Assembly: GCA_021771025.1 (NCBI GenBank)
Contig: JAETPW010000004.1
Location: forward strand, 24,309-88,308
Source: Clostridiaceae bacterium
Lineage (GTDB): Bacteria; Bacillota; Clostridia; TANB77; CAG-508
Length of the DNA: 64,000 bases
Direction of reading: 5' to 3'
Shown: in pieces, positions 1 through 64,000 of the stretch
Position numbering within the stretch: position 1 is the first letter of the stretch
How the letters are laid out: every line of letters starts with the position of its first letter
Notes under the pieces: model-generated
Database searches by the model: none
Told to the model about the DNA's origin: nothing
What the model saw: only the letters and a program-made list of their open reading frames with translations
Translations under genes and position numbers: made by a program

Positions 1-1677
1 ATGAAAGAACAAGCAGCAGTAAGTGGTATAAAACAAATCTATCAAAATGTAGGAATAAATACAGACGATCTTCAAAATAACTACATATGGAATACGGGTA
101 TTCAAATGCTAGGAATAGCACTACTAAGTATGGTTTCTGCTGTTTTAGTTATGCTACTTTCATCACGAGTAGCTGCTAATTTAGGAAGAGTATTACGTGA
201 TAAAGTCTTTAGAAAAGTATTAACTTTCTCCAATAAAGAATTAAATGAATATTCAACAGCGTCGTTAATCACTCGTAGTACAAATGATATTCAGCAAATT
301 CAGCAATTAATGACCATGCTGTTTCGTGTAGTAGTTTATGCGCCAATTATTGCCATAGGAGGATTTACCAAAGTATTAACCACTACCAACAATTCATTAG
401 CTTGGATCATAGGAGTAGCTATTTTAGCTGTACTATTTGTAGTAGGAACACTATTTATTTTGGTTATGCCAAAATTCAAAAAGCTACAAACATTAATCGA
501 TAAAATCAATGAAGTATCCAGAGAAATCCTAACTGGACTTCCTGTTATTCGTGCTTTCCATAAAGAGAAAAAAGAAGAAACAAGGTTTGATGAAGCTAAC
601 CAAAAATTAATGAAAGCCAACATTTTTGTTAACCGAGCTATGTCAATGATGATGCCTATGCTCATGTTTATTATGAACAGTATCATGGTATTAGTTATTT
701 GGGTAGGAGGTCATAGTGTTGACCAAGGCCTATTACAAGTAGGAGATATGATGGCCTTTATTCAATACCTAATGCAAATCGTAATGAGTTTCTTAATGAT
801 TTCTATGGTATCCATCATGTTACCACGTGCTTCTGTATCAGCTAAACGTATTACTGAAGTATTAGAAACTAAAATCTCAATTCAAGACAAACCAGAAACC
901 AAAAAATTAAACCCTGAAAAAAAAGGATTAGTGGAATTTAAAAATGTATCCTTCCGTTATCCAGATGCCGATACAGAAATACTAGAAGATATTAACTTCA
1001 CGGCAAAACCAGGAGAAACCACAGCAATCATCGGAAGTACAGGAAGTGGAAAATCTACTGTTGTTAACTTAATTCCTAGATTTTACGATGTTACCGGAGG
1101 AGAATTACGCATAGATGGAGTCAATGTAAAAGATCTTTCACAAAAAGAATTAAGAAACATCATAGGATTTGTTCCTCAAAAAGGAGTATTATTCTCAGGA
1201 ACCATCGAATCTAACATCAAATATGCAGACGAAACCATGTCAGACGAAAAAATGAAAGAAGCAGCTAGAATTGCTCAAGCTACTGAATTTATTAGTGAAA
1301 AAGAAAATACCTATCAAGACCCAATCGCACAAGGCGGAGGAAACGTATCTGGTGGGCAAAAACAACGTTTATCTATAGCAAGAGCTATTGCGAAAGACCC
1401 AGAAATCTTTGTTTTTGACGACAGTTTTTCTGCCTTAGATTTCAAAACAGACAGCAATTTACGTGAAGCCTTATCCAAAACAACCAAAAATAAAACTGTC
1501 ATCATTGTAGCACAACGTATTAGCACAATCTTAACCGCTGATCAAATTATCGTTCTAGAAGAAGGAAAAGTAGTCGGAAAAGGTACACATGAAGAACTAA
1601 TGAAAGACAATGAAGTCTATCGACAAATTGCTTTATCCCAATTATCAGAGGAAGAGCTAGGAAGGGGGGATAAGTAA
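1..1677 (+). CDS. ABC exporter half-transporter, degenerate NBD (5' partial)
   Basis: Multidrug/lipid-type ABC exporter half: membrane helices fill roughly residues 1-290 and the ATPase domain residues 310-545. Walker A is GSTGSGKS (345-352), the signature VSGGQ (449-453), and Walker B ends in D473-D474, so the catalytic glutamate is replaced by aspartate. The H-loop reads AQRIST with Gln in place of His. These are the marks of the non-catalytic half of heterodimeric exporters such as LmrC or TM287. The first residues correspond to the middle of helix 1-2 of full-length homologues, so the ATG at base 1 is probably internal and the true start lies upstream of the window. It overlaps the next gene by one base (TAATG), which implies translational coupling and a shared complex. 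Confidence 0.93.
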   Translation: MKEQAAVSGIKQIYQNVGINTDDLQNNYIWNTGIQMLGIALLSMVSAVLVMLLSSRVAANLGRVLRDKVFRKVLTFSNKELNEYSTASLITRSTNDIQQIQQLMTMLFRVVVYAPIIAIGGFTKVLTTTNNSLAWIIGVAILAVLFVVGTLFILVMPKFKKLQTLIDKINEVSREILTGLPVIRAFHKEKKEETRFDEANQKLMKANIFVNRAMSMMMPMLMFIMNSIMVLVIWVGGHSVDQGLLQVGDMMAFIQYLMQIVMSFLMISMVSIMLPRASVSAKRITEVLETKISIQDKPETKKLNPEKKGLVEFKNVSFRYPDADTEILEDINFTAKPGETTAIIGSTGSGKSTVVNLIPRFYDVTGGELRIDGVNVKDLSQKELRNIIGFVPQKGVLFSGTIESNIKYADETMSDEKMKEAARIAQATEFISEKENTYQDPIAQGGGNVSGGQKQRLSIARAIAKDPEIFVFDDSFSALDFKTDSNLREALSKTTKNKTVIIVAQRISTILTADQIIVLEEGKVVGKGTHEELMKDNEVYRQIALSQLSEEELGRGDK

Positions 1678-3506
1678 TGCCAGGACCAATGGGAGGGCCA
1701 ATGGGAGCACGAGGGCGTACTACCGCAAAGGCCAAAGATGTAAAAGGAACGACCAAAAAACTTATCTCACATTATTTATCAAAATACAAATTAGCCCTAC
1801 TTATCGTTTTGATCTTTGCGATTGGTAGTACCATTTTTACCATAGTAGGACCAAAAATTTTAGGAAATGCCACAACAGAAATTTTTAATGGGATCATGGG
1901 AAAATTATCAGGAGGAGCCGGAATTGACTTTGGGAAAATAGGGCAAATACTATTAACTTTATTAGCATTATACGTATTAAGTGCTATTTTCTCTTTCATC
2001 CAAGGGTTTACCATGACAAATGTATCCCAAAAATTGACTTACAAACTACGTGATGATCTATCCAAAAAAATAAATCGTTTGCCCATGAAGTATTTTGACA
2101 AACGTACTCATGGAGAAGTATTATCCATTATCACCAACGATATTGATACATTAGGAATGAGTTTAAACCAAAGTTTAACCCAAATTGTTACCTCAGTATG
2201 TACCATCATAGGGATTTTAGTTATGATGTTTTCCATCAATTGGCAAATGACCTTAATTTCCTTAGTCATTTTACCAGTATCAGCGGTCATTGTTGGATTT
2301 GTCGTAAAAAAATCACAAAAATACTTTAAAGCACAACAAGACTATTTAGGCCATGTTAATGGGCAAGTAGAAGAAGTGTATAGTGGACTAAATATCGTAA
2401 AAGTATTTAATGGAGAGGAAAAAGCAGCCAAAAACTTTAAAGTAGCTAATGATGAATTATATCGTTCAGGCTGGAAATCTCAATTCTTATCAGGATTAAT
2501 GCACCCCATCATGAACTTTGTAGGAAATATTGGTTATGTAGCCGTAGCCGTAGTAGGAGGATATTTTGCGATAAATGGAACCATTACCGTTGGAAACATC
2601 CAAAGTTTTATCAGTTACAATAAACAATTTACCCAACCGATCAACCAACTAGCGCAAGTATCTAATATGTTACAAGCCATGGTAGCAGCGGCAGAAAGGG
2701 TATTTGAATTTTTAGAAGAGCCAGAAGAAAAAGAAACAGCAAAAGGAAATTTAAGCACAGAAAACTTACAAGGAAATATCACCTTTGACCATGTGAAATT
2801 CGGCTATGACGAAGGAACAACCATCATTAACGACTTTAGTGCAGAGGTAAAAGAAGGACAAAAAATAGCTATTGTTGGGCCAACCGGAGCAGGAAAAACA
2901 ACCATGGTAAAACTATTAATGCGTTTCTATGATGTGCAAGAAGGAGCCATATTAGTCGATGGTCATAATGTAAAAGACTTCACCAGAGGTGAACTTCGCC
3001 AAATGTTTGGTATGGTTCTGCAAGACACTTGGTTATTTGGAGGAACAGTCAAAGAAAACATCAAATATGGAAAAGAAGACGCCACAGACGACGAAGTCAT
3101 TGAAGCAGCAAAAGCAGCCCATGTCCATCACTTCATCAAAACCTTACCAAAAGGATACAACTCTGTACTAAATGAAGAATCAAGCAATGTATCAGCAGGG
3201 CAAAAACAATTACTAACCATTGCCCGTGTAATATTAGCCGATCCAAAAGTATTAATACTAGACGAAGCAACCAGTTCCATTGATACCAGAACAGAAATTC
3301 AAATCCAAAAAGCAATGGACAATTTAATGGAAGGAAGAACCAGTTTCATCATAGCACACCGTTTATCCACCATAAAAAATGCTGATCTCATCTTAGTCAT
3401 GGATCACGGAGATATTGTTGAACAAGGTACACATGATGACTTATTAGCCAAAGATGGTTTTTATGCTAAATTGTATAATAGCCAATTTGAAGAAGTAGAA
3501 GAATAG
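1677..3506 (+). CDS. ABC exporter half-transporter, canonical NBD
   Basis: Catalytic partner of the upstream ABC half. A Gly/Pro/Met-rich N-terminal tail (residues 1-20) precedes a six-helix membrane domain (about 35-330) and an ATPase domain. Walker A is GPTGAGKT (401-408), the signature VSAGQ (505-509), Walker B ends in D529-E530, and H561 is the switch histidine, so this half has the intact ATP site. In the family such pairs extrude drugs or lipids, but the substrate cannot be read from sequence. The start ATG overlaps the previous stop and is preceded by a GGGGGG-rich ribosome site inside the upstream gene. The gene is followed by a rho-independent terminator, so the two genes form an operon. 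Confidence 0.95.
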   Translation: MPGPMGGPMGARGRTTAKAKDVKGTTKKLISHYLSKYKLALLIVLIFAIGSTIFTIVGPKILGNATTEIFNGIMGKLSGGAGIDFGKIGQILLTLLALYVLSAIFSFIQGFTMTNVSQKLTYKLRDDLSKKINRLPMKYFDKRTHGEVLSIITNDIDTLGMSLNQSLTQIVTSVCTIIGILVMMFSINWQMTLISLVILPVSAVIVGFVVKKSQKYFKAQQDYLGHVNGQVEEVYSGLNIVKVFNGEEKAAKNFKVANDELYRSGWKSQFLSGLMHPIMNFVGNIGYVAVAVVGGYFAINGTITVGNIQSFISYNKQFTQPINQLAQVSNMLQAMVAAAERVFEFLEEPEEKETAKGNLSTENLQGNITFDHVKFGYDEGTTIINDFSAEVKEGQKIAIVGPTGAGKTTMVKLLMRFYDVQEGAILVDGHNVKDFTRGELRQMFGMVLQDTWLFGGTVKENIKYGKEDATDDEVIEAAKAAHVHHFIKTLPKGYNSVLNEESSNVSAGQKQLLTIARVILADPKVLILDEATSSIDTRTEIQIQKAMDNLMEGRTSFIIAHRLSTIKNADLILVMDHGDIVEQGTHDDLLAKDGFYAKLYNSQFEEVEE

Positions 3507-3557
3507 GCAAGTATCCAAAATGTACCCGTCCCTAATTAGAGCTACTCTTATAACGAT

Positions 3558-3594
3558 AAAAAAGGAGGATAATTGGAAAAGTCTTCCTTTTTTT
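3558..3594 (+). terminator. Rho-independent terminator after ABC exporter operon
   Basis: AAAAAAGGAGGA (3558-3569) pairs with TCTTCCTTTTTT (3582-3593) with one G-U pair, and the 3' arm runs into a T tract. A degenerate REP fragment (GTACCCGTCCC) lies just upstream near 3522-3533. Confidence 0.75.
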
Positions 3595-3672
3595 GACTTT
3601 TTGTGATATAAATAAGAAAAAGTAAAGTCTATAGCATCATGTTATGAATTTTATAACGGAAGGATTGAAATT

Positions 3673-5172
3673 ATGAAATTGCCTACAAGTATAGAAAATA
3701 TATTAAATGAAAATATTGTGGAAAATGCAAGATTAGAATTGAAGAAAAATTGGAATCCAGAACCAATATTACATACTATTTGTGCATTTGCAAATGATAT
3801 AGATAACTGGGGAGGTGGATATATCTTAATTGGTATAGAAGAAGAAAATGGAAGACCTAAAATGCCAATTACAGGACTTGAATTATCAGAAATAGATAAA
3901 ATTCAAAAAGAGTTATTAACAAAATGTAAGTTGATTCAACCATCTTATATACCGATAGTCGATGTAGCACAGTATAAAGATAAAAATATATTAGTTGTGT
4001 GGTGTTTTGGAGGACAAACAAGACCATATAAATGTCCAACAACACTAGATAAAGACTTTTCAAAAGGATATTCATATTATATAAGAAAGATGTCAAGCAC
4101 AGTAAAAGCAACTGAAACAGAGCAAAAAGAATTATATGATATAGCTAGAACAATCCCATTTGATGATAGAATGAATCATGAGGCACAGATAAGAGATTTA
4201 AAATTACCACTAATTCAAAATTACTTATATGAAATTAAAAGTGATTTATTAAAAGAATCGGAGATGATGGATTTTATAGATTTATGTAAAAGTATGAGAA
4301 TTGTAGATGGAACGCCAGAATATATGAAACCATTAAATATTGGATTAATGTTCTTCAATGATGAACCACAAAAGTTCTTTCCCTATTCTCAAATAGAAAT
4401 AGTAGATTTAAGAAATGGTCCAGAAGGAGACAATATGACAGAAAGAATATTTAAAGGACCAATAGATAGTATGATAAAAAGTGCTTTAACTTTTATCAGA
4501 AATACTATAATAGAAGAAAAAATATTAAAAATAGAAGGACAAGCAGAAGCGGAAAGATTTTTTAATTATCCTTACCAAGCAATAGAAGAAGCACTAGTAA
4601 ATGCGGTTTACCATAGAGGATATGATGTAAGAGAGCCAATAGAAGTAAGAATAATGGAAGATAGGATTCATATTCTAAGTTATCCTGGTCCAGACCGTTC
4701 AATAAGCGAAAAATCTATTGAAAATAAAAATATGATAGCACGAAAATATAGAAACCGTAGAATTGGAGAATTTTTAAAAGAACTAAAATTAACAGAAGGC
4801 AGAAATACAGGTGTTCCAAAAATAAAAAGAGCATTAAAAAATAATGGTTCAAAAGAGCCAGAATTTGAAACAAACGAAACAAGAGATTATTTTATTACAA
4901 CAATATTTATACATGATGGGTTTGAAAATGAAAAGAAAGACCGACCAAGAACCGACCAAGAACCGACCAAGTTAAATGAACAAGAAATAAAAATATTAGA
5001 ATTCTGTAAAGAACCACATAGTAAGAAAGAAATAATGGAATATATGGAATATAAACATACAAGAAATTTTACGATATTATATTTAAAACCACTATTGGAA
5101 AAAGGACTATTACAAATGACAATACCAGAAAAACCAAATCATAAGAATCAAAAATATAGGTTAAAAAAATAG
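3673..5172 (+). CDS. AlbA_2/HATPase putative regulator (Schlafen-like N-domain)
   Basis: The N-terminal part (about residues 13-135) matches the AlbA_2 (Schlafen-type, nucleic-acid/ATP-binding) domain: ENARLELKK, then ICAFANDIDNWGGGYILIGI. The middle (about 290-400) resembles the HATPase_c_4 module of so-called RecG-like regulators, with EALVNAVYHRGY and a following glycine-rich loop. The C-terminal 70 residues look like a winged-helix DNA-binding domain. Such proteins are usually annotated as putative transcriptional regulators or phage-related; the molecular role is not settled. The start ATG follows GGAAGGA. Codon use is richer in A/T third positions than in the ABC genes, consistent with acquisition by transfer. 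It stands alone between two terminator-like regions. Confidence 0.85.
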   Translation: MKLPTSIENILNENIVENARLELKKNWNPEPILHTICAFANDIDNWGGGYILIGIEEENGRPKMPITGLELSEIDKIQKELLTKCKLIQPSYIPIVDVAQYKDKNILVVWCFGGQTRPYKCPTTLDKDFSKGYSYYIRKMSSTVKATETEQKELYDIARTIPFDDRMNHEAQIRDLKLPLIQNYLYEIKSDLLKESEMMDFIDLCKSMRIVDGTPEYMKPLNIGLMFFNDEPQKFFPYSQIEIVDLRNGPEGDNMTERIFKGPIDSMIKSALTFIRNTIIEEKILKIEGQAEAERFFNYPYQAIEEALVNAVYHRGYDVREPIEVRIMEDRIHILSYPGPDRSISEKSIENKNMIARKYRNRRIGEFLKELKLTEGRNTGVPKIKRALKNNGSKEPEFETNETRDYFITTIFIHDGFENEKKDRPRTDQEPTKLNEQEIKILEFCKEPHSKKEIMEYMEYKHTRNFTILYLKPLLEKGLLQMTIPEKPNHKNQKYRLKK

Positions 5173-5181
5173 GAGAAAAAT

Positions 5182-5265
5182 ATGTATGATTTTAGTAGAG
5201 AAGAAATATTATTAAAGGATATTAATGGGAAGCATAGCATAAAATATTTTTTGTTCTCTCATTAA
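5182..5265 (+). CDS. Possible 27-residue small ORF
   Basis: A short frame starts with ATG nine bases after the previous stop and has a ribosome site AGGAG. It encodes 27 residues beginning MYDFSREEILLKD and ending KYFLFSH. No family is recognised. It may be a translated microprotein, or the 5' remnant of a gene once co-transcribed with the AlbA_2 gene. The ribosome site is its only support. Confidence 0.3.
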   Translation: MYDFSREEILLKDINGKHSIKYFLFSH

Positions 5266-5382
5266 TATATAACACAGTTGAACAAGTATAAGAATAGACA
5301 ACTCGCCCAATAAGGAGACGGATACATGACACATAAAAAAACAATAACTGGATAAACTAGTCATAGAAACATAGAAAAAACA

Positions 5383-5459
5383 AAGTAAACATTTAAAATT
5401 TACCAATAAAAAGAAGGAGGGAATATGATAGCCTAAAAAGCTAACATATGCTAAAAACT
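5383..5459 (+). promoter_or_regulatory. Structured trxB leader with hairpin between SD and AUG
   Basis: Two stems are visible. The first is GTAAA...TTTAC around 5385-5403. The second is a 27-nt hairpin at 5423-5449 (ATATG-A-TAGC, loop, GCTA-A-CATAT) that starts directly after the Shine-Dalgarno AAGGAGGG (5414-5421) and ends ten bases before the trxB ATG. The same layout recurs at 13399-13477 with a compensatory pair change. It also contains a 3-codon frame (ATG ATA GCC TAA). Function is inferred as translational control. Confidence 0.6.
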
Positions 5460-6362
5460 ATGGACTATGATATCATCATTATTGGAGCAGGACCAGCGGG
5501 AATCTGTGCAGCTATCTATGCCTTAAGAGCAAATCAAAAAACACTAATCATCGAAAAGGAAACAATTGGAGGGAAAATTGCGTCTTCCCCATTAATCGAA
5601 AACTATCCCGGAATTAAAGCGATTAAAGGACCAGAACTTTCCGAACAACTAGAAGACCAAATCAAACAATTAGGAGGAAAAATAGAATTTGGCGAAGTAA
5701 TAAACATACAAAATAAAAGAGAAGAAAAAATAGTCATCACCAAAAACAAAACCCATAAAGCCAAAGTAATTATTCTTGCCTTAGGAACAAAATACAAAAA
5801 ATTAGGTTTACCAGAAGAAGAAAAATTTTTAGGAAAAGGGATATCCTTTTGTGCCACATGTGATGGATTTTTTTATCGCCAGAAAACAGTAGCCGTGATT
5901 GGAGGAGGAAACTCTGCCATGGCAAATGCTTTAGAACTAGCTAACATTTGCCAGAAAGTGTATGTCATTCAAAACCTTGACCACTTAACAGCAGAACCCA
6001 TGTTAATTGATCAAATCAAACCAAAAGAAAATATCGAAATCATCACACAAGCTTCAGTAAAACAAATACAGGGAGAAGAAAAAGTAACAGGCATAGTCAT
6101 TGAAGAAAAAGGAAAAGAAAAAACATTAACCCTAGATGGAATGTTCCTTTCTATCGGACAAATTCCCGAAACAGAAATAATTTCCCCTCTAATAAAACTA
6201 GATGAAAACGGGTATATTGTAACCAATGAACAGCAAATGACAAATAGCGAAGGAATCTTCGCAGCGGGAGATTGCGTAAAAAAGAATATTAGGCAATTAA
6301 CAACAGCAGTTAGCGATGGAACAATAGCTGCTTTATCGGCAATAGAATATAATACAAAATAA
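5460..6362 (+). CDS. trxB: Thioredoxin-disulfide reductase
   Basis: FAD- and NADPH-dependent enzyme that reduces thioredoxin in the cytoplasm. The N-terminal FAD motif is IIGAGPAGICA, the redox-active pair is C131-ATC-C134, the NAD(P)H motif is VIGGGNSAM just after it, and the C-terminal FAD segment is GIFAAGDC. The length, about 300 residues, is normal. An in-frame ATG lies four codons upstream (5448), but it falls inside the leader hairpin; the ATG at 5460 gives the usual MDYDIIIIGAG start. No thioredoxin gene is adjacent. It ends at a strong terminator, so it appears monocistronic. Confidence 0.95.
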   Translation: MDYDIIIIGAGPAGICAAIYALRANQKTLIIEKETIGGKIASSPLIENYPGIKAIKGPELSEQLEDQIKQLGGKIEFGEVINIQNKREEKIVITKNKTHKAKVIILALGTKYKKLGLPEEEKFLGKGISFCATCDGFFYRQKTVAVIGGGNSAMANALELANICQKVYVIQNLDHLTAEPMLIDQIKPKENIEIITQASVKQIQGEEKVTGIVIEEKGKEKTLTLDGMFLSIGQIPETEIISPLIKLDENGYIVTNEQQMTNSEGIFAAGDCVKKNIRQLTTAVSDGTIAALSAIEYNTK

Positions 6363-6372
6363 AGAAACTAGA

Positions 6373-6411
6373 AACACAGGCTAAGGAAATAATCCTTCTG
6401 CCTGTGTTTTA
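6373..6411 (+). terminator. Rho-independent terminator after trxB
   Basis: AAACACAGGC (6373-6382) pairs perfectly with GCCTGTGTTT (6401-6410), with an inner AGGA/TCCT stem. Confidence 0.9.
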
Positions 6412-6460
6412 GTAAAAAAGCATATAGAACAAAGAAAATCAAAACAATAAAATACTCTCC

Positions 6461-6490
6461 TTGACAATTTTCTTTGTTAATAGCTATAAT
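6461..6490 (+). promoter_or_regulatory. Sigma-A promoter for Nudix gene
   Basis: Perfect TTGACA (6461-6466), 18-base spacer, perfect TATAAT (6485-6490). It fixes the downstream start, because the longer upstream reading frame would begin inside this promoter. Confidence 0.88.
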
Positions 6491-6518
6491 AAAGAAAAAA
6501 GGGAAGAAAGGGAAGAAA

Positions 6519-7016
6519 ATGGAGAAACCAATTCGCAAAGCATCACGATGTATAGTATTAAAAAATAATAAAGTTGTATTAGCCAAATATCCAGAAGGAA
6601 ACGCAAAAGCTGGATATTACGAAATACCGGGAGGGAAAATTGAAGAAGGGGAAACAGCAAAGCAAGCAGCCATTAGAGAAGTAAAAGAAGAAACAGGAAT
6701 AGCAGTAAAAAATTTAACCTATATAGGAAATATGATAGTAGAATATCCAAACAGAATTTATGATTTTGAGGTATTTGTTACGAATGAATATGAGGGAGGA
6801 TTAAAAAATGGCAAAGAAAATATACCAGAATGGATATCACTAAATGAAATGAATGAGAAAAAATTATTGAGTAATGTAATTCCTTTGTTACCATTAATTA
6901 AACCAACTTGGCAAAAAGAAAACAAAGAATTTTCTCTCTATATTAAAACCTCAGAACAAGAGGAACTTCAAGAATTAAGATTTACCAAACAAGAAAAAAA
7001 GGAAGAAGAGCACTAA
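6519..7016 (+). CDS. Nudix hydrolase
   Basis: Hydrolase of nucleoside diphosphates linked to another moiety. The Nudix box is complete and canonical: GGKIEEGE then REVKEETGI, giving the GX5EX7REUXEEXGU pattern at about residues 45-67. The preceding strand pattern RCIVLKNNKVVLAK and the phrase YYEIPGG are typical of MutT/ADP-ribose-type members. The substrate cannot be told. The start at 6519 was chosen because it follows GGGAAGAAAGGGAAGA and lies 29 bases after the -10 box. A broken MFS transporter gene begins two bases after its stop, so it was probably the first gene of an operon whose second gene is now dead. Confidence 0.92.
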   Translation: MEKPIRKASRCIVLKNNKVVLAKYPEGNAKAGYYEIPGGKIEEGETAKQAAIREVKEETGIAVKNLTYIGNMIVEYPNRIYDFEVFVTNEYEGGLKNGKENIPEWISLNEMNEKKLLSNVIPLLPLIKPTWQKENKEFSLYIKTSEQEELQELRFTKQEKKEEEH

Positions 7017-7017
7017 A

Positions 7018-7592
7018 ATGAAAGAAAAATTCAAACAATTAAAAGAAGAAAAGAAAATCCTAATTATGCTTGCTTTTTATAGTATTTCTATAGGGGTATG
7101 GACCAATTTTAAAGAATTATGGTTACAAGATTAGCATTAAAGTACTTTACCCCTAAAAATGAATACCTAACGATTACTATCAAATATGGTATTCGATTTA
7201 GCTTATATGCTTTGGGCTTTCTCAGCAACAATAGTGCCATTTGTTTTTTAGCCATGACATGGTCTATCTTTATCTCAACGGCTTATGAAAATGTGGTTTC
7301 AGCACCATATATCAATCGAGTTCCCAATAAATTTCAACTCGTTTACACCAATTATCGTTACATCGTTGGACTACTAGGTACATCAATTGGATTATATTTT
7401 GCAGGAATAGTTTACCCTTACGGAATCCCTTCACTATTAGGTGTTTCCGCAGTATTTCTTATGTTTCAATTAGTAGCTAGTTATCGATTGATATACTTAA
7501 GAACCAGAAAAACAAAAATAACCCCTCAATGGAAAATCCAAGAAGGGGAAGATACAAACTTAGAAGAAGCAGTACAAACAATCAAACAATAG
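7018..7592 (+). pseudogene. MFS transporter with internal deletion and frameshift
   Basis: The first 38 codons (7018-7134) encode a typical MFS start: a basic N-terminus, the first membrane helix with SISIGVWTNF, and ELWLQD. The frame then stops. From about 7119, in another frame, the sequence jumps to what look like the last four or five membrane helices (IRFSLYALGF, AMTWSIFISTAYE, YIVGLLGTSIGLYFAG), followed by a hydrophilic tail. Roughly half of a ~400-residue transporter is therefore missing, and the two ends are out of frame. The gene cannot make a working transporter. The remaining helices still look unmutated, so the deletion is probably recent. Confidence 0.8.
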
Positions 7593-7608
7593 GAAAAATA
7601 CACATTTA

Positions 7609-8583
7609 TCAGGCTAAGGTATCACGTATAGTATCTTTCATATCCCTCGTTTTATACCCCAATTCATAGGTAGCCTTTTGATGAGAAAAAACCTCTCCAC
7701 TAGTTAACGTAGCTAAAGAAAATAACGTATACAAAGGTCTCTTCTTCTTGCTCTTAGCCCATAAAGACATAATCGGTAACCCTATTTTTGCCACCCAAAC
7801 TGGCAAAATAGGGATTTCTTTTTTTCCCGTAAAAGAATGAATAATGGCTAATAACTCAGTTAAATCAAAATGACGATTCGATAAAATATAATCTTCGCCT
7901 ATTTTTCCTTTCGATAAAGCCAACAAACAACCATTAGCCACATCTCTAACATCAACAAAATCATATCCGCCTTTAATACCAAAAGGTAAATTCCCTTGAG
8001 CATAATCATGAACCATTTGAACCAAAAAATTGCTAGAAGGATCATAAGGACCCAATATCCCCGAAGGATATACCACTATTCCGGGAAACCCTTCTTTGAT
8101 ACAATCAAACAAATAACGAGTAGCCATAGCTTTCGTTTTTGAATAACCACCATGAACCAAATTTTCATGAATGGCATGAGTTTCAGAAATAACGTCAGAA
8201 GAAGATAAAGAAGGAAAAACATGAACAGAACTAGTATACAAAAAACGAGAAACATCACATTCACGACTCAAATCAATCATATTTTTTGTTCCTAAAACAT
8301 TAACACGGTATAAAAAATCAGACATCTTATTATCTATACTAATGATTCCGGCAGTATGAATAACCACTAATTCATCCCCTTGAGGATTAGCAAAAAAAGG
8401 AAGTAAAGACTCACGATCGGTAATATCACCATGAACATAAGAAACAAATTCATTCTCAGGAATAACAGGTTTTTGACTAGGCAATAACAACCCTCTAACT
8501 CTTTGTTTTTGCATTAACAACTGACGAATAATTGTATTGCCTAAATACCCACCACTACCAGTAAGTAAAAATAACTTTCCCAT
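7609..8583 (-). CDS. NAD(P)-dependent extended SDR (epimerase/reductase family)
   Basis: Rossmann-fold protein of the extended short-chain dehydrogenase family. The nucleotide motif TGSGGYLG is near residue 8, a TAGI segment follows strand 4, and the catalytic YSKTK (Tyr-x-x-x-Lys) lies near residue 147. This group includes NDP-sugar epimerases and dihydroflavonol-4-reductase-like enzymes, and the exact substrate is unknown. The length, 324 residues, is normal. The ATG at 8583 lies eight bases after AAGGAGG on the minus strand; a GTG one codon upstream is possible. It is the only long minus-strand gene in the first 45 kb, and it converges on the broken MFS gene. Confidence 0.88.
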   Translation of the reverse strand: MGKLFLLTGSGGYLGNTIIRQLLMQKQRVRGLLLPSQKPVIPENEFVSYVHGDITDRESLLPFFANPQGDELVVIHTAGIISIDNKMSDFLYRVNVLGTKNMIDLSRECDVSRFLYTSSVHVFPSLSSSDVISETHAIHENLVHGGYSKTKAMATRYLFDCIKEGFPGIVVYPSGILGPYDPSSNFLVQMVHDYAQGNLPFGIKGGYDFVDVRDVANGCLLALSKGKIGEDYILSNRHFDLTELLAIIHSFTGKKEIPILPVWVAKIGLPIMSLWAKSKKKRPLYTLFSLATLTSGEVFSHQKATYELGYKTRDMKDTIRDTLA

Positions 8584-8660
8584 CACAATCCCTCCTTTAA
8601 TGAAAAAAGTATCTTTAATTTAATTATAAATCCAAATGAAAAAAAGTGCAACAAAAATAT

Positions 8661-8729
8661 CCATTTGGGGGCGTTTCTGTTTGGTACATTTCGCAAGTAG
8701 TCCAATTAGGAACAGGTACATATGGACGT
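8661..8729 (+). repeat. REP family D copy
   Basis: GGGGGCGTTTCTGTTTGG, then TCCAATTAGGAACAGGTAC. Nearly the same order of words occurs in reverse complement near 38955-39010 (GGGGACGTTTCTGTTTGG, then TCCAATTGGGGACAGGTAC). Confidence 0.75.
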
Positions 8730-8774
8730 TAAAAATTCATCTGACAAATAATCCTAATATCTGACAAGTAAGGC

Positions 8775-8803
8775 TTGAAAAAAGATACAAATTTGATTAT
8801 AAT
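8775..8803 (+). promoter_or_regulatory. Promoter for DUF1287 gene
   Basis: TTGAAA (8775-8780), 17-base spacer, TATAAT (8798-8803). The longer reading frame upstream of 8838 overlaps this promoter and is therefore unlikely to be translated. Confidence 0.8.
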
Positions 8804-8837
8804 GGAGAAAATAAGAGAAACAAAGGAGGAAGATAAA

Positions 8838-9600
8838 ATGCAACAAATGCAGAAAAAGCAAACTAACGAACCAAAAGAAGAACAAAAAACCAAAACAAAC
8901 CATCAAACACCAAAACATACAGCCACAAAAATAATTTTCTTCTTCTTAGTCATCTTTTTTATCGCCATTCTTATTGTTAGCCTATATTGGCTTAGTCAAA
9001 AAGTTCCAATTACTACAATACTAACCAAATCTTATACAGCTGAAGACTTTGGCATAGAAACTCTTCATAGTAGCCACGACGAAAATCAAAATGGAATTGA
9101 TGACTATACTGACATCTTATTACGGTGCTAAAGAAGAAGCCAAACGAAAACCAGAATACAAAAGTGCCTATTACCAAGGAGGCTATCCTCCAATAACAGA
9201 AGGAGTATGTACAGACGTGGTTTGGCGTTCATTCAAGCAAGCAGGATATTCATTAAAAGATATGGTAGATGAAGACATTAAGGCAAACGTAGAAAAATAT
9301 CCACGAGTAGAAGGAAAGCCAGACCCAAATATCGATTTTCACCGCGTACCTAACCTACAGGTGTTTTTCGAGAGAAAGGCAGAAAAATTAACCAATGAAC
9401 TAACCCAAATAGCTGAATGGCAACCGGGAGATATCGTTATTTTCTCCAATGACCATATAGGAATTATTTCAGACAAACGTAACGCCAAAGGAATTCCCTA
9501 TTTAATTCATAATGCTAACCAACCAAATCGAGAAGAAGACTCTATAGAGTGGTGGGAATCAACAAGAGGAATTTCAGGACATTATCGATGGAAAGTTTAA
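8838..9600 (+). pseudogene. DUF1287 protein gene with a one-base frameshift
   Basis: The N-terminal part has a hydrophilic stretch, one membrane segment (FFFLVIFFIAILIVSLYW) and DENQNGIDDYTDI. The family continues in the next frame from about 9119: GAKEEAKRKPEY, YYQGGYPP, GVCTDVVWRSFKQAGY, NIDFHRVPNL and WQPGDIVIFSNDHIGIIS. Both parts belong to the DUF1287 family, a probable secreted or membrane-anchored cysteine-hydrolase-like fold with a conserved GVCTD cysteine. The break lies in the stretch ATCTTATTACGG (about 9114-9125), where removing one base restores the frame. The start at 8838 follows AAAGGAGGA. It may be true decay or an assembly error; reads would settle this. Confidence 0.82.
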
Positions 9601-9676
9601 GTTTACAAAATGAAAAAAATAAGCTATAATAGTACTGTTACTATAAACTTTAGCAAAGGGAAGAAAGGGTTTATTG

Positions 9677-10012
9677 ATGAAAATAAGAAAACAAGTACTA
9701 AAAAAGGTTCAAGAAGAAGCCATACGGATGGGAGAACAAGGCATTTTAGTTTGGCCTAACTGGAATATGTACAATTATCAGTCTGAGGAAATATTAAGGA
9801 AGGGAGAACAATATGAACTGGCGATGAAAAGTATTATTGAGAAGAAAAATAGTACGCTCAAATGGAAACTAATGGGTGTTTTGGAGTTGCCGGGAATATT
9901 TGTTATTCCTACTGAATTAATTATTTTACCAGAAGTAATATCTGGTTGTGAAAATATGGAAGGACCAATCACTTTTCTTCCATCAAACAGATTAAGTAGT
10001 CTATTTGATTAA
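9677..10012 (+). CDS. Hypothetical protein, 111 residues
   Basis: No family is recognised. The protein is soluble, with a basic N-terminus (KIRKQVLKKVQEEA), a central WPNWNMYNYQSEE and a hydrophobic C-terminal half containing LPGIFVIPTELIILPE. The ATG at 9677 follows GGGAAGAAAGGG; a TTG one codon upstream is the alternative. It stands between the DUF1287 gene and its own terminator, with a TATAAT-like box near 9624, so it is probably transcribed alone. Confidence 0.6.
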   Translation: MKIRKQVLKKVQEEAIRMGEQGILVWPNWNMYNYQSEEILRKGEQYELAMKSIIEKKNSTLKWKLMGVLELPGIFVIPTELIILPEVISGCENMEGPITFLPSNRLSSLFD

Positions 10013-10018
10013 AAGAGA

Positions 10019-10058
10019 AAATGAGTAGATAAGACAATATGTCTACCTACTCATTTTT
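10019..10058 (+). terminator. Rho-independent terminator
   Basis: AAATGAGTAG pairs with CTACTCATTT (10047-10056), with an inner AGAC/GTCT stem, followed by a T run. Confidence 0.85.
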
Positions 10059-10080
10059 TGTTGTTTATTAAGAACAAACA

Positions 10081-10335
10081 ACAAATGTTATTAGTTAATA
10101 CATTTACACTAAAGTAGCTCAGAACCCAAGTCATCTGTATATTTTCCAGATAAAATTATGTCTGACAGTTCCCTAAGACCAGCGTTAGGCTTAAAACCCG
10201 ATCACAGGCTACTATGTGAGGGACTTAAGGGGTTTAAAACGACCCTGCTATGGAGGACTAAATTTATCTGGAAAATATACAGATGACTTAGGTTCTGAGC
10301 GGACTCATTCTCAAAGCCATTAACTAACAAATGGA
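10081..10335. mobile_element. MITE-like inverted-repeat element, copy A
   Basis: Near-perfect inverted arms of 42 bp (10117-10158 and 10259-10300; arm begins GCTCAGAACC and contains CTGTATATTTTCCAGATAAA) enclose a ~98-bp core. Weaker outer inverted similarity (GTTAGTTAAT-type words) reaches 10081 and 10335. Read on the minus strand, the core begins CCATAGCAGGGTC and contains AGCCTGTGATCGGGTTTTAA and GGGAACTGTCAG. The same core occurs in copy C (53064-53248) on unrelated arms and partly in copy B (50264-50390) on related arms. No protein is encoded. Confidence 0.75.
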
Positions 10336-10352
10336 TAAAAACAAAAAAACAC

Positions 10353-10392
10353 TTGACAAATAAGAATAAACTGTATATACTGTACATATACA
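10353..10392 (+). promoter_or_regulatory. Promoter and GntR operator
   Basis: TTGACA (10353-10358), 17-base spacer, TATACT (10376-10381). A 7-bp inverted repeat TGTATAT (10372-10378) / ATATACA (10386-10392) covers the -10 box. It is the likely autoregulatory operator of the GntR repressor that follows. Confidence 0.82.
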
Positions 10393-10411
10393 ATAAAAGA
10401 AGGTGATCAAA

Positions 10412-10792
10412 ATGGACATTATTATTAGCAACTCATCACAAACCCCAATCTACCTGCAAATCAAAGAACAAACCAAAAACAAAATCATCACTGACGAACT
10501 AAAAGCGGGAGACCTCTTGCCGTCTATCCGAAATTTAGCAAGAGACCTAAGAGTAAGTGTAATCACAACCAAATCAGCATATGACGAACTAGAAAAAGAA
10601 GGTTTTTTGGAAACAAGACCGGGTAGAGGCTGTTTTGTGGCTAACAAAAATCGCGAATTAGTCAAAGAAGAACAACTAAAGCGAGTAGAAAAACTAATTG
10701 AAGAAGCGGTAAATATGGCAAAATTAACTAAGATCACCAAGCAAGAAATACAACAAATGGTAACATTATTTTATGATGAGGAGGAATCGTAA
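10412..10792 (+). CDS. GntR-family repressor, YtrA subfamily
   Basis: Short GntR regulator (126 residues) made of an N-terminal winged helix (about 5-75) and a brief C-terminal helical dimerisation tail, as in the YtrA subfamily. Motifs are PIYLQIKEQ, LLPSIRNLARDLRVS and TTKSAYDELEKEGFLETRPGRG, including the conserved wing. The ATG at 10412 was preferred to a GTG at 10403, because the GTG forms part of the ribosome site AAGGTGATC. It heads an operon with an ABC ATPase and a permease and very probably represses that operon through the palindrome at the -10 box. In the family the inducers are usually cell-wall-active antibiotics. Confidence 0.92.
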   Translation: MDIIISNSSQTPIYLQIKEQTKNKIITDELKAGDLLPSIRNLARDLRVSVITTKSAYDELEKEGFLETRPGRGCFVANKNRELVKEEQLKRVEKLIEEAVNMAKLTKITKQEIQQMVTLFYDEEES

Positions 10793-10794
10793 AA

Positions 10795-11652
10795 ATGGAA
10801 AATGCAATTGAAATAAAAAAGTTAACCAAAAAATATCCGGGATTTACTTTAGAAGGAATTAATTTAAGCTTACCCAAAGGAACCATCATGGGATTTATTG
10901 GAGAAAATGGGGCAGGGAAAAGCACCACCATCAAAACCATGTTAAACATCATTCCTAAAAATAAAGGAGAAGTAAATATTTTAGGAAAAAACATGGAAAC
11001 ATCAGAAAAACGAATTAAAGAAGAAATTGGAGTTGTTTTAGATGACAGTTTCTTATCAGACTATTTAAACCTAGAAGATATTGATAAGATAATGAAACAA
11101 TTCTATCAAAAATGGGATAAAAATTTATTTTACACCTATAGCAAACAATTTAACCTTCCAAAAGGAAAAAAGATAAAAGAATATTCTACGGGAATGAAAA
11201 TGAAACTAAAAATAGCTACAGCCCTTTCCCATCACCCTAAATTATTAATTTTAGACGAACCAACCAGTGGATTAGACCCAGTAGTAAGAAATGAAATGCT
11301 AGACATTTTTCGTGACTTTATCCAAGATGACGAACATTCCATCTTTCTTTCTAGTCATATCACTTCTGACTTAGAACACATTGCCGATTACATTACCTTT
11401 ATCCATCAAGGAAAAATCATATTAAGCAAATCAAGAGATGAACTACTAGAACAATACGGAGTAGCAAGATGTTCACAAAAAGACTTTGAAACAATAAACC
11501 CAAGCGATTATATTCACTATAAGAAAAATCGTTATCAAATAGACATATTGGTAGAAAATCGTACACAGTTTAAGAAAAAATACCAACAACTATGTATAGA
11601 TAAACCAAGCATAGAAGAGATTATGCTACTTTCGATAAAGGGGGATAAATAA
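10795..11652 (+). CDS. ABC transporter ATP-binding protein (YtrB/BcrA-like)
   Basis: Single ATPase domain of 285 residues. Walker A is GENGAGKST near residue 38, the signature is the degenerate STGMKMKLKIA, and Walker B is LLILDEPTSGLDP, followed by an H-loop in FLSSHITSDLEHIADY. A C-terminal extension of about 70 residues is typical of BcrA/EcsA-type export ATPases. It lies two bases after the gntR stop and is followed one base after its own stop by the permease, so GntR, ATPase and permease form a tight operon. The likely role is export or resistance to a peptide or envelope stress, by family analogy only. Confidence 0.92.
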   Translation: MENAIEIKKLTKKYPGFTLEGINLSLPKGTIMGFIGENGAGKSTTIKTMLNIIPKNKGEVNILGKNMETSEKRIKEEIGVVLDDSFLSDYLNLEDIDKIMKQFYQKWDKNLFYTYSKQFNLPKGKKIKEYSTGMKMKLKIATALSHHPKLLILDEPTSGLDPVVRNEMLDIFRDFIQDDEHSIFLSSHITSDLEHIADYITFIHQGKIILSKSRDELLEQYGVARCSQKDFETINPSDYIHYKKNRYQIDILVENRTQFKKKYQQLCIDKPSIEEIMLLSIKGDK

Positions 11653-11653
11653 C

Positions 11654-12352
11654 ATGAAAGAAATCAAAGGTTTACTCACCAAAGACTTATTACAATTAAA
11701 AAGCTATCAAAAAACGCTAATTGTATTCATTCTAGTATTCATTGGTACAGCCATCGCCCAGTCAAATGCCAAAGGAGTAAGTAGTATGCTAATATTCATG
11801 ATGACATTTGGATTAGGTATGTTTAGTATGGCAAGCTTTTCGTATGATGAAATGGCAAAAGCAGACACATATCTATTATCTATGCCATTAACTAGAAAAG
11901 ACATGGTAAAAGAAAAATATATACTAAGCATCTGTGCGGTAATCATAGGAGCAATAATAGGACTAGTAGCAAGTTTAGTTGGAAACATAGCTTTAAGTTA
12001 TATCAAGCCAGAATTCAGTGGGATAGAATTTAATATAATAGAAACCTTAGGGTTACTAGTAGGAAGTATATTAGGAGTGGGACTAATGCAATGTATACAA
12101 ATTCCTTGCGTCTTTAAATGGGGAGCAGAAAAAGGAAGACTTCAGATTTTAGTCATTATTGGTTTATTAGCCCTAATCATAGGAGGAGCCTTCCTATTAA
12201 TCGGAAAAATGGACTTGGCTATTTCTCCTACACAAGAAATACAAAACTTTGTGATGACTTATCTTCCTGTGATATTATTAGTAGTTGCAGTTGGGATATA
12301 TTATGGATCATATCGTATATCATTAAAAATAGTGAAAAAGAAAGAAATGTAG
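11654..12352 (+). CDS. ABC-2 type permease (ABC2_membrane_5-like)
   Basis: Integral membrane protein of 232 residues with about six helices: near 20-38, 45-65, 95-120, 135-155, 170-190 and 205-222. The soluble start MKEIKGLLTKDLLQLKSYQKT and the loop PLTRKDMVKEKYI between helices 2 and 3 are typical of the ABC-2 permease group paired with YtrA-type regulators. It partners the preceding ATPase, probably as a 2:2 complex. A terminator follows at 12440. Confidence 0.88.
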   Translation: MKEIKGLLTKDLLQLKSYQKTLIVFILVFIGTAIAQSNAKGVSSMLIFMMTFGLGMFSMASFSYDEMAKADTYLLSMPLTRKDMVKEKYILSICAVIIGAIIGLVASLVGNIALSYIKPEFSGIEFNIIETLGLLVGSILGVGLMQCIQIPCVFKWGAEKGRLQILVIIGLLALIIGGAFLLIGKMDLAISPTQEIQNFVMTYLPVILLVVAVGIYYGSYRISLKIVKKKEM

Positions 12353-12439
12353 TATGTCAGGCTACATCTTAGTATGGATTCTACTTCAGAAAATCACAAA
12401 ATTAGAAAATTGAATACATACAAAAACTGATGATCAGTT

Positions 12440-12469
12440 CAGAGCAGTTCTATACCTGCTCTGTTTTTT
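12440..12469 (+). terminator. Rho-independent terminator of GntR/ABC operon
   Basis: CAGAGCAG (12440-12447) pairs with CTGCTCTG (12456-12463), followed by TTTTTT. Confidence 0.88.
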
Positions 12470-12483
12470 GGTATAAAAAATCC

Positions 12484-12512
12484 TTGCCTTTTCCCAAAAC
12501 CTATGCTACAAT
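12484..12512 (+). promoter_or_regulatory. Promoter for maf
   Basis: TTGCCT (12484-12489), 17-base spacer, TACAAT (12507-12512), 38 bases before the maf ATG. Confidence 0.7.
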
Positions 12513-12549
12513 CAATTTGTCAAAAAAGAACGGAAAAAAGGAGACACCA

Positions 12550-13131
12550 ATGAAAATTATTTTAGCCTCTGGCTCTCCCAGAAGAAAAGAATTATTAACT
12601 ATGATGGGTCTTAACTTTGAAACCAAAACAAGCCAGAAAGAAGAAAAATTAGATCCACAATTATCCATAAAAGAGCAATGCAAACAACTAGCCTACCAAA
12701 AAGCCAGAGACGTACTAGACCAAATACCAGAAAAAGAAGACTGTTTCATTATTGGATCAGACACGATGGTCGTAAAAGCAGAAACAATTTATGGAAAACC
12801 AAAATCCAAAGAAGATGCTTTTTCGATGATAAACCAATTGCAAGGAGCTAGCCATGAAGTTTACACCAGCCTATGTGTAATTGTCAGAAAACAAGGAAAA
12901 GAAAAACAGTATATCACATTAGACACAACCAAAGTACACCTAAAAGAAATGAGCAACCAAGAAATAGAAATGTGGTTAGCCAAAAAGGAATGGAAAGATA
13001 AAGCCGGAGCATATGCCATCCAAGGTTTTTTTAGCGTTTTTATCAGCAAAATAGAAGGAAACTTTTATAGCGTAATGGGATTACCAATTCATCAATTATA
13101 CGAAATCATGAAACAAGAAAAATTAATGTAA
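12550..13131 (+). CDS. maf: Maf-family nucleotide pyrophosphatase
   Basis: House-cleaning enzyme that hydrolyses non-canonical nucleoside triphosphates such as dTTP/UTP analogues and is linked to septum control in Bacillus. Family motifs are ILASGSPRRKELL at residues 4-16, IIGSDTMV near 75, GKPKSKEDAFSMI, and the catalytic KDKAGAYAIQG near 158. The length is 193 residues. The ATG at 12550 follows AAAAAGGAGA; a longer upstream frame would run across the promoter. The gene seems monocistronic. Confidence 0.95.
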   Translation: MKIILASGSPRRKELLTMMGLNFETKTSQKEEKLDPQLSIKEQCKQLAYQKARDVLDQIPEKEDCFIIGSDTMVVKAETIYGKPKSKEDAFSMINQLQGASHEVYTSLCVIVRKQGKEKQYITLDTTKVHLKEMSNQEIEMWLAKKEWKDKAGAYAIQGFFSVFISKIEGNFYSVMGLPIHQLYEIMKQEKLM

Positions 13132-13370
13132 CAAGAAAAAGAAAAATATACAAGAAAAATAGAACGAAGAAATAACCCAAAATGATAGAATAAAAGCGAA
13201 ACAAAAAAGAGAGAACAAAGAAAATAAAAAACAATAAACAAAAAGATAAAACAATAAAAAAAGACAAAAAAATAAACTAAAAGATAAAAAACAATTTAAA
13301 AAAAGATAAACAAAGAAAGATAAATGAAAAACTACCACAGAAAAAGAAAACAAAAAACAAAGGGGATAAA
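13132..13370 (+). other. A-rich purine-biased spacer, no gene
   Basis: About 240 bases in which AAAAGATAAA, AAAACAATAAA and GAAAAAGAAA words recur without exact periodicity. No ribosome site with a convincing frame was found on either strand. It probably belongs to the long transcribed leader of the ABC gene at 13478, or is slippage-derived filler. Confidence 0.5.
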
Positions 13371-13398
13371 GTTGAAAATAATTTTCATCACCCAGTCC

Positions 13399-13477
13399 AA
13401 GTAAACTTAAAACATTTACGAATACGACGAAAGGGGGAGATAGGTTAGAGATGAAAGCTAACCTATGCTAGAAAAAA
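13399..13477 (+). promoter_or_regulatory. Structured ABC-exporter leader, homologous to trxB leader
   Basis: AAGTAAAC (13399-13406) and a GTAAA...TTTAC stem are followed by the Shine-Dalgarno AAGGGGGAG (13431-13439). A perfect 9-bp hairpin then spans 13440-13466 (ATAGGTTAG / CTAACCTAT), and the ATG follows after eleven bases. The hairpin length (27 nt) and the spacing match the trxB leader at 5383-5459. A six-codon frame (ATG AAA GCT AAC CTA TGC TAG) lies inside. Confidence 0.6.
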
Positions 13478-15214
13478 ATGAAACAAGTAATGCGATCTAT
13501 TTTAAAACAATATATAGGGCTAATGATCATTTTGGTCATTTTTATTTTCATCAATATGTATATCTTAACACTACCAGCAAAAATCATTGGAATCATCATC
13601 GATTACATGGCAGATATGGAAGCCAATAAAACGGCAATAACCACATACCTGCTTTATTTGGTAGGTGCGGTTATCTTATACTTACTGACGAGAATACCAT
13701 GGAGAACACTCAGCACCTATATATCAAGAACCTTTGAACGAGACCTAAAAAATATCATTTTCAACCAATTCATTCGACTAAAATTAGAAGACATTCAAAA
13801 TATCAAAAACGGAGAATTAATGTCCTACTTCACTAAAGATATTATGGAAATCAGAGCGTGCCTATACCGTATCATGAGTTATGGAATAAGAATCATAGCA
13901 ATAGGAACAGTAGGAATCTATACCATGGTCTTAGGAGTTAACACAAAGCTAACCATAGTAGCCTTAATCCCTATCCTAATCACGGCATTTGCCATTATCA
14001 AAATCAAAAAATACGTAGAACAAAACTTCAGAAAAGCAAGACAATATTTCACAGAACTATCAGAATTTGTACAAGAAAGTACAGATAGTATCAGAACCAC
14101 AAAAGCCTATTCAGGAGAAATGAGCCAAGTCAAACAATTTATCCAAAAAAATCGAAAACTAAAACAAAGCAATATTGCTGTAGATACCAATTCAACGCTT
14201 TTATCCACAAGTATCAACATAGGCTTTGGTTTGTGTTATGGAATAACGATATTGTTCGGGTCACACTTAGTCTTGCAAAACAATATCACCTTAGGAGACT
14301 TTATCGCCTTTAATGGCTACATAGGTTTATTCTATGGACCAGTATCATGGCTACCGGGAATCATCTCACGATACAAAAGAGCGCAAATTTCATACCATCG
14401 TTTAGACAAACTATTTAACTTAGAACGAGAAAAAATCAACCTAAAAAACATAGAAAAACAAGAAGAAATAAAAGGAGACATCATCATCAAAGACCTAAAC
14501 TACAACTATCCAACAACCATAGAAGTAGCCCTAAGTCACATCAACCTAACCATTCCAGAAGGAAGAACCCTAGGAATCATCGGAACAATCGGCAGCGGAA
14601 AAACAACCCTCATGAACTTACTCCTAAAACTATACCCAGTAGAACGCGGAAAAATCACCATTGACGGAAAAGACATCAATGACCTTCCAATCGAAAGTTT
14701 AAGAAACAACATCTGCTACATCACCCAAGACAACTTCCTATTCTCCACCACATTACGAGAAAACATCAGCCTATTCAAAGAAGGCTATGACGAAGAAGAC
14801 ATCATCAAAAGTACAAAGCAAGCCAAAATGAAAGAAGAAATAGACGAAATGGAAAACGGAATCGACACCATCATAGGAGAAAGAGGAGTCGACCTATCAG
14901 GAGGGCAAAAACAAAGAGTAGTCATCTCAAGAGCATTCCTCCAAGCAAGTAACATCGTCATCTTCGACGACACCTTCTCAGCATTAGACAACAAAACAGA
15001 AGAGCAAGTCCTAAAAAACGTAAGAAACCTAACCAAAGGCAAAACCTGTATCATCATCTCCAACCGAATATCCGACGTAAAAGATGCAGACGAAATCATC
15101 GTGTTAGAAGAAGGAAAAATCATCCAAAAAGGAGATCATCAAAACCTAATAAACCAAGAAGGGTTATACCAAAAATTCTACCTACAACAATCTACCGAAT
15201 TGGGGACGGGGTAA
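13478..15214 (+). CDS. ABC exporter half with degenerate NBD (YheI/BmrC-like)
   Basis: Full half-transporter of 578 residues: membrane domain about 15-310, ATPase domain about 335-570. Walker A is GTIGSGKTT (about 369-377), the signature DLSGGQKQR, Walker B IVIFDDTFSALD with Asp instead of the catalytic Glu, and the H-loop SNRISDV with Asn instead of His. It therefore needs a partner with an intact ATP site, and the gene that should supply it, directly downstream, is truncated. The last residues (ELGTG) and the stop are encoded by an inserted GGGGACGGGGTAA repeat, so the native C-terminus has been replaced. Expression is probably controlled by the structured leader. Confidence 0.92.
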   Translation: MKQVMRSILKQYIGLMIILVIFIFINMYILTLPAKIIGIIIDYMADMEANKTAITTYLLYLVGAVILYLLTRIPWRTLSTYISRTFERDLKNIIFNQFIRLKLEDIQNIKNGELMSYFTKDIMEIRACLYRIMSYGIRIIAIGTVGIYTMVLGVNTKLTIVALIPILITAFAIIKIKKYVEQNFRKARQYFTELSEFVQESTDSIRTTKAYSGEMSQVKQFIQKNRKLKQSNIAVDTNSTLLSTSINIGFGLCYGITILFGSHLVLQNNITLGDFIAFNGYIGLFYGPVSWLPGIISRYKRAQISYHRLDKLFNLEREKINLKNIEKQEEIKGDIIIKDLNYNYPTTIEVALSHINLTIPEGRTLGIIGTIGSGKTTLMNLLLKLYPVERGKITIDGKDINDLPIESLRNNICYITQDNFLFSTTLRENISLFKEGYDEEDIIKSTKQAKMKEEIDEMENGIDTIIGERGVDLSGGQKQRVVISRAFLQASNIVIFDDTFSALDNKTEEQVLKNVRNLTKGKTCIIISNRISDVKDADEIIVLEEGKIIQKGDHQNLINQEGLYQKFYLQQSTELGTG

Positions 15215-15256
15215 AAAATGGCAAAATCTTCTTTTTAAGACCCGTCCCTAAAACGA
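15198..15256 (+). repeat. REP family A copy overlapping a gene end
   Basis: GGGACGGG (15203-15210) and CCCGTCCC (15241-15248) are inverted, with GGGGACGGGGTAAAAAATGG at the left edge. It supplies the stop codon of the upstream ABC gene. Confidence 0.75.
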
Positions 15257-15278
15257 AAAAAAGAAAGAGGGAAAACCA

Positions 15279-15786
15279 ATGAAAAATAAAACGCTAAGAA
15301 GAGTAATTGACTTAGCCAGACCGCATCGAAAAACGATTATCATCGTCTCATTATTATCGTTAATCGTATCACTAACCGAAATTGCTAAACCGTATTTAGT
15401 AAAAATTGTCATTGATCAATATTTAAGTGCCCGGAATTTGGCAACAAGGTTTTTTCTCTATAGGAATCATAGGGGCAATTTATATTGGTCTGGTGCTGAT
15501 TGGCTACATCATTGATTTAGTGGCAACAGTAACTACCAATATGATGGGAGAAGAGGTTATCTATAATTTCAGAAATAGATTATTTCGATTTACCCAATAT
15601 GCCAATATTCCTTTTCATGATAAAACATCTGCTGGAAAGTTATTTGTTAGAATTACCAATGATACGGAAGATATTGCTACTTTATTTAAAGATGTGGTAT
15701 CCACTTTTTTAAAAGACATGATTATCATTATTGCTATAGCGGTAATGATGGTAATCATCAGTTTTGAGTTAAGTATGAAAGTCTAG
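15279..15786 (+). pseudogene. Broken partner ABC exporter half (YheH/BmrD-like)
   Basis: The start MKNKTLRRVIDLARPHRKTI and the first membrane helix (IIVSLLSLIVSLTEIAKPYL) match the canonical half of BmrCD-type exporters. The frame shifts near 15430-15450 and continues (FFSIGIIGAIYIGLVLIGYI, RNRLFRFTQYANIPFHDK, GKLFVRITNDTEDIATLFKD). It stops at 15786, within the membrane domain, leaving no ATPase domain at all. The end lies seven bases before a GGGGACGCCC repeat, suggesting that a repeat-mediated deletion removed the rest. The ATG follows GAAAGAGGG. With this gene dead, the intact half upstream lacks its ATP-hydrolysing partner unless another one exists elsewhere. Confidence 0.85.
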
Positions 15787-15792
15787 GGTAAA

Positions 15793-15860
15793 CTAGGGAA
15801 GAAAAGGGGACGCCCTTTTTTTCCCTAGCTGAAATTTCCCTATCCAAAATTTCCCTATTT
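15793..15860 (+). repeat. REP family B copy
   Basis: CTAGGGAA (15793-15800) and TTCCCTAG (15821-15828) enclose AGGGGACGCCCT. The tail AAATTTCCCTAT is repeated twice. It marks the truncation point of the ABC pseudogene. Confidence 0.8.
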
Positions 15861-15989
15861 CAAAAATTACTTAATCAAAAATTCTCTAATTAACAGTTTC
15901 AAAAATTTTTAGCTAAAAATAGTTTAATTTGCTTTTGATAAGAACATTAACTACCATATTCACATACCATAAATTAGAGGTGTGAAGAT

Positions 15990-16511
15990 ATGGTAACCTA
16001 TGAAGAAGTAGAAAAAATCTTAGCGAAAACTGCTAAAGTTTCCTTTCCAGAAGTAACCAGGGTAATTCCCAACGAACGCTATGCCACTATGTTATACGAT
16101 GATTTTGCCGGGGATTTAGGCGAATTATCTGCCATAACGCAATACATTTATGAACATATCCAATTTAATGATCAACCTGACCTAGCAAAAATAATGAAGC
16201 GTATTGCGATAGAAGAAATGAGACACCTAGATATAGTAGGAGACATCATCAAAAGATCAGGGAAAAAAGCCATCTACCAGGATGCAAAAGGAATGCTATG
16301 GTCGGCAAAGAACGTAAAATACGAGTTTAAAGGCATAAAGGAAATCATGGACTTCAATATCTATTCGGAAAATAAAGCGATTGAGGGATACCGTAAAGCC
16401 ATGATGAATACCAATCAGATGAGTTTAAAAAGGCTATGGGAACGCATTATTATGGATGAGAAAACGCATAAAATGATTTTTGAACGAATCAAACAAGAAA
16501 GTAAAAGCTAA
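15990..16511 (+). CDS. Ferritin-like/rubrerythrin-type di-iron protein
   Basis: 173 residues with a four-helix-bundle pattern. Candidate metal ligands are E in LGELSAITQYIYEH, the EEMRHLD pair in helix 2, E in YSENKAIEGYR in helix 3, and DEKTHKMIFE in helix 4. This arrangement fits ferritin-like di-iron carboxylate proteins related to rubrerythrin or the bacterioferritin-like domain. There is no C-terminal rubredoxin-type CxxC module. The role is probably peroxide or iron handling in an anaerobe; this is family inference. The start follows GAGGTGTGAAGAT, and a terminator follows. Confidence 0.85.
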   Translation: MVTYEEVEKILAKTAKVSFPEVTRVIPNERYATMLYDDFAGDLGELSAITQYIYEHIQFNDQPDLAKIMKRIAIEEMRHLDIVGDIIKRSGKKAIYQDAKGMLWSAKNVKYEFKGIKEIMDFNIYSENKAIEGYRKAMMNTNQMSLKRLWERIIMDEKTHKMIFERIKQESKS

Positions 16512-16512
16512 G

Positions 16513-16562
16513 AAAAAAGAGAGTAATTAGCCTAAAATTTAGGGAAAAATACTCTCTTTTTT
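16513..16562 (+). terminator. Rho-independent terminator
   Basis: AAAAAAGAGAGTA pairs with TACTCTCTTTTTTT across a ~23-nt loop. It can serve the convergent minus-strand gene as well. Confidence 0.85.
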
Positions 16563-16573
16563 TATTCTATATA

Positions 16574-17237
16574 TTAGTTTCTTTTCTTTCCAAAAAGAGA
16601 AAGAATACGTAGAAAAATGTTGATAAAATCTAAGTAAAGTTGCATAGCACAGTAGATATGAATTTTTTCATGGTCTAATGTTTCATCTGCCTGAAAAGCC
16701 TTCATTTTATTGATGTCATAAATCGTAATACCAAAAAATAGAATTAAGATAAACCAATCTAAGATGAGGTCAAAAGTTCCATTTTTGAGAAACAAATTAA
16801 TAATGGTAAGCACAATACCTGCTAGTAGAAAAACACCTAAATAAGGTTTCCAAGAACTTAGATCATGTTTAGTACGGTAGCCAATTAATGCTAATGCTCC
16901 ATATAACACAGCCGATACGATAAATAAAATAACAATTGAACCTAATTCATAAACAGCAAAGATAACAGACAACGTTATTCCATTTAACATCGAATACACA
17001 AAGTACAAAATACCGCACGGCTATAGGTGGCAATTTACGAAACAAGAAACTAAATAATAAAACAGCGACTAATTCAATGAGCAAAAGGTAACCAAAAGCA
17101 CCGTCCCAAATGATGTTAATGTACAAGCCTGAAGCATAGGTATACCAAGCGACAATGGCTGTGCCAAGTAAGCCTAAAAACATCCAGAAAAAGGTTTTTC
17201 CAAATAGTTTGTTTTGTACGGGTAGATTTTCTTCCAT
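16574..17237 (-). pseudogene. BI-1 family membrane protein gene, frameshifted
   Basis: Read on the minus strand, the first part (17237 to about 17010) encodes EENLPVQNKLFGKTFFWMFLGL, further hydrophobic helices and KLPPIAVR. The second part, in another frame to 16574, continues ILYFVYSMLNGITLSVIF, helices, and the C-terminal DFINIFLRILSLFGKKRN. Together they give about 220 residues with seven helices, typical of the Bax-inhibitor-1/YccA family; the aspartate-rich end YLDFINIFL is a family hallmark. One base near 17005-17015 separates the frames. It may be decay or a sequencing error. The start follows GAAGGAGAAC on the minus strand. Confidence 0.82.
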
Positions 17238-17352
17238 TTTGTTCTCCTTCCTTTTTTATTTTAAGATTATTATAGAGGAAAGTTAGAAAAATAACAAGAA
17301 GGTTAGATAAAATTAAAAAAGAACTTTCAGCTCTAATTTTATTGAATTTTTT

Positions 17353-17429
17353 GTAACAACTGAGAATCCATGATTATAGAGCAGTATAAAGAGAATTAAG
17401 CATATTTGCTCGTCAGTTGTTACTTTTTT
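17353..17429 (+). ncRNA. Long-loop hairpin with T run, possible small RNA or attenuator
   Basis: GTAACAACTGA (17353-17363) pairs perfectly with TCAGTTGTTAC (17413-17423) across a 49-nt loop and is followed by six Ts. It has a terminator-like 3' end but no gene directly before it. It lies between the divergent BI-1 gene and addA and could be an attenuator of addA or a small RNA. Confidence 0.4.
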
Positions 17430-17496
17430 CTACCAGAAAATAAAAAACAGATGAAAAAACAAGCTCCATGTGATATAATAACAAAAAAACCAAAAG

Positions 17497-17547
17497 ACCT
17501 GTCCCTAAAACGAAAAAATCTTCGTTTTAAGAACCGTCCCCAAAACG
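17497..17547 (+). repeat. REP family A copy before addA
   Basis: ACCTGTCCCTAAAACGAA and ACCGTCCCCAAAACGAA are separated by TTCGTTTT. It lies directly upstream of the addA ribosome site. Confidence 0.65.
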
Positions 17548-17562
17548 AAAAAGGAGTTAACT

Positions 17563-20500
17563 ATGCCAAACTGGACCAAAGAACAAAAACAAGCCATCGA
17601 AGAAAAAGGAAATAATATATTAGTAGCAGCTGCTGCTGGAAGTGGTAAAACAGCAGTTTTGGTTGAACGAATCATTCATCAAGTGATCGAAGAACAAATG
17701 GATATTGATCGTTTATTAGTCGTTACCTTCACCAATGCTGCTGCTGCTGAAATGAGAGAAAGAGTATTAGATGCACTATACCAAAAACTAGAGGAAGACC
17801 CAAACAATCTTCACCTCCAAAAACAAGTAACATTACTAAATATGGCAAGTATATGTACCATAGATTCTTTCTGTTTAGAAGTGGTAAAAAGCCATTTCTA
17901 CGAATTAGATCAAGTATCTCCAAACTTTCGCATAGCCGATACGGCAGAAATTGAATTGTTAAAACAAGAAGTTTTGGAAGACTTATTTGAAGAAAAATAC
18001 GGACAAGAAGATCCGGATTTTACAGATTTAATTACAACGTATACGAGTTACCGAGATGATAAGCCATTAAAAGATTTAGTACTAAAGATTCATCAGTTTA
18101 TTGGTTCAAGCCCATACCCTAATCAATGGCTCATGGAAAAAGTTCAGATGTTTGACCTTACTGGCCATTTAGAGGATGATTTTGGACAAACCCCTTGGGG
18201 AAGAATTTTATTACCAGAGATAGAAGAGGAGTTAATTGATGATTTAGCTTTATTAACTAAGGCTAACCATAAGTTAACCCAAAACCCAGAATTAAGCGTA
18301 TTTTCCCAAATGATACAAAGTGACATCACCCAATTAGAATACTTAAAACAAAACCTAAATCAGTGGGATAGAGCCTACCAAATCGCACAGACCATAAAAT
18401 TTGATCCATGGCCAAGAAAAAAGATCGATTCGGAAGAAAAAGAAGAAGCCAAAAAAGTAAGGGATCAAGTGAAAAAAAGGTTATACCAAAAAATAGGGAA
18501 AATATTATTATGCAATTCTAAGCAAGCCAATCAAGATATACAAGATATGGGCAAAACATTAAAAAAATTGCAAGACCTAATCTTCACATTTGATCAAATT
18601 TTTTCCCAGAAAAAGCGTGAAAAAAATTTAGTCGACTTTGCCGATATTGAACACTTTGCCTTATCCATTTTAGTACAAGAGAAAGACGGAAAAAAGGAAC
18701 CCACAGAAGTAGCTAAAGAATACCAAAAAAAGTTCATCGAGATTGCAATTGATGAGTATCAAGATAGTAACTTAGTACAAGAATCAATCTTAACCGCAGT
18801 ATCTAGAGGAAATAACTTATTTATGGTAGGTGACGTAAAACAAAGTATCTATAAATTCAGACAAGCCATGCCAGAACTTTTCTTACAAAAATATCATCAT
18901 TACCAAAAAGTAACCGAACAAGCAAATCATAATCACCCAAATAACGAAAAGAATCAAAGTACAGAGAATGTAGAAAATACAGGAAATATAGGAAAAGAAA
19001 ACATAGAAATGACCAATCCAGACAAGCCAAAAGAACCAGTTGAGGAAGCAAATTCTACCACTCAAATGAACCAAGAAGAAAAAGACTTATCAGGGGGAAA
19101 AATCCAATTATTTAAAAATTTCAGAAGTCGTGGAAATGTATTAGATTTCACCAACTTAATATTTGAACACATCATGAGCCAAGAACTAGGAGAAATTGAA
19201 TATACCCAAGAAGAATTTTTGAATTTAGGAGCAGACTATCCTGAGCCAAATCAATCACTAATTACTGAAATTCAACTTATTTCCTTAAATCAGGAAGACG
19301 AAAACGAAAACAATAATGAAAACGAAAACAATAACGAAAATGAAAACCATAACGAAGACCAAAATAAGGAACAAGAAGGGCAAGTCAGTGAACAGCAAAA
19401 CAGCGAAGAACTAGCAGAAGAACAAGAGATGTTAGAAAACATAGAAATAGAAGCAAAACATATTGCTCAAGAAATCAAAAAACTGGTAGAAACCAAGTTC
19501 CCTGTTTATGACCGAAAATTAGGAACCTATCGTCCCATTCGTTACCGTGATATTGCTATTTTGCTCCGTTCAACCAAAAACAAAGCAAGTATCATCGAAC
19601 AAGAAATGAGTAAGCTAGAAATACCTGTATTTTCTGACAGTACAGAACAATACTTAGACTCACTAGAAATTGAATTAATGATGAGCTTATTAAAAATTAT
19701 CGACAATCCCATCCAAGACATTCCTCTAGTTGCTGTTCTACGATCCATGGTAGGAGGATTTACCGATAACGAGTTAGTAGAAATACGTTTAAGTGATAAA
19801 CAAGTATCCTTTTACGAATGTATGGAAAAAGCCAAAATAAACGTAAAACCAGAACTTAGCCAAAAAATTACCTCATTTTTAAATCAACTAAAAACATGGA
19901 GAGAAGACCAAGAACACTTAGCCCTAGACGAATTCATTTGGAAAATTTACCAAGATACAGGACTATACGATTATGTACGCCTTATGCCAAACGGAGAACT
20001 AAGGCAAGCCAACTTAAAAATGTTATTTGAACGAGCAAAACAATACGAAAGTGCTAGTTTCAAAGGATTGTACCGATTTATCCAATTCATTGAACGTTTG
20101 CAATTGAGTAGTGGAGACTTATCACCAGCGAAAATCATAGGGGAACAAGATGACGTAGTTCGTATCATGAGTATTCATAAAAGTAAAGGGCTAGAATTTC
20201 CCATTGTCTTTTTAGCCAATACCAATAAACAATTTAATGAACAAGAAATGAGAAACGATTCTCTATTACTTCACCAAGAACTAGGAATAGGCGCTAAATA
20301 CATTGATTACCATGCACAAGTTCAATACGACACCCTTACCCGAGAAGCAGTAAAGCTAAAAATGATAACCGAAAATCTAGCAGAAGAAATGCGTATCTTA
20401 TACGTAGCCCTAACCAGAGCAAAAGAAAAACTCTACCTAACAGGAGTAGTAAAAGAAGTAAACGAATTACTAGAAAAAGTACAAAGTCAAATAGACCTCT

Positions 20501-21552
20501 ACCCAAAAGAAAAACAAAAAATGAATCCCATCTTACTAAAAAAAGCAAAATCTTATTTAGAATGGATAGTAATGGTAGTATTATCCGAAAAAAATAACCC
20601 AAAAGAACAATTCATCCTTCAAACCATATCACCACAACAAATTAGGCAAAAAGACAAAGAACAAGAAAAGCAAAAACAAGAGCAAAAATCACCACAAGAA
20701 CTAACCCAAGAATTAAACCAAGCACCAAAAAACGAAGAAATGATACAAGAAATAAAACAGAAAATGGAATTCATTTATCCGTTTGAAAAAGCAACACAAA
20801 TCCCAACCAAAATGTCAGTATCTCAAATCAAAGAATTAAAGCAAAAAGGAAAAATACTATCTCAAGGACTAGAAAACACAGATATAACAGAAATAACAGA
20901 AGAAAATCAAGAAAACACACAAAAAAAATCTCACCTTAACATACAACAAACAAAACAAACAGAAGAAAAAGAACCAGAACTAGAAATCACCCTACCAGAA
21001 TTCATGAAAGAAGACAAAAAACAAACCATAACACCTGTACAAAAAGGAACCATCATCCATTTATGCTTACAAAAACTAAACTTACAAAAAGAATATACCG
21101 AAAAAGACATAAAAGAATTCATCGAAAAATTAGTCTATACACATATTCTATTACCCCAAGAAGCCGAAAGCATAAATCCACTTAAGATTCTAGAATTCAC
21201 TAACTCTAACCTAGGAAAAGAACTAAAAACAGCCAAAGAAATTCATCAAGAAACGCCATTTTACTTAAGTTTACCTGCCAAAGAAATAGTTCCTACCGAA
21301 GAAGGAGAAATCATACAAGAAACCATCTTAGTACAAGGAATTATCGACTTATATTACCTAAACCAGAAAGACGAATTAATCTTAGTCGATTATAAAACTG
21401 ACTATGTCACCCAAGAAAACGAACTACTAGAAAAATATCAAGAACAACTATCACTCTACCAAAGAGCACTAGAAAAGGCCCTAAAGAGAAAAGTAGATCA
21501 AGTATATATCTATTCCACCTATCTAGGTAGGGAAATAAAGGGGACGCCCTAA
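17563..21552 (+). CDS. addA: ATP-dependent helicase/nuclease subunit A
   Basis: UvrD-type helicase plus RecB-type nuclease, the A subunit of AddAB, which resects double-strand breaks for recombination. Walker A is AAAAGSGKT (22-30), helicase motif II is IDEYQDSN, motif IV/VI words include HKSKGLEFPIVF and ILYVALTRAKEKLYL, and the C-terminal nuclease core is GIIDLYYL followed by LVDYKTD. At 1329 residues it exceeds the usual ~1230 because of low-complexity inserts: Asn/Glu-rich about 450-500 and 576-607, and Gln/Glu-rich about 1025-1060. The end (REIKGTP, stop) is encoded by a GGGGACGCCC repeat, so the C-terminus is altered. No addB is adjacent, although addB normally precedes addA. The ATG follows AAGGAGTTAACT. 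Confidence 0.95.
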   Translation: MPNWTKEQKQAIEEKGNNILVAAAAGSGKTAVLVERIIHQVIEEQMDIDRLLVVTFTNAAAAEMRERVLDALYQKLEEDPNNLHLQKQVTLLNMASICTIDSFCLEVVKSHFYELDQVSPNFRIADTAEIELLKQEVLEDLFEEKYGQEDPDFTDLITTYTSYRDDKPLKDLVLKIHQFIGSSPYPNQWLMEKVQMFDLTGHLEDDFGQTPWGRILLPEIEEELIDDLALLTKANHKLTQNPELSVFSQMIQSDITQLEYLKQNLNQWDRAYQIAQTIKFDPWPRKKIDSEEKEEAKKVRDQVKKRLYQKIGKILLCNSKQANQDIQDMGKTLKKLQDLIFTFDQIFSQKKREKNLVDFADIEHFALSILVQEKDGKKEPTEVAKEYQKKFIEIAIDEYQDSNLVQESILTAVSRGNNLFMVGDVKQSIYKFRQAMPELFLQKYHHYQKVTEQANHNHPNNEKNQSTENVENTGNIGKENIEMTNPDKPKEPVEEANSTTQMNQEEKDLSGGKIQLFKNFRSRGNVLDFTNLIFEHIMSQELGEIEYTQEEFLNLGADYPEPNQSLITEIQLISLNQEDENENNNENENNNENENHNEDQNKEQEGQVSEQQNSEELAEEQEMLENIEIEAKHIAQEIKKLVETKFPVYDRKLGTYRPIRYRDIAILLRSTKNKASIIEQEMSKLEIPVFSDSTEQYLDSLEIELMMSLLKIIDNPIQDIPLVAVLRSMVGGFTDNELVEIRLSDKQVSFYECMEKAKINVKPELSQKITSFLNQLKTWREDQEHLALDEFIWKIYQDTGLYDYVRLMPNGELRQANLKMLFERAKQYESASFKGLYRFIQFIERLQLSSGDLSPAKIIGEQDDVVRIMSIHKSKGLEFPIVFLANTNKQFNEQEMRNDSLLLHQELGIGAKYIDYHAQVQYDTLTREAVKLKMITENLAEEMRILYVALTRAKEKLYLTGVVKEVNELLEKVQSQIDLYPKEKQKMNPILLKKAKSYLEWIVMVVLSEKNNPKEQFILQTISPQQIRQKDKEQEKQKQEQKSPQELTQELNQAPKNEEMIQEIKQKMEFIYPFEKATQIPTKMSVSQIKELKQKGKILSQGLENTDITEITEENQENTQKKSHLNIQQTKQTEEKEPELEITLPEFMKEDKKQTITPVQKGTIIHLCLQKLNLQKEYTEKDIKEFIEKLVYTHILLPQEAESINPLKILEFTNSNLGKELKTAKEIHQETPFYLSLPAKEIVPTEEGEIIQETILVQGIIDLYYLNQKDELILVDYKTDYVTQENELLEKYQEQLSLYQRALEKALKRKVDQVYIYSTYLGREIKGTP

Positions 21553-21596
21553 ATTTCCCTATTAATAATTTCCCTATTAGAAATTTCCCTATTTTC
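21523..21596 (+). repeat. REP family B copy with AATTTCCCTATT tandem tail
   Basis: AGGGAAATAAAGGGGACGCCCT is followed by three near-identical AATTTCCCTATT units at a ~15-bp period. It provides the addA stop codon. Confidence 0.75.
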
Positions 21597-21733
21597 AATA
21601 TACGTTGTATACTAGTAGAAGGTAAAGGTACCGTTTACACTTGTAATAACTGTGTTGTAATTAGTTATGATATAGTTATATTAGAATTAACCAACCACCA
21701 TTTTTTATCGTACTAAAATAAGGAGGAATAAAA

Positions 21734-22306
21734 ATGCAAGAAATCGTATTTGTTACTCATAACAAAGGAAAAATTGCCTCAGCCCAAAAAAATTTAAAAG
21801 ACGTCAATATCAAGATCTATGACTACGAATTAGACGAACCAAGAAGTGATGATATTGCCTATATTTCTAAAGCAAAAGTAGAAGAAGCATATGAAATCGT
21901 GCAAAAACCATGTATATCATTAGACTGTGGATTTTGGATAGACGAATTAAACGGATTTCCCAAGGCATTTGTCAATTTTGCCTTAGAAACAATAGGAATA
22001 GAAGGAATTCTCAAACTAATGGAAGGAAAAACAAATAGAGCGTGCCGTTTCACCGAATGTTTATCCTATTACGATGGCAAAGAACTACATCAATTTGAGG
22101 GAAGGCATGAGGGTACATTAGCTGAAGAAATAAGAGGAAAAGATACAAAAGAAAAATGGTCTAATTTATGGTATATCTATCAACCAGCAGGCTATCAAAA
22201 AACATTAGCAGAGATGACAAAAGAAGAAAGAGCAGAACGCATCAGACATGAATCAATCGACTCAATGAAAGAATTTGCTAAATGGTATTTAGAACATAAT
22301 CAATAA
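21734..22306 (+). CDS. RdgB/HAM1-like non-canonical NTP pyrophosphatase
   Basis: 190 residues. The start VFVTHNKGKIASAQ matches the T-x-N-x-x-K motif of the ITPase/HAM1 family, and CISLDCGFWIDELNGFPKAF matches the D-x-G/FPG active-site region. The C-terminal RHESIDSMKEFAKWY resembles the SHR-x-A end motif, though the SHR is changed to RHE. The family removes dITP/XTP from the nucleotide pool. The divergence from canonical RdgB suggests a subfamily with altered specificity. The start follows AAGGAGGAATAAAA. A second ITPase-like gene follows 82 bases later. Confidence 0.8.
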   Translation: MQEIVFVTHNKGKIASAQKNLKDVNIKIYDYELDEPRSDDIAYISKAKVEEAYEIVQKPCISLDCGFWIDELNGFPKAFVNFALETIGIEGILKLMEGKTNRACRFTECLSYYDGKELHQFEGRHEGTLAEEIRGKDTKEKWSNLWYIYQPAGYQKTLAEMTKEERAERIRHESIDSMKEFAKWYLEHNQ

Positions 22307-22388
22307 GGAAGAAACGATAGACTTTGTCATTCAAGATAGTAAGATACATAAAAAAAATAAGAAAAAACAAAAAAGTAAGGAGTAAGAA

Positions 22389-22919
22389 ATGAAAATTTTA
22401 ATGGGAACGAAAAATCCGGGAAAAATAGAAGGAGCAAAACAAGCCTTTGAAAAATATTATGAGCAAGTAGAAATAGAAGGAATTCCAGTTGATTCAGAAG
22501 TAAGTGATCAACCAATTAACGAAGAAATCATACAAGGAGCCAAAAATAGAGTAAAAAATTTAAAAAAATACGCGCAAGAAACCAATCAAAAAATAGATTT
22601 CTATATTGCCAGTGAAGCAGGAATCACCAATTCATTAGGAGAATGGATAGATATCAATGCTGCGGTAATAGAAGATGCAAAAGGAAACAAAAGCGTAGGA
22701 ATTAGTCAAGGATTTCCCATTCCAGAACAATACCTAGAAGAAATTCAAACTACTGAACTGGGAAAAGTAATGGACAAACTTTTTCAAGGGAAAGAATTAA
22801 ATAAAGGAAATGGCGGAATTTATGCCTTGACCCATGGGGAAGTAAGCCGAATTGAACTGACTAAAAATGCCTTTATTATGGCATTAATTAGTCATATCAA
22901 TGGGGATTTGTGGAAATAG
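22389..22919 (+). CDS. Inosine/xanthosine triphosphatase, DUF84 (YjjX-like)
   Basis: 176 residues starting ILMGTKNPGKIEGAKQAFEKY, the NTPase fold typical of the YjjX/PRRC1 (DUF84) family. Further motifs are VSDQPINEEIIQGAKNR and FYIASEAGI. The family hydrolyses (d)ITP and XTP. It lies directly after an RdgB-like gene with no terminator between them, so the two are probably co-transcribed as a nucleotide-sanitising pair. The start follows AAGGAG seven bases upstream. Confidence 0.85.
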   Translation: MKILMGTKNPGKIEGAKQAFEKYYEQVEIEGIPVDSEVSDQPINEEIIQGAKNRVKNLKKYAQETNQKIDFYIASEAGITNSLGEWIDINAAVIEDAKGNKSVGISQGFPIPEQYLEEIQTTELGKVMDKLFQGKELNKGNGGIYALTHGEVSRIELTKNAFIMALISHINGDLWK

Positions 22920-22925
22920 TACACT

Positions 22926-23065
22926 CTATCGTTCTTCACCCAAAAAAGAAAATAATTGTTGATCCATAGTTAGCAGATCTTCTAGATAAGGTCGTTTAGG
23001 GTTAGGCATTTTGGCTAATGCCTCTTTAATGAAATGTATTCTCTTAAGTAGCTCATTATGTGTGT
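22926..23065 (-). pseudogene. C-terminal fragment of an unknown gene
   Basis: On the minus strand a frame ends at 22926 and reads ELLKRIHFIKEALAKMPNP then KRPYLEDLLTMDQQLFSF, clearly coding-like, but it has no start. The 5' part is missing. It lies at the left edge of the A+T-rich operon at 23349-26932, whose right edge carries an N-terminal gene fragment in the same orientation. The gene family was not recognised. Confidence 0.5.
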
Positions 23066-23348
23066 GTCACTATTGAATTTTTCAGTGTACTCTTAAGTAC
23101 AAATATTTTATATCACCAATTATACTAAAAGGCAATAAAAAATGGTTAAAAATGTTGAAAAATACAAGATATGATGATATTATTTAGCTAAACAAATAGA
23201 AATTGACATTGAGATTAGAATTAACGTTAGTTGAGCAAATGGTAAAGATTGATAAATCAACAATATGATGATAGAATGTTCGTATAAAATGATATAGATA
23301 TATACAAATAATAGAAAATATCAAATAGTAATATAGGAGTGGAATTCA

Positions 23349-23972
23349 TTGAAAAAAGAAAAAGGAAAAATCTTAATTGAAGGGATGGATTTATCAGGGA
23401 AAACAACTATTACAGAATATTTATCTGAAATTTTGGACGTTAAAAAAATTCAAAAAAGGACCCTTAGTGATGATTGTGCAATTTATGATTTCACAGTAGC
23501 TCAATCAAAAAAAGGCAAATTACATATAGACTTAATTAATAAGCTATACACTTTGGCCATTAGTGAAGATTTATATAATTATAAGCCAAGCGATGATGGG
23601 ATAATATTACAAGATTCATACTTTGCTTTAAGAAGTTATGCTCTAATGAAACAAAAATATCCAAATACATTAGCTAAAGAAGTTTATAAATTATTACAAT
23701 TATGCCCAAAACCTGAACTAACATTTTACTTAACGGCTAGCACAGAAGAAAGATTGAAAAGGAATGAGAAAAGAGATAAACCTATGGCATATATGGAAAA
23801 ATTGCTAGTATCAAATCCTAAAGAATTTGAAAAAATTGAGGAAAATTTAAGAGATATAACGATAGGTTTATTTGATACAGAAATTATAAATACGGAAGGT
23901 AAAAAACCGAATGAGATAGCATTATATTTAGGAAATAAAATTCAAGAAAGAAATAGAGAAAATGAAAGATAG
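23349..23972 (+). CDS. Thymidylate-kinase-like nucleoside monophosphate kinase
   Basis: 207 residues. The P-loop is EGMDLSGKTT (about 11-20). A catalytic acidic/aromatic segment LQDSYFALRSYA follows, and the lid region ERLKRNEKRDKP is rich in Arg/Lys. This fits the dTMP kinase/deoxynucleoside kinase superfamily, but it is divergent enough that the housekeeping role is doubtful. The start is a TTG after AGGAG. It is the first gene of an operon whose A/T-ending codon use differs from the AddA and Maf genes, suggesting transfer. The neighbours are a second kinase, Nudix, HIT and a hydroxy-acid dehydrogenase. Confidence 0.78.
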   Translation: MKKEKGKILIEGMDLSGKTTITEYLSEILDVKKIQKRTLSDDCAIYDFTVAQSKKGKLHIDLINKLYTLAISEDLYNYKPSDDGIILQDSYFALRSYALMKQKYPNTLAKEVYKLLQLCPKPELTFYLTASTEERLKRNEKRDKPMAYMEKLLVSNPKEFEKIEENLRDITIGLFDTEIINTEGKKPNEIALYLGNKIQERNRENER

Positions 23973-24090
23973 AAAAGAGAAATTATATGTAGATTTATCA
24001 TATACTAATAGCAGAAAATGTATGTAATATGAAATTATTAATAAAAAATATTATAGTGATCTTCGTAGAATGCTTGTGGAGGTAGAATAA
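23962..24090 (+). pseudogene. Small ORF interrupted by an in-frame TAA, coupled to next kinase
   Basis: A frame starting inside the end of the first kinase reads MKDRKEKLYVDLSYTNSRK..M, one TAA (24025-24027), then YEIINKKYYSDLRRMLVEVE and a second TAA. That stop shares its last A with the ATG of the next kinase. The coupling and the coding-like residues on both sides of the internal stop suggest a genuine 41-residue gene inactivated by one nonsense change. No family is recognised. Confidence 0.45.
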
Positions 24091-24752
24091 TGAAGTTTAT
24101 TACAATAGGTGGAGTTCCAGCTACAGGGAAAACTTATACTAGTAAATTATTAGCAAAACGAAATAATTTTCTAGCATTAGAACTCGAAACTTTAAGATGG
24201 GATTTCTTTAACAATAATTTGGAAGAAAATTTATATAAATATACTCAACATACCTCGGTATTAAAAAATGAAAATATGAGGGAATATTATTTAAGATGTG
24301 CTTTATATGAGAATAGAATACCTTTAGAAATATTGGTTGAATGGCATAAAGCTACAATGAATTTTATTAATAAAAAATTGTCTACAATTATTTATGAGAC
24401 AGAAAAAATTAAGACAGAAGGGGATTATGTGAATTTGTGTAATGAATATAGAAAATTGATAAATTATATGCCAGAATTTAAAAATCTAGATAAAGATTAT
24501 GTTATATGTAGCCATGCATTTATTAATACAATTAATTTTTCGAAAGATGAAAGAATTAAAATTGATTTTTCAGTAGATAAAAAAATTCTAATGGAAAGAT
24601 TTAAACAAAGAGAAAATATAGTAGAAAAGACATTTGACGAAAATATAAAGTTATATTATAAATCTTATGAAAATGTTTTAAAAGATAGTATATCGACTAT
24701 ATTAGATACAACAGATAAAGATATTATTGAAAAAATCAATGATTTAATTTAA
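24090..24752 (+). CDS. P-loop kinase-like protein
   Basis: 220 residues. The N-terminal P-loop is GGVPATGKTYTS (about 7-18) and follows a beta strand, as in AAA_33/zeta-toxin or 2-phosphoglycerate-kinase-like small-molecule kinases. A lid-like ERFKQRENIVEKTFDEN segment follows near 170-185. The substrate is unknown. The start overlaps the preceding TAA and follows GGAGG. It is the second kinase of the A+T-rich operon. Two different kinases beside a Nudix and a HIT protein suggest successive phosphorylation and dephosphorylation of a nucleotide-linked metabolite; this is inference. Confidence 0.72.
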   Translation: MKFITIGGVPATGKTYTSKLLAKRNNFLALELETLRWDFFNNNLEENLYKYTQHTSVLKNENMREYYLRCALYENRIPLEILVEWHKATMNFINKKLSTIIYETEKIKTEGDYVNLCNEYRKLINYMPEFKNLDKDYVICSHAFINTINFSKDERIKIDFSVDKKILMERFKQRENIVEKTFDENIKLYYKSYENVLKDSISTILDTTDKDIIEKINDLI

Positions 24753-24786
24753 AATAGATTATAAATTTAGAAAGGAAGAGAATAGT

Positions 24787-25266
24787 ATGGATTTAAAAAT
24801 TAAAACAGAAAAAGAAGAATTTCATGGAAGGACTTGTGGAATAATTAAGCAAGAAAATAAATTTCTAATTATGAGAGTGAATAAAACCTCTTATTATCAT
24901 ATACCTGGAGGTCATATTGAAATTGGAGAGGATTCAGAACAAGCTGTTATTCGTGAAATAAAAGAAGAAATTGGCTGTGATGTTCAAGAAACAAATTTAT
25001 TTTCAGTACAAGAGAATTTTTGGACGAGAAATGCTAAAAAATGTCATGGAATAGAGTTTTATTATATAATAAAACCTAAACAACAATTGAAAATGCAAAA
25101 CTATGAAAGAATTGAAAATGATAAAGGTGAAGAAAAACTACTAGAATTTAAGTGGGTTACAGCAGAAGATCTAAAAAATATAGATTTAAGACCTATTAAT
25201 ATTAGAGATATGTTAATAAGCGAAGAATATCTTAAAGGACTATCACACATTGTGAAAAGAGGATAA
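24787..25266 (+). CDS. Nudix hydrolase (second)
   Basis: 159 residues with a full Nudix box: GGHIEIGEDSEQAVIREIKE continuing into EIGCDV, about residues 40-63. The preceding YYHIPGG is typical. The following FYYIIKPKQQ and LEFKWVTAEDL match MutT-like hydrolases. It is the third gene of the island operon, 34 bases after the kinase, with GAAAGGAAGAGAA as ribosome site. Its partner downstream, four bases after the stop, is a HIT hydrolase; both families cleave nucleotide phosphate bonds. Confidence 0.9.
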   Translation: MDLKIKTEKEEFHGRTCGIIKQENKFLIMRVNKTSYYHIPGGHIEIGEDSEQAVIREIKEEIGCDVQETNLFSVQENFWTRNAKKCHGIEFYYIIKPKQQLKMQNYERIENDKGEEKLLEFKWVTAEDLKNIDLRPINIRDMLISEEYLKGLSHIVKRG

Positions 25267-25270
25267 GTAA

Positions 25271-25921
25271 GTGAAAGGATGTGTATTTTGTAATATAGTA
25301 AAAACAGGAAATAATAATAACGAAAAAGAAAAAAATGTTATTTTATACGAGGATGATTTAGTATTAATCACTCAAGCTACTGGAAGTCCTGTTAGAGGTT
25401 ATTTAATGATAGTAACAAAACGACACATAAATGGATTTGCGGAATTATCAAAAGAAGAATTAAGACATATAGAAAAACTTACAAATATAATTAAAAAATT
25501 TTATAAAAAATACTTTCATATTGATTCAATATTATTAGAACATGGTTCTACAAAAAATGGTAGACATCCTAAAAGCATAGTACATGCTCATTTGCATTTA
25601 ATTCCATTTAATTTCAATAGAAAAAATGAAACGGAATTATTGAAAGAGTTGCATTTAAAGTCAATTGAATCATTTGAAAACATAAAAATTAACGAAAAAT
25701 TGGATTATTGGTTATATTGCAACCCAAAAGGAAAATATTATACATCATCTAATATCATTAATGCTCCAAGGTCAATTTTTATGAATTTAATAGCTAAACA
25801 AATAAATTTTAAATTGCCATATGAATGGAGAAATAATGTTACAAAAAAAGAGTATATAGATGAAATAATAAAAATATTTAATGATAATAAGAACTTTTTA
25901 AAAAAATATGATTGTTTATAG
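25271..25921 (+). CDS. HIT-family hydrolase with C-terminal extension
   Basis: 216 residues. It starts CVFCNIVKTG, the zinc-like CxxC of HIT proteins, and carries the histidine-triad HAHLHLIP preceded by HPKSIV, near residue 107. HIT proteins hydrolyse or transfer nucleoside phosphoramidates, ADP-ribose-like or dinucleotide substrates. The ~90 residues after the triad are longer than in Hint-type proteins and approach GalT/ApaH-like HIT members. The start codon at 25271 is GTG or a nearby codon, and the gene is separated from the Nudix gene by only four bases. It is part of the putative nucleotide-metabolite island. Confidence 0.88.
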   Translation: MKGCVFCNIVKTGNNNNEKEKNVILYEDDLVLITQATGSPVRGYLMIVTKRHINGFAELSKEELRHIEKLTNIIKKFYKKYFHIDSILLEHGSTKNGRHPKSIVHAHLHLIPFNFNRKNETELLKELHLKSIESFENIKINEKLDYWLYCNPKGKYYTSSNIINAPRSIFMNLIAKQINFKLPYEWRNNVTKKEYIDEIIKIFNDNKNFLKKYDCL

Positions 25922-26041
25922 TTAATATGAAAAAATAAAATATAATACGAGTATAATATATAAAAAAGAACATTGTAGTAAATGGTACTAATCATAATAG
26001 AATTAGTTAAAATAAAAATATTTTTGATTTAGGAGAACAAA

Positions 26042-26932
26042 ATGAAAAAAATCGGAATTGTAGGGTTAGGAAAAGTTGGAATGGAATATGCGTATGCACT
26101 AATTAATTCGGATATTAAATTTAATGAACTATTATTGATTAGTAAAAATAGAAAGAATCTTGAGAGCAAAGCACTTGATTTAAAACACGCTTTACTTCCT
26201 TTAAATAAGAATGTAAAAATAAAAGTCGGTGAATATTACGAATTAATAGATGCAGATATAGTTTGTAGAACAGCTGGAGTTCCTCAAAACATTGAAAAAG
26301 AATCAAGAGATGATGATTTTGATGAATGCAATAAAATATTTGAGGACATTATCCCAAACATTTATAATTCGAGATTTAAAGGAATATATATAATTGCTTC
26401 AAATCCGCTTGATATTATGTGTAGAATCTGTTTAAAATATGCAAAATGTAATCCAACAAAAATAATTGGCACTGGAACTTTATTAGATACTAATAGATTA
26501 TTAAGTATATTAGGCGAAAAATATAATAAAAGTATGTTTGATTTACATGGATATGTTTTAGGAGAACATGGTTCAACTTCTTTTGTTAATTGGACAAGTT
26601 TAAATATTAATGTTCCAAATAATGAGAGAAATGAAATAAATAATAAAGTAAGAAGAATTGGTTTGGAGATAGTAGATAAACTGGGTTTTACTGCTTATGG
26701 TGTTTCTGCTGCACTATTGAAAATCACTAAATGTATTGAAGAAGATAAAAGAGAATTGTTACCTGTATCAACATATTTAAAAGCTTATGACATATTTATA
26801 AGTACACCATCGGTAATTGGGAAAGATGGTGTTTATGAAAATAATAAAGTGACATTTGATGAAGTAGAAAAGCTAGAATTTGAAAAATCTGTGAATAAAA
26901 TAAAGAAGAAAATAGGAAAATTGATAATGTAA
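26042..26932 (+). CDS. L-lactate/malate dehydrogenase family protein
   Basis: 296 residues. The NAD motif is GIVGLGKVGMEYA, the mobile-loop region is RTAGVPQNIEKESRDDDF, substrate contacts lie in SNPLDIMC and GTGTLLDTNR, and the catalytic histidine is in GEHGSTSF. The Gln after AGVP points to lactate-type specificity, but the loop is divergent from housekeeping LDH. It is the last gene of the island, 120 bases after the HIT gene, with AGGAGAACAA as ribosome site. A possible internal promoter (TATAAT-like words near 25940) lies in the gap. The pairing with nucleotide kinases is unusual, so the true substrate may be another 2-hydroxy acid. Confidence 0.88.
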   Translation: MKKIGIVGLGKVGMEYAYALINSDIKFNELLLISKNRKNLESKALDLKHALLPLNKNVKIKVGEYYELIDADIVCRTAGVPQNIEKESRDDDFDECNKIFEDIIPNIYNSRFKGIYIIASNPLDIMCRICLKYAKCNPTKIIGTGTLLDTNRLLSILGEKYNKSMFDLHGYVLGEHGSTSFVNWTSLNINVPNNERNEINNKVRRIGLEIVDKLGFTAYGVSAALLKITKCIEEDKRELLPVSTYLKAYDIFISTPSVIGKDGVYENNKVTFDEVEKLEFEKSVNKIKKKIGKLIM

Positions 26933-26938
26933 CATAAT

Positions 26939-27103
26939 TTAAACATATAGTAGTTCATTCCAAACTTCACCATTAAAGAAATAAGGATTTTCCTCAACCT
27001 GTTTTTGCCAAAATTCCTCGATTTTATTTTGCAAAGTTAAAGGTAAATTAACCGGATAGTCTAAAATACGAGCTTCAATGGGTTTTGTTATTGAAATAAC
27101 CAT
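26939..27103 (-). pseudogene. N-terminal fragment of a Nudix-type gene
   Basis: A minus-strand frame of 54 codons with a good ribosome site (AAAAAGGAGTTG) reads MVISITKPIEARILDYP, then QNKIEEFWQKQVEENPYFFN and GEVWNELLYV, and stops. The opening resembles the region before the catalytic domain of YfcD-like Nudix proteins (LFNG-type motif), but no Nudix box follows. It ends seven bases from the island's last gene, and a C-terminal gene fragment in the same orientation lies beyond the island's left edge. Confidence 0.6.
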
Positions 27104-27220
27104 AGATACAACTCCTTTTTTTAGATAAGTATATCATAAAATAGATCATTAGCCAAGTAAATCTTTTTATTAAAATAAACATGAACAATGAGATTATAGG
27201 GCAATGTGAATAAAATAATT

Positions 27221-27249
27221 TTGACACATTATGTTAAATATGATAAAAT
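27221..27249 (+). promoter_or_regulatory. Sigma-A promoter
   Basis: TTGACA (27221-27226), 17-base spacer, TAAAAT (27244-27249). Confidence 0.82.
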
Positions 27250-27297
27250 ATAGATAATTGCAAGGCAATTTGTAAAAAAGAGAAAGGAGAAACACAA

Positions 27298-27768
27298 ATG
27301 AAAAAATTAGCAGTAATTAAGATGAGTAAAGACTTGAAAGTCAAAGAATTTAGAAAGCTTCAGGTTGCTAAGCGGGAGGAATTAGGAAAAATTAAAAATG
27401 TTTTCTGGATATTCGGAAGCATATGGGAAATTGAAACAAAACAAGGCGACAAAATGATTGCCTGTAACATTAATTACCGCCGCCCAATGAAATATACACG
27501 TGAGTGGATAACAGAAGGAGAAGGCAAGCCTGAATATTACGAACAACTAAATCCTTCTTTATGGGGGTGGACAACACAAATGCCTGAAAAACAGAGGTAT
27601 ATTGAATTTGAAGGATATACTTCAGAAGAATTGAAAGAAAAAAGAGATGAAAAGGAGGGTCCTCATTGCATGGAAAAAAAATGCAAAAGGATCCTAAAAG
27701 TAAAAAACAATGTATATATTTGCGAGTTACAAGGTTATCAACTCGCAATATTGCAAGTACTCCTTTGA
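27298..27768 (+). CDS. Hypothetical protein, 156 residues
   Basis: No family is recognised. The protein is soluble and basic, with FWIFGSIWEIETKQGDKMIA near 42-61, YRRPMKYTREWITEGEG in the middle, a charged segment LKEKRDEKEGPHCMEKKC with two cysteines, and a C-terminal KNNVYICELQGYQLAILQVLL. The phrase GSIWEI recurs in the small protein at 29434, but overall similarity is not visible. It has its own promoter and a strong terminator. The ATG follows AGAAAGGAGAAAC. An 8-bp hairpin (GCGAGTT/AACTCGC) lies in the last codons. Confidence 0.65.
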   Translation: MKKLAVIKMSKDLKVKEFRKLQVAKREELGKIKNVFWIFGSIWEIETKQGDKMIACNINYRRPMKYTREWITEGEGKPEYYEQLNPSLWGWTTQMPEKQRYIEFEGYTSEELKEKRDEKEGPHCMEKKCKRILKVKNNVYICELQGYQLAILQVLL

Positions 27769-27770
27769 TG

Positions 27771-27806
27771 CGTTAAGCACCCCAAATTAGGGGTGCTTAA
27801 CGAATT
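27771..27806 (+). terminator. Rho-independent terminator
   Basis: Perfect 13-bp stem CGTTAAGCACCCC (27771-27783) / GGGGTGCTTAACG (27790-27802), followed by AATTTTC. Confidence 0.8.
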
Positions 27807-27846
27807 TTCAACATAAATGAGTTTTGCAAGTAATTCGAAAATTCAA

Positions 27847-28155
27847 TTAAATTTTCCACCTATGCTTCTTCAAGTCAACATGACAGTCATCCCTAAAAGT
27901 AACTCCCTCGATTTTCAGCAAAGAAATTTGTTCATTCCAACCAGGAGTTACTCTTCCTTCATGATTTACCACTCTATGGCAAGGAAAATTCCCATAACGA
28001 AAGGCCATTTTTAAAGCTCTGCCCACTAATCTAGAATTTCTTTCTCTCCCAATCAATTTAGCAATTTGCCCATAAGTAGCAACACAACCTTCCGGAATTT
28101 CTTCTACAATAGAATAAATTAAGTACAACAAATCCTCATTCAATACAGTACTCAT
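27847..28155 (-). CDS. MGMT-domain protein (alkylguanine transferase family)
   Basis: 102 residues comprising only the DNA-binding/active-site domain of O6-alkylguanine-DNA alkyltransferases. IPEGCVATYGQIAKLIG is the helix-turn-helix, RLVGRALK carries the arginine finger, and FPCHRVV has the acceptor cysteine. Because the cysteine is present it is not an ATL protein, which has Trp there. It matches the short COG3695 type rather than full Ogt, which has an extra N-terminal domain. The ATG at 28155 is placed seven bases after AGGTG; upstream ATG/GTG codons at 28161 and 28164 are possible. Confidence 0.88.
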   Translation of the reverse strand: MSTVLNEDLLYLIYSIVEEIPEGCVATYGQIAKLIGRERNSRLVGRALKMAFRYGNFPCHRVVNHEGRVTPGWNEQISLLKIEGVTFRDDCHVDLKKHRWKI

Positions 28156-28322
28156 GATCATCACCTATCATTAGTTTATCACAAAAATTCTTACTATTCA
28201 AACCATATCGAAAAGTTTACTTTATCCCATTTTTATCAAATTTATGCTTTATTTTTCTTTCGATTTATGTTAGAATAAGGAAAAATAATGGATAAAAACG
28301 ATATAAAAAAAAAGAGGAAAAA

Positions 28323-28859
28323 ATGAAAATATTAGTAACAAGGCATGGGCAAACTGACTGGAATGTAGAAAAAAGAATTCAAGGGCAAACAGATGTAGAA
28401 CTAAATCCTACTGGAATAGAGCAGGCCCATCAAACAAAGAAAAAGTTAGAAAAAGAAACCATAGACGTAATCCTATGCTCCCCCTTAAAAAGAGCAAAGC
28501 AAACAGCAGACATTATTAATATAAATCGAAATATTCCCATCATTTATGATGAAAGATTACTAGAAATTGATTATGGAGAAATCGATGGAAAATTAGGTAG
28601 TGAATTTGATTATAATGGATTTTGGACAATCACCAATACTCATCAATATAAAGGAGCTGAAACACTAACTAATTTTATCAAAAGAGTACATGAGTGTTTA
28701 GATGAGTTAAAAAAACAGGAAAAAGAAAACATATTAATTGTTACTCATAATGGTGTATGTAGAGCAATTAACCTATACTTTAATGAAATTCCAGAAGATG
28801 GTAATATCATTCATTTAGGAATGGATAATTGTGAAGTGGTTGAGTATTGGTTAGAATAA
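28323..28859 (+). CDS. Histidine phosphatase family protein (phosphoglycerate-mutase-like)
   Basis: 178 residues. It begins ILVTRHGQTDWNVEKRIQG, the RHG phospho-histidine motif at residues 7-9. ILCSPLKRAKQTA follows near 52, and the second histidine is in LIVTHNGVCRA. The family dephosphorylates small phosphorylated metabolites; exact substrates vary from sugar phosphates to alpha-ribazole phosphate. A 17-residue stub of a close paralogue (ILLTRHGQTEWNV) lies at 62299. The start follows AAAAGAGGAAAA. Confidence 0.92.
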   Translation: MKILVTRHGQTDWNVEKRIQGQTDVELNPTGIEQAHQTKKKLEKETIDVILCSPLKRAKQTADIININRNIPIIYDERLLEIDYGEIDGKLGSEFDYNGFWTITNTHQYKGAETLTNFIKRVHECLDELKKQEKENILIVTHNGVCRAINLYFNEIPEDGNIIHLGMDNCEVVEYWLE

Positions 28860-28918
28860 AACAATAACAAAAAGAACTAATCCCTTATCCCGTTAACAAA
28901 ATAAGAAAGTGAGAAAAA

Positions 28919-29422
28919 ATGTACGATTACGTCATCCAATATGGATTAGACCCAGAAGCAACTCAACTAATTCAAGAAATAAAAAGAGAACTAAAACAAA
29001 AAAGGATACCAGATAAAGAAAAAAACTTGCTACCTCACATCACCATAGATCTCTATAAAAGCAGCAACAAAAATGAATTCATTCATCAAGTAGAACAAAT
29101 AACCCAGCACATCAACAGTTTTACCATAGAACTAAATGAATTAGCCGATTTTGATCAAGAAACACTATACTTAAACCCAACACCAAAAGAACCGTTCTTA
29201 ATCAACAAAAAGCAATTTGACCAAGCACTAAATAAGTACCAACTACCCCATAGAAAAACGAGAATATATAAACCACACATAACCCTATGCACAAACGACA
29301 AAATAGAAAAAAACACCTATGACATCGCTAAGACCAAATTCAGACCATTTACAGCCAAAGTAAAATACGTATGGATCTATACGCCTGAAATCGTTTTAGT
29401 TAAACAAATTGAACTAAAATAA
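28919..29422 (+). CDS. 2H phosphoesterase / 2'-5' RNA ligase-like protein
   Basis: 167 residues with the two family HxT motifs: PHITIDLY near residue 40 and PHITLCTN near 121. The 2H fold (LigT, 2'-5' RNA ligase, cyclic phosphodiesterases) processes 2',3'-cyclic phosphate ends or cyclic nucleotides. The role here is not known. It lies 60 bases after the histidine phosphatase and 11 bases before a small unknown gene, suggesting an operon of small phosphoester enzymes. The start follows AAGAAAGTGAGAA. Confidence 0.85.
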   Translation: MYDYVIQYGLDPEATQLIQEIKRELKQKRIPDKEKNLLPHITIDLYKSSNKNEFIHQVEQITQHINSFTIELNELADFDQETLYLNPTPKEPFLINKKQFDQALNKYQLPHRKTRIYKPHITLCTNDKIEKNTYDIAKTKFRPFTAKVKYVWIYTPEIVLVKQIELK

Positions 29423-29433
29423 GGAGTAAATAG

Positions 29434-29688
29434 ATGAAACGAATTTATAAACAAGCGAACCAGTCAGAAACAGAAACCACAATCAATGTACTTTACCGTG
29501 AAAAAAAGATATGTATATACACCAATAAAGTAGAACTACAAAAAGAACTAAGAAAAGCCATCGGCGAACCAAAACAAGAATGGATCAAAGGAAGGTCAAT
29601 TATAGGAAGCATATGGGAAATCCCCTTAACCGATAAAAGTAAAATCACCAAAATGTTGGTTAAAACAGATTTATTTGAATTATCTTAA
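29434..29688 (+). CDS. Hypothetical protein, 84 residues
   Basis: Not recognised. Small soluble basic protein: MKRIYKQANQSETETTIN, a central KKICIYTNKVELQKELRKAI and a C-terminal GRSIIGSIWEIPLTDKSK. The start follows AAGGAGTAAAT, an excellent ribosome site. It is probably co-transcribed with the 2H gene, 11 bases upstream. Confidence 0.6.
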   Translation: MKRIYKQANQSETETTINVLYREKKICIYTNKVELQKELRKAIGEPKQEWIKGRSIIGSIWEIPLTDKSKITKMLVKTDLFELS

Positions 29689-29788
29689 TCAAAAAACAGA
29701 AAGAGTAGAAAATAGTATCCACTAAGCTTAAGGAAACGTTTTAAATTACCAATCATAAAATCCAATCATAAAATAAGGAGGAAAAATT

Positions 29789-30202
29789 ATGGTTATATCT
29801 CAAGACAAAATAAAACTAAACGCAGAAATAGAAAACATCTGGAATCTCATTACCCAAACAGTAGAATGTACATGGAGAAGTGATTTATCCAAAATAGAAA
29901 AAACAGACGAAACACACTTTATTGAATACACCAAACAAGGATACCCCACTTATTTTACCATCACCAAAAAAGAAAAACCTCATTTGTATCAAATGGAATT
30001 AGAAAACGATAACATGAAGGGGGAATGGATAGGAACATTAACCCTTCTAGAAAATGGTCAGGTACTGATAGAATTCACAGAAAAAATTGAAGTAAAAAAA
30101 GCAATGTTAAAACTAATGGTAAAACCATACTTAAAAAGCCAGCAGAAACGTTATTTCAAAGATTTAGTAAAGAAATTAGAAAAAATAGAAAAAAATTCAT
30201 AA
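29789..30202 (+). CDS. SRPBCC/START-like ligand-binding protein
   Basis: 137 residues. The N-terminal beta strand and helix (KLNAEIENIWNLITQT) and the alternating strands (HFIEYTKQGYPTYFTITKKE, GEWIGTLTLLENGQVLIEFT), ending in a long helix LKSQQKRYFKDLVKKLEKI, follow the polyketide-cyclase/START helix-grip fold. Such proteins bind hydrophobic ligands, and the ligand is unknown. The ATG follows AAGGAGGAAAAAT. A terminator-like A/T stretch separates it from the csoR promoter. Confidence 0.72.
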   Translation: MVISQDKIKLNAEIENIWNLITQTVECTWRSDLSKIEKTDETHFIEYTKQGYPTYFTITKKEKPHLYQMELENDNMKGEWIGTLTLLENGQVLIEFTEKIEVKKAMLKLMVKPYLKSQQKRYFKDLVKKLEKIEKNS

Positions 30203-30261
30203 AAAATAAAACATAAGAACATAGATGAATCAAAAACGCACCATTTAGGTTCTTTTTTGTC

Positions 30262-30338
30262 TATACCCCTCCCTTTACAAAATGCTTTTAGAAGGGTATA
30301 ATTTGAACAGACCTAACAAACAATAAAAAATATACCCC
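30262..30338 (+). promoter_or_regulatory. CsoR-controlled promoter with three TATACCC half-sites
   Basis: TTTACA (30274-30279), 17-base spacer, TATAAT (30297-30302). TATACCCC (30262-30269) lies upstream of -35, its inverse GGGTATA (30294-30300) covers the -10 box, and a further TATACCCC (30331-30338) touches the csoR Shine-Dalgarno. CsoR operators are G/C-tract sites flanked by TA, so autoregulation is likely. Confidence 0.8.
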
Positions 30339-30351
30339 AAGGAGGTAGTTA

Positions 30352-30651
30352 ATGGAAAATAACAATATACCCATCAGAAAAACGATTCGCCATGAAGATC
30401 AAAAAAAGAAAATAATCAATCGTTTAAATCGAATGGAAGGGCAAATAAAAGGAATTAAAAAAATGATAGGGGAAGATCGTTACTGTGATGATGTACTAAT
30501 TCAATTATCAGCAATAGACAAATCAATCAAAAGTTTAGAAAATGTCATAATAGAAAATCATATACAAGAATGTGTATTAAATAACATAGAAAGAGGAAAC
30601 CTAGAAATAATAGATGAAGTAATTCAGTTATTTAGGAGGTTTTCATCATGA
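30352..30651 (+). CDS. csoR: Copper-sensing repressor CsoR
   Basis: All-helical metal-sensing repressor of 99 residues. The Cu(I) ligands are present as C45, H70 and C74 (the C-H-C triad); RLNRMEGQIKGIKKMI is the conserved basic DNA-contact helix. Cu(I) binding releases the operator. The stop TGA overlaps the copA ATG by four bases (ATGA), so translation is coupled. The ribosome site AAGGAGGT directly follows a TATACCCC half-site. Confidence 0.95.
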   Translation: MENNNIPIRKTIRHEDQKKKIINRLNRMEGQIKGIKKMIGEDRYCDDVLIQLSAIDKSIKSLENVIIENHIQECVLNNIERGNLEIIDEVIQLFRRFSS

Positions 30652-32924
30652 AAAAAATACTATTAAAAATAGAAGGAATGACGTGTAGTGCATGTTCTAG
30701 CGGGTTAGAAAAATACTTAAACAAGCAAAAAGGAATTCTTAGTGCTAATGTAAACTTAGTCATGGCCAATAGCCTAATTGAATATGACGAAACAATCTTA
30801 AACCAAAAACAAATCGAAACATTCATCAAAAAAGCGGGCTTTAAAAGTTTAGGAATCGATCAGGGAAAAACAGAAGAAAACAAACAAAAACAAGAAAAAG
30901 GAAAATTTATCTTTTTTGGTAGTTTAGCCGTGTTTTTGCTCTATCTTTCCATGGGGCATATGATGGGAATACCTGTTCCTGAATTTTTCCATATGCACCT
31001 TCACCCCATGAATTATGCTGTAACACTTTTGCTACTAACCATTGCCTTTTGTATTTATGGTTTTGATCTACTTAAAAATGGCTACAAAAACCTCATCCAC
31101 CGAACGCCCAATATGGACACATTAGTAGCCATTGGTGTAATCAGTAGTGTCTTATACAGCCTATATGGAATGGTTAAAATCTCACAAGGAGATCATTCTT
31201 ATGTAGAACATCTCTATTTTGAATCAGCAGCCATAGTCATCTTTTTCATTAAACTAGGAAGGTACATTGATGGAATCAGCAAAGACAAAACCAAAGAGGC
31301 CATTCAAAAACTAGTCCAAATTACCCCAAACAAAGCCATCATCAAACAAGACGGAAAAGAAAAAGAAGTCACTCTAGATGAAATCAAACAAGGAGATATC
31401 GTCATCAGTAGACCCGGAGAGAAAATTGCCGTAGACGGAAGAATTACCGAAGGGAAAAGCCATTTAGATGAATCATTCATCACGGGAGAAAGTAAACCAG
31501 TCACCAAAACAATCGGAAACGAAGTCATAGCAGGAAGCATTAACTATGATGGATACTTAGAATACGAGGCCAAACGAATTGGAAAAGAATCCACCATATC
31601 CCAAATTGTGCAATTAGTCATAGAGGCAACAAGCACCAAAGCACCAATTGCCAAAACAGCAGATAAAGTAAGTGGATACTTTGTACCCATAGTTATCCTA
31701 ATAGCCATACTAACCTTCATCGGCTATCTCTTAATTGGAGGAACCGCACAAATAAACCAAGCAGTAAGTAGTTTTGTCACCATTTTAGTCGTAGCTTGCC
31801 CATGTGCATTAGGACTAGCTACACCACTGGCGATTGTAGTCAGTGAAGGAAAATGTGCTAATCATGGTATTTTAGTCAAAAAAAGTGAAATCCTAGAAAA
31901 AGCCCAAAAAATAGACACAATCGTTTTCGACAAAACAGGGACGCTAACCTATGGCAAACTAAAAATAGCCAACATCATCAACCTAAGCTTAGAAACAAAA
32001 GAACCAAAAACAGAAAAGCAAATCATGCAATTAGCCATAAGCTTAGAAAGCAAATCAACTCATCCCATCAGCAAAGCCTTCACAGAATACCAACAAAAGC
32101 ACAAAATAGAGACCTATCCAGTAACAGAATTCGAAGACAAAAGTGGATATGGGATCATCGGAAAAATAGAAGGAAAACAAATAGCCCTAGGAAACGAAAA
32201 ACTACTAAAACAAATCAGCAAACAAACAGAAGCAGAAACTGAAACAGGAATAGGAATAGGAATAGGAACAAACTTAGAAAATCCATTCAAAGCTCAAGAA
32301 ACAGCCTTGGCTAAAGACGGAAATAGTATCGTCTATGTCATAGAAAATCAAACCATCATTGCCATCATAGGAGTAAACGACCTAATCAGAGAAAATGCTA
32401 AGCAAATTGTACAAACTCTACAAGAACAAAAAATAGACACCATCATGTTAACCGGAGACAATCAACAAACAGCCAATATCATAGCCCAGCAAGTAGGAAT
32501 CAGCCACATCATCGCAAACGTATTACCATCTCAAAAAGCACAAACCATACAAAACCTAAAACAACAAGGAAAACAAGTTATGATGTGTGGAGATGGGATA
32601 AACGACAGCCCAGCCCTAGCCAGCAGTGACATAGGAGTCAGCATAAGCGGAGCAAGTGACATCGCTATGGACTCATCAGACGTAATCCTAATGAAAGACG
32701 ACCTAGGAAAAATAACAGACCTCATCCAAATCAGCAAAAACACCATCAAAAACATCAAACAAAATCTATTCTGGGCATTTTTCTACAATGTACTCATGAT
32801 CCCTATTGCCATGGGCATCCTAACCCCATGGGGAATAACCATAAATCCAATGATAGCAGGGCTAGCCATGGTACTAAGCAGCCTAACCGTCATCCTAAAC
32901 GCCCTACGCCTAAAAAAGGAATAA
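30648..32924 (+). CDS. copA: Cu(I)-exporting P1B-type ATPase
   Basis: 758-residue copper efflux pump. One N-terminal HMA domain carries GMTCSAC (C13, C16). Eight membrane helices follow, with the ion-site CPC at 384-386, the phosphorylated aspartate D428 in DKTGTLT, and GDGINDSPA at about 648-656. The family exports cytoplasmic Cu(I). A short Gly-Ile repeat (GIGIGIGT, about 537-544) inserts in the nucleotide domain and is unusual. It belongs to the csoR-copA-copZ unit, with a GGGGACGCCC repeat between copA and copZ. Confidence 0.97.
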   Translation: MKKILLKIEGMTCSACSSGLEKYLNKQKGILSANVNLVMANSLIEYDETILNQKQIETFIKKAGFKSLGIDQGKTEENKQKQEKGKFIFFGSLAVFLLYLSMGHMMGIPVPEFFHMHLHPMNYAVTLLLLTIAFCIYGFDLLKNGYKNLIHRTPNMDTLVAIGVISSVLYSLYGMVKISQGDHSYVEHLYFESAAIVIFFIKLGRYIDGISKDKTKEAIQKLVQITPNKAIIKQDGKEKEVTLDEIKQGDIVISRPGEKIAVDGRITEGKSHLDESFITGESKPVTKTIGNEVIAGSINYDGYLEYEAKRIGKESTISQIVQLVIEATSTKAPIAKTADKVSGYFVPIVILIAILTFIGYLLIGGTAQINQAVSSFVTILVVACPCALGLATPLAIVVSEGKCANHGILVKKSEILEKAQKIDTIVFDKTGTLTYGKLKIANIINLSLETKEPKTEKQIMQLAISLESKSTHPISKAFTEYQQKHKIETYPVTEFEDKSGYGIIGKIEGKQIALGNEKLLKQISKQTEAETETGIGIGIGTNLENPFKAQETALAKDGNSIVYVIENQTIIAIIGVNDLIRENAKQIVQTLQEQKIDTIMLTGDNQQTANIIAQQVGISHIIANVLPSQKAQTIQNLKQQGKQVMMCGDGINDSPALASSDIGVSISGASDIAMDSSDVILMKDDLGKITDLIQISKNTIKNIKQNLFWAFFYNVLMIPIAMGILTPWGITINPMIAGLAMVLSSLTVILNALRLKKE

Positions 32925-32951
32925 GTGGAAAGTAAGGAGCGAAAAAGAAAG

Positions 32952-33010
32952 AGGGAAATAAGGGGACGCCCTTTTTTTCCCTAGTGAAAATTTCCCTATT
33001 AGAAATTGCC
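32952..33010 (+). repeat. REP family B copy between copA and copZ
   Basis: GAGGGAAATAAGGGG, then ACGCCC, TTTTTTTCCCTAG and AATTTCCCTATTAGAAATT. The palindrome could attenuate transcription into copZ. Confidence 0.78.
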
Positions 33011-33102
33011 TTGTAGTAAATCGATTGATATTTGTTTATTCCATACCATTTTCTAGACAGAGGGGAGCAATAATAAAGAAAAAAAGAAGGGAGGTGACCT
33101 AC

Positions 33103-33327
33103 ATGTTTGGTCATGATAAAATAACGAAAACAGTGCAAATAGAAGGAATGAGTTGCAGTCATTGTACTAAAAAAGTAGAAATGGCATTAAAAGAATTGCC
33201 AGGAGTAAAATCGGTGAAAGTGGTCTTGGAGAATAAAAAAGCAGAAATTGTATCAAATAAGGAAATTGATGATGAGACAATAAAAAGAGTAATTGAGGAG
33301 ATCGGTTATCACGTAAGTAATGAATAA
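33103..33327 (+). CDS. copZ: Copper chaperone CopZ
   Basis: 74-residue heavy-metal-associated domain. The metal motif is GMSCSHC with C18 and C21, and the fold pattern (KTVQIEG, CTKKVEMALKELPGV, KAEIVSN, VIEEIGYHV) is complete. It carries Cu(I) to CopA. The ATG at 33103 follows GGGAGGTGACCTAC; a longer frame upstream has no good site. Expression from the csoR promoter would have to read through the REP element after copA. Confidence 0.93.
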   Translation: MFGHDKITKTVQIEGMSCSHCTKKVEMALKELPGVKSVKVVLENKKAEIVSNKEIDDETIKRVIEEIGYHVSNE

Positions 33328-33343
33328 AAGTGAGTAGTGAATA

Positions 33344-33389
33344 AAGGAAAAACAGGTTGGATAAAAAGACATCCAACCTGTTTTTCCTT
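33344..33389 (+). terminator. Rho-independent terminator after copZ
   Basis: Perfect 19-bp stem: AAGGAAAAACAGGTTGGAT (33344-33362) against ATCCAACCTGTTTTTCCTT (33371-33389). Confidence 0.93.
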
Positions 33390-33395
33390 TTTACT

Positions 33396-33569
33396 TTACT
33401 TGCTTAATTTCTCAACCTCAATTATTGAGGTTCTAATTTTTGTCAACTCTTTGTATTGCTGAGCTAAAATAATTAAAGAATTGTATTCATAATATAAAGA
33501 GAGTGTAGACATAGGGTGATCTTTAACAAATTTAAGAAAATCAAAAATAGATTTTTCTGTATCTGTCAA
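33396..33569 (-). CDS. Small hypothetical protein, 57 residues, TTG start
   Basis: A minus-strand frame reads MTDTEKSIFDFLKFVKDHP, then STLSLYYEYNSLIILAQQYK and ELTKIRTSIIEVEKLSK. It has an AGGAG site six bases before the TTG and is convergent with copZ. A second start (ATG at 33589, site AAGGAGG) opens a seven-codon frame that overlaps the TTG; one extra A in the AAAAA run would join both into a 64-residue protein. It resembles short helical YvrJ/Spo0E-like peptides in size only. The family is unknown. Confidence 0.5.
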   Translation of the reverse strand: MTDTEKSIFDFLKFVKDHPMSTLSLYYEYNSLIILAQQYKELTKIRTSIIEVEKLSK

Positions 33570-33721
33570 ATTTTTCTCCTAACAATCATAATGTTCCTCC
33601 TTTTAATACAATTATTTTATTAACATAATACCACAAAAACAAAAAAAGAACAAGAAAAAGTAGTATTTCGTATCATTTTATGCTAAAATATAGATAAATG
33701 AAAAAAGAAAGAGGAAAAAAG

Positions 33722-34294
33722 ATGTACCAAACTAATCCACTAAGTCATCAAAGAAAAAAAGGAAGAAGCCTATGCAACTGGGTAGACAACTATGTCTTAC
33801 TAGATATTGAAACAACAGGGCTATCCCCACAAACCTGTGATATCATAGAAATAGGAGCAATTAAAGTAAGAGAAAATCGAATTGTTGACCAATACGAATC
33901 ACTCATCAAAATTGAAGATAGAATTCCACCATTTATTACTAGACTAACCGGTATAACTAACCAAATGATGAAACAAGGGAAAGAAGCGGAAATTGTCTTA
34001 CAAGAATTTATCGAGTTCAGCGGAGATGATATTTTAATGGGTCACAACGTAAACTTTGATATTAATTTTATCTACGATAAATGCCAAAAATACTTAGATA
34101 GAGAGCTAACCAATGATTTTGTTGATACCATGAGGCTAGCCAAAAACGTTTTACCAAGTAGCCCAAATTACAAATTAGGAACATTAGCGAGTTACTTTCA
34201 AGTAGACTACTCGAGTGCCCATAGAGGATTAAAAGACGTAGAAATTACCTATAAAGTGTATAACAAACTGAGAGAAATAGCGACGAAAAAATGA
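33722..34294 (+). CDS. DEDDh 3'-5' exonuclease (DnaQ/PolC-like)
   Basis: 190 residues. The exonuclease motifs are LLDIETTGLSP (Exo I, D and E near 27-29), GHNVNFDINFIYDKC (Exo II) and HRGLKDVEITYKVY (Exo III, H and D). It is a stand-alone proofreading-type exonuclease, as commonly found in Firmicutes. The ATG at 33722 follows AAAGAGGAAAAAAG; an earlier ATG eight codons upstream lacks a site. A TfoX_C gene starts 15 bases after its stop, with the ribosome site between them. Confidence 0.92.
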   Translation: MYQTNPLSHQRKKGRSLCNWVDNYVLLDIETTGLSPQTCDIIEIGAIKVRENRIVDQYESLIKIEDRIPPFITRLTGITNQMMKQGKEAEIVLQEFIEFSGDDILMGHNVNFDINFIYDKCQKYLDRELTNDFVDTMRLAKNVLPSSPNYKLGTLASYFQVDYSSAHRGLKDVEITYKVYNKLREIATKK

Positions 34295-34308
34295 AGGGAG
34301 GGAAAAGA

Positions 34309-34566
34309 ATGGAAAAATTAAGTGATTTACCCAACATTGGAAAAGAGGTAGAAAGGCAATTAAACCAAGTAGGCATCATGAACAAAGAAGACCTAGAAAA
34401 CACAGGAAGTACAGAAGCATGGCTCAAAATACAAGCCATAGATCCATCAGCTTGTATCCATCGTTTAATGGCATTAGAAGGAGCTATTCAAGGGATCAAA
34501 AAAACAGAGTTGTCAGAAAAGGATAAAAAGTATTTGAAAGATTTTTATCAGCAACATAAAAGATAG
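34309..34566 (+). CDS. TfoX/Sxy C-terminal-domain protein
   Basis: 85 residues. LSDLPNIGKEVERQLNQVGI is the helix-hairpin-helix signature of the TfoX_C domain, followed by EDLENTGSTEAWLKI and CIHRLMALEGAIQG. The domain occurs alone in many Clostridia and is thought to bind nucleic acid; in Gammaproteobacteria it is part of a competence regulator. The ATG at 34309 follows GGGAGGGAAAAGA and is better supported than the upstream ATG at 34291. It is co-transcribed with the exonuclease. Confidence 0.88.
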   Translation: MEKLSDLPNIGKEVERQLNQVGIMNKEDLENTGSTEAWLKIQAIDPSACIHRLMALEGAIQGIKKTELSEKDKKYLKDFYQQHKR

Positions 34567-34594
34567 AGAGAACCAAAAAAGGATGTTGATTGTT

Positions 34595-34924
34595 ATGCAA
34601 AAACAAAGAAAATGTATTGAATATTATTATGATAGCCAAAAATATAATAAACAGGAGATTTTAGAAGATCTAACTTTAGAAACGAAAGAACAATTTCCTA
34701 AACAAGAGGCGGAAATTAGTATATGTTTAAATCCATTTGGTGTATATGTAGCCACACTAATTTTTCCAGAAAAGCAAGGAAAAAGAAAAATTAAGCAACG
34801 AGAAAAAAGAAAAAACGAGAAAGAAATAAAATCTAGCTTATCTTATTATGAAATGAAACAGAAAACAAAGCAGAAAGCACAATATGGTGTGTATAAAAAT
34901 GGGGGAACATTTAAGCCTTTTTAG
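34595..34924 (+). CDS. Hypothetical basic protein, 109 residues
   Basis: No family is assigned. Early part: CIEYYYDSQKYNKQEILEDL then EAEISICLNPFGVYVATLIF, giving a small alpha/beta start. The second half is strongly basic and helical (KRKIKQREKRKNEKEIK, YYEMKQKTKQKAQYG), ending GTFKPF. The overall pattern resembles YjdF-like RNA-binding proteins, but this is not certain. The ATG at 34595 is preferred, because the ATG at 34583 touches the GG of the only ribosome site. Confidence 0.55.
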   Translation: MQKQRKCIEYYYDSQKYNKQEILEDLTLETKEQFPKQEAEISICLNPFGVYVATLIFPEKQGKRKIKQREKRKNEKEIKSSLSYYEMKQKTKQKAQYGVYKNGGTFKPF

Positions 34925-35272
34925 AACAGTCAAAATTAAGTATTCAAAACATTTTTAGGAACGGTTATCTTGGGTACAACACGAAATGAATAACTATTTC
35001 ACTTAGATAAAGACAAAAAAATGGAATAAATTTACAAAAATCAAAATAAAAACCACAAAGATCGTAAAAATAGGTATGGAAAAGAGAAAAAAAGAATGAT
35101 AAAGTAACAAAGAAAAGTTATTTTTCTAAAAAGAACCTTGAAAAAAGAATACCTTTGCCTAAGAAGAAATAGAAATCAAGCTATTTTTAGAAAAATAATG
35201 AATAAAACAAGTCAAAAGGAACAAAATAAGCATAAGAAAAATAGAAAAAAGCAAAAGAGGAGGATGATTTTT

Positions 35273-36673
35273 TTGAATGATAGTAAAAATCAAACAAAAA
35301 TAGAAAAGAGAAAAATGAGTAAAATAAAGTTAGATAAAGGTATTACCCTAATAGCCTTAGTGATCACCATTATCGTGTTATTAATCTTAGCCGGAGTAAC
35401 CATAGCCACCCTAACAGGGCAAAATGGGATACTAACAAATGCTACAAAATCGAAAGAAGCAAACGAAAAAGGAAATGAATTAGACTTAGTAAAACTAGCA
35501 ACATCAGCATCACTTATTGACGGCCAAGGGCAAACCATAACCTTATCTGATTTACAAAACAACTTAAATAAACAAAACAGCAATGCCACAGCAAGGCAAG
35601 ACGGAGAAGGATTTATCGTAAAATTTAATGACTCAGGAAGAGAATACAAAGTAGACAAATATGGAAACGTACAAGAAACAGCAGGAGGAAATGGTGAAGG
35701 ATCAGGAGAAACAGGAAGCCTACCATCAACGCTTGACACTAATCCATTTTTACCAGAAGGATTTACCCAAAAAGAAGGAACAAATTTAGACAATGGACTA
35801 ACCATAACCGATGGAACGAATAGTTTTGTATGGGTAGAAGTACCAAAAAATATTTATACCACAGCAACATCAGAAACAGATTATGCAAAAATAGAAGCAG
35901 ATATGAAAACGTATACAACAGACTATAAAAGTTCAGCCTATAAAGATGAGTATTATTCAGACGCAACAACAGGACTAACAGAAGAAGAATATAACAGTTT
36001 GAAACAAGCTATGTTAACAAGCGTATATAAAAATGGAGGATTTTGGATCAGTCAATATGAAATAGGAACAGAAACACTAAGAACGAATGAAGCAGATCCA
36101 TTAACAACCCCAAAAAGTCAAGAAGGATTATATCCCTATAACTGGGTAACTTGTAGCCAAGCGCAACAATTAGCAGAGCAAATGAATCCCAATAGTAGTA
36201 AATATAAAAGTAGTTTACTATTTGGAGTACAATGGGATTTAACTTGTAAATTCTTAGAAACGAAAGCAAGTAATTTAGGAGCAACGTCAGAAGAACGAAA
36301 AAATGCCATAAAAAATAATAGTACAACATGGGGAAATTACTATAATGCAACATTTGATATAACTAAAGGAAAATATTCAACAAATTATGGAGATGCTTAT
36401 ACAGACGTAAATGGAAGTTATACAAAACAAATAGATTCAAGTGTATTATTAACAACAGGAGCAACAGAAAGAAACCGTGCAATGAATATTTATGATTTTG
36501 CTGGAAATGAATGGGAGTGGACATTAGAATATACCAACTACACCAGCTATCCTTGCAGTTATCGAGGTGGCAATTACTACCGCAATGGAAGCAACTGTCC
36601 AGCCAGCAGTCGTGACTACGGTTCTACCACAGGCGGCGACGGCACCTTTAGTTCACGTGTGGCTTTATATTAG
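35273..36673 (+). CDS. Prepilin-like protein with FGE/C-type-lectin-like C-domain (putative DGR target)
   Basis: 466 residues from a TTG start nine bases after GAGGAGG. After a basic leader, KGITLIALVITIIVLLILAG gives a class III (prepilin) signal with cleavage after Gly and a single membrane helix; the usual Glu at +5 is Ala. A linker follows, then a domain with FWISQYEIGTET and NIYDFAGNEWEWTLEY, the formylglycine-generating-enzyme/C-type-lectin fold. It ends RGGNYYRNGSNCPASSRDYG and SSRVALY. The last ~130 bases are far richer in G+C and in NNC codons than the rest. This layout matches variable proteins of diversity-generating retroelements. It is probably surface-displayed and processed by the prepilin peptidase at 42148. 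Confidence 0.82.
   Translation: MNDSKNQTKIEKRKMSKIKLDKGITLIALVITIIVLLILAGVTIATLTGQNGILTNATKSKEANEKGNELDLVKLATSASLIDGQGQTITLSDLQNNLNKQNSNATARQDGEGFIVKFNDSGREYKVDKYGNVQETAGGNGEGSGETGSLPSTLDTNPFLPEGFTQKEGTNLDNGLTITDGTNSFVWVEVPKNIYTTATSETDYAKIEADMKTYTTDYKSSAYKDEYYSDATTGLTEEEYNSLKQAMLTSVYKNGGFWISQYEIGTETLRTNEADPLTTPKSQEGLYPYNWVTCSQAQQLAEQMNPNSSKYKSSLLFGVQWDLTCKFLETKASNLGATSEERKNAIKNNSTTWGNYYNATFDITKGKYSTNYGDAYTDVNGSYTKQIDSSVLLTTGATERNRAMNIYDFAGNEWEWTLEYTNYTSYPCSYRGGNYYRNGSNCPASSRDYGSTTGGDGTFSSRVALY
36541..36672 (+). other. Putative DGR variable region
   Basis: Abrupt change to G+C-rich, C-ending codons (TAC, AGC, CGC, AAC, GAC, GGC) over about 35 codons, then a constant-looking end TTCACGTGTGGCTTTATAT. 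This is what adenine-directed mutagenesis of AAC codons followed by an IMH-like end would leave. No template repeat or reverse transcriptase is seen in this window. Confidence 0.5.
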
Positions 36674-36835
36674 TAGGACTGTCAATGAGAAATAGTACGG
36701 ATACTAGCATAATAGAATACTAGATTAACACTAATGTAGCTAGAAGTAAGCCAATGGACGAACAGAAGACACATAAAGTACACAGAAAACATAAACAGTA
36801 GAGAAATAAAGAAAGTAAATAGTAAGCTTAACTCA

Positions 36836-36882
36836 TTCTCAAATTTTCTATCTCCCGTAAGGGAGAATAGGAAATTTGAGAA
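36836..36882 (+). terminator. Strong hairpin after the prepilin-like gene
   Basis: TTCTCAAATTT (36836-36846) pairs with AAATTTGAGAA (36872-36882), with an inner TCTCCC/GGGAGA stem. No T run follows directly; a T6 run lies 20 bases later, after AAGGTGGTA, so this may be a terminator or a T-box remnant. Confidence 0.5.
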
Positions 36883-36972
36883 ATCACTAATTAAGGTGGT
36901 ATTTTTTGCATGAAAAAAACAAACCAATAAAAATGTAAAAATTCCCAAATTTGAACAAAAATAAAAAAAAGC

Positions 36973-37001
36973 TTGAAAACCCTCACAAAATATGATACAC
37001 T
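36973..37001 (+). promoter_or_regulatory. Promoter of pheS T-box transcript
   Basis: TTGAAA (36973-36978), 17-base spacer, TACACT (36996-37001). Confidence 0.65.
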
Positions 37002-37014
37002 TATACCATAAATA

Positions 37015-37292
37015 AACAAACCGCTAAAAAAGCAAAGTATCACTAGAAAAACAGGAAAAAGAGAAAATGGCCTAGGCTGAAAGCCATTACCAAGAATCTA
37101 GTTCGAGAAATTTCACTTTTTAGGTCTTTTTTTGAACAGCCCAAGAGCCAAAGTAGGAAAAAGCGGGTAGCCCGTTACAGCAAACAATGAGGTTAGTTAA
37201 ATCCAAACCAATTTGGATACTAATAAATTTAGGTGGTACCACGAAAATAGTAAACCATTTCGTCCTAACAAGAAGAACGAAGTGGTTTTTTT
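37015..37292 (+). promoter_or_regulatory. T-box riboswitch, tRNA-Phe
   Basis: The antiterminator sequence AGGTGGTACCACG (37231-37243) is followed by a terminator AAACCATTTCGT (37252-37263) / ACGAAGTGGTTT (37277-37288) and a T run. Upstream a Stem-I-like region contains GGCTGAAAGCC and a candidate specifier TTC (37102-37104, Phe codon). Uncharged tRNA-Phe would allow read-through into pheS. Confidence 0.85.
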
Positions 37293-37328
37293 GCATTTCA
37301 AAAGCCACAAAAAGAAAGGAGCCAAACC

Positions 37329-38348
37329 ATGAAAGAACAAGTAGAACAAATCAAACAAAACTCCATCAAAGAAATGGAAGAAGTAAAAACCATAAAAGAG
37401 CTAACAGAATTAAAAGTAAAATACTTAGGAAAAAAAGGAGAATTAACAACTGTATTAAGAGGAATGGGTAAGCTAAGCCCAGAAGAAAGACCAATCATAG
37501 GAAGCTTAGTCAATAGCGTAAGAGATTTATTAGACGAAAAATTCACCCAAAAAGAAAAAGAACTAAAACGAGAGGAATTAAACCAAAGGCTGCAAACCGA
37601 AACCATAGATATCACAGAACCAAGCCAAAAAATCGAATTAGGATCCATTCATCCCATCACACAAATTATCCAAGAAGTACAAGATATCTTCTTAGGAATG
37701 GGATATCAAATTGCCGATGGACCAGAAGTAGAAAAAACATTCTACAATTTTGACCAATTAAACACACCACCAGATCATCCAGCAAGAGACGTGCAAGACA
37801 CCTTTTACATCAATGATGACATCGTGCTAAGAAGCCAAACATCGCCAGTTCAAGCCAGAGTCATGGAAAACCAAAAACCACCAATCAAAATCATTTGCCC
37901 AGGAGCAGTGTATCGTTCAGACAGCGTAGATGCTACCCACTCACCAGTATTCCATCAAATGGAAGGGCTAGTCGTAGACAAAAACATCACCATGACAGAC
38001 CTAAAAGGAACCCTAGAAATGTTTGCCAAAAAATGCTTAGGAGAAAAAACACAAATCAGATTCAGACCACATCATTTTCCATTTACTGAACCAAGCGCAG
38101 AAGCAGACGTATCGTGTTTCGTCTGTGGAGGAAAAGGCTGCAGAGTATGTAAAGGAGAAGGTTGGATCGAACTACTAGGGTGTGGAATGGTACATCCAAA
38201 TGTACTACGAAACTGTGGAATCGACCCAGAAATATACTCCGGGTTCGCCTTTGGGTTTGGGGTAGAAAGAGTAGCCATGGCCAAGTTTGGCATTGATGAC
38301 TTACGACTACTTTACGAAAATGATGTAAGATTCTTAAAACAATTCTAA
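37329..38348 (+). CDS. pheS: Phenylalanyl-tRNA synthetase alpha subunit
   Basis: 339 residues. An N-terminal coiled-coil tRNA-binding arm covers about 1-85, followed by the class II catalytic core. Motif 2 lies in [20 protein letters not shown], and [17 protein letters not shown] is the classic start of the core. A C-x-x-C pair ([11 protein letters not shown]) lies near 264-272, and motif 3 is [17 protein letters not shown]. It acts as an alpha2-beta2 tetramer with PheT. The start follows AAAGGAGCCAAACC. Control is by the T-box immediately upstream. Confidence 0.97.
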
Positions 38349-38391
38349 GAAGGAAATAAGAAATGGTAAAAATAAAAAAGGAGGGGTGATC

Positions 38392-38823
38392 ATGGCAATT
38401 ATTCAAAATAGTAAAAATATGCCGATCAATCCAATGGAAATAATCACCATACCCAAAAAACAAGAAAATCATACAATTCAAAAAACAGACGTAATAAAGG
38501 CATTAGAACAGTATAAACCAGAACTAATCGACCAAATGAACCAAATCGTAAAACAAGAAAAAGACCAGCAAAGTAAAGAGCAAAAAAACGAACCAAACCA
38601 CCAAATATCCATGTCTATTGATGAAAGCGAAAACTTCATTCGTATTATACTAAACTGGGTCAATTGGAATGAACTACAATATGCTGTAGGAAATCCTGAC
38701 GTAGGAGAAGGGTTTCACAATGAATTATTAAAAAAACTAGTCAATCAAATCAGAGAAATCATCCAAAAAGAATTCCCTAACCAAACAATAACCCAATCAA
38801 AGGACGATGAAATGTCCATTTAG
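38392..38823 (+). CDS. Hypothetical protein between pheS and pheT
   Basis: 143 residues, not recognised. The N-terminal half is polar (NMPINPMEIITIPKKQENH, KALEQYKPELIDQMNQIVKQ) and the middle is Lys/Gln/Asn-rich. The C-terminal half holds ISMSIDESENFIRIILNWV and EGFHNELLKKLVNQIREIIQ. The ATG at 38392 follows AAGGAGGGGTGATC, an excellent site. The last codons (ATGTCCATTTAG) fall inside a REP family D repeat, so the natural C-terminus may have been lost. An unknown gene between pheS and pheT is unusual. Confidence 0.62.
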   Translation: MAIIQNSKNMPINPMEIITIPKKQENHTIQKTDVIKALEQYKPELIDQMNQIVKQEKDQQSKEQKNEPNHQISMSIDESENFIRIILNWVNWNELQYAVGNPDVGEGFHNELLKKLVNQIREIIQKEFPNQTITQSKDDEMSI

Positions 38824-39012
38824 GGACGTTTCTAAAAAGGACATTTTGCCCCCAAAAACAAAATGTCCAAAACATACCTGTCTATTGTTGGACATCAAAA
38901 ATAAAATAATCAAAACGAACCGTCCCTTGTTGGACACCAAAAATAAAATGATCAAAACGTACCTGTCCCCAATTGGACAAAAAATGTCCCAAACAGAAAC
39001 GTCCCCAAAAGG
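38810..39012 (+). repeat. Tandem REP family D array
   Basis: At least two direct units with a 42-bp period (TTGTTGGACA at 38885 and at 38927, each followed by CAAAAATAAAAT), plus a third partial unit near 38973. A 10-bp palindrome GGACATTTTG...CAAAATGTCC lies near 38840-38869, and AACAGAAACGTCCCC ends the array. It separates pheS and its neighbour from pheT. Confidence 0.8.
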
Positions 39013-39041
39013 ACAAAAGGACAAAGAAGGAGGAAAAAAAC

Positions 39042-41447
39042 ATGAAAGCAAGTAAAGAATGGCTAGAAGAATATAGCAAAATCAACGTAGATACCATAAG
39101 CTTAGGAGATAAGCTAACCATGGCAGGGCAAAAAGTAGAAACCATAGAACAAACCGGAAAAGATATCCAAAACGTAGTCGTAGGAAAAATCTTAAGCATA
39201 GAAAAACACCCAGATTCTGATCATCTAATCATCACCCAAGTGGACGTAGGAACCGAAAAGATACAAATCGTCACCGGTGCAGATAACGTAAAAGAAGGAG
39301 ACATCATTCCTATTGCCAAAAATGGATCAACCCTTCCAGGAGGCATAACCATCAAAACAGGAAAACTAAGAGGAATAGAATCTTGTGGAATGATGTGTGC
39401 AGTAACTGAATTAGGGCTAACCCTAAATGACTATCCGGGGCAAATAGAACATGGGATCATGATACTAGATCCAAAACTAGAAAGTAGATTAGGAGACGAT
39501 ATCACCGATGTACTTAACTTAAAAGAAGAGATCATCGACTTCGAAATCACTCCCAATCGTCCAGACTGCTTATCTATAGAAGGGTTAGGAAGAGAAGTAG
39601 CTGTCACCGTAGGAGAGCCATTTAACAACCCAAGAAAAGACATCGATGAAATGAACGTAGAAAATAAATCAGAAATAGAAGGGCTAACAGTTGACATCAC
39701 CGCTCCAGACCTATGTTATCGCTATATCGCTAGAGTAGTCAAAAACGTAAAAATAGGACCATCCCCAGAATGGATGATCAGAAGACTAAGAGCCTGTGGT
39801 GTCAGATCCATTAATAACATAGTTGACATCACTAACTATGTCATGTTAGAAATGGGTCAACCAATGCACGCATTTGACATAAACTCCATCGAAGGAAAGC
39901 ATATCACCGTAAGAAGAGCAAAACCTAACGAAAAAATTACCACCTTAGACGAAATAGAAAGAACACTAGGAGAAGACGACCTAGTCATTGCTGACGAGAA
40001 AAAAGCAGTAGCCATTGCAGGGGTTATGGGAGGGGTAAACTCAGAAATTGAAGAAAATACCCAAACTGTAGTCTTTGAATCAGCCGTATTCTATGGAGGA
40101 GCAGTTCGAAAAACCGCCAAAAAAGTAGGACTACGTACAGAAGCCTCTTCTCGTTTTGAAAAAGGACTATCACCAGAAAACGCTCTAAGAGCCGTAAACC
40201 GTGCAGTACAATTAGTAGAAAAATTACAAGCAGGAGAAATCGTAGAAGGAAAAATCGATGTATATCCAACCAAACAACCAGTAAGAACCATTCCTTTCGA
40301 ACCAGAAAAAATCAATCAATTGCTAGGAACCACCATAAGCCAAGAAGACATGGAAGAAATTCTAACTAAATTAGACATTCACGTAGAAAACGGAAAAGCT
40401 ACTAGCCCATACTTCAGAATGGACCTAGAACAAATGGCAGACTTAGCAGAAGAAGTAGCCAGATTTTATGGATACGATAAACTAGACACCACACTCATGA
40501 AAGCAGAAACCACAGTAGGAATCAAAAATAAAGAACAAAAAATCATCGACAAAATTAGACAAACACTAGTAGGAGAAGGACTATGTGAAATTTACACCTA
40601 TGGATTCATCAGCGAAAAAGAACTAGAAAAAGCAAACTTAAGCCAAACCTTAAAAGAAGAATCCATTCGTCTACAAAATCCTTTAAGTGAAGACTTCCAA
40701 TACATGAGACCATCCACCATACCAAGCATGATGCAAAGCCTAACCACCAACAGTAACCACAAAAATCAAGAAGTAGGGCTATTTGACATCTCCCGAACTT
40801 ACAAAAATAATCATGAGCAAATACAAAAAGGAGAAGTCCCTGAGGAAGACAACATCTTAACCATCGGAATGTACGGAAAACAAATCAACTTCTACAGCCT
40901 AAAAGGAATCGTAGAAAACGTCCTAGACCAAAGTGGAATAGCAAGATATGACATCACAAGAGAAACCCAAAACCAATCCTATCATCCGGGAAGATGTGCT
41001 ACCTTAAAAATAGGTGTAGATACCATAGCCACCTTAGGAGAAGTACATCCAGAAGTACTAACTAACTACGGAATAAACGAGCAAAGAGTCTACTTAGCCG
41101 AAATCAATATCACTAAACTTGTCAAATACGCAAAATCAGTAAAAAAATACACCGAAGTACCAAAATTCCCAGCAGTCGAAAGAGACATTGCCCTAATTGT
41201 AGACGAAACAGTAGAAATTGGACAAATCGAAAAAATGATGACCAAAAAAGGAAAAAAATTACTAGAAAGCATAAGACTATTTGACATCTACCGTAACGAA
41301 AAACTAGGAGAAAACAAAAAAAGTGTAGCCTTTGCCTTAACCTTCAGAGACAAAAACAAAACACTAGGAGACGAAGAAATAAACCCAATCATGACCAGTA
41401 TCTGGCAAGAACTAGAAAAAGAGCTAGGAGCCGAAATCAGAAAATAG
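39042..41447 (+). CDS. pheT: Phenylalanyl-tRNA synthetase beta subunit
   Basis: 801 residues. Domains in order: tRNA-binding OB fold (about 40-150, VGKILSIEKHPDSDHL), B3/4 editing domain (about 210-390), B5 (about 405-475), catalytic-like core, and C-terminal FDX-ACB (KYTEVPKFPAVERDIALIVD, then AFALTFRD). It pairs with PheS. The ATG at 39042 follows GAAGGAGGAAAAAAA; the longer frame upstream would start inside the REP array. The array between pheS and pheT may reduce co-transcription. Confidence 0.97.
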   Translation: MKASKEWLEEYSKINVDTISLGDKLTMAGQKVETIEQTGKDIQNVVVGKILSIEKHPDSDHLIITQVDVGTEKIQIVTGADNVKEGDIIPIAKNGSTLPGGITIKTGKLRGIESCGMMCAVTELGLTLNDYPGQIEHGIMILDPKLESRLGDDITDVLNLKEEIIDFEITPNRPDCLSIEGLGREVAVTVGEPFNNPRKDIDEMNVENKSEIEGLTVDITAPDLCYRYIARVVKNVKIGPSPEWMIRRLRACGVRSINNIVDITNYVMLEMGQPMHAFDINSIEGKHITVRRAKPNEKITTLDEIERTLGEDDLVIADEKKAVAIAGVMGGVNSEIEENTQTVVFESAVFYGGAVRKTAKKVGLRTEASSRFEKGLSPENALRAVNRAVQLVEKLQAGEIVEGKIDVYPTKQPVRTIPFEPEKINQLLGTTISQEDMEEILTKLDIHVENGKATSPYFRMDLEQMADLAEEVARFYGYDKLDTTLMKAETTVGIKNKEQKIIDKIRQTLVGEGLCEIYTYGFISEKELEKANLSQTLKEESIRLQNPLSEDFQYMRPSTIPSMMQSLTTNSNHKNQEVGLFDISRTYKNNHEQIQKGEVPEEDNILTIGMYGKQINFYSLKGIVENVLDQSGIARYDITRETQNQSYHPGRCATLKIGVDTIATLGEVHPEVLTNYGINEQRVYLAEINITKLVKYAKSVKKYTEVPKFPAVERDIALIVDETVEIGQIEKMMTKKGKKLLESIRLFDIYRNEKLGENKKSVAFALTFRDKNKTLGDEEINPIMTSIWQELEKELGAEIRK

Positions 41448-41467
41448 CCACCCAGATGGGGTAGCCT

Positions 41468-41531
41468 CCCAGATTGGGGACGGGGTAAATTTTGGTAAAA
41501 TTACCAAAATTTACCCCGTCCCCAATCTGGG
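41468..41531. repeat. Perfect 31-bp inverted repeat, REPIN of family A
   Basis: Arms of 31 bp (41468-41498 and 41501-41531), starting CCCAGATTGGGGACGGGG, are separated by only two bases. The arms match exactly. As RNA it would form one very long hairpin downstream of pheT. Confidence 0.9.
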
Positions 41532-41563
41532 AAAAGTCACCATAATTTTACGCCTTCTAAGGC

Positions 41564-41592
41564 TTGACAAAACCCCAACAAATTGATAGTAT
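41564..41592 (+). promoter_or_regulatory. Promoter for yqeG
   Basis: TTGACA (41564-41569), 17-base spacer, TAGTAT (41587-41592). Confidence 0.75.
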
Positions 41593-41620
41593 TAGGAAGA
41601 AGAAAAGGAGAAGAAAACAA

Positions 41621-42130
41621 ATGAATCTATATCCAAAAGCCTATTTTTCAAGCGTACTAGATATCACCATACAATTTTTAATCAAAAATAAAATAAAAGC
41701 TTTAGTTTTAGATGTAGATAATACCTTAATCGATAAAGATAGAAATCTTTCCGAAGAGACCATCAAGTGGGCCAAAGAATTAAGAGGACAAGGAACAAAG
41801 ATGTATATCTTATCCAATACAAATGATAAAACTAAAGTAGAAGAAGTAGCCAAAAAATTAGCGTTACCATTTGAATATTTTGCCTTAAAACCACTAAAAA
41901 AAGGATTTAAGCGTGTTCAAAAAGCTATTCAAGAAAAACCAGAACAAATTGCCGTAGTAGGTGACCAAATATTTACCGATATCATAGGAGGAAACCGTTT
42001 ACATATGTTTACCATCTTAGTTGATCCAATTAGCTCTAAAGATTATTGGTATACCGCTTGGAAAAGACCAATTGAAAACAAAATAAAAAGAAAAATAAAA
42101 AATGAAATGAATCTTAACTTAACAAAATAA
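41621..42130 (+). CDS. yqeG: YqeG-family HAD phosphatase
   Basis: 169 residues of the HAD IIIA superfamily. Motif I is LVLDVDNTLID, with nucleophile and acid aspartates near 29-31. Motif II is MYILSNTND and motif III VVGDQIFTDI. In Bacillus yqeG lies in a conserved cluster with ribosome-assembly genes; related proteins dephosphorylate phosphatidylglycerophosphate. Here it precedes prepilin peptidase and aminopeptidase genes. The ATG at 41621 follows AAAGGAGAAGAAAACA; the upstream ATG at 41564 lies inside the promoter. Confidence 0.9.
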   Translation: MNLYPKAYFSSVLDITIQFLIKNKIKALVLDVDNTLIDKDRNLSEETIKWAKELRGQGTKMYILSNTNDKTKVEEVAKKLALPFEYFALKPLKKGFKRVQKAIQEKPEQIAVVGDQIFTDIIGGNRLHMFTILVDPISSKDYWYTAWKRPIENKIKRKIKNEMNLNLTK

Positions 42131-42147
42131 CAAAGGAGAAAATTAAC

Positions 42148-42900
42148 ATGTATATAAACGATGTTCATATTGGCTATTACGTAGTAGCTATGATTTTCGG
42201 GTTAATCATTGGTCAATTTATTGATTGGATGAATCAAAGATTACCAGACTATAAAAAAGTTTTTTCAAAAGAATTAATACAAGAATATAAACTAAAATTT
42301 AGACCGAACTACTTATTAATGCTAATTACGGCAGCAATATATGCAACACTCATCTATTGTTATGGAATAAAAGACACCTTTATTGCCAACTTAGACTTAA
42401 TTAAATACCTTATTTTAACACCAATGCTATTATCAGCATTTGTCATCGATTATCGACACCAAATTATTCCTAACCGTTTAAATTTAACGATATTAGAAGT
42501 AGGCTTAGTTTTTGCCTTTCTTTATGGATTATCTGATGTAGCCATAACCATTCATATGATATTAGGAATGTTAGCCGGAGCAGGAATCTTCTTACTTATC
42601 ACTTTTTTGGGTGGTTTAGTCTATGGAAAAGAAGCAATGGGATTTGGTGATGTAAAACTAATGGGAGCATTAGGACTATATTTTGGGCTATCCAATATCG
42701 TTGTCATTACCTTATTATCTTTCTTAATTGGAGCAATATTAAGCGTAATTTTATTGGTCAGCAAAATCAAAAAATCCAACGAATATATCCCATTTGGACC
42801 ATTTATTGTCCTAGGAACATTTATCTGTATGTATGTTCCATTTGAAGTCATTAAAAACACTTTGTTGCAAATTTTTACACTAGGTTTATACCAAGGATAA
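42148..42900 (+). CDS. Type IV prepilin peptidase (A24 family)
   Basis: 250 residues, about eight membrane helices. The two catalytic aspartates are in AFVIDYRHQIIPNRLN (near 102) and GFGDVKLMGALG (near 172). It cleaves class III signal peptides after Gly on the cytoplasmic face of the membrane. The N-terminal cytoplasmic methyltransferase-like zinc domain is reduced to a short loop (WMNQRLPDYKKV) without Cys pairs, so it may cleave without N-methylation. This fits the two prepilin-like substrates in the window, which lack Glu at +5. The start follows AAAGGAGAAAATTAAC. Confidence 0.9.
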   Translation: MYINDVHIGYYVVAMIFGLIIGQFIDWMNQRLPDYKKVFSKELIQEYKLKFRPNYLLMLITAAIYATLIYCYGIKDTFIANLDLIKYLILTPMLLSAFVIDYRHQIIPNRLNLTILEVGLVFAFLYGLSDVAITIHMILGMLAGAGIFLLITFLGGLVYGKEAMGFGDVKLMGALGLYFGLSNIVVITLLSFLIGAILSVILLVSKIKKSNEYIPFGPFIVLGTFICMYVPFEVIKNTLLQIFTLGLYQG

Positions 42901-42901
42901 T

Positions 42902-42931
42902 GCGCTAAAAGGGTCAGACCCTTCCAGAGCA
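42902..42931. repeat. REP family C copy
   Basis: The palindrome AAGGGTCAGACCCTT (42909-42923) is flanked by GCGCTAA and AGAGC. A second copy is at 50661-50690 in opposite orientation. Confidence 0.75.
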
Positions 42932-42959
42932 CTTCTTAAAAAAGTAGGGGGATAGGAAG

Positions 42960-44018
42960 ATGAATGAAAAGTTACAATGGTTACGTAATAAGATGAATAG
43001 TTTATCTATGCAAGGAATGATTTTAACCAATCCGATTAATATCAAGTATTTAACCAACATCGAAGCAGAAGGAACTCTTTTATTAACTCGCAAAGAAAAT
43101 ATTTATATTACTGATGGAAGGTACATTGAACAAGTGCATAGCATATTAACTCTATTTGATGAAATAATCGTTTACGATCAAAACGATATTTCAAAAGATG
43201 ACTACGAAAATTTCTTTCTATTCTGCGAAAATGTTGGGTTTGAAGAATATCATGTTTCCTATGCTACGTACAAAGAAATGATTCGAAAATACAAAATTAA
43301 TGACTTAGTAGAAACTGATCATATGATCGAAAAGCAAAGAATGATAAAAGATCAAGAAGAAATTAGTAATATAAGCAAAGCATGCAATATCACCGATAAC
43401 TGTTTTCACTATTTATTGGGATTTATCAAACCGGGAATGACCGAAAAACAAATTGCCAAAGAGATAGATGATTATTACAACGAAAGAGCAGAAGGACCAT
43501 CCTTTGAAACGATAGTCGCTTCAGGAGAAAATAGTTCAAAACCACATGCCGTACCATCTGATCGAAAGATCCAAAAACAAGACATCATCACAATCGATAT
43601 GGGATGCAAGGTAAACGGCTATTGCTCTGATATGACTAGAACAATTTTTGTAGGAAGTGTCCCAGACGAAGTAAAACCAGTGTATGATTTAGTACTCAAA
43701 AATGAAAGACAAACCATGCAAGACTACAAAGATGGAGCAAGCACCAGAATATTAACCAAAATGGTAGAAAACGACTTTAAACTACACGGATATGATCTAA
43801 TTCATAGCCTAGGGCATGGAGTAGGGTTAGAAATACATGAACCACCCTACATTAGTTACCGAAATGATGTACAATTAAAAGAAAATATGGTGGTAACTGA
43901 CGAACCGGGAATCTATCTACCCGGAAAATTTGGTGTTAGAATTGAAGATACTGTTCAGATATCTAAATTCGGGTGTAGCAGTTTAACAAATGCAGAAAGA
44001 GGTTATGTCGTGATATAG
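42960..44018 (+). CDS. M24 aminopeptidase P family (Xaa-Pro peptidase)
   Basis: 352 residues. An N-terminal creatinase-like domain (about 1-125) is followed by the pita-bread catalytic domain. Metal ligands are visible in TIDMGCKVNGYCSDMTRTI (two Asp), HSLGHGVGLEIHE (His), VVTDEPGIYLP (Glu) and FGVRIEDTV (Glu). The enzyme removes N-terminal residues ahead of proline. The location directly before efp is conserved in Firmicutes, where EF-P relieves proline-dependent ribosome stalling. The start follows AGGGGGATAGGAAG. Confidence 0.95.
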   Translation: MNEKLQWLRNKMNSLSMQGMILTNPINIKYLTNIEAEGTLLLTRKENIYITDGRYIEQVHSILTLFDEIIVYDQNDISKDDYENFFLFCENVGFEEYHVSYATYKEMIRKYKINDLVETDHMIEKQRMIKDQEEISNISKACNITDNCFHYLLGFIKPGMTEKQIAKEIDDYYNERAEGPSFETIVASGENSSKPHAVPSDRKIQKQDIITIDMGCKVNGYCSDMTRTIFVGSVPDEVKPVYDLVLKNERQTMQDYKDGASTRILTKMVENDFKLHGYDLIHSLGHGVGLEIHEPPYISYRNDVQLKENMVVTDEPGIYLPGKFGVRIEDTVQISKFGCSSLTNAERGYVVI

Positions 44019-44155
44019 TCTCCAATTGGATAAAAAACAAAAAACTTGCAAAACTATTGATTTTTTAGCATTTTTATAGTAAAATAATAAAATGTAAAAA
44101 CTCACGGATAATTTAAAAAAAATTGAGTAAAATAAAAAGTGAAAGGAGAAATAAA

Positions 44156-44722
44156 ATGGCAGGAGTATTTTCAGCAGGAGATTTTAGAAATGGAACAACA
44201 TTTGAAATGGATGGTAACGTTTTTCGTGTAGTAGAATTTCAACACGTAAAACCAGGAAAAGGATCAGCCTTTGTAAGAACAAAATTAAAAAACGTAATTT
44301 CAGGAGCAACCTTAGAAAAAACCTTCAACCCATCTGACAAATTCCCAGGAGCAGAAATTGAAAAAAAAGTAATGCAATACTTATACAGTGATGGAGGACT
44401 ATATTACTTTATGGACAACGAAACCTATGACCAAATTCCTCTAAATGCAGAACAATTAGGAGATTGCTTAAAATACTTAAAAGAAAACATGGAAGTAACC
44501 ATTCTTTCTTTTAAAGGAAACATATTTGCCGTAGAACCACCTACGTTTGTGGAATTAGAAGTTACATATACAGAACCAGGATTTAGCGGAAACACAACAA
44601 CCACCTCAGGAAAACCAGCTAAACTAGAAACAGGGCTAGAGCTACAAGTTCCTCTATTTGTTAACATTGGTGATGTATTAAAGATTGATACCAGAACATG
44701 TGAATACATGGAGAGAGTATAG
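44156..44722 (+). CDS. efp: Elongation factor P
   Basis: 188 residues. The three-domain EF-P fold starts [19 protein letters not shown]. The tip loop [15 protein letters not shown] carries the lysine at the modification position, and the C-terminal OB fold ends [23 protein letters not shown] binds between the P and E sites to promote peptide bonds at polyproline stretches. The ATG at 44156 follows AAAGGAGAAATAAA; the longer frame from 44123 lacks a site. Confidence 0.97.
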
Positions 44723-44738
44723 AAAGGTGTAAAACAAT

Positions 44739-45227
44739 ATGGGTGTATTAAAAAGCGAATATAAAAGTTTTTTAGATGACATGGAAAAAAACATCAAAGA
44801 TAAAGATGATTTAGCTTTCATCAAAAAAAGGTTTTCTGATTTTTTAGACGTTGTTTTAGATCAAATGGACTTTATTATGGACTATAAAAAAGAACAAATT
44901 TCACAATTAGAAAATACACAAAAAGAATTAGAAGAGAGAATGTCAAAAATGCAGAATATTGTCGACAATATTGAAAAAGATATATACTCTGATGAAGGGT
45001 TTGACTTTGAAATTGTCTGCCCATACTGCAATTATGAATTTGTGATTGATGTAGACGAAAACAAAACAGAAATCGAATGTCCAGAATGTCAAAACATTAT
45101 TGAATTAGATTGGTCTGGAGATCTAGATAATGATCAAGACGCATGCGGAGGAGAATGTTCTGGATGTACTGGATGTGGAAGTGAAGAAGAGTCACCAAAA
45201 TCAGATGATGATGACGATGATATGTAA
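44739..45227 (+). CDS. CD1247-type zinc-ribbon protein
   Basis: 162 residues. A helical/coiled-coil N-terminal half (LISQLENTQKELEERMSKMQ-like, residues about 25-80) is followed by a zinc ribbon with two C-x-x-C pairs (CPYCNYEF and CPECQNI). The tail is acidic and rich in Cys, Gly and Asp (GGECSGCTGCGSEEE, then a poly-Asp end). This matches the small Clostridial family annotated as CD1247 N-terminal domain proteins. Its function is unknown. It lies 16 bases after efp with AAAGGTGTAAAAC as ribosome site, so the two are co-transcribed. Confidence 0.75.
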   Translation: MGVLKSEYKSFLDDMEKNIKDKDDLAFIKKRFSDFLDVVLDQMDFIMDYKKEQISQLENTQKELEERMSKMQNIVDNIEKDIYSDEGFDFEIVCPYCNYEFVIDVDENKTEIECPECQNIIELDWSGDLDNDQDACGGECSGCTGCGSEEESPKSDDDDDDM

Positions 45228-45246
45228 ATTAGAAAAAATAAATAAA

Positions 45247-45352
45247 AAAAGTAATAAGATAAAATCTAAAATGTACCCTGTATAGTGAACAGTAAAAAAA
45301 GAGACTGTTACCTATTCAAGGGTACATTTTAATCTCTTATTGCTTTTTTTTA
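45247..45352 (+). terminator. Very long terminator hairpin after efp operon
   Basis: AAAAAAAGTAATAAGAT, then AAAATGTACCCT, pairs with AGGGTACATTTT and ATCTCTTATTGCTTTTTTT. Inner stems are ATAG/CTAT and AACAGT/ACTGTT. About 105 nt, larger than a usual terminator. Confidence 0.75.
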
Positions 45353-45417
45353 TTCTGAATTTTAGACCTAAAAATCAAAAAAACATGCAAAAAACAAAAA
45401 AGACTATTTTTATCAAA

Positions 45418-45477
45418 TGACCCTGTCCCCAAAATGGCAAAATTGCCAAAATTTACCCCGTCCCCAAAATGGGAAAA
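45418..45477 (-). repeat. REP family A copy
   Basis: CCCTGTCCCC, GGCAAAATTGCC and AATTTACCCCGTCCCC. The stop codon of the minus-strand M23 gene directly abuts it. Confidence 0.78.
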
Positions 45478-46065
45478 TTAAAAATAGAGTAAAGGGTTAA
45501 CATATTCTCCGTCAATCCTCATCCCCAGATGTAAGTGTGGACCAGTAGTTGCTCCATTAGTAGGATTTCCATTTTCATCATGATAGGGGTTTCCAGAAAC
45601 ACCATAAACATTCTTGGGGCCGACTGAACCAATCACTTGCCCCTGTTTAATTTTATCTCCTACAGACACAATAAAGTTTGGGTCTACATGGCAATAGGTA
45701 ACTTTATATTCACCAAAGGAAAGGGTTATGGTAAAACCACCAGCTCCCAAAAATTGGCGAAACGTAATTTCACCATCGTGAATAGCAATAAAATGAGTTC
45801 CGGGAGGTGCTGGGATGTCAGCTCCATAGTGAAAACTAGAGGCACCACCAGTAGGAGCAGGTCTTTTGCCAAAGGGAGAACTTATTTTAGTGTAGCCGGG
45901 TAAAGGCCAAACAAACCCATTAGGGTTAAAGTCAATAATTTCACCGTTGGAATGAGAAGAATCAGTAATATGGTTGTGAAAAACAGGAATAAAAAAGATA
46001 GAAATTAACAGAATAAATAAAAAGATAAAACAAACAAGTTGTACAATAATTTTTTGAATAAGCAT
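45478..46065 (-). CDS. M23 family metallopeptidase, membrane-anchored
   Basis: 195 residues. An N-terminal membrane anchor (LVCFIFLFILLISIFFIPVF) leads to an extracellular LytM-type domain. Zinc ligands are HYGADI (H-x-x-x-D) and HLHLG (the H-x-H end), and TYCHVDPN lies between them. M23 enzymes cut peptide cross-bridges in peptidoglycan; in spore formers, short forms act in engulfment (SpoIIQ-like), but the assignment is open. The ATG at 46065 lies close to GAGGTG; a GTG one codon upstream is possible. Confidence 0.88.
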   Translation of the reverse strand: MLIQKIIVQLVCFIFLFILLISIFFIPVFHNHITDSSHSNGEIIDFNPNGFVWPLPGYTKISSPFGKRPAPTGGASSFHYGADIPAPPGTHFIAIHDGEITFRQFLGAGGFTITLSFGEYKVTYCHVDPNFIVSVGDKIKQGQVIGSVGPKNVYGVSGNPYHDENGNPTNGATTGPHLHLGMRIDGEYVNPLLYF

Positions 46066-46346
46066 CACCTCTTTTTACGAATATACCATGAGTAGACGTA
46101 AAAAGCAAGAAAAAGTCATCGACAAAGTTTGACATAAGTTTTTTCTATTTATCATCCACCACTTACTGAAAACGGGAAAATTTGATATAAACCCTGAATT
46201 CTAATACAAATAAAGAGTAACAAGTAAAAAAATAGACAATTTATTCCTTTTATTACAATTTTTAGCATGAAGAGTGGATAAAAATTCATAGACAAGGAAT
46301 ACTACTAATAATAAAATGACAAAGAATACGAAGGAGGATTTTTATT

Positions 46347-47170
46347 ATGTTAAATATGAAGCAAAACAAAAAAGGAATAACATTGATTGCCCTAGTCATT
46401 ACCATAATTATATTATTAATCTTAGCAGGCATAACAATAGTCGCCTTAACAGGAGATAATGGAATATTAACAAGAGCCACTCAATCCAAATTCATAAATG
46501 AATTAAGCCAGTTGAAAGAAGAATTGACCATATTTCATGCTGAACAAACAACTCAAAGCCTAGGAGAATATGAGTCTGCTAGTTTAACAGCAGGGAAAGA
46601 AAGATTATCGTATAATACTAAAGGAGAAGAGCAAGGGAACATCAAAACAGTATTACCAAGTATACCAGATAAATATTTAAGCAAAATAGAAATATTAAGA
46701 GGAGAATTACTATTTTCTAGTCAAGACGCAAGAGAAATCGAATGGGCAAAAAGTTTATCCATAGCAGTTAATCCCTATCAGGTAGAAAATGGAGTATTAG
46801 AATCAGCAAATGAAAATTTACTATTAGTAGACGAAGAGGGAAATATAACCATACCAGCCAATGTCACTGAAATATGGAAACCTTTGAAATCCCAAATGGT
46901 GTAATAGAATTAGGAGAACTACTTTTTCATAATAGAAATGTTAAAGAAATAAAAATACCTACTAGTGTCAAAAAAATTGGTAATAGTTTCAATTATTGTA
47001 CTAACTTAACTAAAATAGTAATACCAAGCAATGTAGAAGAAATCAATTCAAATTGTTTTAGCTTTTGTGGCAATCTAACTGAAATTATCATCCAAAAACC
47101 CAAAAATTCTATCCAAGGAGAACCATGGGGATGCCCACAAGGAATAAGATCGGTTATCTGGCAAGAATAA
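46347..47170 (+). pseudogene. Prepilin-like leucine-rich (BspA-type) surface protein, frameshifted
   Basis: It begins with KKGITLIALVITIIILLILA, the same class III signal/helix as the protein at 35273. A linker follows, then NITIPANVTEI, the start of BspA-type leucine-rich repeats. Near 46870 the frame breaks, and the repeats continue in another frame: FEIPNGVIELGELLFHNRNV, IKIPTSVKKIGNSF, LTKIVIPSNVEEINSNCFSF. Both parts clearly belong together. One short indel separates them, probably with loss of part of a repeat. The start follows AAGGAGGATTTTTATT. BspA repeats mediate adhesion in other gut bacteria. Confidence 0.78.
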
Positions 47171-47219
47171 AGAAAAAATACTAACAATTCAAAATGATCA
47201 ATAAAAAGAAAATACGCTA

Positions 47220-47287
47220 AAATAGGAATCAGAAAATTAGAAGATCCAATTCTTATTGAGTTGATCTTCTAGTTTTCAGGTTCCTAT
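47220..47287 (+). terminator. Long imperfect hairpin
   Basis: AATAGGAA, GAAAA and TAGAAGATC pair with GATCTTCTA, TTTTC and TTCCTATT. It probably ends transcription of the prepilin/LRR gene, although the T run is weak. Confidence 0.55.
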
Positions 47288-47425
47288 TCTAAGCCATTCT
47301 CTTTTTTGACAATAAAATAAATAGAAAAAAATTTAATTACTACTTGCCAAACAGAAAAAAGTATGCTAAGATTATAAATGACTTCAAAAGTAGGTTTAAA
47401 CTACATTAACATAAAGAAAATACAT

Positions 47426-47500
47426 AGGGGTATAGTGTCAATGGTAGCACATCGGTCTCCAAAACCGCCTGTGAGGGTTCGAATCCTTCTACCCCTGCCA
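47426..47500 (+). tRNA. tRNA-Trp (CCA)
   Basis: The acceptor stem AGGGGTA pairs with TACCCCT, then discriminator G and an encoded CCA. The anticodon loop is CTCCAAA with anticodon CCA, and the T arm is GAGGGTTCGAATCCTTC. The outermost anticodon-stem pair (T-C) is mismatched. Confidence 0.95.
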
Positions 47501-47574
47501 TAAAATTTACATCATAAAAAACACACCAAATGTGGATAAATCAGTAAAAAAATCATATACTAAATTAAACAAAG

Positions 47575-47784
47575 ATTACGTTGAAGAAGAAAAAATACTG
47601 AAACCTATTGTCAAAGAGAGCAAGTGATGGTGAGATACTTGCCAATAAGCCAGTATGGGGAGCTTTGGAGTAATAGATAAATGAAGGTGCCAAAAAAAGT
47701 CAACGACTTTTTCTTTGGAATTAGGGTGGAAACGCGGAAGTAAACTTTCGTCCCTAGCATAAGCTAGTGATGGGAGTTTTTTTT
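47575..47784 (+). promoter_or_regulatory. T-box riboswitch, tRNA-Gly
   Basis: The antiterminator consensus TTAGGGTGGAAACGCGG (47721-47737) is followed by a 16-bp terminator stem (47743-47758 with 47763-47778) and a T8 run. GAAGGTGCC holds the likely specifier GGT (47686-47688, Gly). The gene directly downstream is glycyl-tRNA synthetase, as expected. Confidence 0.92.
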
Positions 47785-47826
47785 GATCTTCAAAATCACT
47801 AGCCAAAAAGAAAAGGAGGAATTTTT

Positions 47827-49209
47827 ATGGTAAAATCAATGGAAACATTAGTCAGTCTATGCAAAAACAGAGGATTTATTTATCCGGGTTCAGAAATTTA
47901 TGGAGGGTTAGCCAACACATGGGATTATGGACCATTAGGAACAGAATTAAAAAACAACATCACAGCAGCATGGCGTAAAAAATTCATTCAAGAACAACCA
48001 AACATTGTTGGTTTAGACGCAGCCATCCTAATGAACCCAGAAACTTGGGTAGCATCAGGGCACGTAGGAGGATTTTCTGATCCATTAATTGACTGTAAAG
48101 AATGTAAAACCAGACACAGAGCAGACAAACTAATCGAAGAATGGGCCCATGATCAAGGAAAAGATATGATAGCTGATGGCATGACAGAAAAACAATTAAT
48201 AGACTTTATCGTAGATAATAAAATTCCATGTCCATCCTGTGGAAAAACCAACTTCACTGACATTCGTAAGTTCAACTTAATGTTCAAAACCTTCCAAGGA
48301 GTAACCGAAGACTCAACAGCTGAAATTTACTTACGCCCAGAAACAGCACAAGGAATCTTTGTTGACTTCAAAAATATCGTAAGAACATCGAGAAAAAAAA
48401 TGCCAATGGGAATTGCCCAAATAGGAAAAGCCTTTAGAAATGAAATCACACCAGGAAACTTTATTTTTAGAACACGTGAATTTGAACAAATGGAACTAGA
48501 ATTTTTCTGCAAACCGGGAACAGACCTAGAATGGCATAAATATTGGAAAGACTATGCTGAAAATTGGCTACTAACACTAGGAATGAAAAAAGAAAATATA
48601 CGCCTAAGAGACCATTCACCAGAAGAATTAGTCTTCTACAGCAAAGCAACCACTGACATCGAATTTGCTTTCCCATTTGGTTGGGGAGAATTATGGGGAA
48701 TAGCTGATCGTACAGATTACGATTTAACCCAACACATGAATCATTCAAAACAAGATCTATCTTATTTAGATCCAGAAACCAATGAACGCTATGTGCCATA
48801 CGTAATCGAACCATCATTAGGAGTAGGGCGTGTACTACTTGCTTTTCTTTGCAACAGTTACGAAGAAGAAGAAATCGCAGAAGGAGACACCAGAGTAGTA
48901 CTTCATTTGCACCCAGCATTAGCGCCTTATAAAGTAGCCGTATTACCATTATCCAAAAAACTATCCGAAAAATCGCAAGAAGTATATGCTGGGTTAGCCA
49001 AAAAATTCATGTGCGATTACGATGAAGCAGGAAGCATTGGAAAACGTTACCGTAGAGAAGATGAAATAGGAACACCTTTCTGCATAACCGTTGACTTTGA
49101 TACGCTAGAAGATAACACCGTAACCATTCGTGACCGTGATACGATGGAACAAGTACGAGTAAATATTGATGAATTAGAAAATTGGATCGCGGAAAAAATA
49201 GAATTTTAA
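47827..49209 (+). CDS. glyQS: Glycyl-tRNA synthetase (alpha2 type)
   Basis: 460 residues, class II. The start [18 protein letters not shown] is diagnostic of the dimeric eukaryotic/archaeal-like enzyme. Motif 2 is [20 protein letters not shown] and motif 3 [14 protein letters not shown] zinc-like pair CKECKTRH...CPSCGK lies near 94-140. The C-terminal anticodon-binding domain runs from about 355. It charges tRNA-Gly and is controlled by the upstream T-box. The start follows AAAAGGAGGAATTTTT. Confidence 0.97.
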
Positions 49210-49226
49210 CCAAAAGAGGAAATACC

Positions 49227-50207
49227 ATGGAAAATCAATATGGGGTAACACGTGAGTTAAACGTGTTATCTCCTGAATATAAACAATTTCAAAAACTAGT
49301 CATACAATTTATGATTGATCAATATATACGAAATGAATCTCCTTACTGTCAATGCAATCACCAACAGCAAAAAAAATATATTCAGCAAGCCATAAACGAT
49401 TATGAAAATTGGTCAGAAGGAGGAAATCATTTTCAAATACTAACAGCTAGGGAAATCAGAGAAGAAATTCATGATGAAGTAAGATGGATCATGAAAGAAG
49501 TAAATCAATTTGCGGAAAATAAACAAGACAAAAATTATCAAAAAAGATTTTATTGGCTTAAGAAAGCTGGTAAAGTAATTGGTTTTCAAAAAGCAACCAT
49601 CGAAAAAAGAAAAGACAGCACAATTGGTTGGAGAAATTTAGCTTATACAGATCCTAACTATGCAGGAAAAATAATCGAACAAGAAGGGCAAAACAACAAA
49701 AAACAAAACATATTGGTAACCTCTCTACTTTACCATGAAATTGATGAGTGGTTTAACGAAAACAAAGTAACCATAGAAAAAACATTAACAGGTATTCATA
49801 TGTTAAGCAATATCCAGCTGTATATGATAGGATTAGGGTTTATGCCAATAGGAAAGAAAGAAGATTTGCTCTATTTTCAAAAAGAAAAAAATAATCCCTA
49901 TCCAAAACAAATACTAAAAAAAATATACCAAATGTATGAAGAAAACGAAAGACGAAACCAAAGAAAAAGCCATCATGAATTACAAACAGAAATAGAACAA
50001 ATCAAAGAATTCAAGCAAATTCCCCCAGCCACCAAACAAGATTTAGTAGGCATCTTGTTAAAAGAAGAGGAAAAAGGAGGCTATCGAAAATTTAGAGAAT
50101 CCCTTCGATTAAAAGAAGAAGATAAGATAGAAGATAAAAGAATAGAAAAAAATTTACGCAGAGAAGAAAACGTCACTCATAGAATAGCAGAAGACAAAGA
50201 AAAGTAA
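49227..50207 (+). CDS. Hypothetical protein, 326 residues
   Basis: Not recognised. Highly charged soluble protein: QFQKLVIQFMIDQYIRN and YCQCNHQQQKKYIQQAINDY near the start, AREIREEIHDEVRWIMKEV, and a central LAYTDPNYAGKIIEQEGQ then SLLYHEIDEWFNENKVTIEK. TGIHMLSNIQLYMIGLGFMP resembles the acetyl-CoA-binding/terminal part of GNAT folds, but this is weak. The last 90 residues are coiled-coil-like and rich in Lys, Glu and Arg. The ATG at 49227 follows AGAGGAAATACC and lies 17 bases after glyQS, so it shares the T-box transcript. Confidence 0.6.
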   Translation: MENQYGVTRELNVLSPEYKQFQKLVIQFMIDQYIRNESPYCQCNHQQQKKYIQQAINDYENWSEGGNHFQILTAREIREEIHDEVRWIMKEVNQFAENKQDKNYQKRFYWLKKAGKVIGFQKATIEKRKDSTIGWRNLAYTDPNYAGKIIEQEGQNNKKQNILVTSLLYHEIDEWFNENKVTIEKTLTGIHMLSNIQLYMIGLGFMPIGKKEDLLYFQKEKNNPYPKQILKKIYQMYEENERRNQRKSHHELQTEIEQIKEFKQIPPATKQDLVGILLKEEEKGGYRKFRESLRLKEEDKIEDKRIEKNLRREENVTHRIAEDKEK

Positions 50208-50237
50208 AAATCAACACTTCATTTTAACTAAAAATAT

Positions 50238-50280
50238 CCTGCCATAAGAAGTATTTTCCATTCTTATAGCAGGGTATTTT
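50238..50280 (+). terminator. Rho-independent terminator after glyQS operon
   Basis: CCTGC-C-ATAAGAA (50238-50250) pairs with TTCTTAT-A-GCAGG (50261-50273), followed by GTATTTT. Its right arm merges into MITE copy B. Confidence 0.72.
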
Positions 50281-50390
50281 GGGATTTTAAGCCTAACATA
50301 GCGAAAGGGGACTGCCAGACATAAATTTATCTAAAAAAACTACAGATGATTTGGCTTCAACACTACTTTAGCGTAAAACAATTAATCAGT
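50264..50390. mobile_element. MITE-like element, truncated copy B
   Basis: ATAGCAGGGT, then directly GGGATTTTAAGCCTAAC, GGGGACTGCCAGACATAA and ATTTATCT, then ACAGATGATTTGGCTTC and ACTACTTTAGCGTAAAA. This follows the right half of copy A (minus-strand reading), including its outer flank, but lacks about 40 bases of the core centre and the left arm. Confidence 0.65.
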
Positions 50391-50399
50391 AAGAACAAA

Positions 50400-50588
50400 C
50401 TAATTGTACAAATTTTTTTCATACAAATCCTGAATAAACACATCTCTCTCTTCAAAATTATCCACAAAGCCAACTTTAGCCATGTGATGTTCTTCATCAA
50501 TTCCCTGAATCCAAATAGGGCGTTCATCATAATAAACATCAAACTTTTCATCATTTGACAAAATAGAATGTACTCGTTTTAATTCCAT
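50400..50588 (-). CDS. sspH: H-type small acid-soluble spore protein
   Basis: 62 residues that match the SspH family closely: KRVHSILSNDEKFDVYYDE, then PIWIQGIDEEHHMAKV. It is a minor spore protein expressed in the forespore under sigma-G control in Bacillus; its presence shows that this organism descends from, and probably still is, a spore former. The ATG follows AGGGAGGTATAGTT on the minus strand. It converges with the glyQS operon across MITE copy B. Confidence 0.85.
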   Translation of the reverse strand: MELKRVHSILSNDEKFDVYYDERPIWIQGIDEEHHMAKVGFVDNFEERDVFIQDLYEKNLYN

Positions 50589-50660
50589 AACTATACCTCC
50601 CTAAAATCATTTATTATCAGTATATCCAATAAGAATAAAAATATAACAAAAGAATAAAAT

Positions 50661-50690
50661 GCTAAGGAAGGGTCAGACCCTTTTAGTGCA
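50661..50690. repeat. REP family C copy
   Basis: AAGGGTCAGACCCTT (50668-50682) with ATGCTAAGG and TTAGTGC flanks, inverted relative to the copy at 42902. Confidence 0.75.
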
Positions 50691-50824
50691 ATTGCTACGG
50701 TATGGACTGACGCTTTTGATAGCCTTTTGCTACCTTTTTGGTACCCTTTTACTGCATTTGACTTATCCTAAAAAGTAAGTTAAAATAAATAGGCAAGCCA
50801 AAGAAAACAAGGAGGAATGAACAA

Positions 50825-52465
50825 ATGAACCAAGACAAATTAATAGAAATAACCAAACAGCAAGAAGGGATGACCGTTAACCAAATTTTTGAGCAACAAA
50901 TCAACGAAAGTACCTACCAAGTGGTAGGCTGTACAGTAAAAAACGAATATAAAAATTTAGAATATCCTGTACGAGAAGGTGACAAAATTAAACTAATTCA
51001 AGTTTCTTCCAAAGAAGGAATGAAAATCTACATAAGAACCTTAGTTTATGTGATGGGAAAAGCTTTTGAAACATTATTCCCAAACGAAAAATTAACCGTA
51101 GAATATCAACTAGGAAATGCCATGTTTTGTAAATGTGATACCTTAACTGTAACAAAAGAAATGATAGAACAAATAAAAACGAAAATACAAGAAATGGTAA
51201 ACCAAAATCTACCAATTCAAAAAATAATTATGACACGAAAGGAAGCAGAAACATTTTACGAAACTCACATTACATCAAAAGGAAGATTACAACTTGATTT
51301 AACGGAAAACCAAGAAATTTATATTTATCAATGTGAAGATTACTACAACTATTGTTATGGAACATTAGCCAATCGAACAGGAGTTATTCAAGAATTCGAC
51401 ATTATACGCTATTTTGATGGATTTTTAATTCGTTATCCGAGCAGTAAGTCACCAAATGAAATTACTCCATTTAAAGAAACAAAAAAACTATCTTGGGCAT
51501 TTGAAGAATATGAAAAAATTCATCGAGTGCTAGATGTAAATACCGTATATAAACTAAATAAAGCCATAGAAGAAAAACGAATGAAAGACATCATCATGTT
51601 AGCAGAAGCTTTGCATGAAAAGAAAATAGCCATGATAGCAGACAATATCGCCAAAACCAAAAACATAAAAATGATATTAATTGCGGGGCCTTCATCATCA
51701 GGAAAGACAACATTTGCTCAACGTTTAGGTATTCAACTACGACTAAATGGGCTAAAGCCAGTGACCATATCAGTAGACAATTATTTTGTAGAAAGACAAG
51801 ATACACCAAGAGATAGCAATGGTGAATATGATTTTGAATGTATAGAAGCCATAGACCTAGCTTTATTAAATGATCACCTAGTAAAATTACTAAACGGAGA
51901 AAAAATCGAAATGCCACAATTTGACTTTCACGTAGGAAGCAAAAAATACACAGGCAAAACGATGAAATTAGCAGAAGACGAGATTTTAGTGATGGAAGGA
52001 ATACACTGCTTAAATGATGAATTAACCCGCCAAATAGCTAAAGAACAAAAATACAAAATATACATTAGCGCGTTAACCGTATTAAATATGGATCGCTATA
52101 ATCGTATTTCTACAACAGACACAAGACTCATCAGAAGAATAGTAAGAGACCATCAATTCAGAGGATATACAGCCAAACATACCATAGCAACATGGCATAA
52201 AGTAACCGAAGGAGAAGAAAAAAATATATTTCCATATCAAGAAGAAGCAAACACTATAGTCAACACATCATTAATTTATGAATTAAATGCCTTAAAACCA
52301 ATTGCCATGCCACTATTACAAGAAATAAAACAAGAAGAACCAGAATATGCAGAAGCCCAAAGACTAATTGATATATTAAAATACTTTAATCCTATTCCAA
52401 AAGAATATGTACCAGCAAACTCATTACTAAAAGAATTTTTAGGAGGCGGAGATTTCAAGTACTAA
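50825..52465 (+). CDS. Nucleoside kinase with TGS/ThrRS-like N-domain (uridine-kinase-like)
   Basis: 546 residues. The N-terminal 70 residues form a TGS-like ubiquitin fold, the next part resembles the ThrRS/AlaRS second additional domain (about 70-220), and the C-terminal half is a uridine-kinase P-loop domain. Motifs are LIAGPSSSGKTTFAQRL (near 282) and DRYNRISTTDTRLIRRIVRD. This three-part layout is standard for the Clostridial nucleoside kinase paralogue. It may phosphorylate uridine/cytidine or a tRNA-related substrate; this is not proven. The start follows AAGGAGGAATGAACA. Confidence 0.92.
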   Translation: MNQDKLIEITKQQEGMTVNQIFEQQINESTYQVVGCTVKNEYKNLEYPVREGDKIKLIQVSSKEGMKIYIRTLVYVMGKAFETLFPNEKLTVEYQLGNAMFCKCDTLTVTKEMIEQIKTKIQEMVNQNLPIQKIIMTRKEAETFYETHITSKGRLQLDLTENQEIYIYQCEDYYNYCYGTLANRTGVIQEFDIIRYFDGFLIRYPSSKSPNEITPFKETKKLSWAFEEYEKIHRVLDVNTVYKLNKAIEEKRMKDIIMLAEALHEKKIAMIADNIAKTKNIKMILIAGPSSSGKTTFAQRLGIQLRLNGLKPVTISVDNYFVERQDTPRDSNGEYDFECIEAIDLALLNDHLVKLLNGEKIEMPQFDFHVGSKKYTGKTMKLAEDEILVMEGIHCLNDELTRQIAKEQKYKIYISALTVLNMDRYNRISTTDTRLIRRIVRDHQFRGYTAKHTIATWHKVTEGEEKNIFPYQEEANTIVNTSLIYELNALKPIAMPLLQEIKQEEPEYAEAQRLIDILKYFNPIPKEYVPANSLLKEFLGGGDFKY

Positions 52466-52500
52466 AAGTAAAACACAGGAAGGAGAAAGCAAGAGAAAAA

Positions 52501-52824
52501 ATGATCAAAACAAGTAAATTTACCGAAATAGACGAAGAATTCATCTGTGAAAACTGTGGGCAAAAAGTAAAGCCATTAGGGTATTCCTGCCGAAATCATT
52601 GCCCAAACTGCTTGCATTCCAAACATGTAGACCAATACCCGGGAGACCGAGCAGAAGAGTGTCATGGAGACTTAAAACCAATTGGAATAGAAGTAAATAG
52701 TAAAAAAGGATATGTGATACTCTTTCAATGCCAAAAATGTGGGGCAATTCGCAAGAATAAAGCAGCAAAAGATGATAATATGGATCTTATTATTCAGTTA
52801 AGTAGTGGGCAAGGAGTAAAATAG
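52501..52824 (+). CDS. RNHCP-domain zinc-binding protein
   Basis: 107 residues. FICENCGQKV and the family signature RNHCPNCLHSKHVD (R-N-H-C-P) are present, followed by CHGDLKPIGIEV and FQCQKCGAIRKNKAA, giving several C-x-x-C zinc pairs. The domain often sits beside translation genes; its role is unknown. It lies 35 bases after the nucleoside kinase with GGAAGGAGAAAGC as ribosome site. It is probably the last gene of the unit; a terminator follows at 52974. Confidence 0.9.
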   Translation: MIKTSKFTEIDEEFICENCGQKVKPLGYSCRNHCPNCLHSKHVDQYPGDRAEECHGDLKPIGIEVNSKKGYVILFQCQKCGAIRKNKAAKDDNMDLIIQLSSGQGVK

Positions 52825-52973
52825 ATTAGATTGTTGTAATATACAACTTATTGAAAAGGATTCTTTTTTAGAGTACGCAATAATTTAGAAGACGTGAATG
52901 GTAACATTAGATTAGCATGAATAGATTAGAGAAATTGAGAAAAAATTTTAAATATTAACTACTCGTCTGAAAT

Positions 52974-53019
52974 AAAAATATCTTATTAAGCACAGATAAA
53001 AGCTGAATAAGATATTTTT
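52974..53019 (+). terminator. Rho-independent terminator
   Basis: AAAAATATCTTATT (52974-52987) pairs with AATAAGATATTTTT (53006-53019). The 150 bases before it hold no recognisable gene. Confidence 0.88.
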
Positions 53020-53063
53020 TGCGTTTAAGCACCCAATATCATAGTTTGCTGAAAAGGATAACC

Positions 53064-53248
53064 GTGAAAAAAGGGAAGTTTGGTCAATGGTTCTCACATT
53101 AATTTAACCTTCCATAGCAGGGTCAATTTAAAACCCTTAAGTCCCTAACAAAGAAGCCTGTGATCGGGTTTTAAGCCTAACGGGGCCAACGGGAACTGTC
53201 AGGTATAAATTAATGTGAGAACCATTGACCAAACTTCCCTTTTTTCAC
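53064..53248. mobile_element. MITE-like inverted-repeat element, copy C
   Basis: Perfect 43-bp inverted arms (53064-53106 and 53206-53248; arm begins GTGAAAAAAGGGAAGTTTGG) enclose a ~99-bp core: CCATAGCAGGGTC, TTAAAACCCTTAAGTCCCTA, AGCCTGTGATCGGGTTTTAA, GCCTAACG and GGGAACTGTCAGG. The core is about 85 percent identical by eye to copy A, while the arms are unrelated to those of copy A. Inside the core TTAAAACCC can pair with GGGTTTTAA. Confidence 0.82.
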
Positions 53249-53377
53249 TACTCTACAATTTGTACGGCATAAATTGTAGTAATAAATAAGCTATACTTTA
53301 CAAAAATAGAAAAAAATCAAAATGAAAACCATAAAGAGTGATGAAATGGGTATGGTAAGAGTGAAATAAAAATGCCT

Positions 53378-55924
53378 CTAAATCTGACGATTCAAATTTC
53401 CATTCGTATAATCTTTACCCTCTATTCGTTTCCCTTCACGAACTGCTTTAACAATCTCATTTATCTCATCAACGGATTCATCCAAAACATCAATTCTAGC
53501 CGAATCAATACAAAAACGTTCTGGCGAAAGAGAAAGAGTCTTACTATTAAACAAAGTAGTTACTGTCTGAATATGATCTGGCACAAAACGAAATTCAGCA
53601 TGTAATCGATCACGTAAAGAATAAACATGCCCATTTTGACAACGCATTTGACAGGTTGGGTAACATTGGTTTGTTTTTCCTAACAAACAATAGTGCATAT
53701 TCATTAAAGGAAGTTTACCATAGACAATCAACTCTTTTGGTAAACAATGAGTAGTGCTTAATTTCATACCAGACTCATCTAACTCAGGCGATAAAGTAAA
53801 GCGGGTAATCCCCAAATCACGTAAAGCCAAAATGGTTTGACTATTATACACATTAAACGTATAGTTCGTAATCAACTCAAAATCCCTTTCACTTTCTTCC
53901 ACAAACGTATGATTTAACAGTTCAATATTACAAATATTAGAGATAACAAATCCCTTTAAGTGATATTGATCCAAAGCCTTTTTAGCATGAGCAGAAAAAA
54001 GATTGCCATAATTAGAACGTACAATGGTTGGCATATACAAATAAAGAGAAAAACGCTTGCTCAAAGCAGTAATTACCGATTCATATGCTTTATCCGTAAA
54101 ATACTTAAGAGGCACATAAACAGAATCAACCGAGGGTAATTTTTCTACCTCAAGAGTAGGACTAAGCAAATTAAAAAGTAAAGAAATAGTTGGTCTAATT
54201 GGTGAAGAAGACAAATCTACAGAAGAAATAGTTTCTTTTTGCCTTTCTTTTTCTTGTCCTAAATCCAGTTCCAATTCCAATTCTAGTTTATCTTCTAGTT
54301 CCTGCTTTTCTCTTGCTTGATAAACAGAACAGGTAGAAGAGTTAGCCTCTCTTTTCATCCTTTGGTAAGCATATTCCTGAACAGCCTCTAAAGCTAAGCG
54401 ACGAAGCTGATTAAGAGAACTAATCTTAGGCAAAAACAAATTATCGCCTAATTGCACACGTACTGACTGAAACTCATAAGGAGTTTGGTTGGTTTTCATG
54501 ATCTGCAAAATAATGGTATCAGCAGTAAGTGGTTTATTTTTTGCTTCAACAGGAATAACATCATCTAACTGACAAGTAAGACACAGACCATGATAAAGGA
54601 AATCATGGTAACGAGAATGCTCATGAAAATTAGGGTAGCGAACCTCAATGGAAATAGGCTGATCCTTTTCAATGGTAACCAAAGCCTCTAGTGGAATTTT
54701 GCGATATTCTTTTTGGTAACTTTCCTTCGCCAAATGAGAAAGCAAGCGAGAAGACATCTTGTACACTTTATCACCAGAATAAATATTTCCCTTCATACGA
54801 CCAATCGTAACTAAATGAGAAGAAGCAACTTCTTTCTGATTTTGACGATTCTCCATCAACTCAGAAACCGTATAAGTTCCCTGTTCGCTTTCCAAAGCAA
54901 TAGTATCTCCAATCGCCAAAGGTTCATTTAATTTTAGCGTAATATACCCTTTATTTTCTTGATATTTCTGTACAATTCCCAAAAAAAGTCCCCTATTATT
55001 CGGCTTTTCCGGAAAAACCAAATCACGATTAGCCCCTTTAGCCAAATGCCCAGAAGAAAAACCTCCACGATTAAAAACTTGCATTAACTCTTCTTTATCT
55101 TGTTTTGTCACAGGCTCTGGCTTACCTGCTAAAGCTAAGTCAATATATTTTCGATAAATACGAGTAACGGTTGCCACATATTCTGCACTCTTCATTCTTC
55201 CCTCAATCTTAAACGAAGTAACACCAGCCTGAATCAAATCAGAAACAAAATCCAATCCACACAAATCACGAGGACTAAGCAAATGACCATGATCAATTAC
55301 CTTTTTTCCATCCTCCAATAACTCATAGGGGAGACGACAAGGCTGAGCACATCTACCACGATTACCAGAACGTCCACCCACCATACTAGAAAGCAAACAC
55401 TGTCCAGAATAAGAAATACAAAGTGCTCCATGAATAAAACACTCAATATCCACATGAGAATTCTGACAAATATATTCAATTTCAGGAACAGAAAGTTCAC
55501 GAGACAAAACAACACGACGAAATCCCATAGCCTCTAGACGCTGGACGCCTCTCAAATTATGAATAGACATCTGAGTACTAGCATGAATAGGCAAATCAGG
55601 AAAAGAGCGAATAAGCAAACGAGCTAAGCCTAAATCCTGCACAATAATAGCATCAATGCCAAACTCATAAGCATTTTTTGCCAGAGCAAAAGCATCAGGA
55701 AGCTCATCTTCCTTCATTAGCGTATTTAATGTCAAAAAACACCTGACACCACGAAGTTTAGCATAACTAATTGCCTCTTCCAATTCCTTTAAAGAAAAAT
55801 TCTCTGCAAAAGCCCTAGCACTAAAAGAACTAGCACCAAAATAAACTGCATCAGCACCATTTTGTACAGCAGCTTTTAAACACTCAAAATTACCAACAGG
55901 AGAAAGTAACTCAACCATATTCAT
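53378..55924 (-). CDS. U32 family peptidase (with DUF3656-type C-terminal region)
   Basis: 848 residues. The N-terminal TIM-barrel-like domain starts ELLSPVGNFECLKAAVQNGA and AVYFGASSFSARAFAENF. The family cysteine cluster runs CFIHGALCISYSGQCLLSS, GGRSGNRGRCAQPCR, and later FCID near the end. U32 proteins include RlhA and TrhP, which hydroxylate 23S rRNA and tRNA, as well as presumed collagenases, so a tRNA/rRNA modification role is at least as likely as proteolysis. A Gln/Glu/Leu-rich insert (KQELEDKLELELELDLGQEK) lies near 550-570. The ATG follows AAAGAGGTGC on the minus strand. Confidence 0.93.
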   Translation of the reverse strand: MNMVELLSPVGNFECLKAAVQNGADAVYFGASSFSARAFAENFSLKELEEAISYAKLRGVRCFLTLNTLMKEDELPDAFALAKNAYEFGIDAIIVQDLGLARLLIRSFPDLPIHASTQMSIHNLRGVQRLEAMGFRRVVLSRELSVPEIEYICQNSHVDIECFIHGALCISYSGQCLLSSMVGGRSGNRGRCAQPCRLPYELLEDGKKVIDHGHLLSPRDLCGLDFVSDLIQAGVTSFKIEGRMKSAEYVATVTRIYRKYIDLALAGKPEPVTKQDKEELMQVFNRGGFSSGHLAKGANRDLVFPEKPNNRGLFLGIVQKYQENKGYITLKLNEPLAIGDTIALESEQGTYTVSELMENRQNQKEVASSHLVTIGRMKGNIYSGDKVYKMSSRLLSHLAKESYQKEYRKIPLEALVTIEKDQPISIEVRYPNFHEHSRYHDFLYHGLCLTCQLDDVIPVEAKNKPLTADTIILQIMKTNQTPYEFQSVRVQLGDNLFLPKISSLNQLRRLALEAVQEYAYQRMKREANSSTCSVYQAREKQELEDKLELELELDLGQEKERQKETISSVDLSSSPIRPTISLLFNLLSPTLEVEKLPSVDSVYVPLKYFTDKAYESVITALSKRFSLYLYMPTIVRSNYGNLFSAHAKKALDQYHLKGFVISNICNIELLNHTFVEESERDFELITNYTFNVYNSQTILALRDLGITRFTLSPELDESGMKLSTTHCLPKELIVYGKLPLMNMHYCLLGKTNQCYPTCQMRCQNGHVYSLRDRLHAEFRFVPDHIQTVTTLFNSKTLSLSPERFCIDSARIDVLDESVDEINEIVKAVREGKRIEGKDYTNGNLNRQI

Positions 55925-55934
55925 GCACCTCTTT

Positions 55935-56122
55935 CCATTTTGGGGACGGGGTAAAATTTGGTCATTTTACCCTAATTGGGGACAGGCTGACAACAACAGC
56001 CAAAAAATAAAATAATGAGTAAAACAAAGCAATAATTAGAATAAAGCCAATATTAACACATACGCTAATTATCACCCTGTCCCATAAATGGTAAAATCAC
56101 CAAATTTTACCCCGTCCCCATT
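55935..56122. repeat. REPIN doublet of family A
   Basis: The left REP (55935-55990: GGGGACGGGGTAAAATTTGG, then GGGGACAGG) and right REP (56074-56122: CCCTGTCCC, then CCAAATTTTACCCCGTCCCC) are inverted copies. The outer 21-bp arms match exactly, about 83 bp of spacer separate them, and no gene lies inside. Confidence 0.82.
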
Positions 56123-56277
56123 ATAGCACAAAATATTACATCTGTGTTACATTTTGGGAAAACAGGTAAAATTTGTTGACGAAAAAATAGGCGAATGATA
56201 TAATCATGCTAGAAAAATGTAAAATGATAGGACAATATAGAGAATTTTAGCAAACGAAAGAATGGGGGAATAAACCA

Positions 56278-57813
56278 ATGGAAAAGGGAAAAAAGATGAT
56301 GAACATAATTCTTTTATTGACGGTAATTGTTTATTCATTAATCGTTTTTACCATAAATCCAGTATCATTTGCTATTAATCAGAGTATTAGTACTGATATT
56401 AATGGAATAAATGATTCGGCTTATCCGGGAATTAAAGAAAGAATTCAAGTACTTAAAAATAAATATCCAAATTGGAATTTTAAAATTTTGTATACAGATT
56501 TAGATTGGAATGATGTGATTCGTAATGAATATCAAGGGCATGGAAGTTCACCTAAAAATTTAGTCCAGAAAAAAGCAAATTATGAGGGGGCTTGGATATG
56601 TCCAATTTGTGGTGATAGACCTTATGATAATGGGAGCTGGAGATGTGCTTCTGAACAAGCGATTCGTTATATGATGGATCCAAGAAATTCGTTAAATGCT
56701 TCTGATATTTTTCAATTTGAAGAATTAACCAATAATGGATGCGATATTAATATCGTTAGAACCATGACTTCAGGAACGTTTTTAGCAGGACACGAACAAG
56801 GAATTGTGGATGCTGCTAATAATAACGGAGTAAATCCATATTACATTGTTGCTCGTTTAATTCAAGAACAAGGAAGAAGTGGATCAGCCTTAACTTCTGG
56901 AGCAACAGGGTATTACAATGCCTTTAATATCGGAGCATCAGGAAATACATCAAGTGAAATTATTGCAAATGGATTGGCTTATGCACAAAGAAAAGGATGG
57001 ACAACATTAGAAAAGTCTATTGATGGAGGAATAAGTTTTGTTGCCAATCAATATATTAAACAAGGACAAAATACATTGTATTTACAAAAATTTAATGTAA
57101 CAACGTACAATGGACCATATACACACCAATACCAACAAAACATTATGGCTGCTCAATCAGAAGGAACAACGTTAAGAAATACCTATATTAATACCAATTC
57201 CTTAAATTCATCTCATACTTTTATTATTCCCGTGTATAGAAATATGCCATCTGCACCATGCAATAGGCCAGGTGAAGGGCAAGACCCTAATCCAGATGTT
57301 ACTTCTGATTTAGTTAGAGTTAATGTAGATAGTTCCTTAAAAATTAGAAAAGACCCAAATGATAGTACCGCAGTAGGCTGGCTATGGAAAGATGAAATAG
57401 CTACTAGGTTAGAAAAAGCAACAACGAAAATCAATGGAACTTATTGGGATAAAGTGAAAAAAGCAGATGGAACAATTGGATATGCAGCAAGAGAGACTTT
57501 TGATTATGAGAGTAGTTATAAATTGTATTTAGTTCCTATTGGAGATGAATCGTCAGGGGGAAATCAAGGGGGAAACAATGAGCCAGAACCAACACCGGAT
57601 CCAGCACCAGACCCAACTCCTGAACCAACCTATGTAAACGGAGACGCAAACGGAGATGGAAAATTAAGTGCTAGTGATTATGTCATTGTTAAAAATTACA
57701 TTATGGGAGCCACTTCCTTAGATGAAAATGCTCAAAAACGCGCAGATATGAATGGCGATGGAAAAATTACCGCTAGTGATTATGTATTAATTAAAAATAA
57801 ATTAATGCAATAA
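56278..57813 (+). CDS. Secreted N-acetylglucosaminidase with SH3b and dockerin domains
   Basis: 511 residues. Signal peptide/anchor at about 9-30 (IILLLTVIVYSLIVF). Glucosaminidase region (about 55-300): KYPNWNFKILYTDLDWNDVI, RYMMDPRNSLN, ARLIQEQGRSGSALTSGATG and YNAFNIGASG. SH3-like domain about 343-410 (VNVDSSLKIRKDPNDSTAVG). Pro/Glu linker about 425-445. The end is a type I dockerin with two Ca loops, GDANGDGKLSASDYVIVKNY and DMNGDGKITASDYVLIKNKL. It degrades peptidoglycan, and the dockerin suggests anchoring to a cohesin-type partner. The start follows AATGGGGGAATAAACC. Confidence 0.92.
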   Translation: MEKGKKMMNIILLLTVIVYSLIVFTINPVSFAINQSISTDINGINDSAYPGIKERIQVLKNKYPNWNFKILYTDLDWNDVIRNEYQGHGSSPKNLVQKKANYEGAWICPICGDRPYDNGSWRCASEQAIRYMMDPRNSLNASDIFQFEELTNNGCDINIVRTMTSGTFLAGHEQGIVDAANNNGVNPYYIVARLIQEQGRSGSALTSGATGYYNAFNIGASGNTSSEIIANGLAYAQRKGWTTLEKSIDGGISFVANQYIKQGQNTLYLQKFNVTTYNGPYTHQYQQNIMAAQSEGTTLRNTYINTNSLNSSHTFIIPVYRNMPSAPCNRPGEGQDPNPDVTSDLVRVNVDSSLKIRKDPNDSTAVGWLWKDEIATRLEKATTKINGTYWDKVKKADGTIGYAARETFDYESSYKLYLVPIGDESSGGNQGGNNEPEPTPDPAPDPTPEPTYVNGDANGDGKLSASDYVIVKNYIMGATSLDENAQKRADMNGDGKITASDYVLIKNKLMQ

Positions 57814-57831
57814 AGAGTAGGAGAGTGAACC

Positions 57832-59217
57832 ATGAAACAAAAAAATAAACTGAAAACTGTATTAATGATAGGGATTGCCTTTTTCCTTATTTTGTTAGCC
57901 AAAGACGTTAAAGCTGCCTCTTTATCCATATCAGCCTCTAAAACTTCAGTAGCACCGGGAGAATCGGTTACCATTACGGTTTCTTCTGATTGTACAGGAA
58001 GAATTAATCTTTCTGCTTCTGGAGGAAGTTTATCAAACAATAAAGTATGGGTAGAAGGAAATAGCCAAAGTGTAACCTTAACAACCAGTTCAGCAGGTAC
58101 GATAAATGTAACAGCAACACCAGAAACACTTTCAACTAGTTCAGGAGAGGAAGTGAATTTAGGAAGTAAATCTTGTAGCATTAAAGTTGTAGCAAATACT
58201 GGGGGAACAACAAATAATAATAATAACAATAATAATAATACAAATACGAAATCATCAGTAGCCACACTAGTCAATTTAGGAATTAAACCAAACGACTTCT
58301 CAGGATTTACTCCATCCAAAAAATCGTATGCAGTAACAGTACCAAACAACGTAGAAAGTATAGAAGTCTATGCAAGTAAAGGTCAAACTGGGCAAACAAT
58401 TAGTGGAACAGGCACAAAAAGCTTAAAAGAAGGAGCAAATACTTTCACCATAACCGTAACAGCAGAAGATAAGAAAACAACAAATCAATATACCATAACC
58501 GTAACGAGAGAAGCAAAAGAAGAAGAAAAGCCAGAAGAGCCAGAAGAACAAGAAGAGCCAAATACTGAAAAACCTACCCAAGAAAAATTTGGGCTTTCTA
58601 CGTTAATTGTGAGTGGAGTATCCTTAGATCCTAATTTTTCAACAGATGTGTTTGAATATAAGGTAAAACTGACAGAGGATAAAGATAAATTAGACATTAA
58701 AACTGTATCAACAGATGAAAAAGCAAAAATAGAAGTTACCGGAAATGAAAATCTACAAGAAGGGGAAAACATCATTACCATTTTGGTAACCGACGAATCA
58801 GGAGAAAAAACAGCAACCTACCAAATCATTGTAGAAAAAAATCTAGTAGATCAAGAAGAATTAGCTAAACAAAAAGAGCAAGAAGAAAAAGATAAACAAA
58901 TGAAAATGATATTAATAGGAGGAGCAGGAGCACTTCTTGTTATTATCGCAATTATCATTATCATCATGATTAAACGTAAAAGAAATAGACAATATGCAGA
59001 AGAATTTTCAATTCCTTATGCAGGACTTAATCAAGAGGAAGAAGAGGAAAAAGAAGATAGAATAACAGAAGAAGATAGTCAAATAAAATCATTCGATCCA
59101 ATGGAGACAGAAGATAAAGAAAAATTAAGACAAGAATTTTTAAATCAAAGTTTTACCGAATTTGAAGAAGAAAAACCAAGAAAAAATAGACATAGTAAGG
59201 GAAAACGTTTTAAATAG
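57832..59217 (+). CDS. Membrane-anchored Ig/cadherin-like surface protein
   Basis: 461 residues. Signal peptide about 1-28. First beta domain about 29-125 (SISASKTSVAPGESVTITVS), Asn-rich linker (about 127-140), then two cadherin-like beta-sandwich repeats about 140-225 and 250-340 (LVNLGIKPNDFSGFTPSKKS, LIVSGVSLDPNFSTDVFEYK). A membrane helix (about 360-382) is followed by a charged cytoplasmic tail ending KNRHSKGKRFK. It lies 18 bases after the dockerin-bearing glucosaminidase and is co-transcribed. The first domain resembles cohesin-like/Ig-like modules, so it may hold the enzyme at the cell surface; this is inference. Confidence 0.85.
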   Translation: MKQKNKLKTVLMIGIAFFLILLAKDVKAASLSISASKTSVAPGESVTITVSSDCTGRINLSASGGSLSNNKVWVEGNSQSVTLTTSSAGTINVTATPETLSTSSGEEVNLGSKSCSIKVVANTGGTTNNNNNNNNNTNTKSSVATLVNLGIKPNDFSGFTPSKKSYAVTVPNNVESIEVYASKGQTGQTISGTGTKSLKEGANTFTITVTAEDKKTTNQYTITVTREAKEEEKPEEPEEQEEPNTEKPTQEKFGLSTLIVSGVSLDPNFSTDVFEYKVKLTEDKDKLDIKTVSTDEKAKIEVTGNENLQEGENIITILVTDESGEKTATYQIIVEKNLVDQEELAKQKEQEEKDKQMKMILIGGAGALLVIIAIIIIIMIKRKRNRQYAEEFSIPYAGLNQEEEEEKEDRITEEDSQIKSFDPMETEDKEKLRQEFLNQSFTEFEEEKPRKNRHSKGKRFK

Positions 59218-59257
59218 AAAAAAGCTATTGATGAAATTTTCATCAATAGCTTTTTTA
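59218..59257 (+). terminator. Rho-independent terminator
   Basis: AAAAAAGCTATTGATGAAA (59218-59236) pairs with TTTCATCAATAGCTTTTTT. Nearly perfect. Confidence 0.93.
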
Positions 59258-59343
59258 GGGGAAATTTTGAAGAAAAATACCTTATTTTTTTAGCAAAACT
59301 ACTTGAAAAAATAAGGTAGACAAGGTATAATAATAACTGTCAT

Positions 59344-59419
59344 GCCAATATAGCTCAGTTGGTAGAGCAACAGATTCGTAACCTGTAGGTCGGCAGTTCG
59401 ATTCTGCCTATTGGCTCCA
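59344..59419 (+). tRNA. tRNA-Thr (CGT)
   Basis: The acceptor stem GCCAATA pairs with TATTGGC, then T and an encoded CCA. The D arm has GCTCAGTTGGTAGAGC. The anticodon loop TTCGTAA carries CGT; the T arm is CGGCAGTTCGATTCTGCC. The innermost anticodon-stem pair is A-C. Recombinase debris follows, so the tRNA may have served as an integration target. Confidence 0.95.
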
Positions 59420-59428
59420 ATTTATAGC

Positions 59429-59464
59429 AACTTACGAACTATAAAGAGTTTCGTAAGTTTTTTC
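59429..59464 (+). terminator. Rho-independent terminator after tRNA-Thr
   Basis: AACTTACGAA (59429-59438) pairs with TTCGTAAGTT (59450-59459), followed by a T run. Confidence 0.88.
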
Positions 59465-59481
59465 ATTTTTAGAAAAGATGA

Positions 59482-59994
59482 ATTGAACTTCATAAAAATA
59501 TCAAAAATGTTCTCTTTTGGAAAGGAGGGCATTTTTTATTAGAGTTATTAAAAAAGTTAAATTGTGATATTTCAAATAATGAAGTTATTTTCAAAAAGAG
59601 ATTAGGTTTTGCATTTATTTTTGATAGCTTAAATAGAAAATCAAAGAAAGAATTGATTAAAAGATTAATTGATACAATCGAAATTACAAGAAATAAAAAC
59701 TACAATATTGAAATAACGAATATTAAGTTTACAGAAGAATTTATCTCAAAAAGTAGTAAAGATTATATTGAATATTTATATGAAATACTACAAAATAACA
59801 ATGTAGGTTTTATTTATAAAGAAGCCATTACTAAACAACAATTAGAAAAATTACAAGAAGATTATTTTGCATTTTCTAATACAAAAATAGCAAATAATGA
59901 GTACGACAATGCTACTTTAACAATATATAATGATTTACTAAAACAGAACCTTTATGATAATGGAATTATAAATTGCTTTATATCTTTTCAATAG
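59482..59994 (+). pseudogene. C-terminal remnant of a probable serine recombinase
   Basis: An open frame without a start runs from about 59482 to 59994. It contains KKELIKRLIDTIEITRNKNY and NIEITNIKFTEEFISKS, followed by a helical end (LEKLQEDYFAFSNTKIANNE, YNDLLKQNLYDNGIINCF). The RLIDTIEITRNK phrase resembles the coiled C-terminal region of large serine recombinases of Clostridial mobile elements. The catalytic and DNA-binding parts are missing. Its place directly after tRNA-Thr fits an excised or decayed integrated element. Confidence 0.5.
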
Positions 59995-60026
59995 TATAAA
60001 TTTTAAAATTAAAAATTGCAAAAGCC

Positions 60027-60055
60027 TTGACAGTTAAGAACAAATGTTTTAGAAT
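60027..60055 (+). promoter_or_regulatory. Promoter for ORF6N gene
   Basis: TTGACA (60027-60032), 17-base spacer, TAGAAT (60050-60055). Confidence 0.8.
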
Positions 60056-60083
60056 GTATAGAGTAAGAAAAGGATGTGAAATT

Positions 60084-61040
60084 ATGGAAGAAAATAAATT
60101 AACAATTCAAAATGAATTATCAAATGAAGATATAAAGAATTTAATATATACTGTAAGAGGAAAACAAGTTATGCTAGATAGTGATGTAGCAACGTTATAT
60201 CACTATCCTACTAAAAGAATAAATGAAACTGTGAATAGGAATAAGCAAAGATTTCCAGAAAATTTCTGTTTTCAATTAACAGATGAAGAATATGAAGCTT
60301 TAAGGTGCAAAAATGTCACCTTAAACCAAGATACTATACAAGAAAATATTGATAATTCTTTAAGGTCGCAATTTGCGACCTTAAACGAAAACATAGGTAG
60401 AGGTAAGCATCGTAAATATCTACCTTATGCGTTTACAGAGCAAGGAATAGCTATGTTATCAGGACTATTAAAAAATGATATAGCTATTCAAGTAAGTATA
60501 AATATTATGAATGCATTTGTTGAAATGAGACAGTTTTTAATGATTAATGGACAAGTATTCGAAAGATTAACAAATGTAGAATATCAATTACAAGAACATA
60601 ATAAAAAATTTGATGAAGTATTTAATCAGCTTCAGTTAGAAGAAAATATCAAACAGAGGATATTTTTTGATGGTCAAATATATGATGCATATAGCTTAAT
60701 CATAGATATAATAAAAAGAGCAAATAAGAAAATTTTAATTATAGACAATTATGTTGATGATAGTGTTCTAAAAATGCTAGCTAAAAAGAAGAATAATGTG
60801 GAAGTAGTTATACTAACATCAAACAAAAGTAATATTGAAAATTTAGATGTTAAAAAATTTAATAAAGAATATCCTATTCTTAAAGTTGCTAAAACAAATA
60901 AATTTCATGATAGATTTATTGTGATAGATAACAAAGAAATGTATCATTTGGGAGCTTCTATAAAGGATTTAGGAAAGAGATGTTTTGGAATTAACAAAAT
61001 AGAAGATATGGAAATTATAGAAAAGATTATAAACATATAA
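60084..61040 (+). CDS. ORF6N-domain protein with PLD-like C-domain
   Basis: 318 residues. The N-terminal ORF6N DNA-binding domain (about 10-110) has YTVRGKQVMLDSDVATLYHY, RINETVNRNKQRFPENFCFQ and YAFTEQGIAMLSGLL. A helical linker covers about 110-200. The C-terminal part (about 210-318) has KILIIDNYVDDSVLKML and FHDRFIVIDNKEMYHLGASI, reminiscent of the HxK-type loop of PLD-like nucleases but with Arg for Lys. ORF6N proteins occur in phages and mobile elements. A/T-ending codons and recombinase remnants upstream support horizontal origin. The ATG at 60084 follows AAAGGATGTGAAATT, and the longer frame begins in the promoter. Confidence 0.88.
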   Translation: MEENKLTIQNELSNEDIKNLIYTVRGKQVMLDSDVATLYHYPTKRINETVNRNKQRFPENFCFQLTDEEYEALRCKNVTLNQDTIQENIDNSLRSQFATLNENIGRGKHRKYLPYAFTEQGIAMLSGLLKNDIAIQVSINIMNAFVEMRQFLMINGQVFERLTNVEYQLQEHNKKFDEVFNQLQLEENIKQRIFFDGQIYDAYSLIIDIIKRANKKILIIDNYVDDSVLKMLAKKKNNVEVVILTSNKSNIENLDVKKFNKEYPILKVAKTNKFHDRFIVIDNKEMYHLGASIKDLGKRCFGINKIEDMEIIEKIINI

Positions 61041-61104
61041 TTAGCTCTTATAAGTAAAGGATAGAAATATATTTTTTTAACTACTAGAAAGCAGAGGACT
61101 CGAA

Positions 61105-61977
61105 TTACGAATCCTCTGTTTTAAACATGAATTGTTCTTTTACTATTTTTACGCTTATTTCTAAAGATGTGGCATGAGTTGCTTCTATATCTTTTGAGAT
61201 AGTATTAGAATAGAATACAGAGTGCTGGCTTATTTCTGGTACAATGCCATCACCATTTATTTTTCCTTTTTTATCAAGGTATTTTAATATTATATCCAAA
61301 GGACTACCACTTTTTTTAGGGCATTTTGATACAATATTAATATGTGTACAATTTTCTAAACCAGAATAGTCAGCATTCTGAAGAAAGTTAGAATTTGGAA
61401 TAATGTCCTTGTCTACATTGTGATTGCTGAAAATTAGTGTGTATATTCGTTCTTCAAACCACGTTAACCTTTCAAACATTAATTCTTTATCTGCCATAGG
61501 TGTGCCTTGAAATGGTGCAGAGATTGTAACGATATTTACATTTTTACATTCTATTAATTTTGTTGCATTTGCAAAGCAAACACCACATTTAGAATGTCCA
61601 ATTAATGTAATACTATCATAATCTGTCATAACAGAATTTATAAAATAACTTAGCTCCTTTCCAGCATCTTCCAATCCTTTTGATTCAAAAGGATAAAATA
61701 TCGACATTATGGTTTCTTCTTGAAATTCTATATTAGGTAATATCATAAGTGGATCATGATTTACAATTTTATTTTGTTCATCAATGCTCAATGAATATCC
61801 CGAACCTAATATAATTAAATTTCTATTTCCTTTCTGTGTCTGCTGAATAATAATATTGTCGCTTTTGTAAAGTACATTTTTTAGAATATCTCCATTACAA
61901 ACAAATATTATCCGCCACATAATTGCTATTCCTACTATGATTATAGCAAGAATAAAAATAATTATTTTCTTTTTCAT
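61105..61977 (-). CDS. Membrane-anchored alpha/beta hydrolase-like protein
   Basis: 290 residues. An N-terminal anchor (IIIFILAIIIVGIAIMWRII) is followed by an extracellular-type domain with RNLIILGSGYS, YDSITLIGHSKCGVCFANAT (the GxSxxG-like nucleophile elbow) and THATSLEI near the end for the catalytic His. Asp in NGDGIVPE could complete a triad. It fits lipase/esterase-like hydrolases in outline only, and no closer family is assigned. The ATG at 61977 follows AGAAAGGATTGAG-like sequence on the minus strand; an ATG three codons upstream is possible. Codon use is A/T-rich, like its ORF6N neighbour. Confidence 0.7.
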   Translation of the reverse strand: MKKKIIIFILAIIIVGIAIMWRIIFVCNGDILKNVLYKSDNIIIQQTQKGNRNLIILGSGYSLSIDEQNKIVNHDPLMILPNIEFQEETIMSIFYPFESKGLEDAGKELSYFINSVMTDYDSITLIGHSKCGVCFANATKLIECKNVNIVTISAPFQGTPMADKELMFERLTWFEERIYTLIFSNHNVDKDIIPNSNFLQNADYSGLENCTHINIVSKCPKKSGSPLDIILKYLDKKGKINGDGIVPEISQHSVFYSNTISKDIEATHATSLEISVKIVKEQFMFKTEDS

Positions 61978-62040
61978 GCTTCTCAATCCTTTCTATAATT
62001 TTTATGTAAATATTATATACTGTTTTATATGAAAAAGCAA

Positions 62041-62074
62041 ATATAGTATTGCAATTCATTTAACAATACTATAT
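62041..62074. repeat. 11-bp inverted repeat
   Basis: ATATAGTATTG (62041-62051) and CAATACTATAT (62064-62074), perfect, with a 12-base loop. It could be an operator for the divergent hydrolase gene or a mobile-element end. Confidence 0.5.
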
Positions 62075-62167
62075 AATCCATTTAGAAAGAGAACAAGAAA
62101 GTTCGTAACTTGTAAGAATATCGCTCCACCTAAGTAAAACCGTCGCACTTTTTGGCGAAACATTGAT

Positions 62168-62194
62168 AAATCAACTGTAAGGGTTGATTTTTTT
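62168..62194 (+). terminator. Terminator-like hairpin
   Basis: AAATCAAC (62168-62175) pairs with GTTGATTT (62183-62190), followed by TTTT. No intact gene precedes it on the plus strand. Confidence 0.55.
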
Positions 62195-62298
62195 GTAGCT
62201 TTTAACTTGAAAAAGGAAGATGATGTGGTATGATTAGTATCGTTAAGAAGAAAAACAAAATAAAAAAAGAATATAGAAATATGAAAAGTGAGATTAAA

Positions 62299-62373
62299 AT
62301 GGAGATCTTATTAACAAGACACGGACAAACCGAATGGAATGTATTAAAAAAAGTATTGAAGAAATACTTTTGA
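62299..62373 (+). pseudogene. 5' stub of a histidine phosphatase gene
   Basis: 24 codons reading MEILLTRHGQTEWNVLKKV and then stopping. The RHGQTEWN motif is the phosphoglycerate-mutase-like start also seen in the intact gene at 28323. The rest of the gene is gone. Confidence 0.7.
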
Positions 62374-62397
62374 AGGAATTCTTTTAGTTGATATTTC

Positions 62398-62428
62398 AAA
62401 GACCTTGCTGATCATTAGCAAGGTCTTT
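62398..62428. terminator. Terminator hairpin (bidirectional)
   Basis: AAAGACCTTGCT (62398-62409) pairs with AGCAAGGTCTTT (62417-62428). It lies 24 bases from the end of the minus-strand GNAT gene. Confidence 0.8.
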
Positions 62429-62451
62429 AAACAAATGATAATCTATACCAT

Positions 62452-63201
62452 TTACTTTTTTACTATCCTACTTAAAGAACTAACACCCAATAAATTAACA
62501 GTTTGAAACATTCCCTGATAAAATACACACCAATTATTAAAAACGCAAGGTAATTCCTTAGCTTTTTTCAATGAATTCACGTGAATAAAAGACACAGGAA
62601 TATCATTTATTCGACAATACTCTTTAATTTTTTCTACATTTTGAAAAACATAAGGACATTGCCAATCATAAAAAATAGTTAATTCTTGATTTTCAATTTC
62701 TTCCGTTTTAACATTTGGAGCAAATTTAGGAGTTGTTCCATCAAAAGAAAGAGCAAGTAATTCATATCCGTAATTTGTGGTATCAACAACTTCAAAACCA
62801 AACTTCTTAGCAAAAGATTGATCAGAAAGCCAAGATTTTTGTTTTTTTGCTCCAAGCATACAAATACCAGCTTTTCCTTTTTCTTTAGCATCTGCTATAC
62901 AATATTCCATTAACGATTTCCCGTATCCATGTCCCTTTTCCTTACCAGTAACCCACAAACAATAAATATAATAATAGTTATCACCAACGATGGGTACCCA
63001 TGCTGTTTCTAAAGGAGCATATTCAATAAAAACAGTAGCTTTTTTGTTTAACTTTCTAAAAACATGCCCTTCTTTTAATCGCTTAAAAAGCCATTGACGT
63101 TTAGCTTCAACTCCTGAATGAAGCTTTTTAGTACGAATAATACAACATAGATGTTCATCTGCCAAATTTTCAATAGTTAAATTAATAAAATCATCATTCA
63201 T
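62452..63201 (-). CDS. GNAT acetyltransferase with YoaP-like C-domain
   Basis: 249 residues. The GNAT domain (about 5-160) has YYYIYCLWVTGKEKGHGYGK, the acetyl-CoA loop GHGYGKS, and KKFGFEVVDTTNYGYELLAL. The C-terminal part (about 165-249) has ELTIFYDWQCPYVFQNVEKI and VFNNWCVFYQGMFQTVNLLG, which matches the YoaP-like domain found fused to GNATs; the CP motif resembles a thioredoxin-like fold. The substrate is unknown. The ATG follows AAAGGGAGAATAGATAA on the minus strand. Confidence 0.88.
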   Translation of the reverse strand: MNDDFINLTIENLADEHLCCIIRTKKLHSGVEAKRQWLFKRLKEGHVFRKLNKKATVFIEYAPLETAWVPIVGDNYYYIYCLWVTGKEKGHGYGKSLMEYCIADAKEKGKAGICMLGAKKQKSWLSDQSFAKKFGFEVVDTTNYGYELLALSFDGTTPKFAPNVKTEEIENQELTIFYDWQCPYVFQNVEKIKEYCRINDIPVSFIHVNSLKKAKELPCVFNNWCVFYQGMFQTVNLLGVSSLSRIVKK

Positions 63202-63290
63202 TTATCTATTCTCCCTTTCTAAAAAATAAAGTAAATAGAAATTAGTGTCCCAATATTTTGCTATATAAAAAACATTTCAAAGACAGAATA

Positions 63291-63833
63291 TTATTCATTA
63301 GGTATTTTTTCCCAGATCTTAGGATTCATAGAACCATTCCCGTATCTTTTAAAAAAGTCAGAAAATTCATGTTGATCAAATTCACCGTTTTTGATTAATA
63401 TCTCTTGTTTAGTGTTAGAAAGTTCAATTAAATAACCAGTATCTAAATATCCATTATGAAGATAAAATTTTTTACGTCTAACTCTTTGCTCAACATTAGG
63501 GGCATCCTCATCGCATGTTTCAATGGTGACAATTATTTTATGATTAGGATATAATGATTCAAGCTTAGCTAAAATATTACTACCATAACCTTTTGACCTA
63601 AAGTTTTCATCAACAGCAAAAAACATAATAAAAAGTATATTATCTACAATAGCCATATACACAAAACCACACAAAATATCTTTATCATAAAAAGCCCAAA
63701 AATCAGTATAATCCATTTTAGACATTAATACCATAAAGAAAAATGGCATACGCTCTTCTTTGGGAAAAGAATTGATATACATTTGCTTTACTTTTTTGTT
63801 TTTTAGCGTTACTTTTTCAAGTTTTAAATCCAT
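63291..63833 (-). CDS. GNAT-family N-acetyltransferase
   Basis: 180 residues. Beta strands and the acetyl-CoA loop are visible in FIMFFAVDENFRSKGYGSNI (R-x-x-G-x-G), followed by LAKLESLYPNHKIIVTIETC and RKKFYLHNGYLDTGYLIEL. The C-terminal extension (DFFKRYGNGSMNPKIWEKI) is not typical. The substrate is unknown. It is co-oriented with the GNAT-YoaP gene 89 bases downstream, and both have A/T-rich codons. The ATG at 63833 follows GAGGTATATTT on the minus strand. Confidence 0.85.
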   Translation of the reverse strand: MDLKLEKVTLKNKKVKQMYINSFPKEERMPFFFMVLMSKMDYTDFWAFYDKDILCGFVYMAIVDNILFIMFFAVDENFRSKGYGSNILAKLESLYPNHKIIVTIETCDEDAPNVEQRVRRKKFYLHNGYLDTGYLIELSNTKQEILIKNGEFDQHEFSDFFKRYGNGSMNPKIWEKIPNE

Positions 63834-63850
63834 AAATATACCTCACTAAC

Positions 63851-63880
63851 ATACTTTATTTTTCTAAATAAAGTATTCAT
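63851..63880 (+). terminator. Hairpin directly upstream of group II intron
   Basis: ATACTTTATTT (63851-63861) pairs perfectly with AAATAAAGTAT (63866-63876), followed by TCATTTTT. It looks like a terminator stem and probably served as the insertion target of the intron. Confidence 0.6.
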
Positions 63881-63887
63881 TTTTAAA

Positions 63888-64000
63888 GTGCGACAGGCAT
63901 GTTGTTTAGCTAAACGGTGAAAGTCCGTATTGGAGGTACATATCGCCAACCAAATAGAGAAGCACAAGCTATCCATCGTGAGGTGGAAGTGGAGGAAGTG
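63888..64000 (+). mobile_element. Group II intron, 5' end (group IIC-like), runs off the window
   Basis: It starts GTGCGACAGGCATG and contains GGTGAAAGTCCGTATTGG, then CGCCAACC, AGAGAAGCACAAGC and GTGGAAGTGGAGGAAG. This order matches the 5' domain I of bacterial group II introns, with GUGYG at the 5' splice site and the GGUGARAGUCC word. The intron-encoded reverse transcriptase would lie downstream of the window. Position 12 bases after a terminator-like hairpin agrees with the target choice of IIC introns. Confidence 0.78.

Follow-up and report, generated by a model that had tools for sequence, protein, structure and literature searches.

How is translation initiated when a 27-nt hairpin separates the Shine-Dalgarno (SD) sequence from the start codon, and does the same arrangement in front of two unrelated genes reflect a function? 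This question is raised by the trxB locus in the window, the 64,000-nucleotide stretch of the Clostridiaceae genome that was analysed. An earlier note on this DNA claimed that the leaders at 5383-5459 (copy 1) and 13399-13477 (copy 2) contain the same parts in the same order, and direct reading confirmed this. The features of the two leaders and of the genes that follow them are listed below.

5385..5403, + strand: upstream hairpin H1 of copy 1, GTAAACATTTAAAATTTAC, with the arms GTAAA.../...TTTAC, read directly
5414..5421, + strand: SD sequence of trxB in copy 1, AAGGAGGG, 38 nt upstream of the ATG
5423..5449, + strand: hairpin H2 between SD and AUG in copy 1, ATATGATAGC-CTAAAAA-GCTAACATAT, 27 nt
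5450..5459, + strand: spacer from hairpin to ATG in copy 1, 10 nt (family median, 10)
5460..6362, + strand: trxB, thioredoxin-disulfide reductase, ATG at 5460 (TIGR01292, 346 bits; cut-off, 343)
13373..13387, + strand: third hairpin H0 in copy 2, TGAAAATAATTTTCA, the start of a full type I leader
13401..13419, + strand: H1 of copy 2, GTAAACTTAAAACATTTAC, from direct reading and pair counts
13430..13438, + strand: SD sequence of the ABC exporter gene in copy 2, AAAGGGGGA
13440..13466, + strand: H2 of copy 2, ATAGGTTAGA-GATGAAA-GCTAACCTAT, 27 nt
13467..13477, + strand: spacer from hairpin to ATG in copy 2, 11 nt
13478..15214, + strand: ABC exporter (permease/ATP-binding protein) gene, ATG at 13478

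In copy 1, H2 consists of a 10-bp stem, including one A-A mismatch, and a 7-nt loop; H0 is absent from this copy. In both copies, a strong SD is separated from H2 by 1 to 2 nt. Comparison of the two stems revealed ATAGG/CCTAT in copy 2 where copy 1 has ATATG/CATAT, which is a compensatory change. It includes the exchange at stem position 4 that had been claimed as compensatory (T5426-A5446 in copy 1 versus G13443-C13463 in copy 2), and the A5428/A5444 mismatch of copy 1 is indeed a T13445-A13461 pair in copy 2. A second in-frame ATG of trxB at position 5448, within the last bases of the hairpin, showed no conservation across the hairpin family. The gene behind copy 2 encodes an ABC exporter of the MsbA/SmdA-like kind that scores under the equivalog cut-offs. 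The trxB gene of the window had no match at an E value of ≤1e-60 among 38 congeners, and a second TrxB-like gene is present in the same genome (L041); the window gene may have been acquired, yet it bears the local leader.

Searching the 2.04-Mb genome with the first leader by BLAST returned 36 matches, the best non-self match having an E value of 1e-13. A covariance model of the SD-H2-ATG segment (R1), built from 33 BLAST-matched copies, identified 94 distinct SD-hairpin-AUG sites in this genome; copies 1 and 2 scored 63 bits (E value, 6e-12) and 57.5 bits (E value, 1e-10), respectively. With this many matches and sites, the likeness of the two window copies is far beyond chance, and the pair on which the earlier note was based belongs to a genome-wide and family-wide module. 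At 88 of the 94 sites, an open reading frame follows immediately in fixed register and orientation, and the remaining 6 have no usable open reading frame within reach. Two of these 6, one before adk (L137) and L032, look like decayed leaders, and the genes below them now start from another site. The copies are unevenly spread over the genome, as among approximately 60 genes in the window just two have the hairpin, and elsewhere two or three consecutive genes form hairpin-bearing clusters (e.g., C6:53615-55733). Based on a gene total estimated from the genome size, the 88 sites correspond to roughly 5% of the genes. The hairpin-bearing genes include fabD, rsmG, pyrB, pyrI, grpE, truA, rnc, engB, spoIIIAC, rlmN, mutY, pyrF, rsmD, hslO, hpt, and nagZ as well as the genes for V-ATPase subunit B and transketolase. 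The approximately 90 genes are a functionally mixed housekeeping set with no common theme and do not form a regulon.

Pair statistics were obtained from a structure-fitted alignment (A3) of 98 distinct sequences with 960 cells. The H2 positions pair in 93.5% of these cells, and changes on both sides of a pair were found at 8 of the 10 pairs. Double changes occupied 51 cells, compared to 11.6 (standard deviation, 2.9) after shuffling, and none of 500 shuffles equaled the observed number. Pairing fell to at most 57% once the partners were slid by 1 to 3 columns. A plain MAFFT alignment (A1) that was not fitted to the structure agreed on the H2 pairing. One pair is A-U in 52, G-U in 38, and G-C in 4 of 97 sequences, and such frequent G-U wobble suits an RNA rather than a DNA operator. 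Since the copies are related by descent, the compensated cells are not independent events. These data strongly support the interpretation of H2 as a conserved, selected RNA structure. The further homologues with covariation on which the earlier note had made its proposal depend were thus found by covariance-model search.

The stem sequence ATGTTAG/CTAACAT has been kept beyond the needs of a mere spacer, and a de novo structural scan for unrelated hairpins between SD and AUG found none above the control level. For these two reasons, H2 appears to be shaped by descent or by a sequence-specific role or partner, not by a demand for any hairpin. Columns 19/36 of alignment A1 hold a recurrent mismatch, mostly C-A, in 5 of 33 copies, and the CTAAC of the 3' arm is nearly invariant. 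This combination suggests that the 3' arm may have a role tied to its sequence.

The geometry of the start sites was determined for 169 copies, 88 from the own genome and 81 from relatives. The SD match has a median length of 7 nt and lies at a median linear distance of 37 nt from the AUG; the narrow spread of this distance is partly built in, because the covariance model itself limits length. Subtraction of the hairpin leaves a median of 12 nt (10 to 90% range, 10 to 15), in support of the claim that folding would bring the distal SD and the AUG close together. The best proximal SD-like match near the AUG has a median length of 3 nt and a maximum of 5 nt. In ordinary window genes, the SD mostly lies 5 to 10 nt from the ATG; measured against the ordinary range of this genome, the effective spacing of the leaders, about 12 nt, falls at its long end or slightly outside it. 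The leaders thus combine a distal SD, a conserved hairpin, a folded spacing within the functional range, and the lack of a proximal SD, as expected for a split ribosome-binding site (RBS). We therefore favor, with a probability of roughly 0.64, the reading that H2 serves as the structural spacer of a hairpin-bridged ("split") RBS that is reused as a general leader module. The 30S subunit would pair with the strong SD about 37 nt upstream of the AUG. When H2 is folded, the path from SD to AUG would shorten to about 12 nt, and the AUG could be placed in the P site; when H2 is open, the SD would be out of range. We infer that the ribosome uses the distal SD across the folded hairpin and that opening of the hairpin lowers translation. 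Against this reading count the stem sequence, conserved more than a spacer would require, the rather long effective spacing, and the AUG that about 80% of copies retain in the 5' arm immediately after the SD.

Analysis of the sequence upstream of the SD revealed that H2 often stands behind further structures. A similarity cut-off assigned 37 copies of the own genome to a type I leader with the order H0-H1-SD-H2; about a dozen have a type II leader (fewer when assigned strictly), and 39 have neither type. H1 is paired in 86.7% of the cells in 50 type I leaders and in 92.0% in 42 leaders from relatives. These counts indicate that the upstream hairpin H1 is real. Other leaders, among them L037, L109, L116, and L232, keep a hairpin at the H0 position with different but self-complementary arms. 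In 11 type I copies, the upstream stop codon lies 54 to 79 nt before the SD region, and the type I leader therefore fills the intercistronic gap. Full type I leaders occur in approximately 20 genomes of at least six genera. One locus (L147:259-478) carries a tandem pair of type I leaders with a spacing of 116 nt, and in the first of them AAG has replaced the ATG; this is a duplicated leader cassette before one gene. The type II leader is a second dispersed element with the arrangement AAAGGTTTATAGGTAAAACCTT-N-AAAAACCTAAAT just 5' of the SD, present at 16 sites of the own genome (L234-L249) and in relatives (L231 and L181). Its stem P1 varies with compensation (AAGG/CCTT, TGGG/CCCA, and AAGGG/CCCTT) and its conserved loop is complementary to an A-rich tail; the predicted fold looks like an H-type pseudoknot. 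Three type II leaders (L239, L240, and L244) lack H2 and precede a plain SD start. Under the split-RBS reading, the module would exist either as H2 alone or as H2 behind one of these two structured leader kinds, and copying or recruitment would have placed it before about 90 unrelated genes of the own genome and before a smaller number in many of its relatives.

The distribution in relatives was monitored with a second covariance model (R2) using the best 24 to 30 scored sites per genome. At least one copy was present in 72 of 195 congeners. In a sample of 41 genera from the order, 15 had copies; except for one weak match, all positive genera belong to the same taxonomic family. When the best 150 sites were scored, the 20 richest or best-known relatives had 6 to 26 copies at an E value of ≤0.01, compared to 83 in the own genome, and many other relatives have none. 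Among congeners, the copy number varies from 0 to about 90, and the analysis establishes this patchy distribution along with the position, geometry, covariation, and family size of the element. The rnc (RNase III) gene was located in relatives by tblastn. Its leader lacks the hairpin in 25 of the 27 genomes in which it was readable, and in most of these 25 an ordinary SD precedes the start codon at short range. The SD-hairpin-ATG arrangement was found in two genomes of different genera, the own genome and G275. The simplest reading is that the element was gained as a block, SD included, ahead of the AUG. Only 7 of the 81 copies of relatives precede orthologs of hairpin-bearing genes of the own genome, compared to about 3 estimated by chance, and most gains thus look lineage specific. 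Phage records contained no match to the leader element. In IMG/VR, the single exact 18-mer match fell within a coding gene and failed to fit the model, and phage carriage of the leader was rejected on these grounds.

A broader picture, which we regard as less likely than not, is that of a general-purpose, copyable initiation module, H0-H1-SD-H2, whose SD would function only when the hairpin beyond it is folded. In part of the family, pairing between the H1 and H2 loops across the SD would determine whether this geometry forms, and the module would often fill operon gaps, with each cistron starting alone. If this is true, the three-hairpin module would represent a new class of cis-acting translation element. 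Apart from this picture, an initiation layout that had seemed exceptional appears in this genome as a widely used component. The natural compensatory variants make the tolerance of the 30S subunit for structure in the SD-AUG spacer directly testable, and the hairpin leaders provide a ready, natural set of RBS parts. For start codon annotation, SD-based gene finders would prefer a hairpin-internal AUG or overlook the RBS.

Of the other explanations, a conditional switch is compatible with the split RBS and goes beyond it. Here, H2 (with H1) would take up alternative states and thereby turn the gene on or off; the trigger could be temperature, ligand binding, a protein, or pairing between the H1 and H2 loops across the SD. 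The SD is flanked by H1 and H2, and the moderate stem stability (median, -8.9 kcal/mol) would suit such a role. In relatives, complementarity between the H1 and H2 loops follows the individual copy (P = 1e-4 on permuting partners within genomes; n = 43), as in the three matched loop pairs TTTTTAA/TTAAAAA, TTTTAAA/TTTAAAA, and TTTCAAA/TTTGAAA of G307, although gene conversion between inverted repeats could be an alternative source of this match. The own genome, however, showed no H1-H2 loop covariation (P = 0.75), and contiguous pairs numbered only 4 and 6 in the two copies of the window. Many copies have H2 without H1, a long H1:H2 duplex would carry two nearly always mismatched positions, and the hairpin-bearing genes have no common theme. 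Of the plausible translation switch proposed in the earlier note, the conserved RNA hairpin with its many compensatory changes held up; the switch itself did not gain from a set of about 90 mixed housekeeping genes that form no regulon, and we consider it doubtful.

Another explanation assigns the SD to an AUG within the 5' arm of H2: a peptide of about nine codons (consensus, MLALKANIC) would be translated, termination would occur beside the main AUG, and ribosomes would reinitiate there. An ATG lies a few nucleotides after the SD in 135 of 169 copies (approximately 80%), and in 81 of these 135 a stop codon lies near the main ATG. In contrast, 34 of the 169 copies have no ATG at this position (ATAGG/CCTAT and others), with GTG in 12, TTG in 6, and neither in 16, and double changes preserve the stem while losing the ATG. 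In 36 of the ATG copies the frame ends early, in window copy 1 after 3 codons, and in 18 it extends beyond the main ATG. The same distribution of stops (81/35/19) was obtained in the +2 frame, which shows that there is no frame-specific conservation of the upstream frame. An upstream open reading frame was rejected for want of a conserved start codon and reading frame, and we regard a leader peptide as improbable.

A dispersed selfish or mobile repeat of the REP, BIME, or BOX kind that happens to lie at gene starts would account for the patchy copy numbers among congeners, the tandem duplication of the whole leader at L147, and the decayed leaders L137 and L032. Against this, the SD/ATG orientation and register are fixed at 88 of 94 sites, which is not REP-like, the stems are compensated, the same genes carry the element in other genomes in 7 of 81 cases, and the phage records gave no match. 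This explanation is unlikely, although an element could be mobile and functional simultaneously. A DNA operator, with a repressor binding to the inverted repeat, would fit the 10-bp dyad with its conserved half-sites, but it was rejected as scarcely credible, since G-U pairs would be G/T mismatches in DNA at one pair in 38 of 97 sequences, the compensatory changes are specific, and the site is invariably placed between SD and ATG, even between operon genes.

The hairpin-bridged RBS was compared with known systems. Searching Rfam 15 with the window revealed only two tRNAs at the gathering score, and searching with the leaders, type II included, returned only unrelated low-score matches at an E value of <1 and no family. 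A literature search with coverage of few subscription journals found no report of such a hairpin-leader family in bacteria. Guanidine-II and preQ1-I are small translational riboswitches in which small hairpins or a pseudoknot adjoin the SD. The arrangement of H1 and H2 presumably recalls guanidine-II and the type II leader the preQ1-I layout, resemblances which we take as leads only; unlike these riboswitches, the leaders have no Rfam match, and their genes form no regulon. Like REP, BIME, and BOX elements, the leaders contain short imperfect palindromes that are patchily distributed and reach a high copy number within a genome, but their register and orientation between SD and ATG are fixed, and the stem is RNA-like (G-U pairs) and compensated.

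To our knowledge, the SD-hairpin-AUG layout is otherwise known only from two genes of phage T4. As in these genes, 25 and 38, the leaders have a distal SD and an intervening hairpin whose structure is conserved in relatives. In T4 genes 25 and 38, the hairpin reduces the SD-AUG distance from 27 to 11 nt and from 22 to 5 nt, respectively, and its destabilization lowers initiation (PMC3014915). Mutation and DMS probing demonstrated the function of the T4 split RBS (Nivinskas 1999; Malys & Nivinskas 2009; reviewed in PMC3014915), whereas that of the leaders described here is predicted from sequence. The folded spacing, 11 and 5 nt in T4 and about 12 nt here, is within the functional range in both systems. 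In contrast to the single phage genes, the bacterial hairpin precedes about 90 genes in one genome, often stands behind one or two further structures, and has related sequences across a bacterial family.
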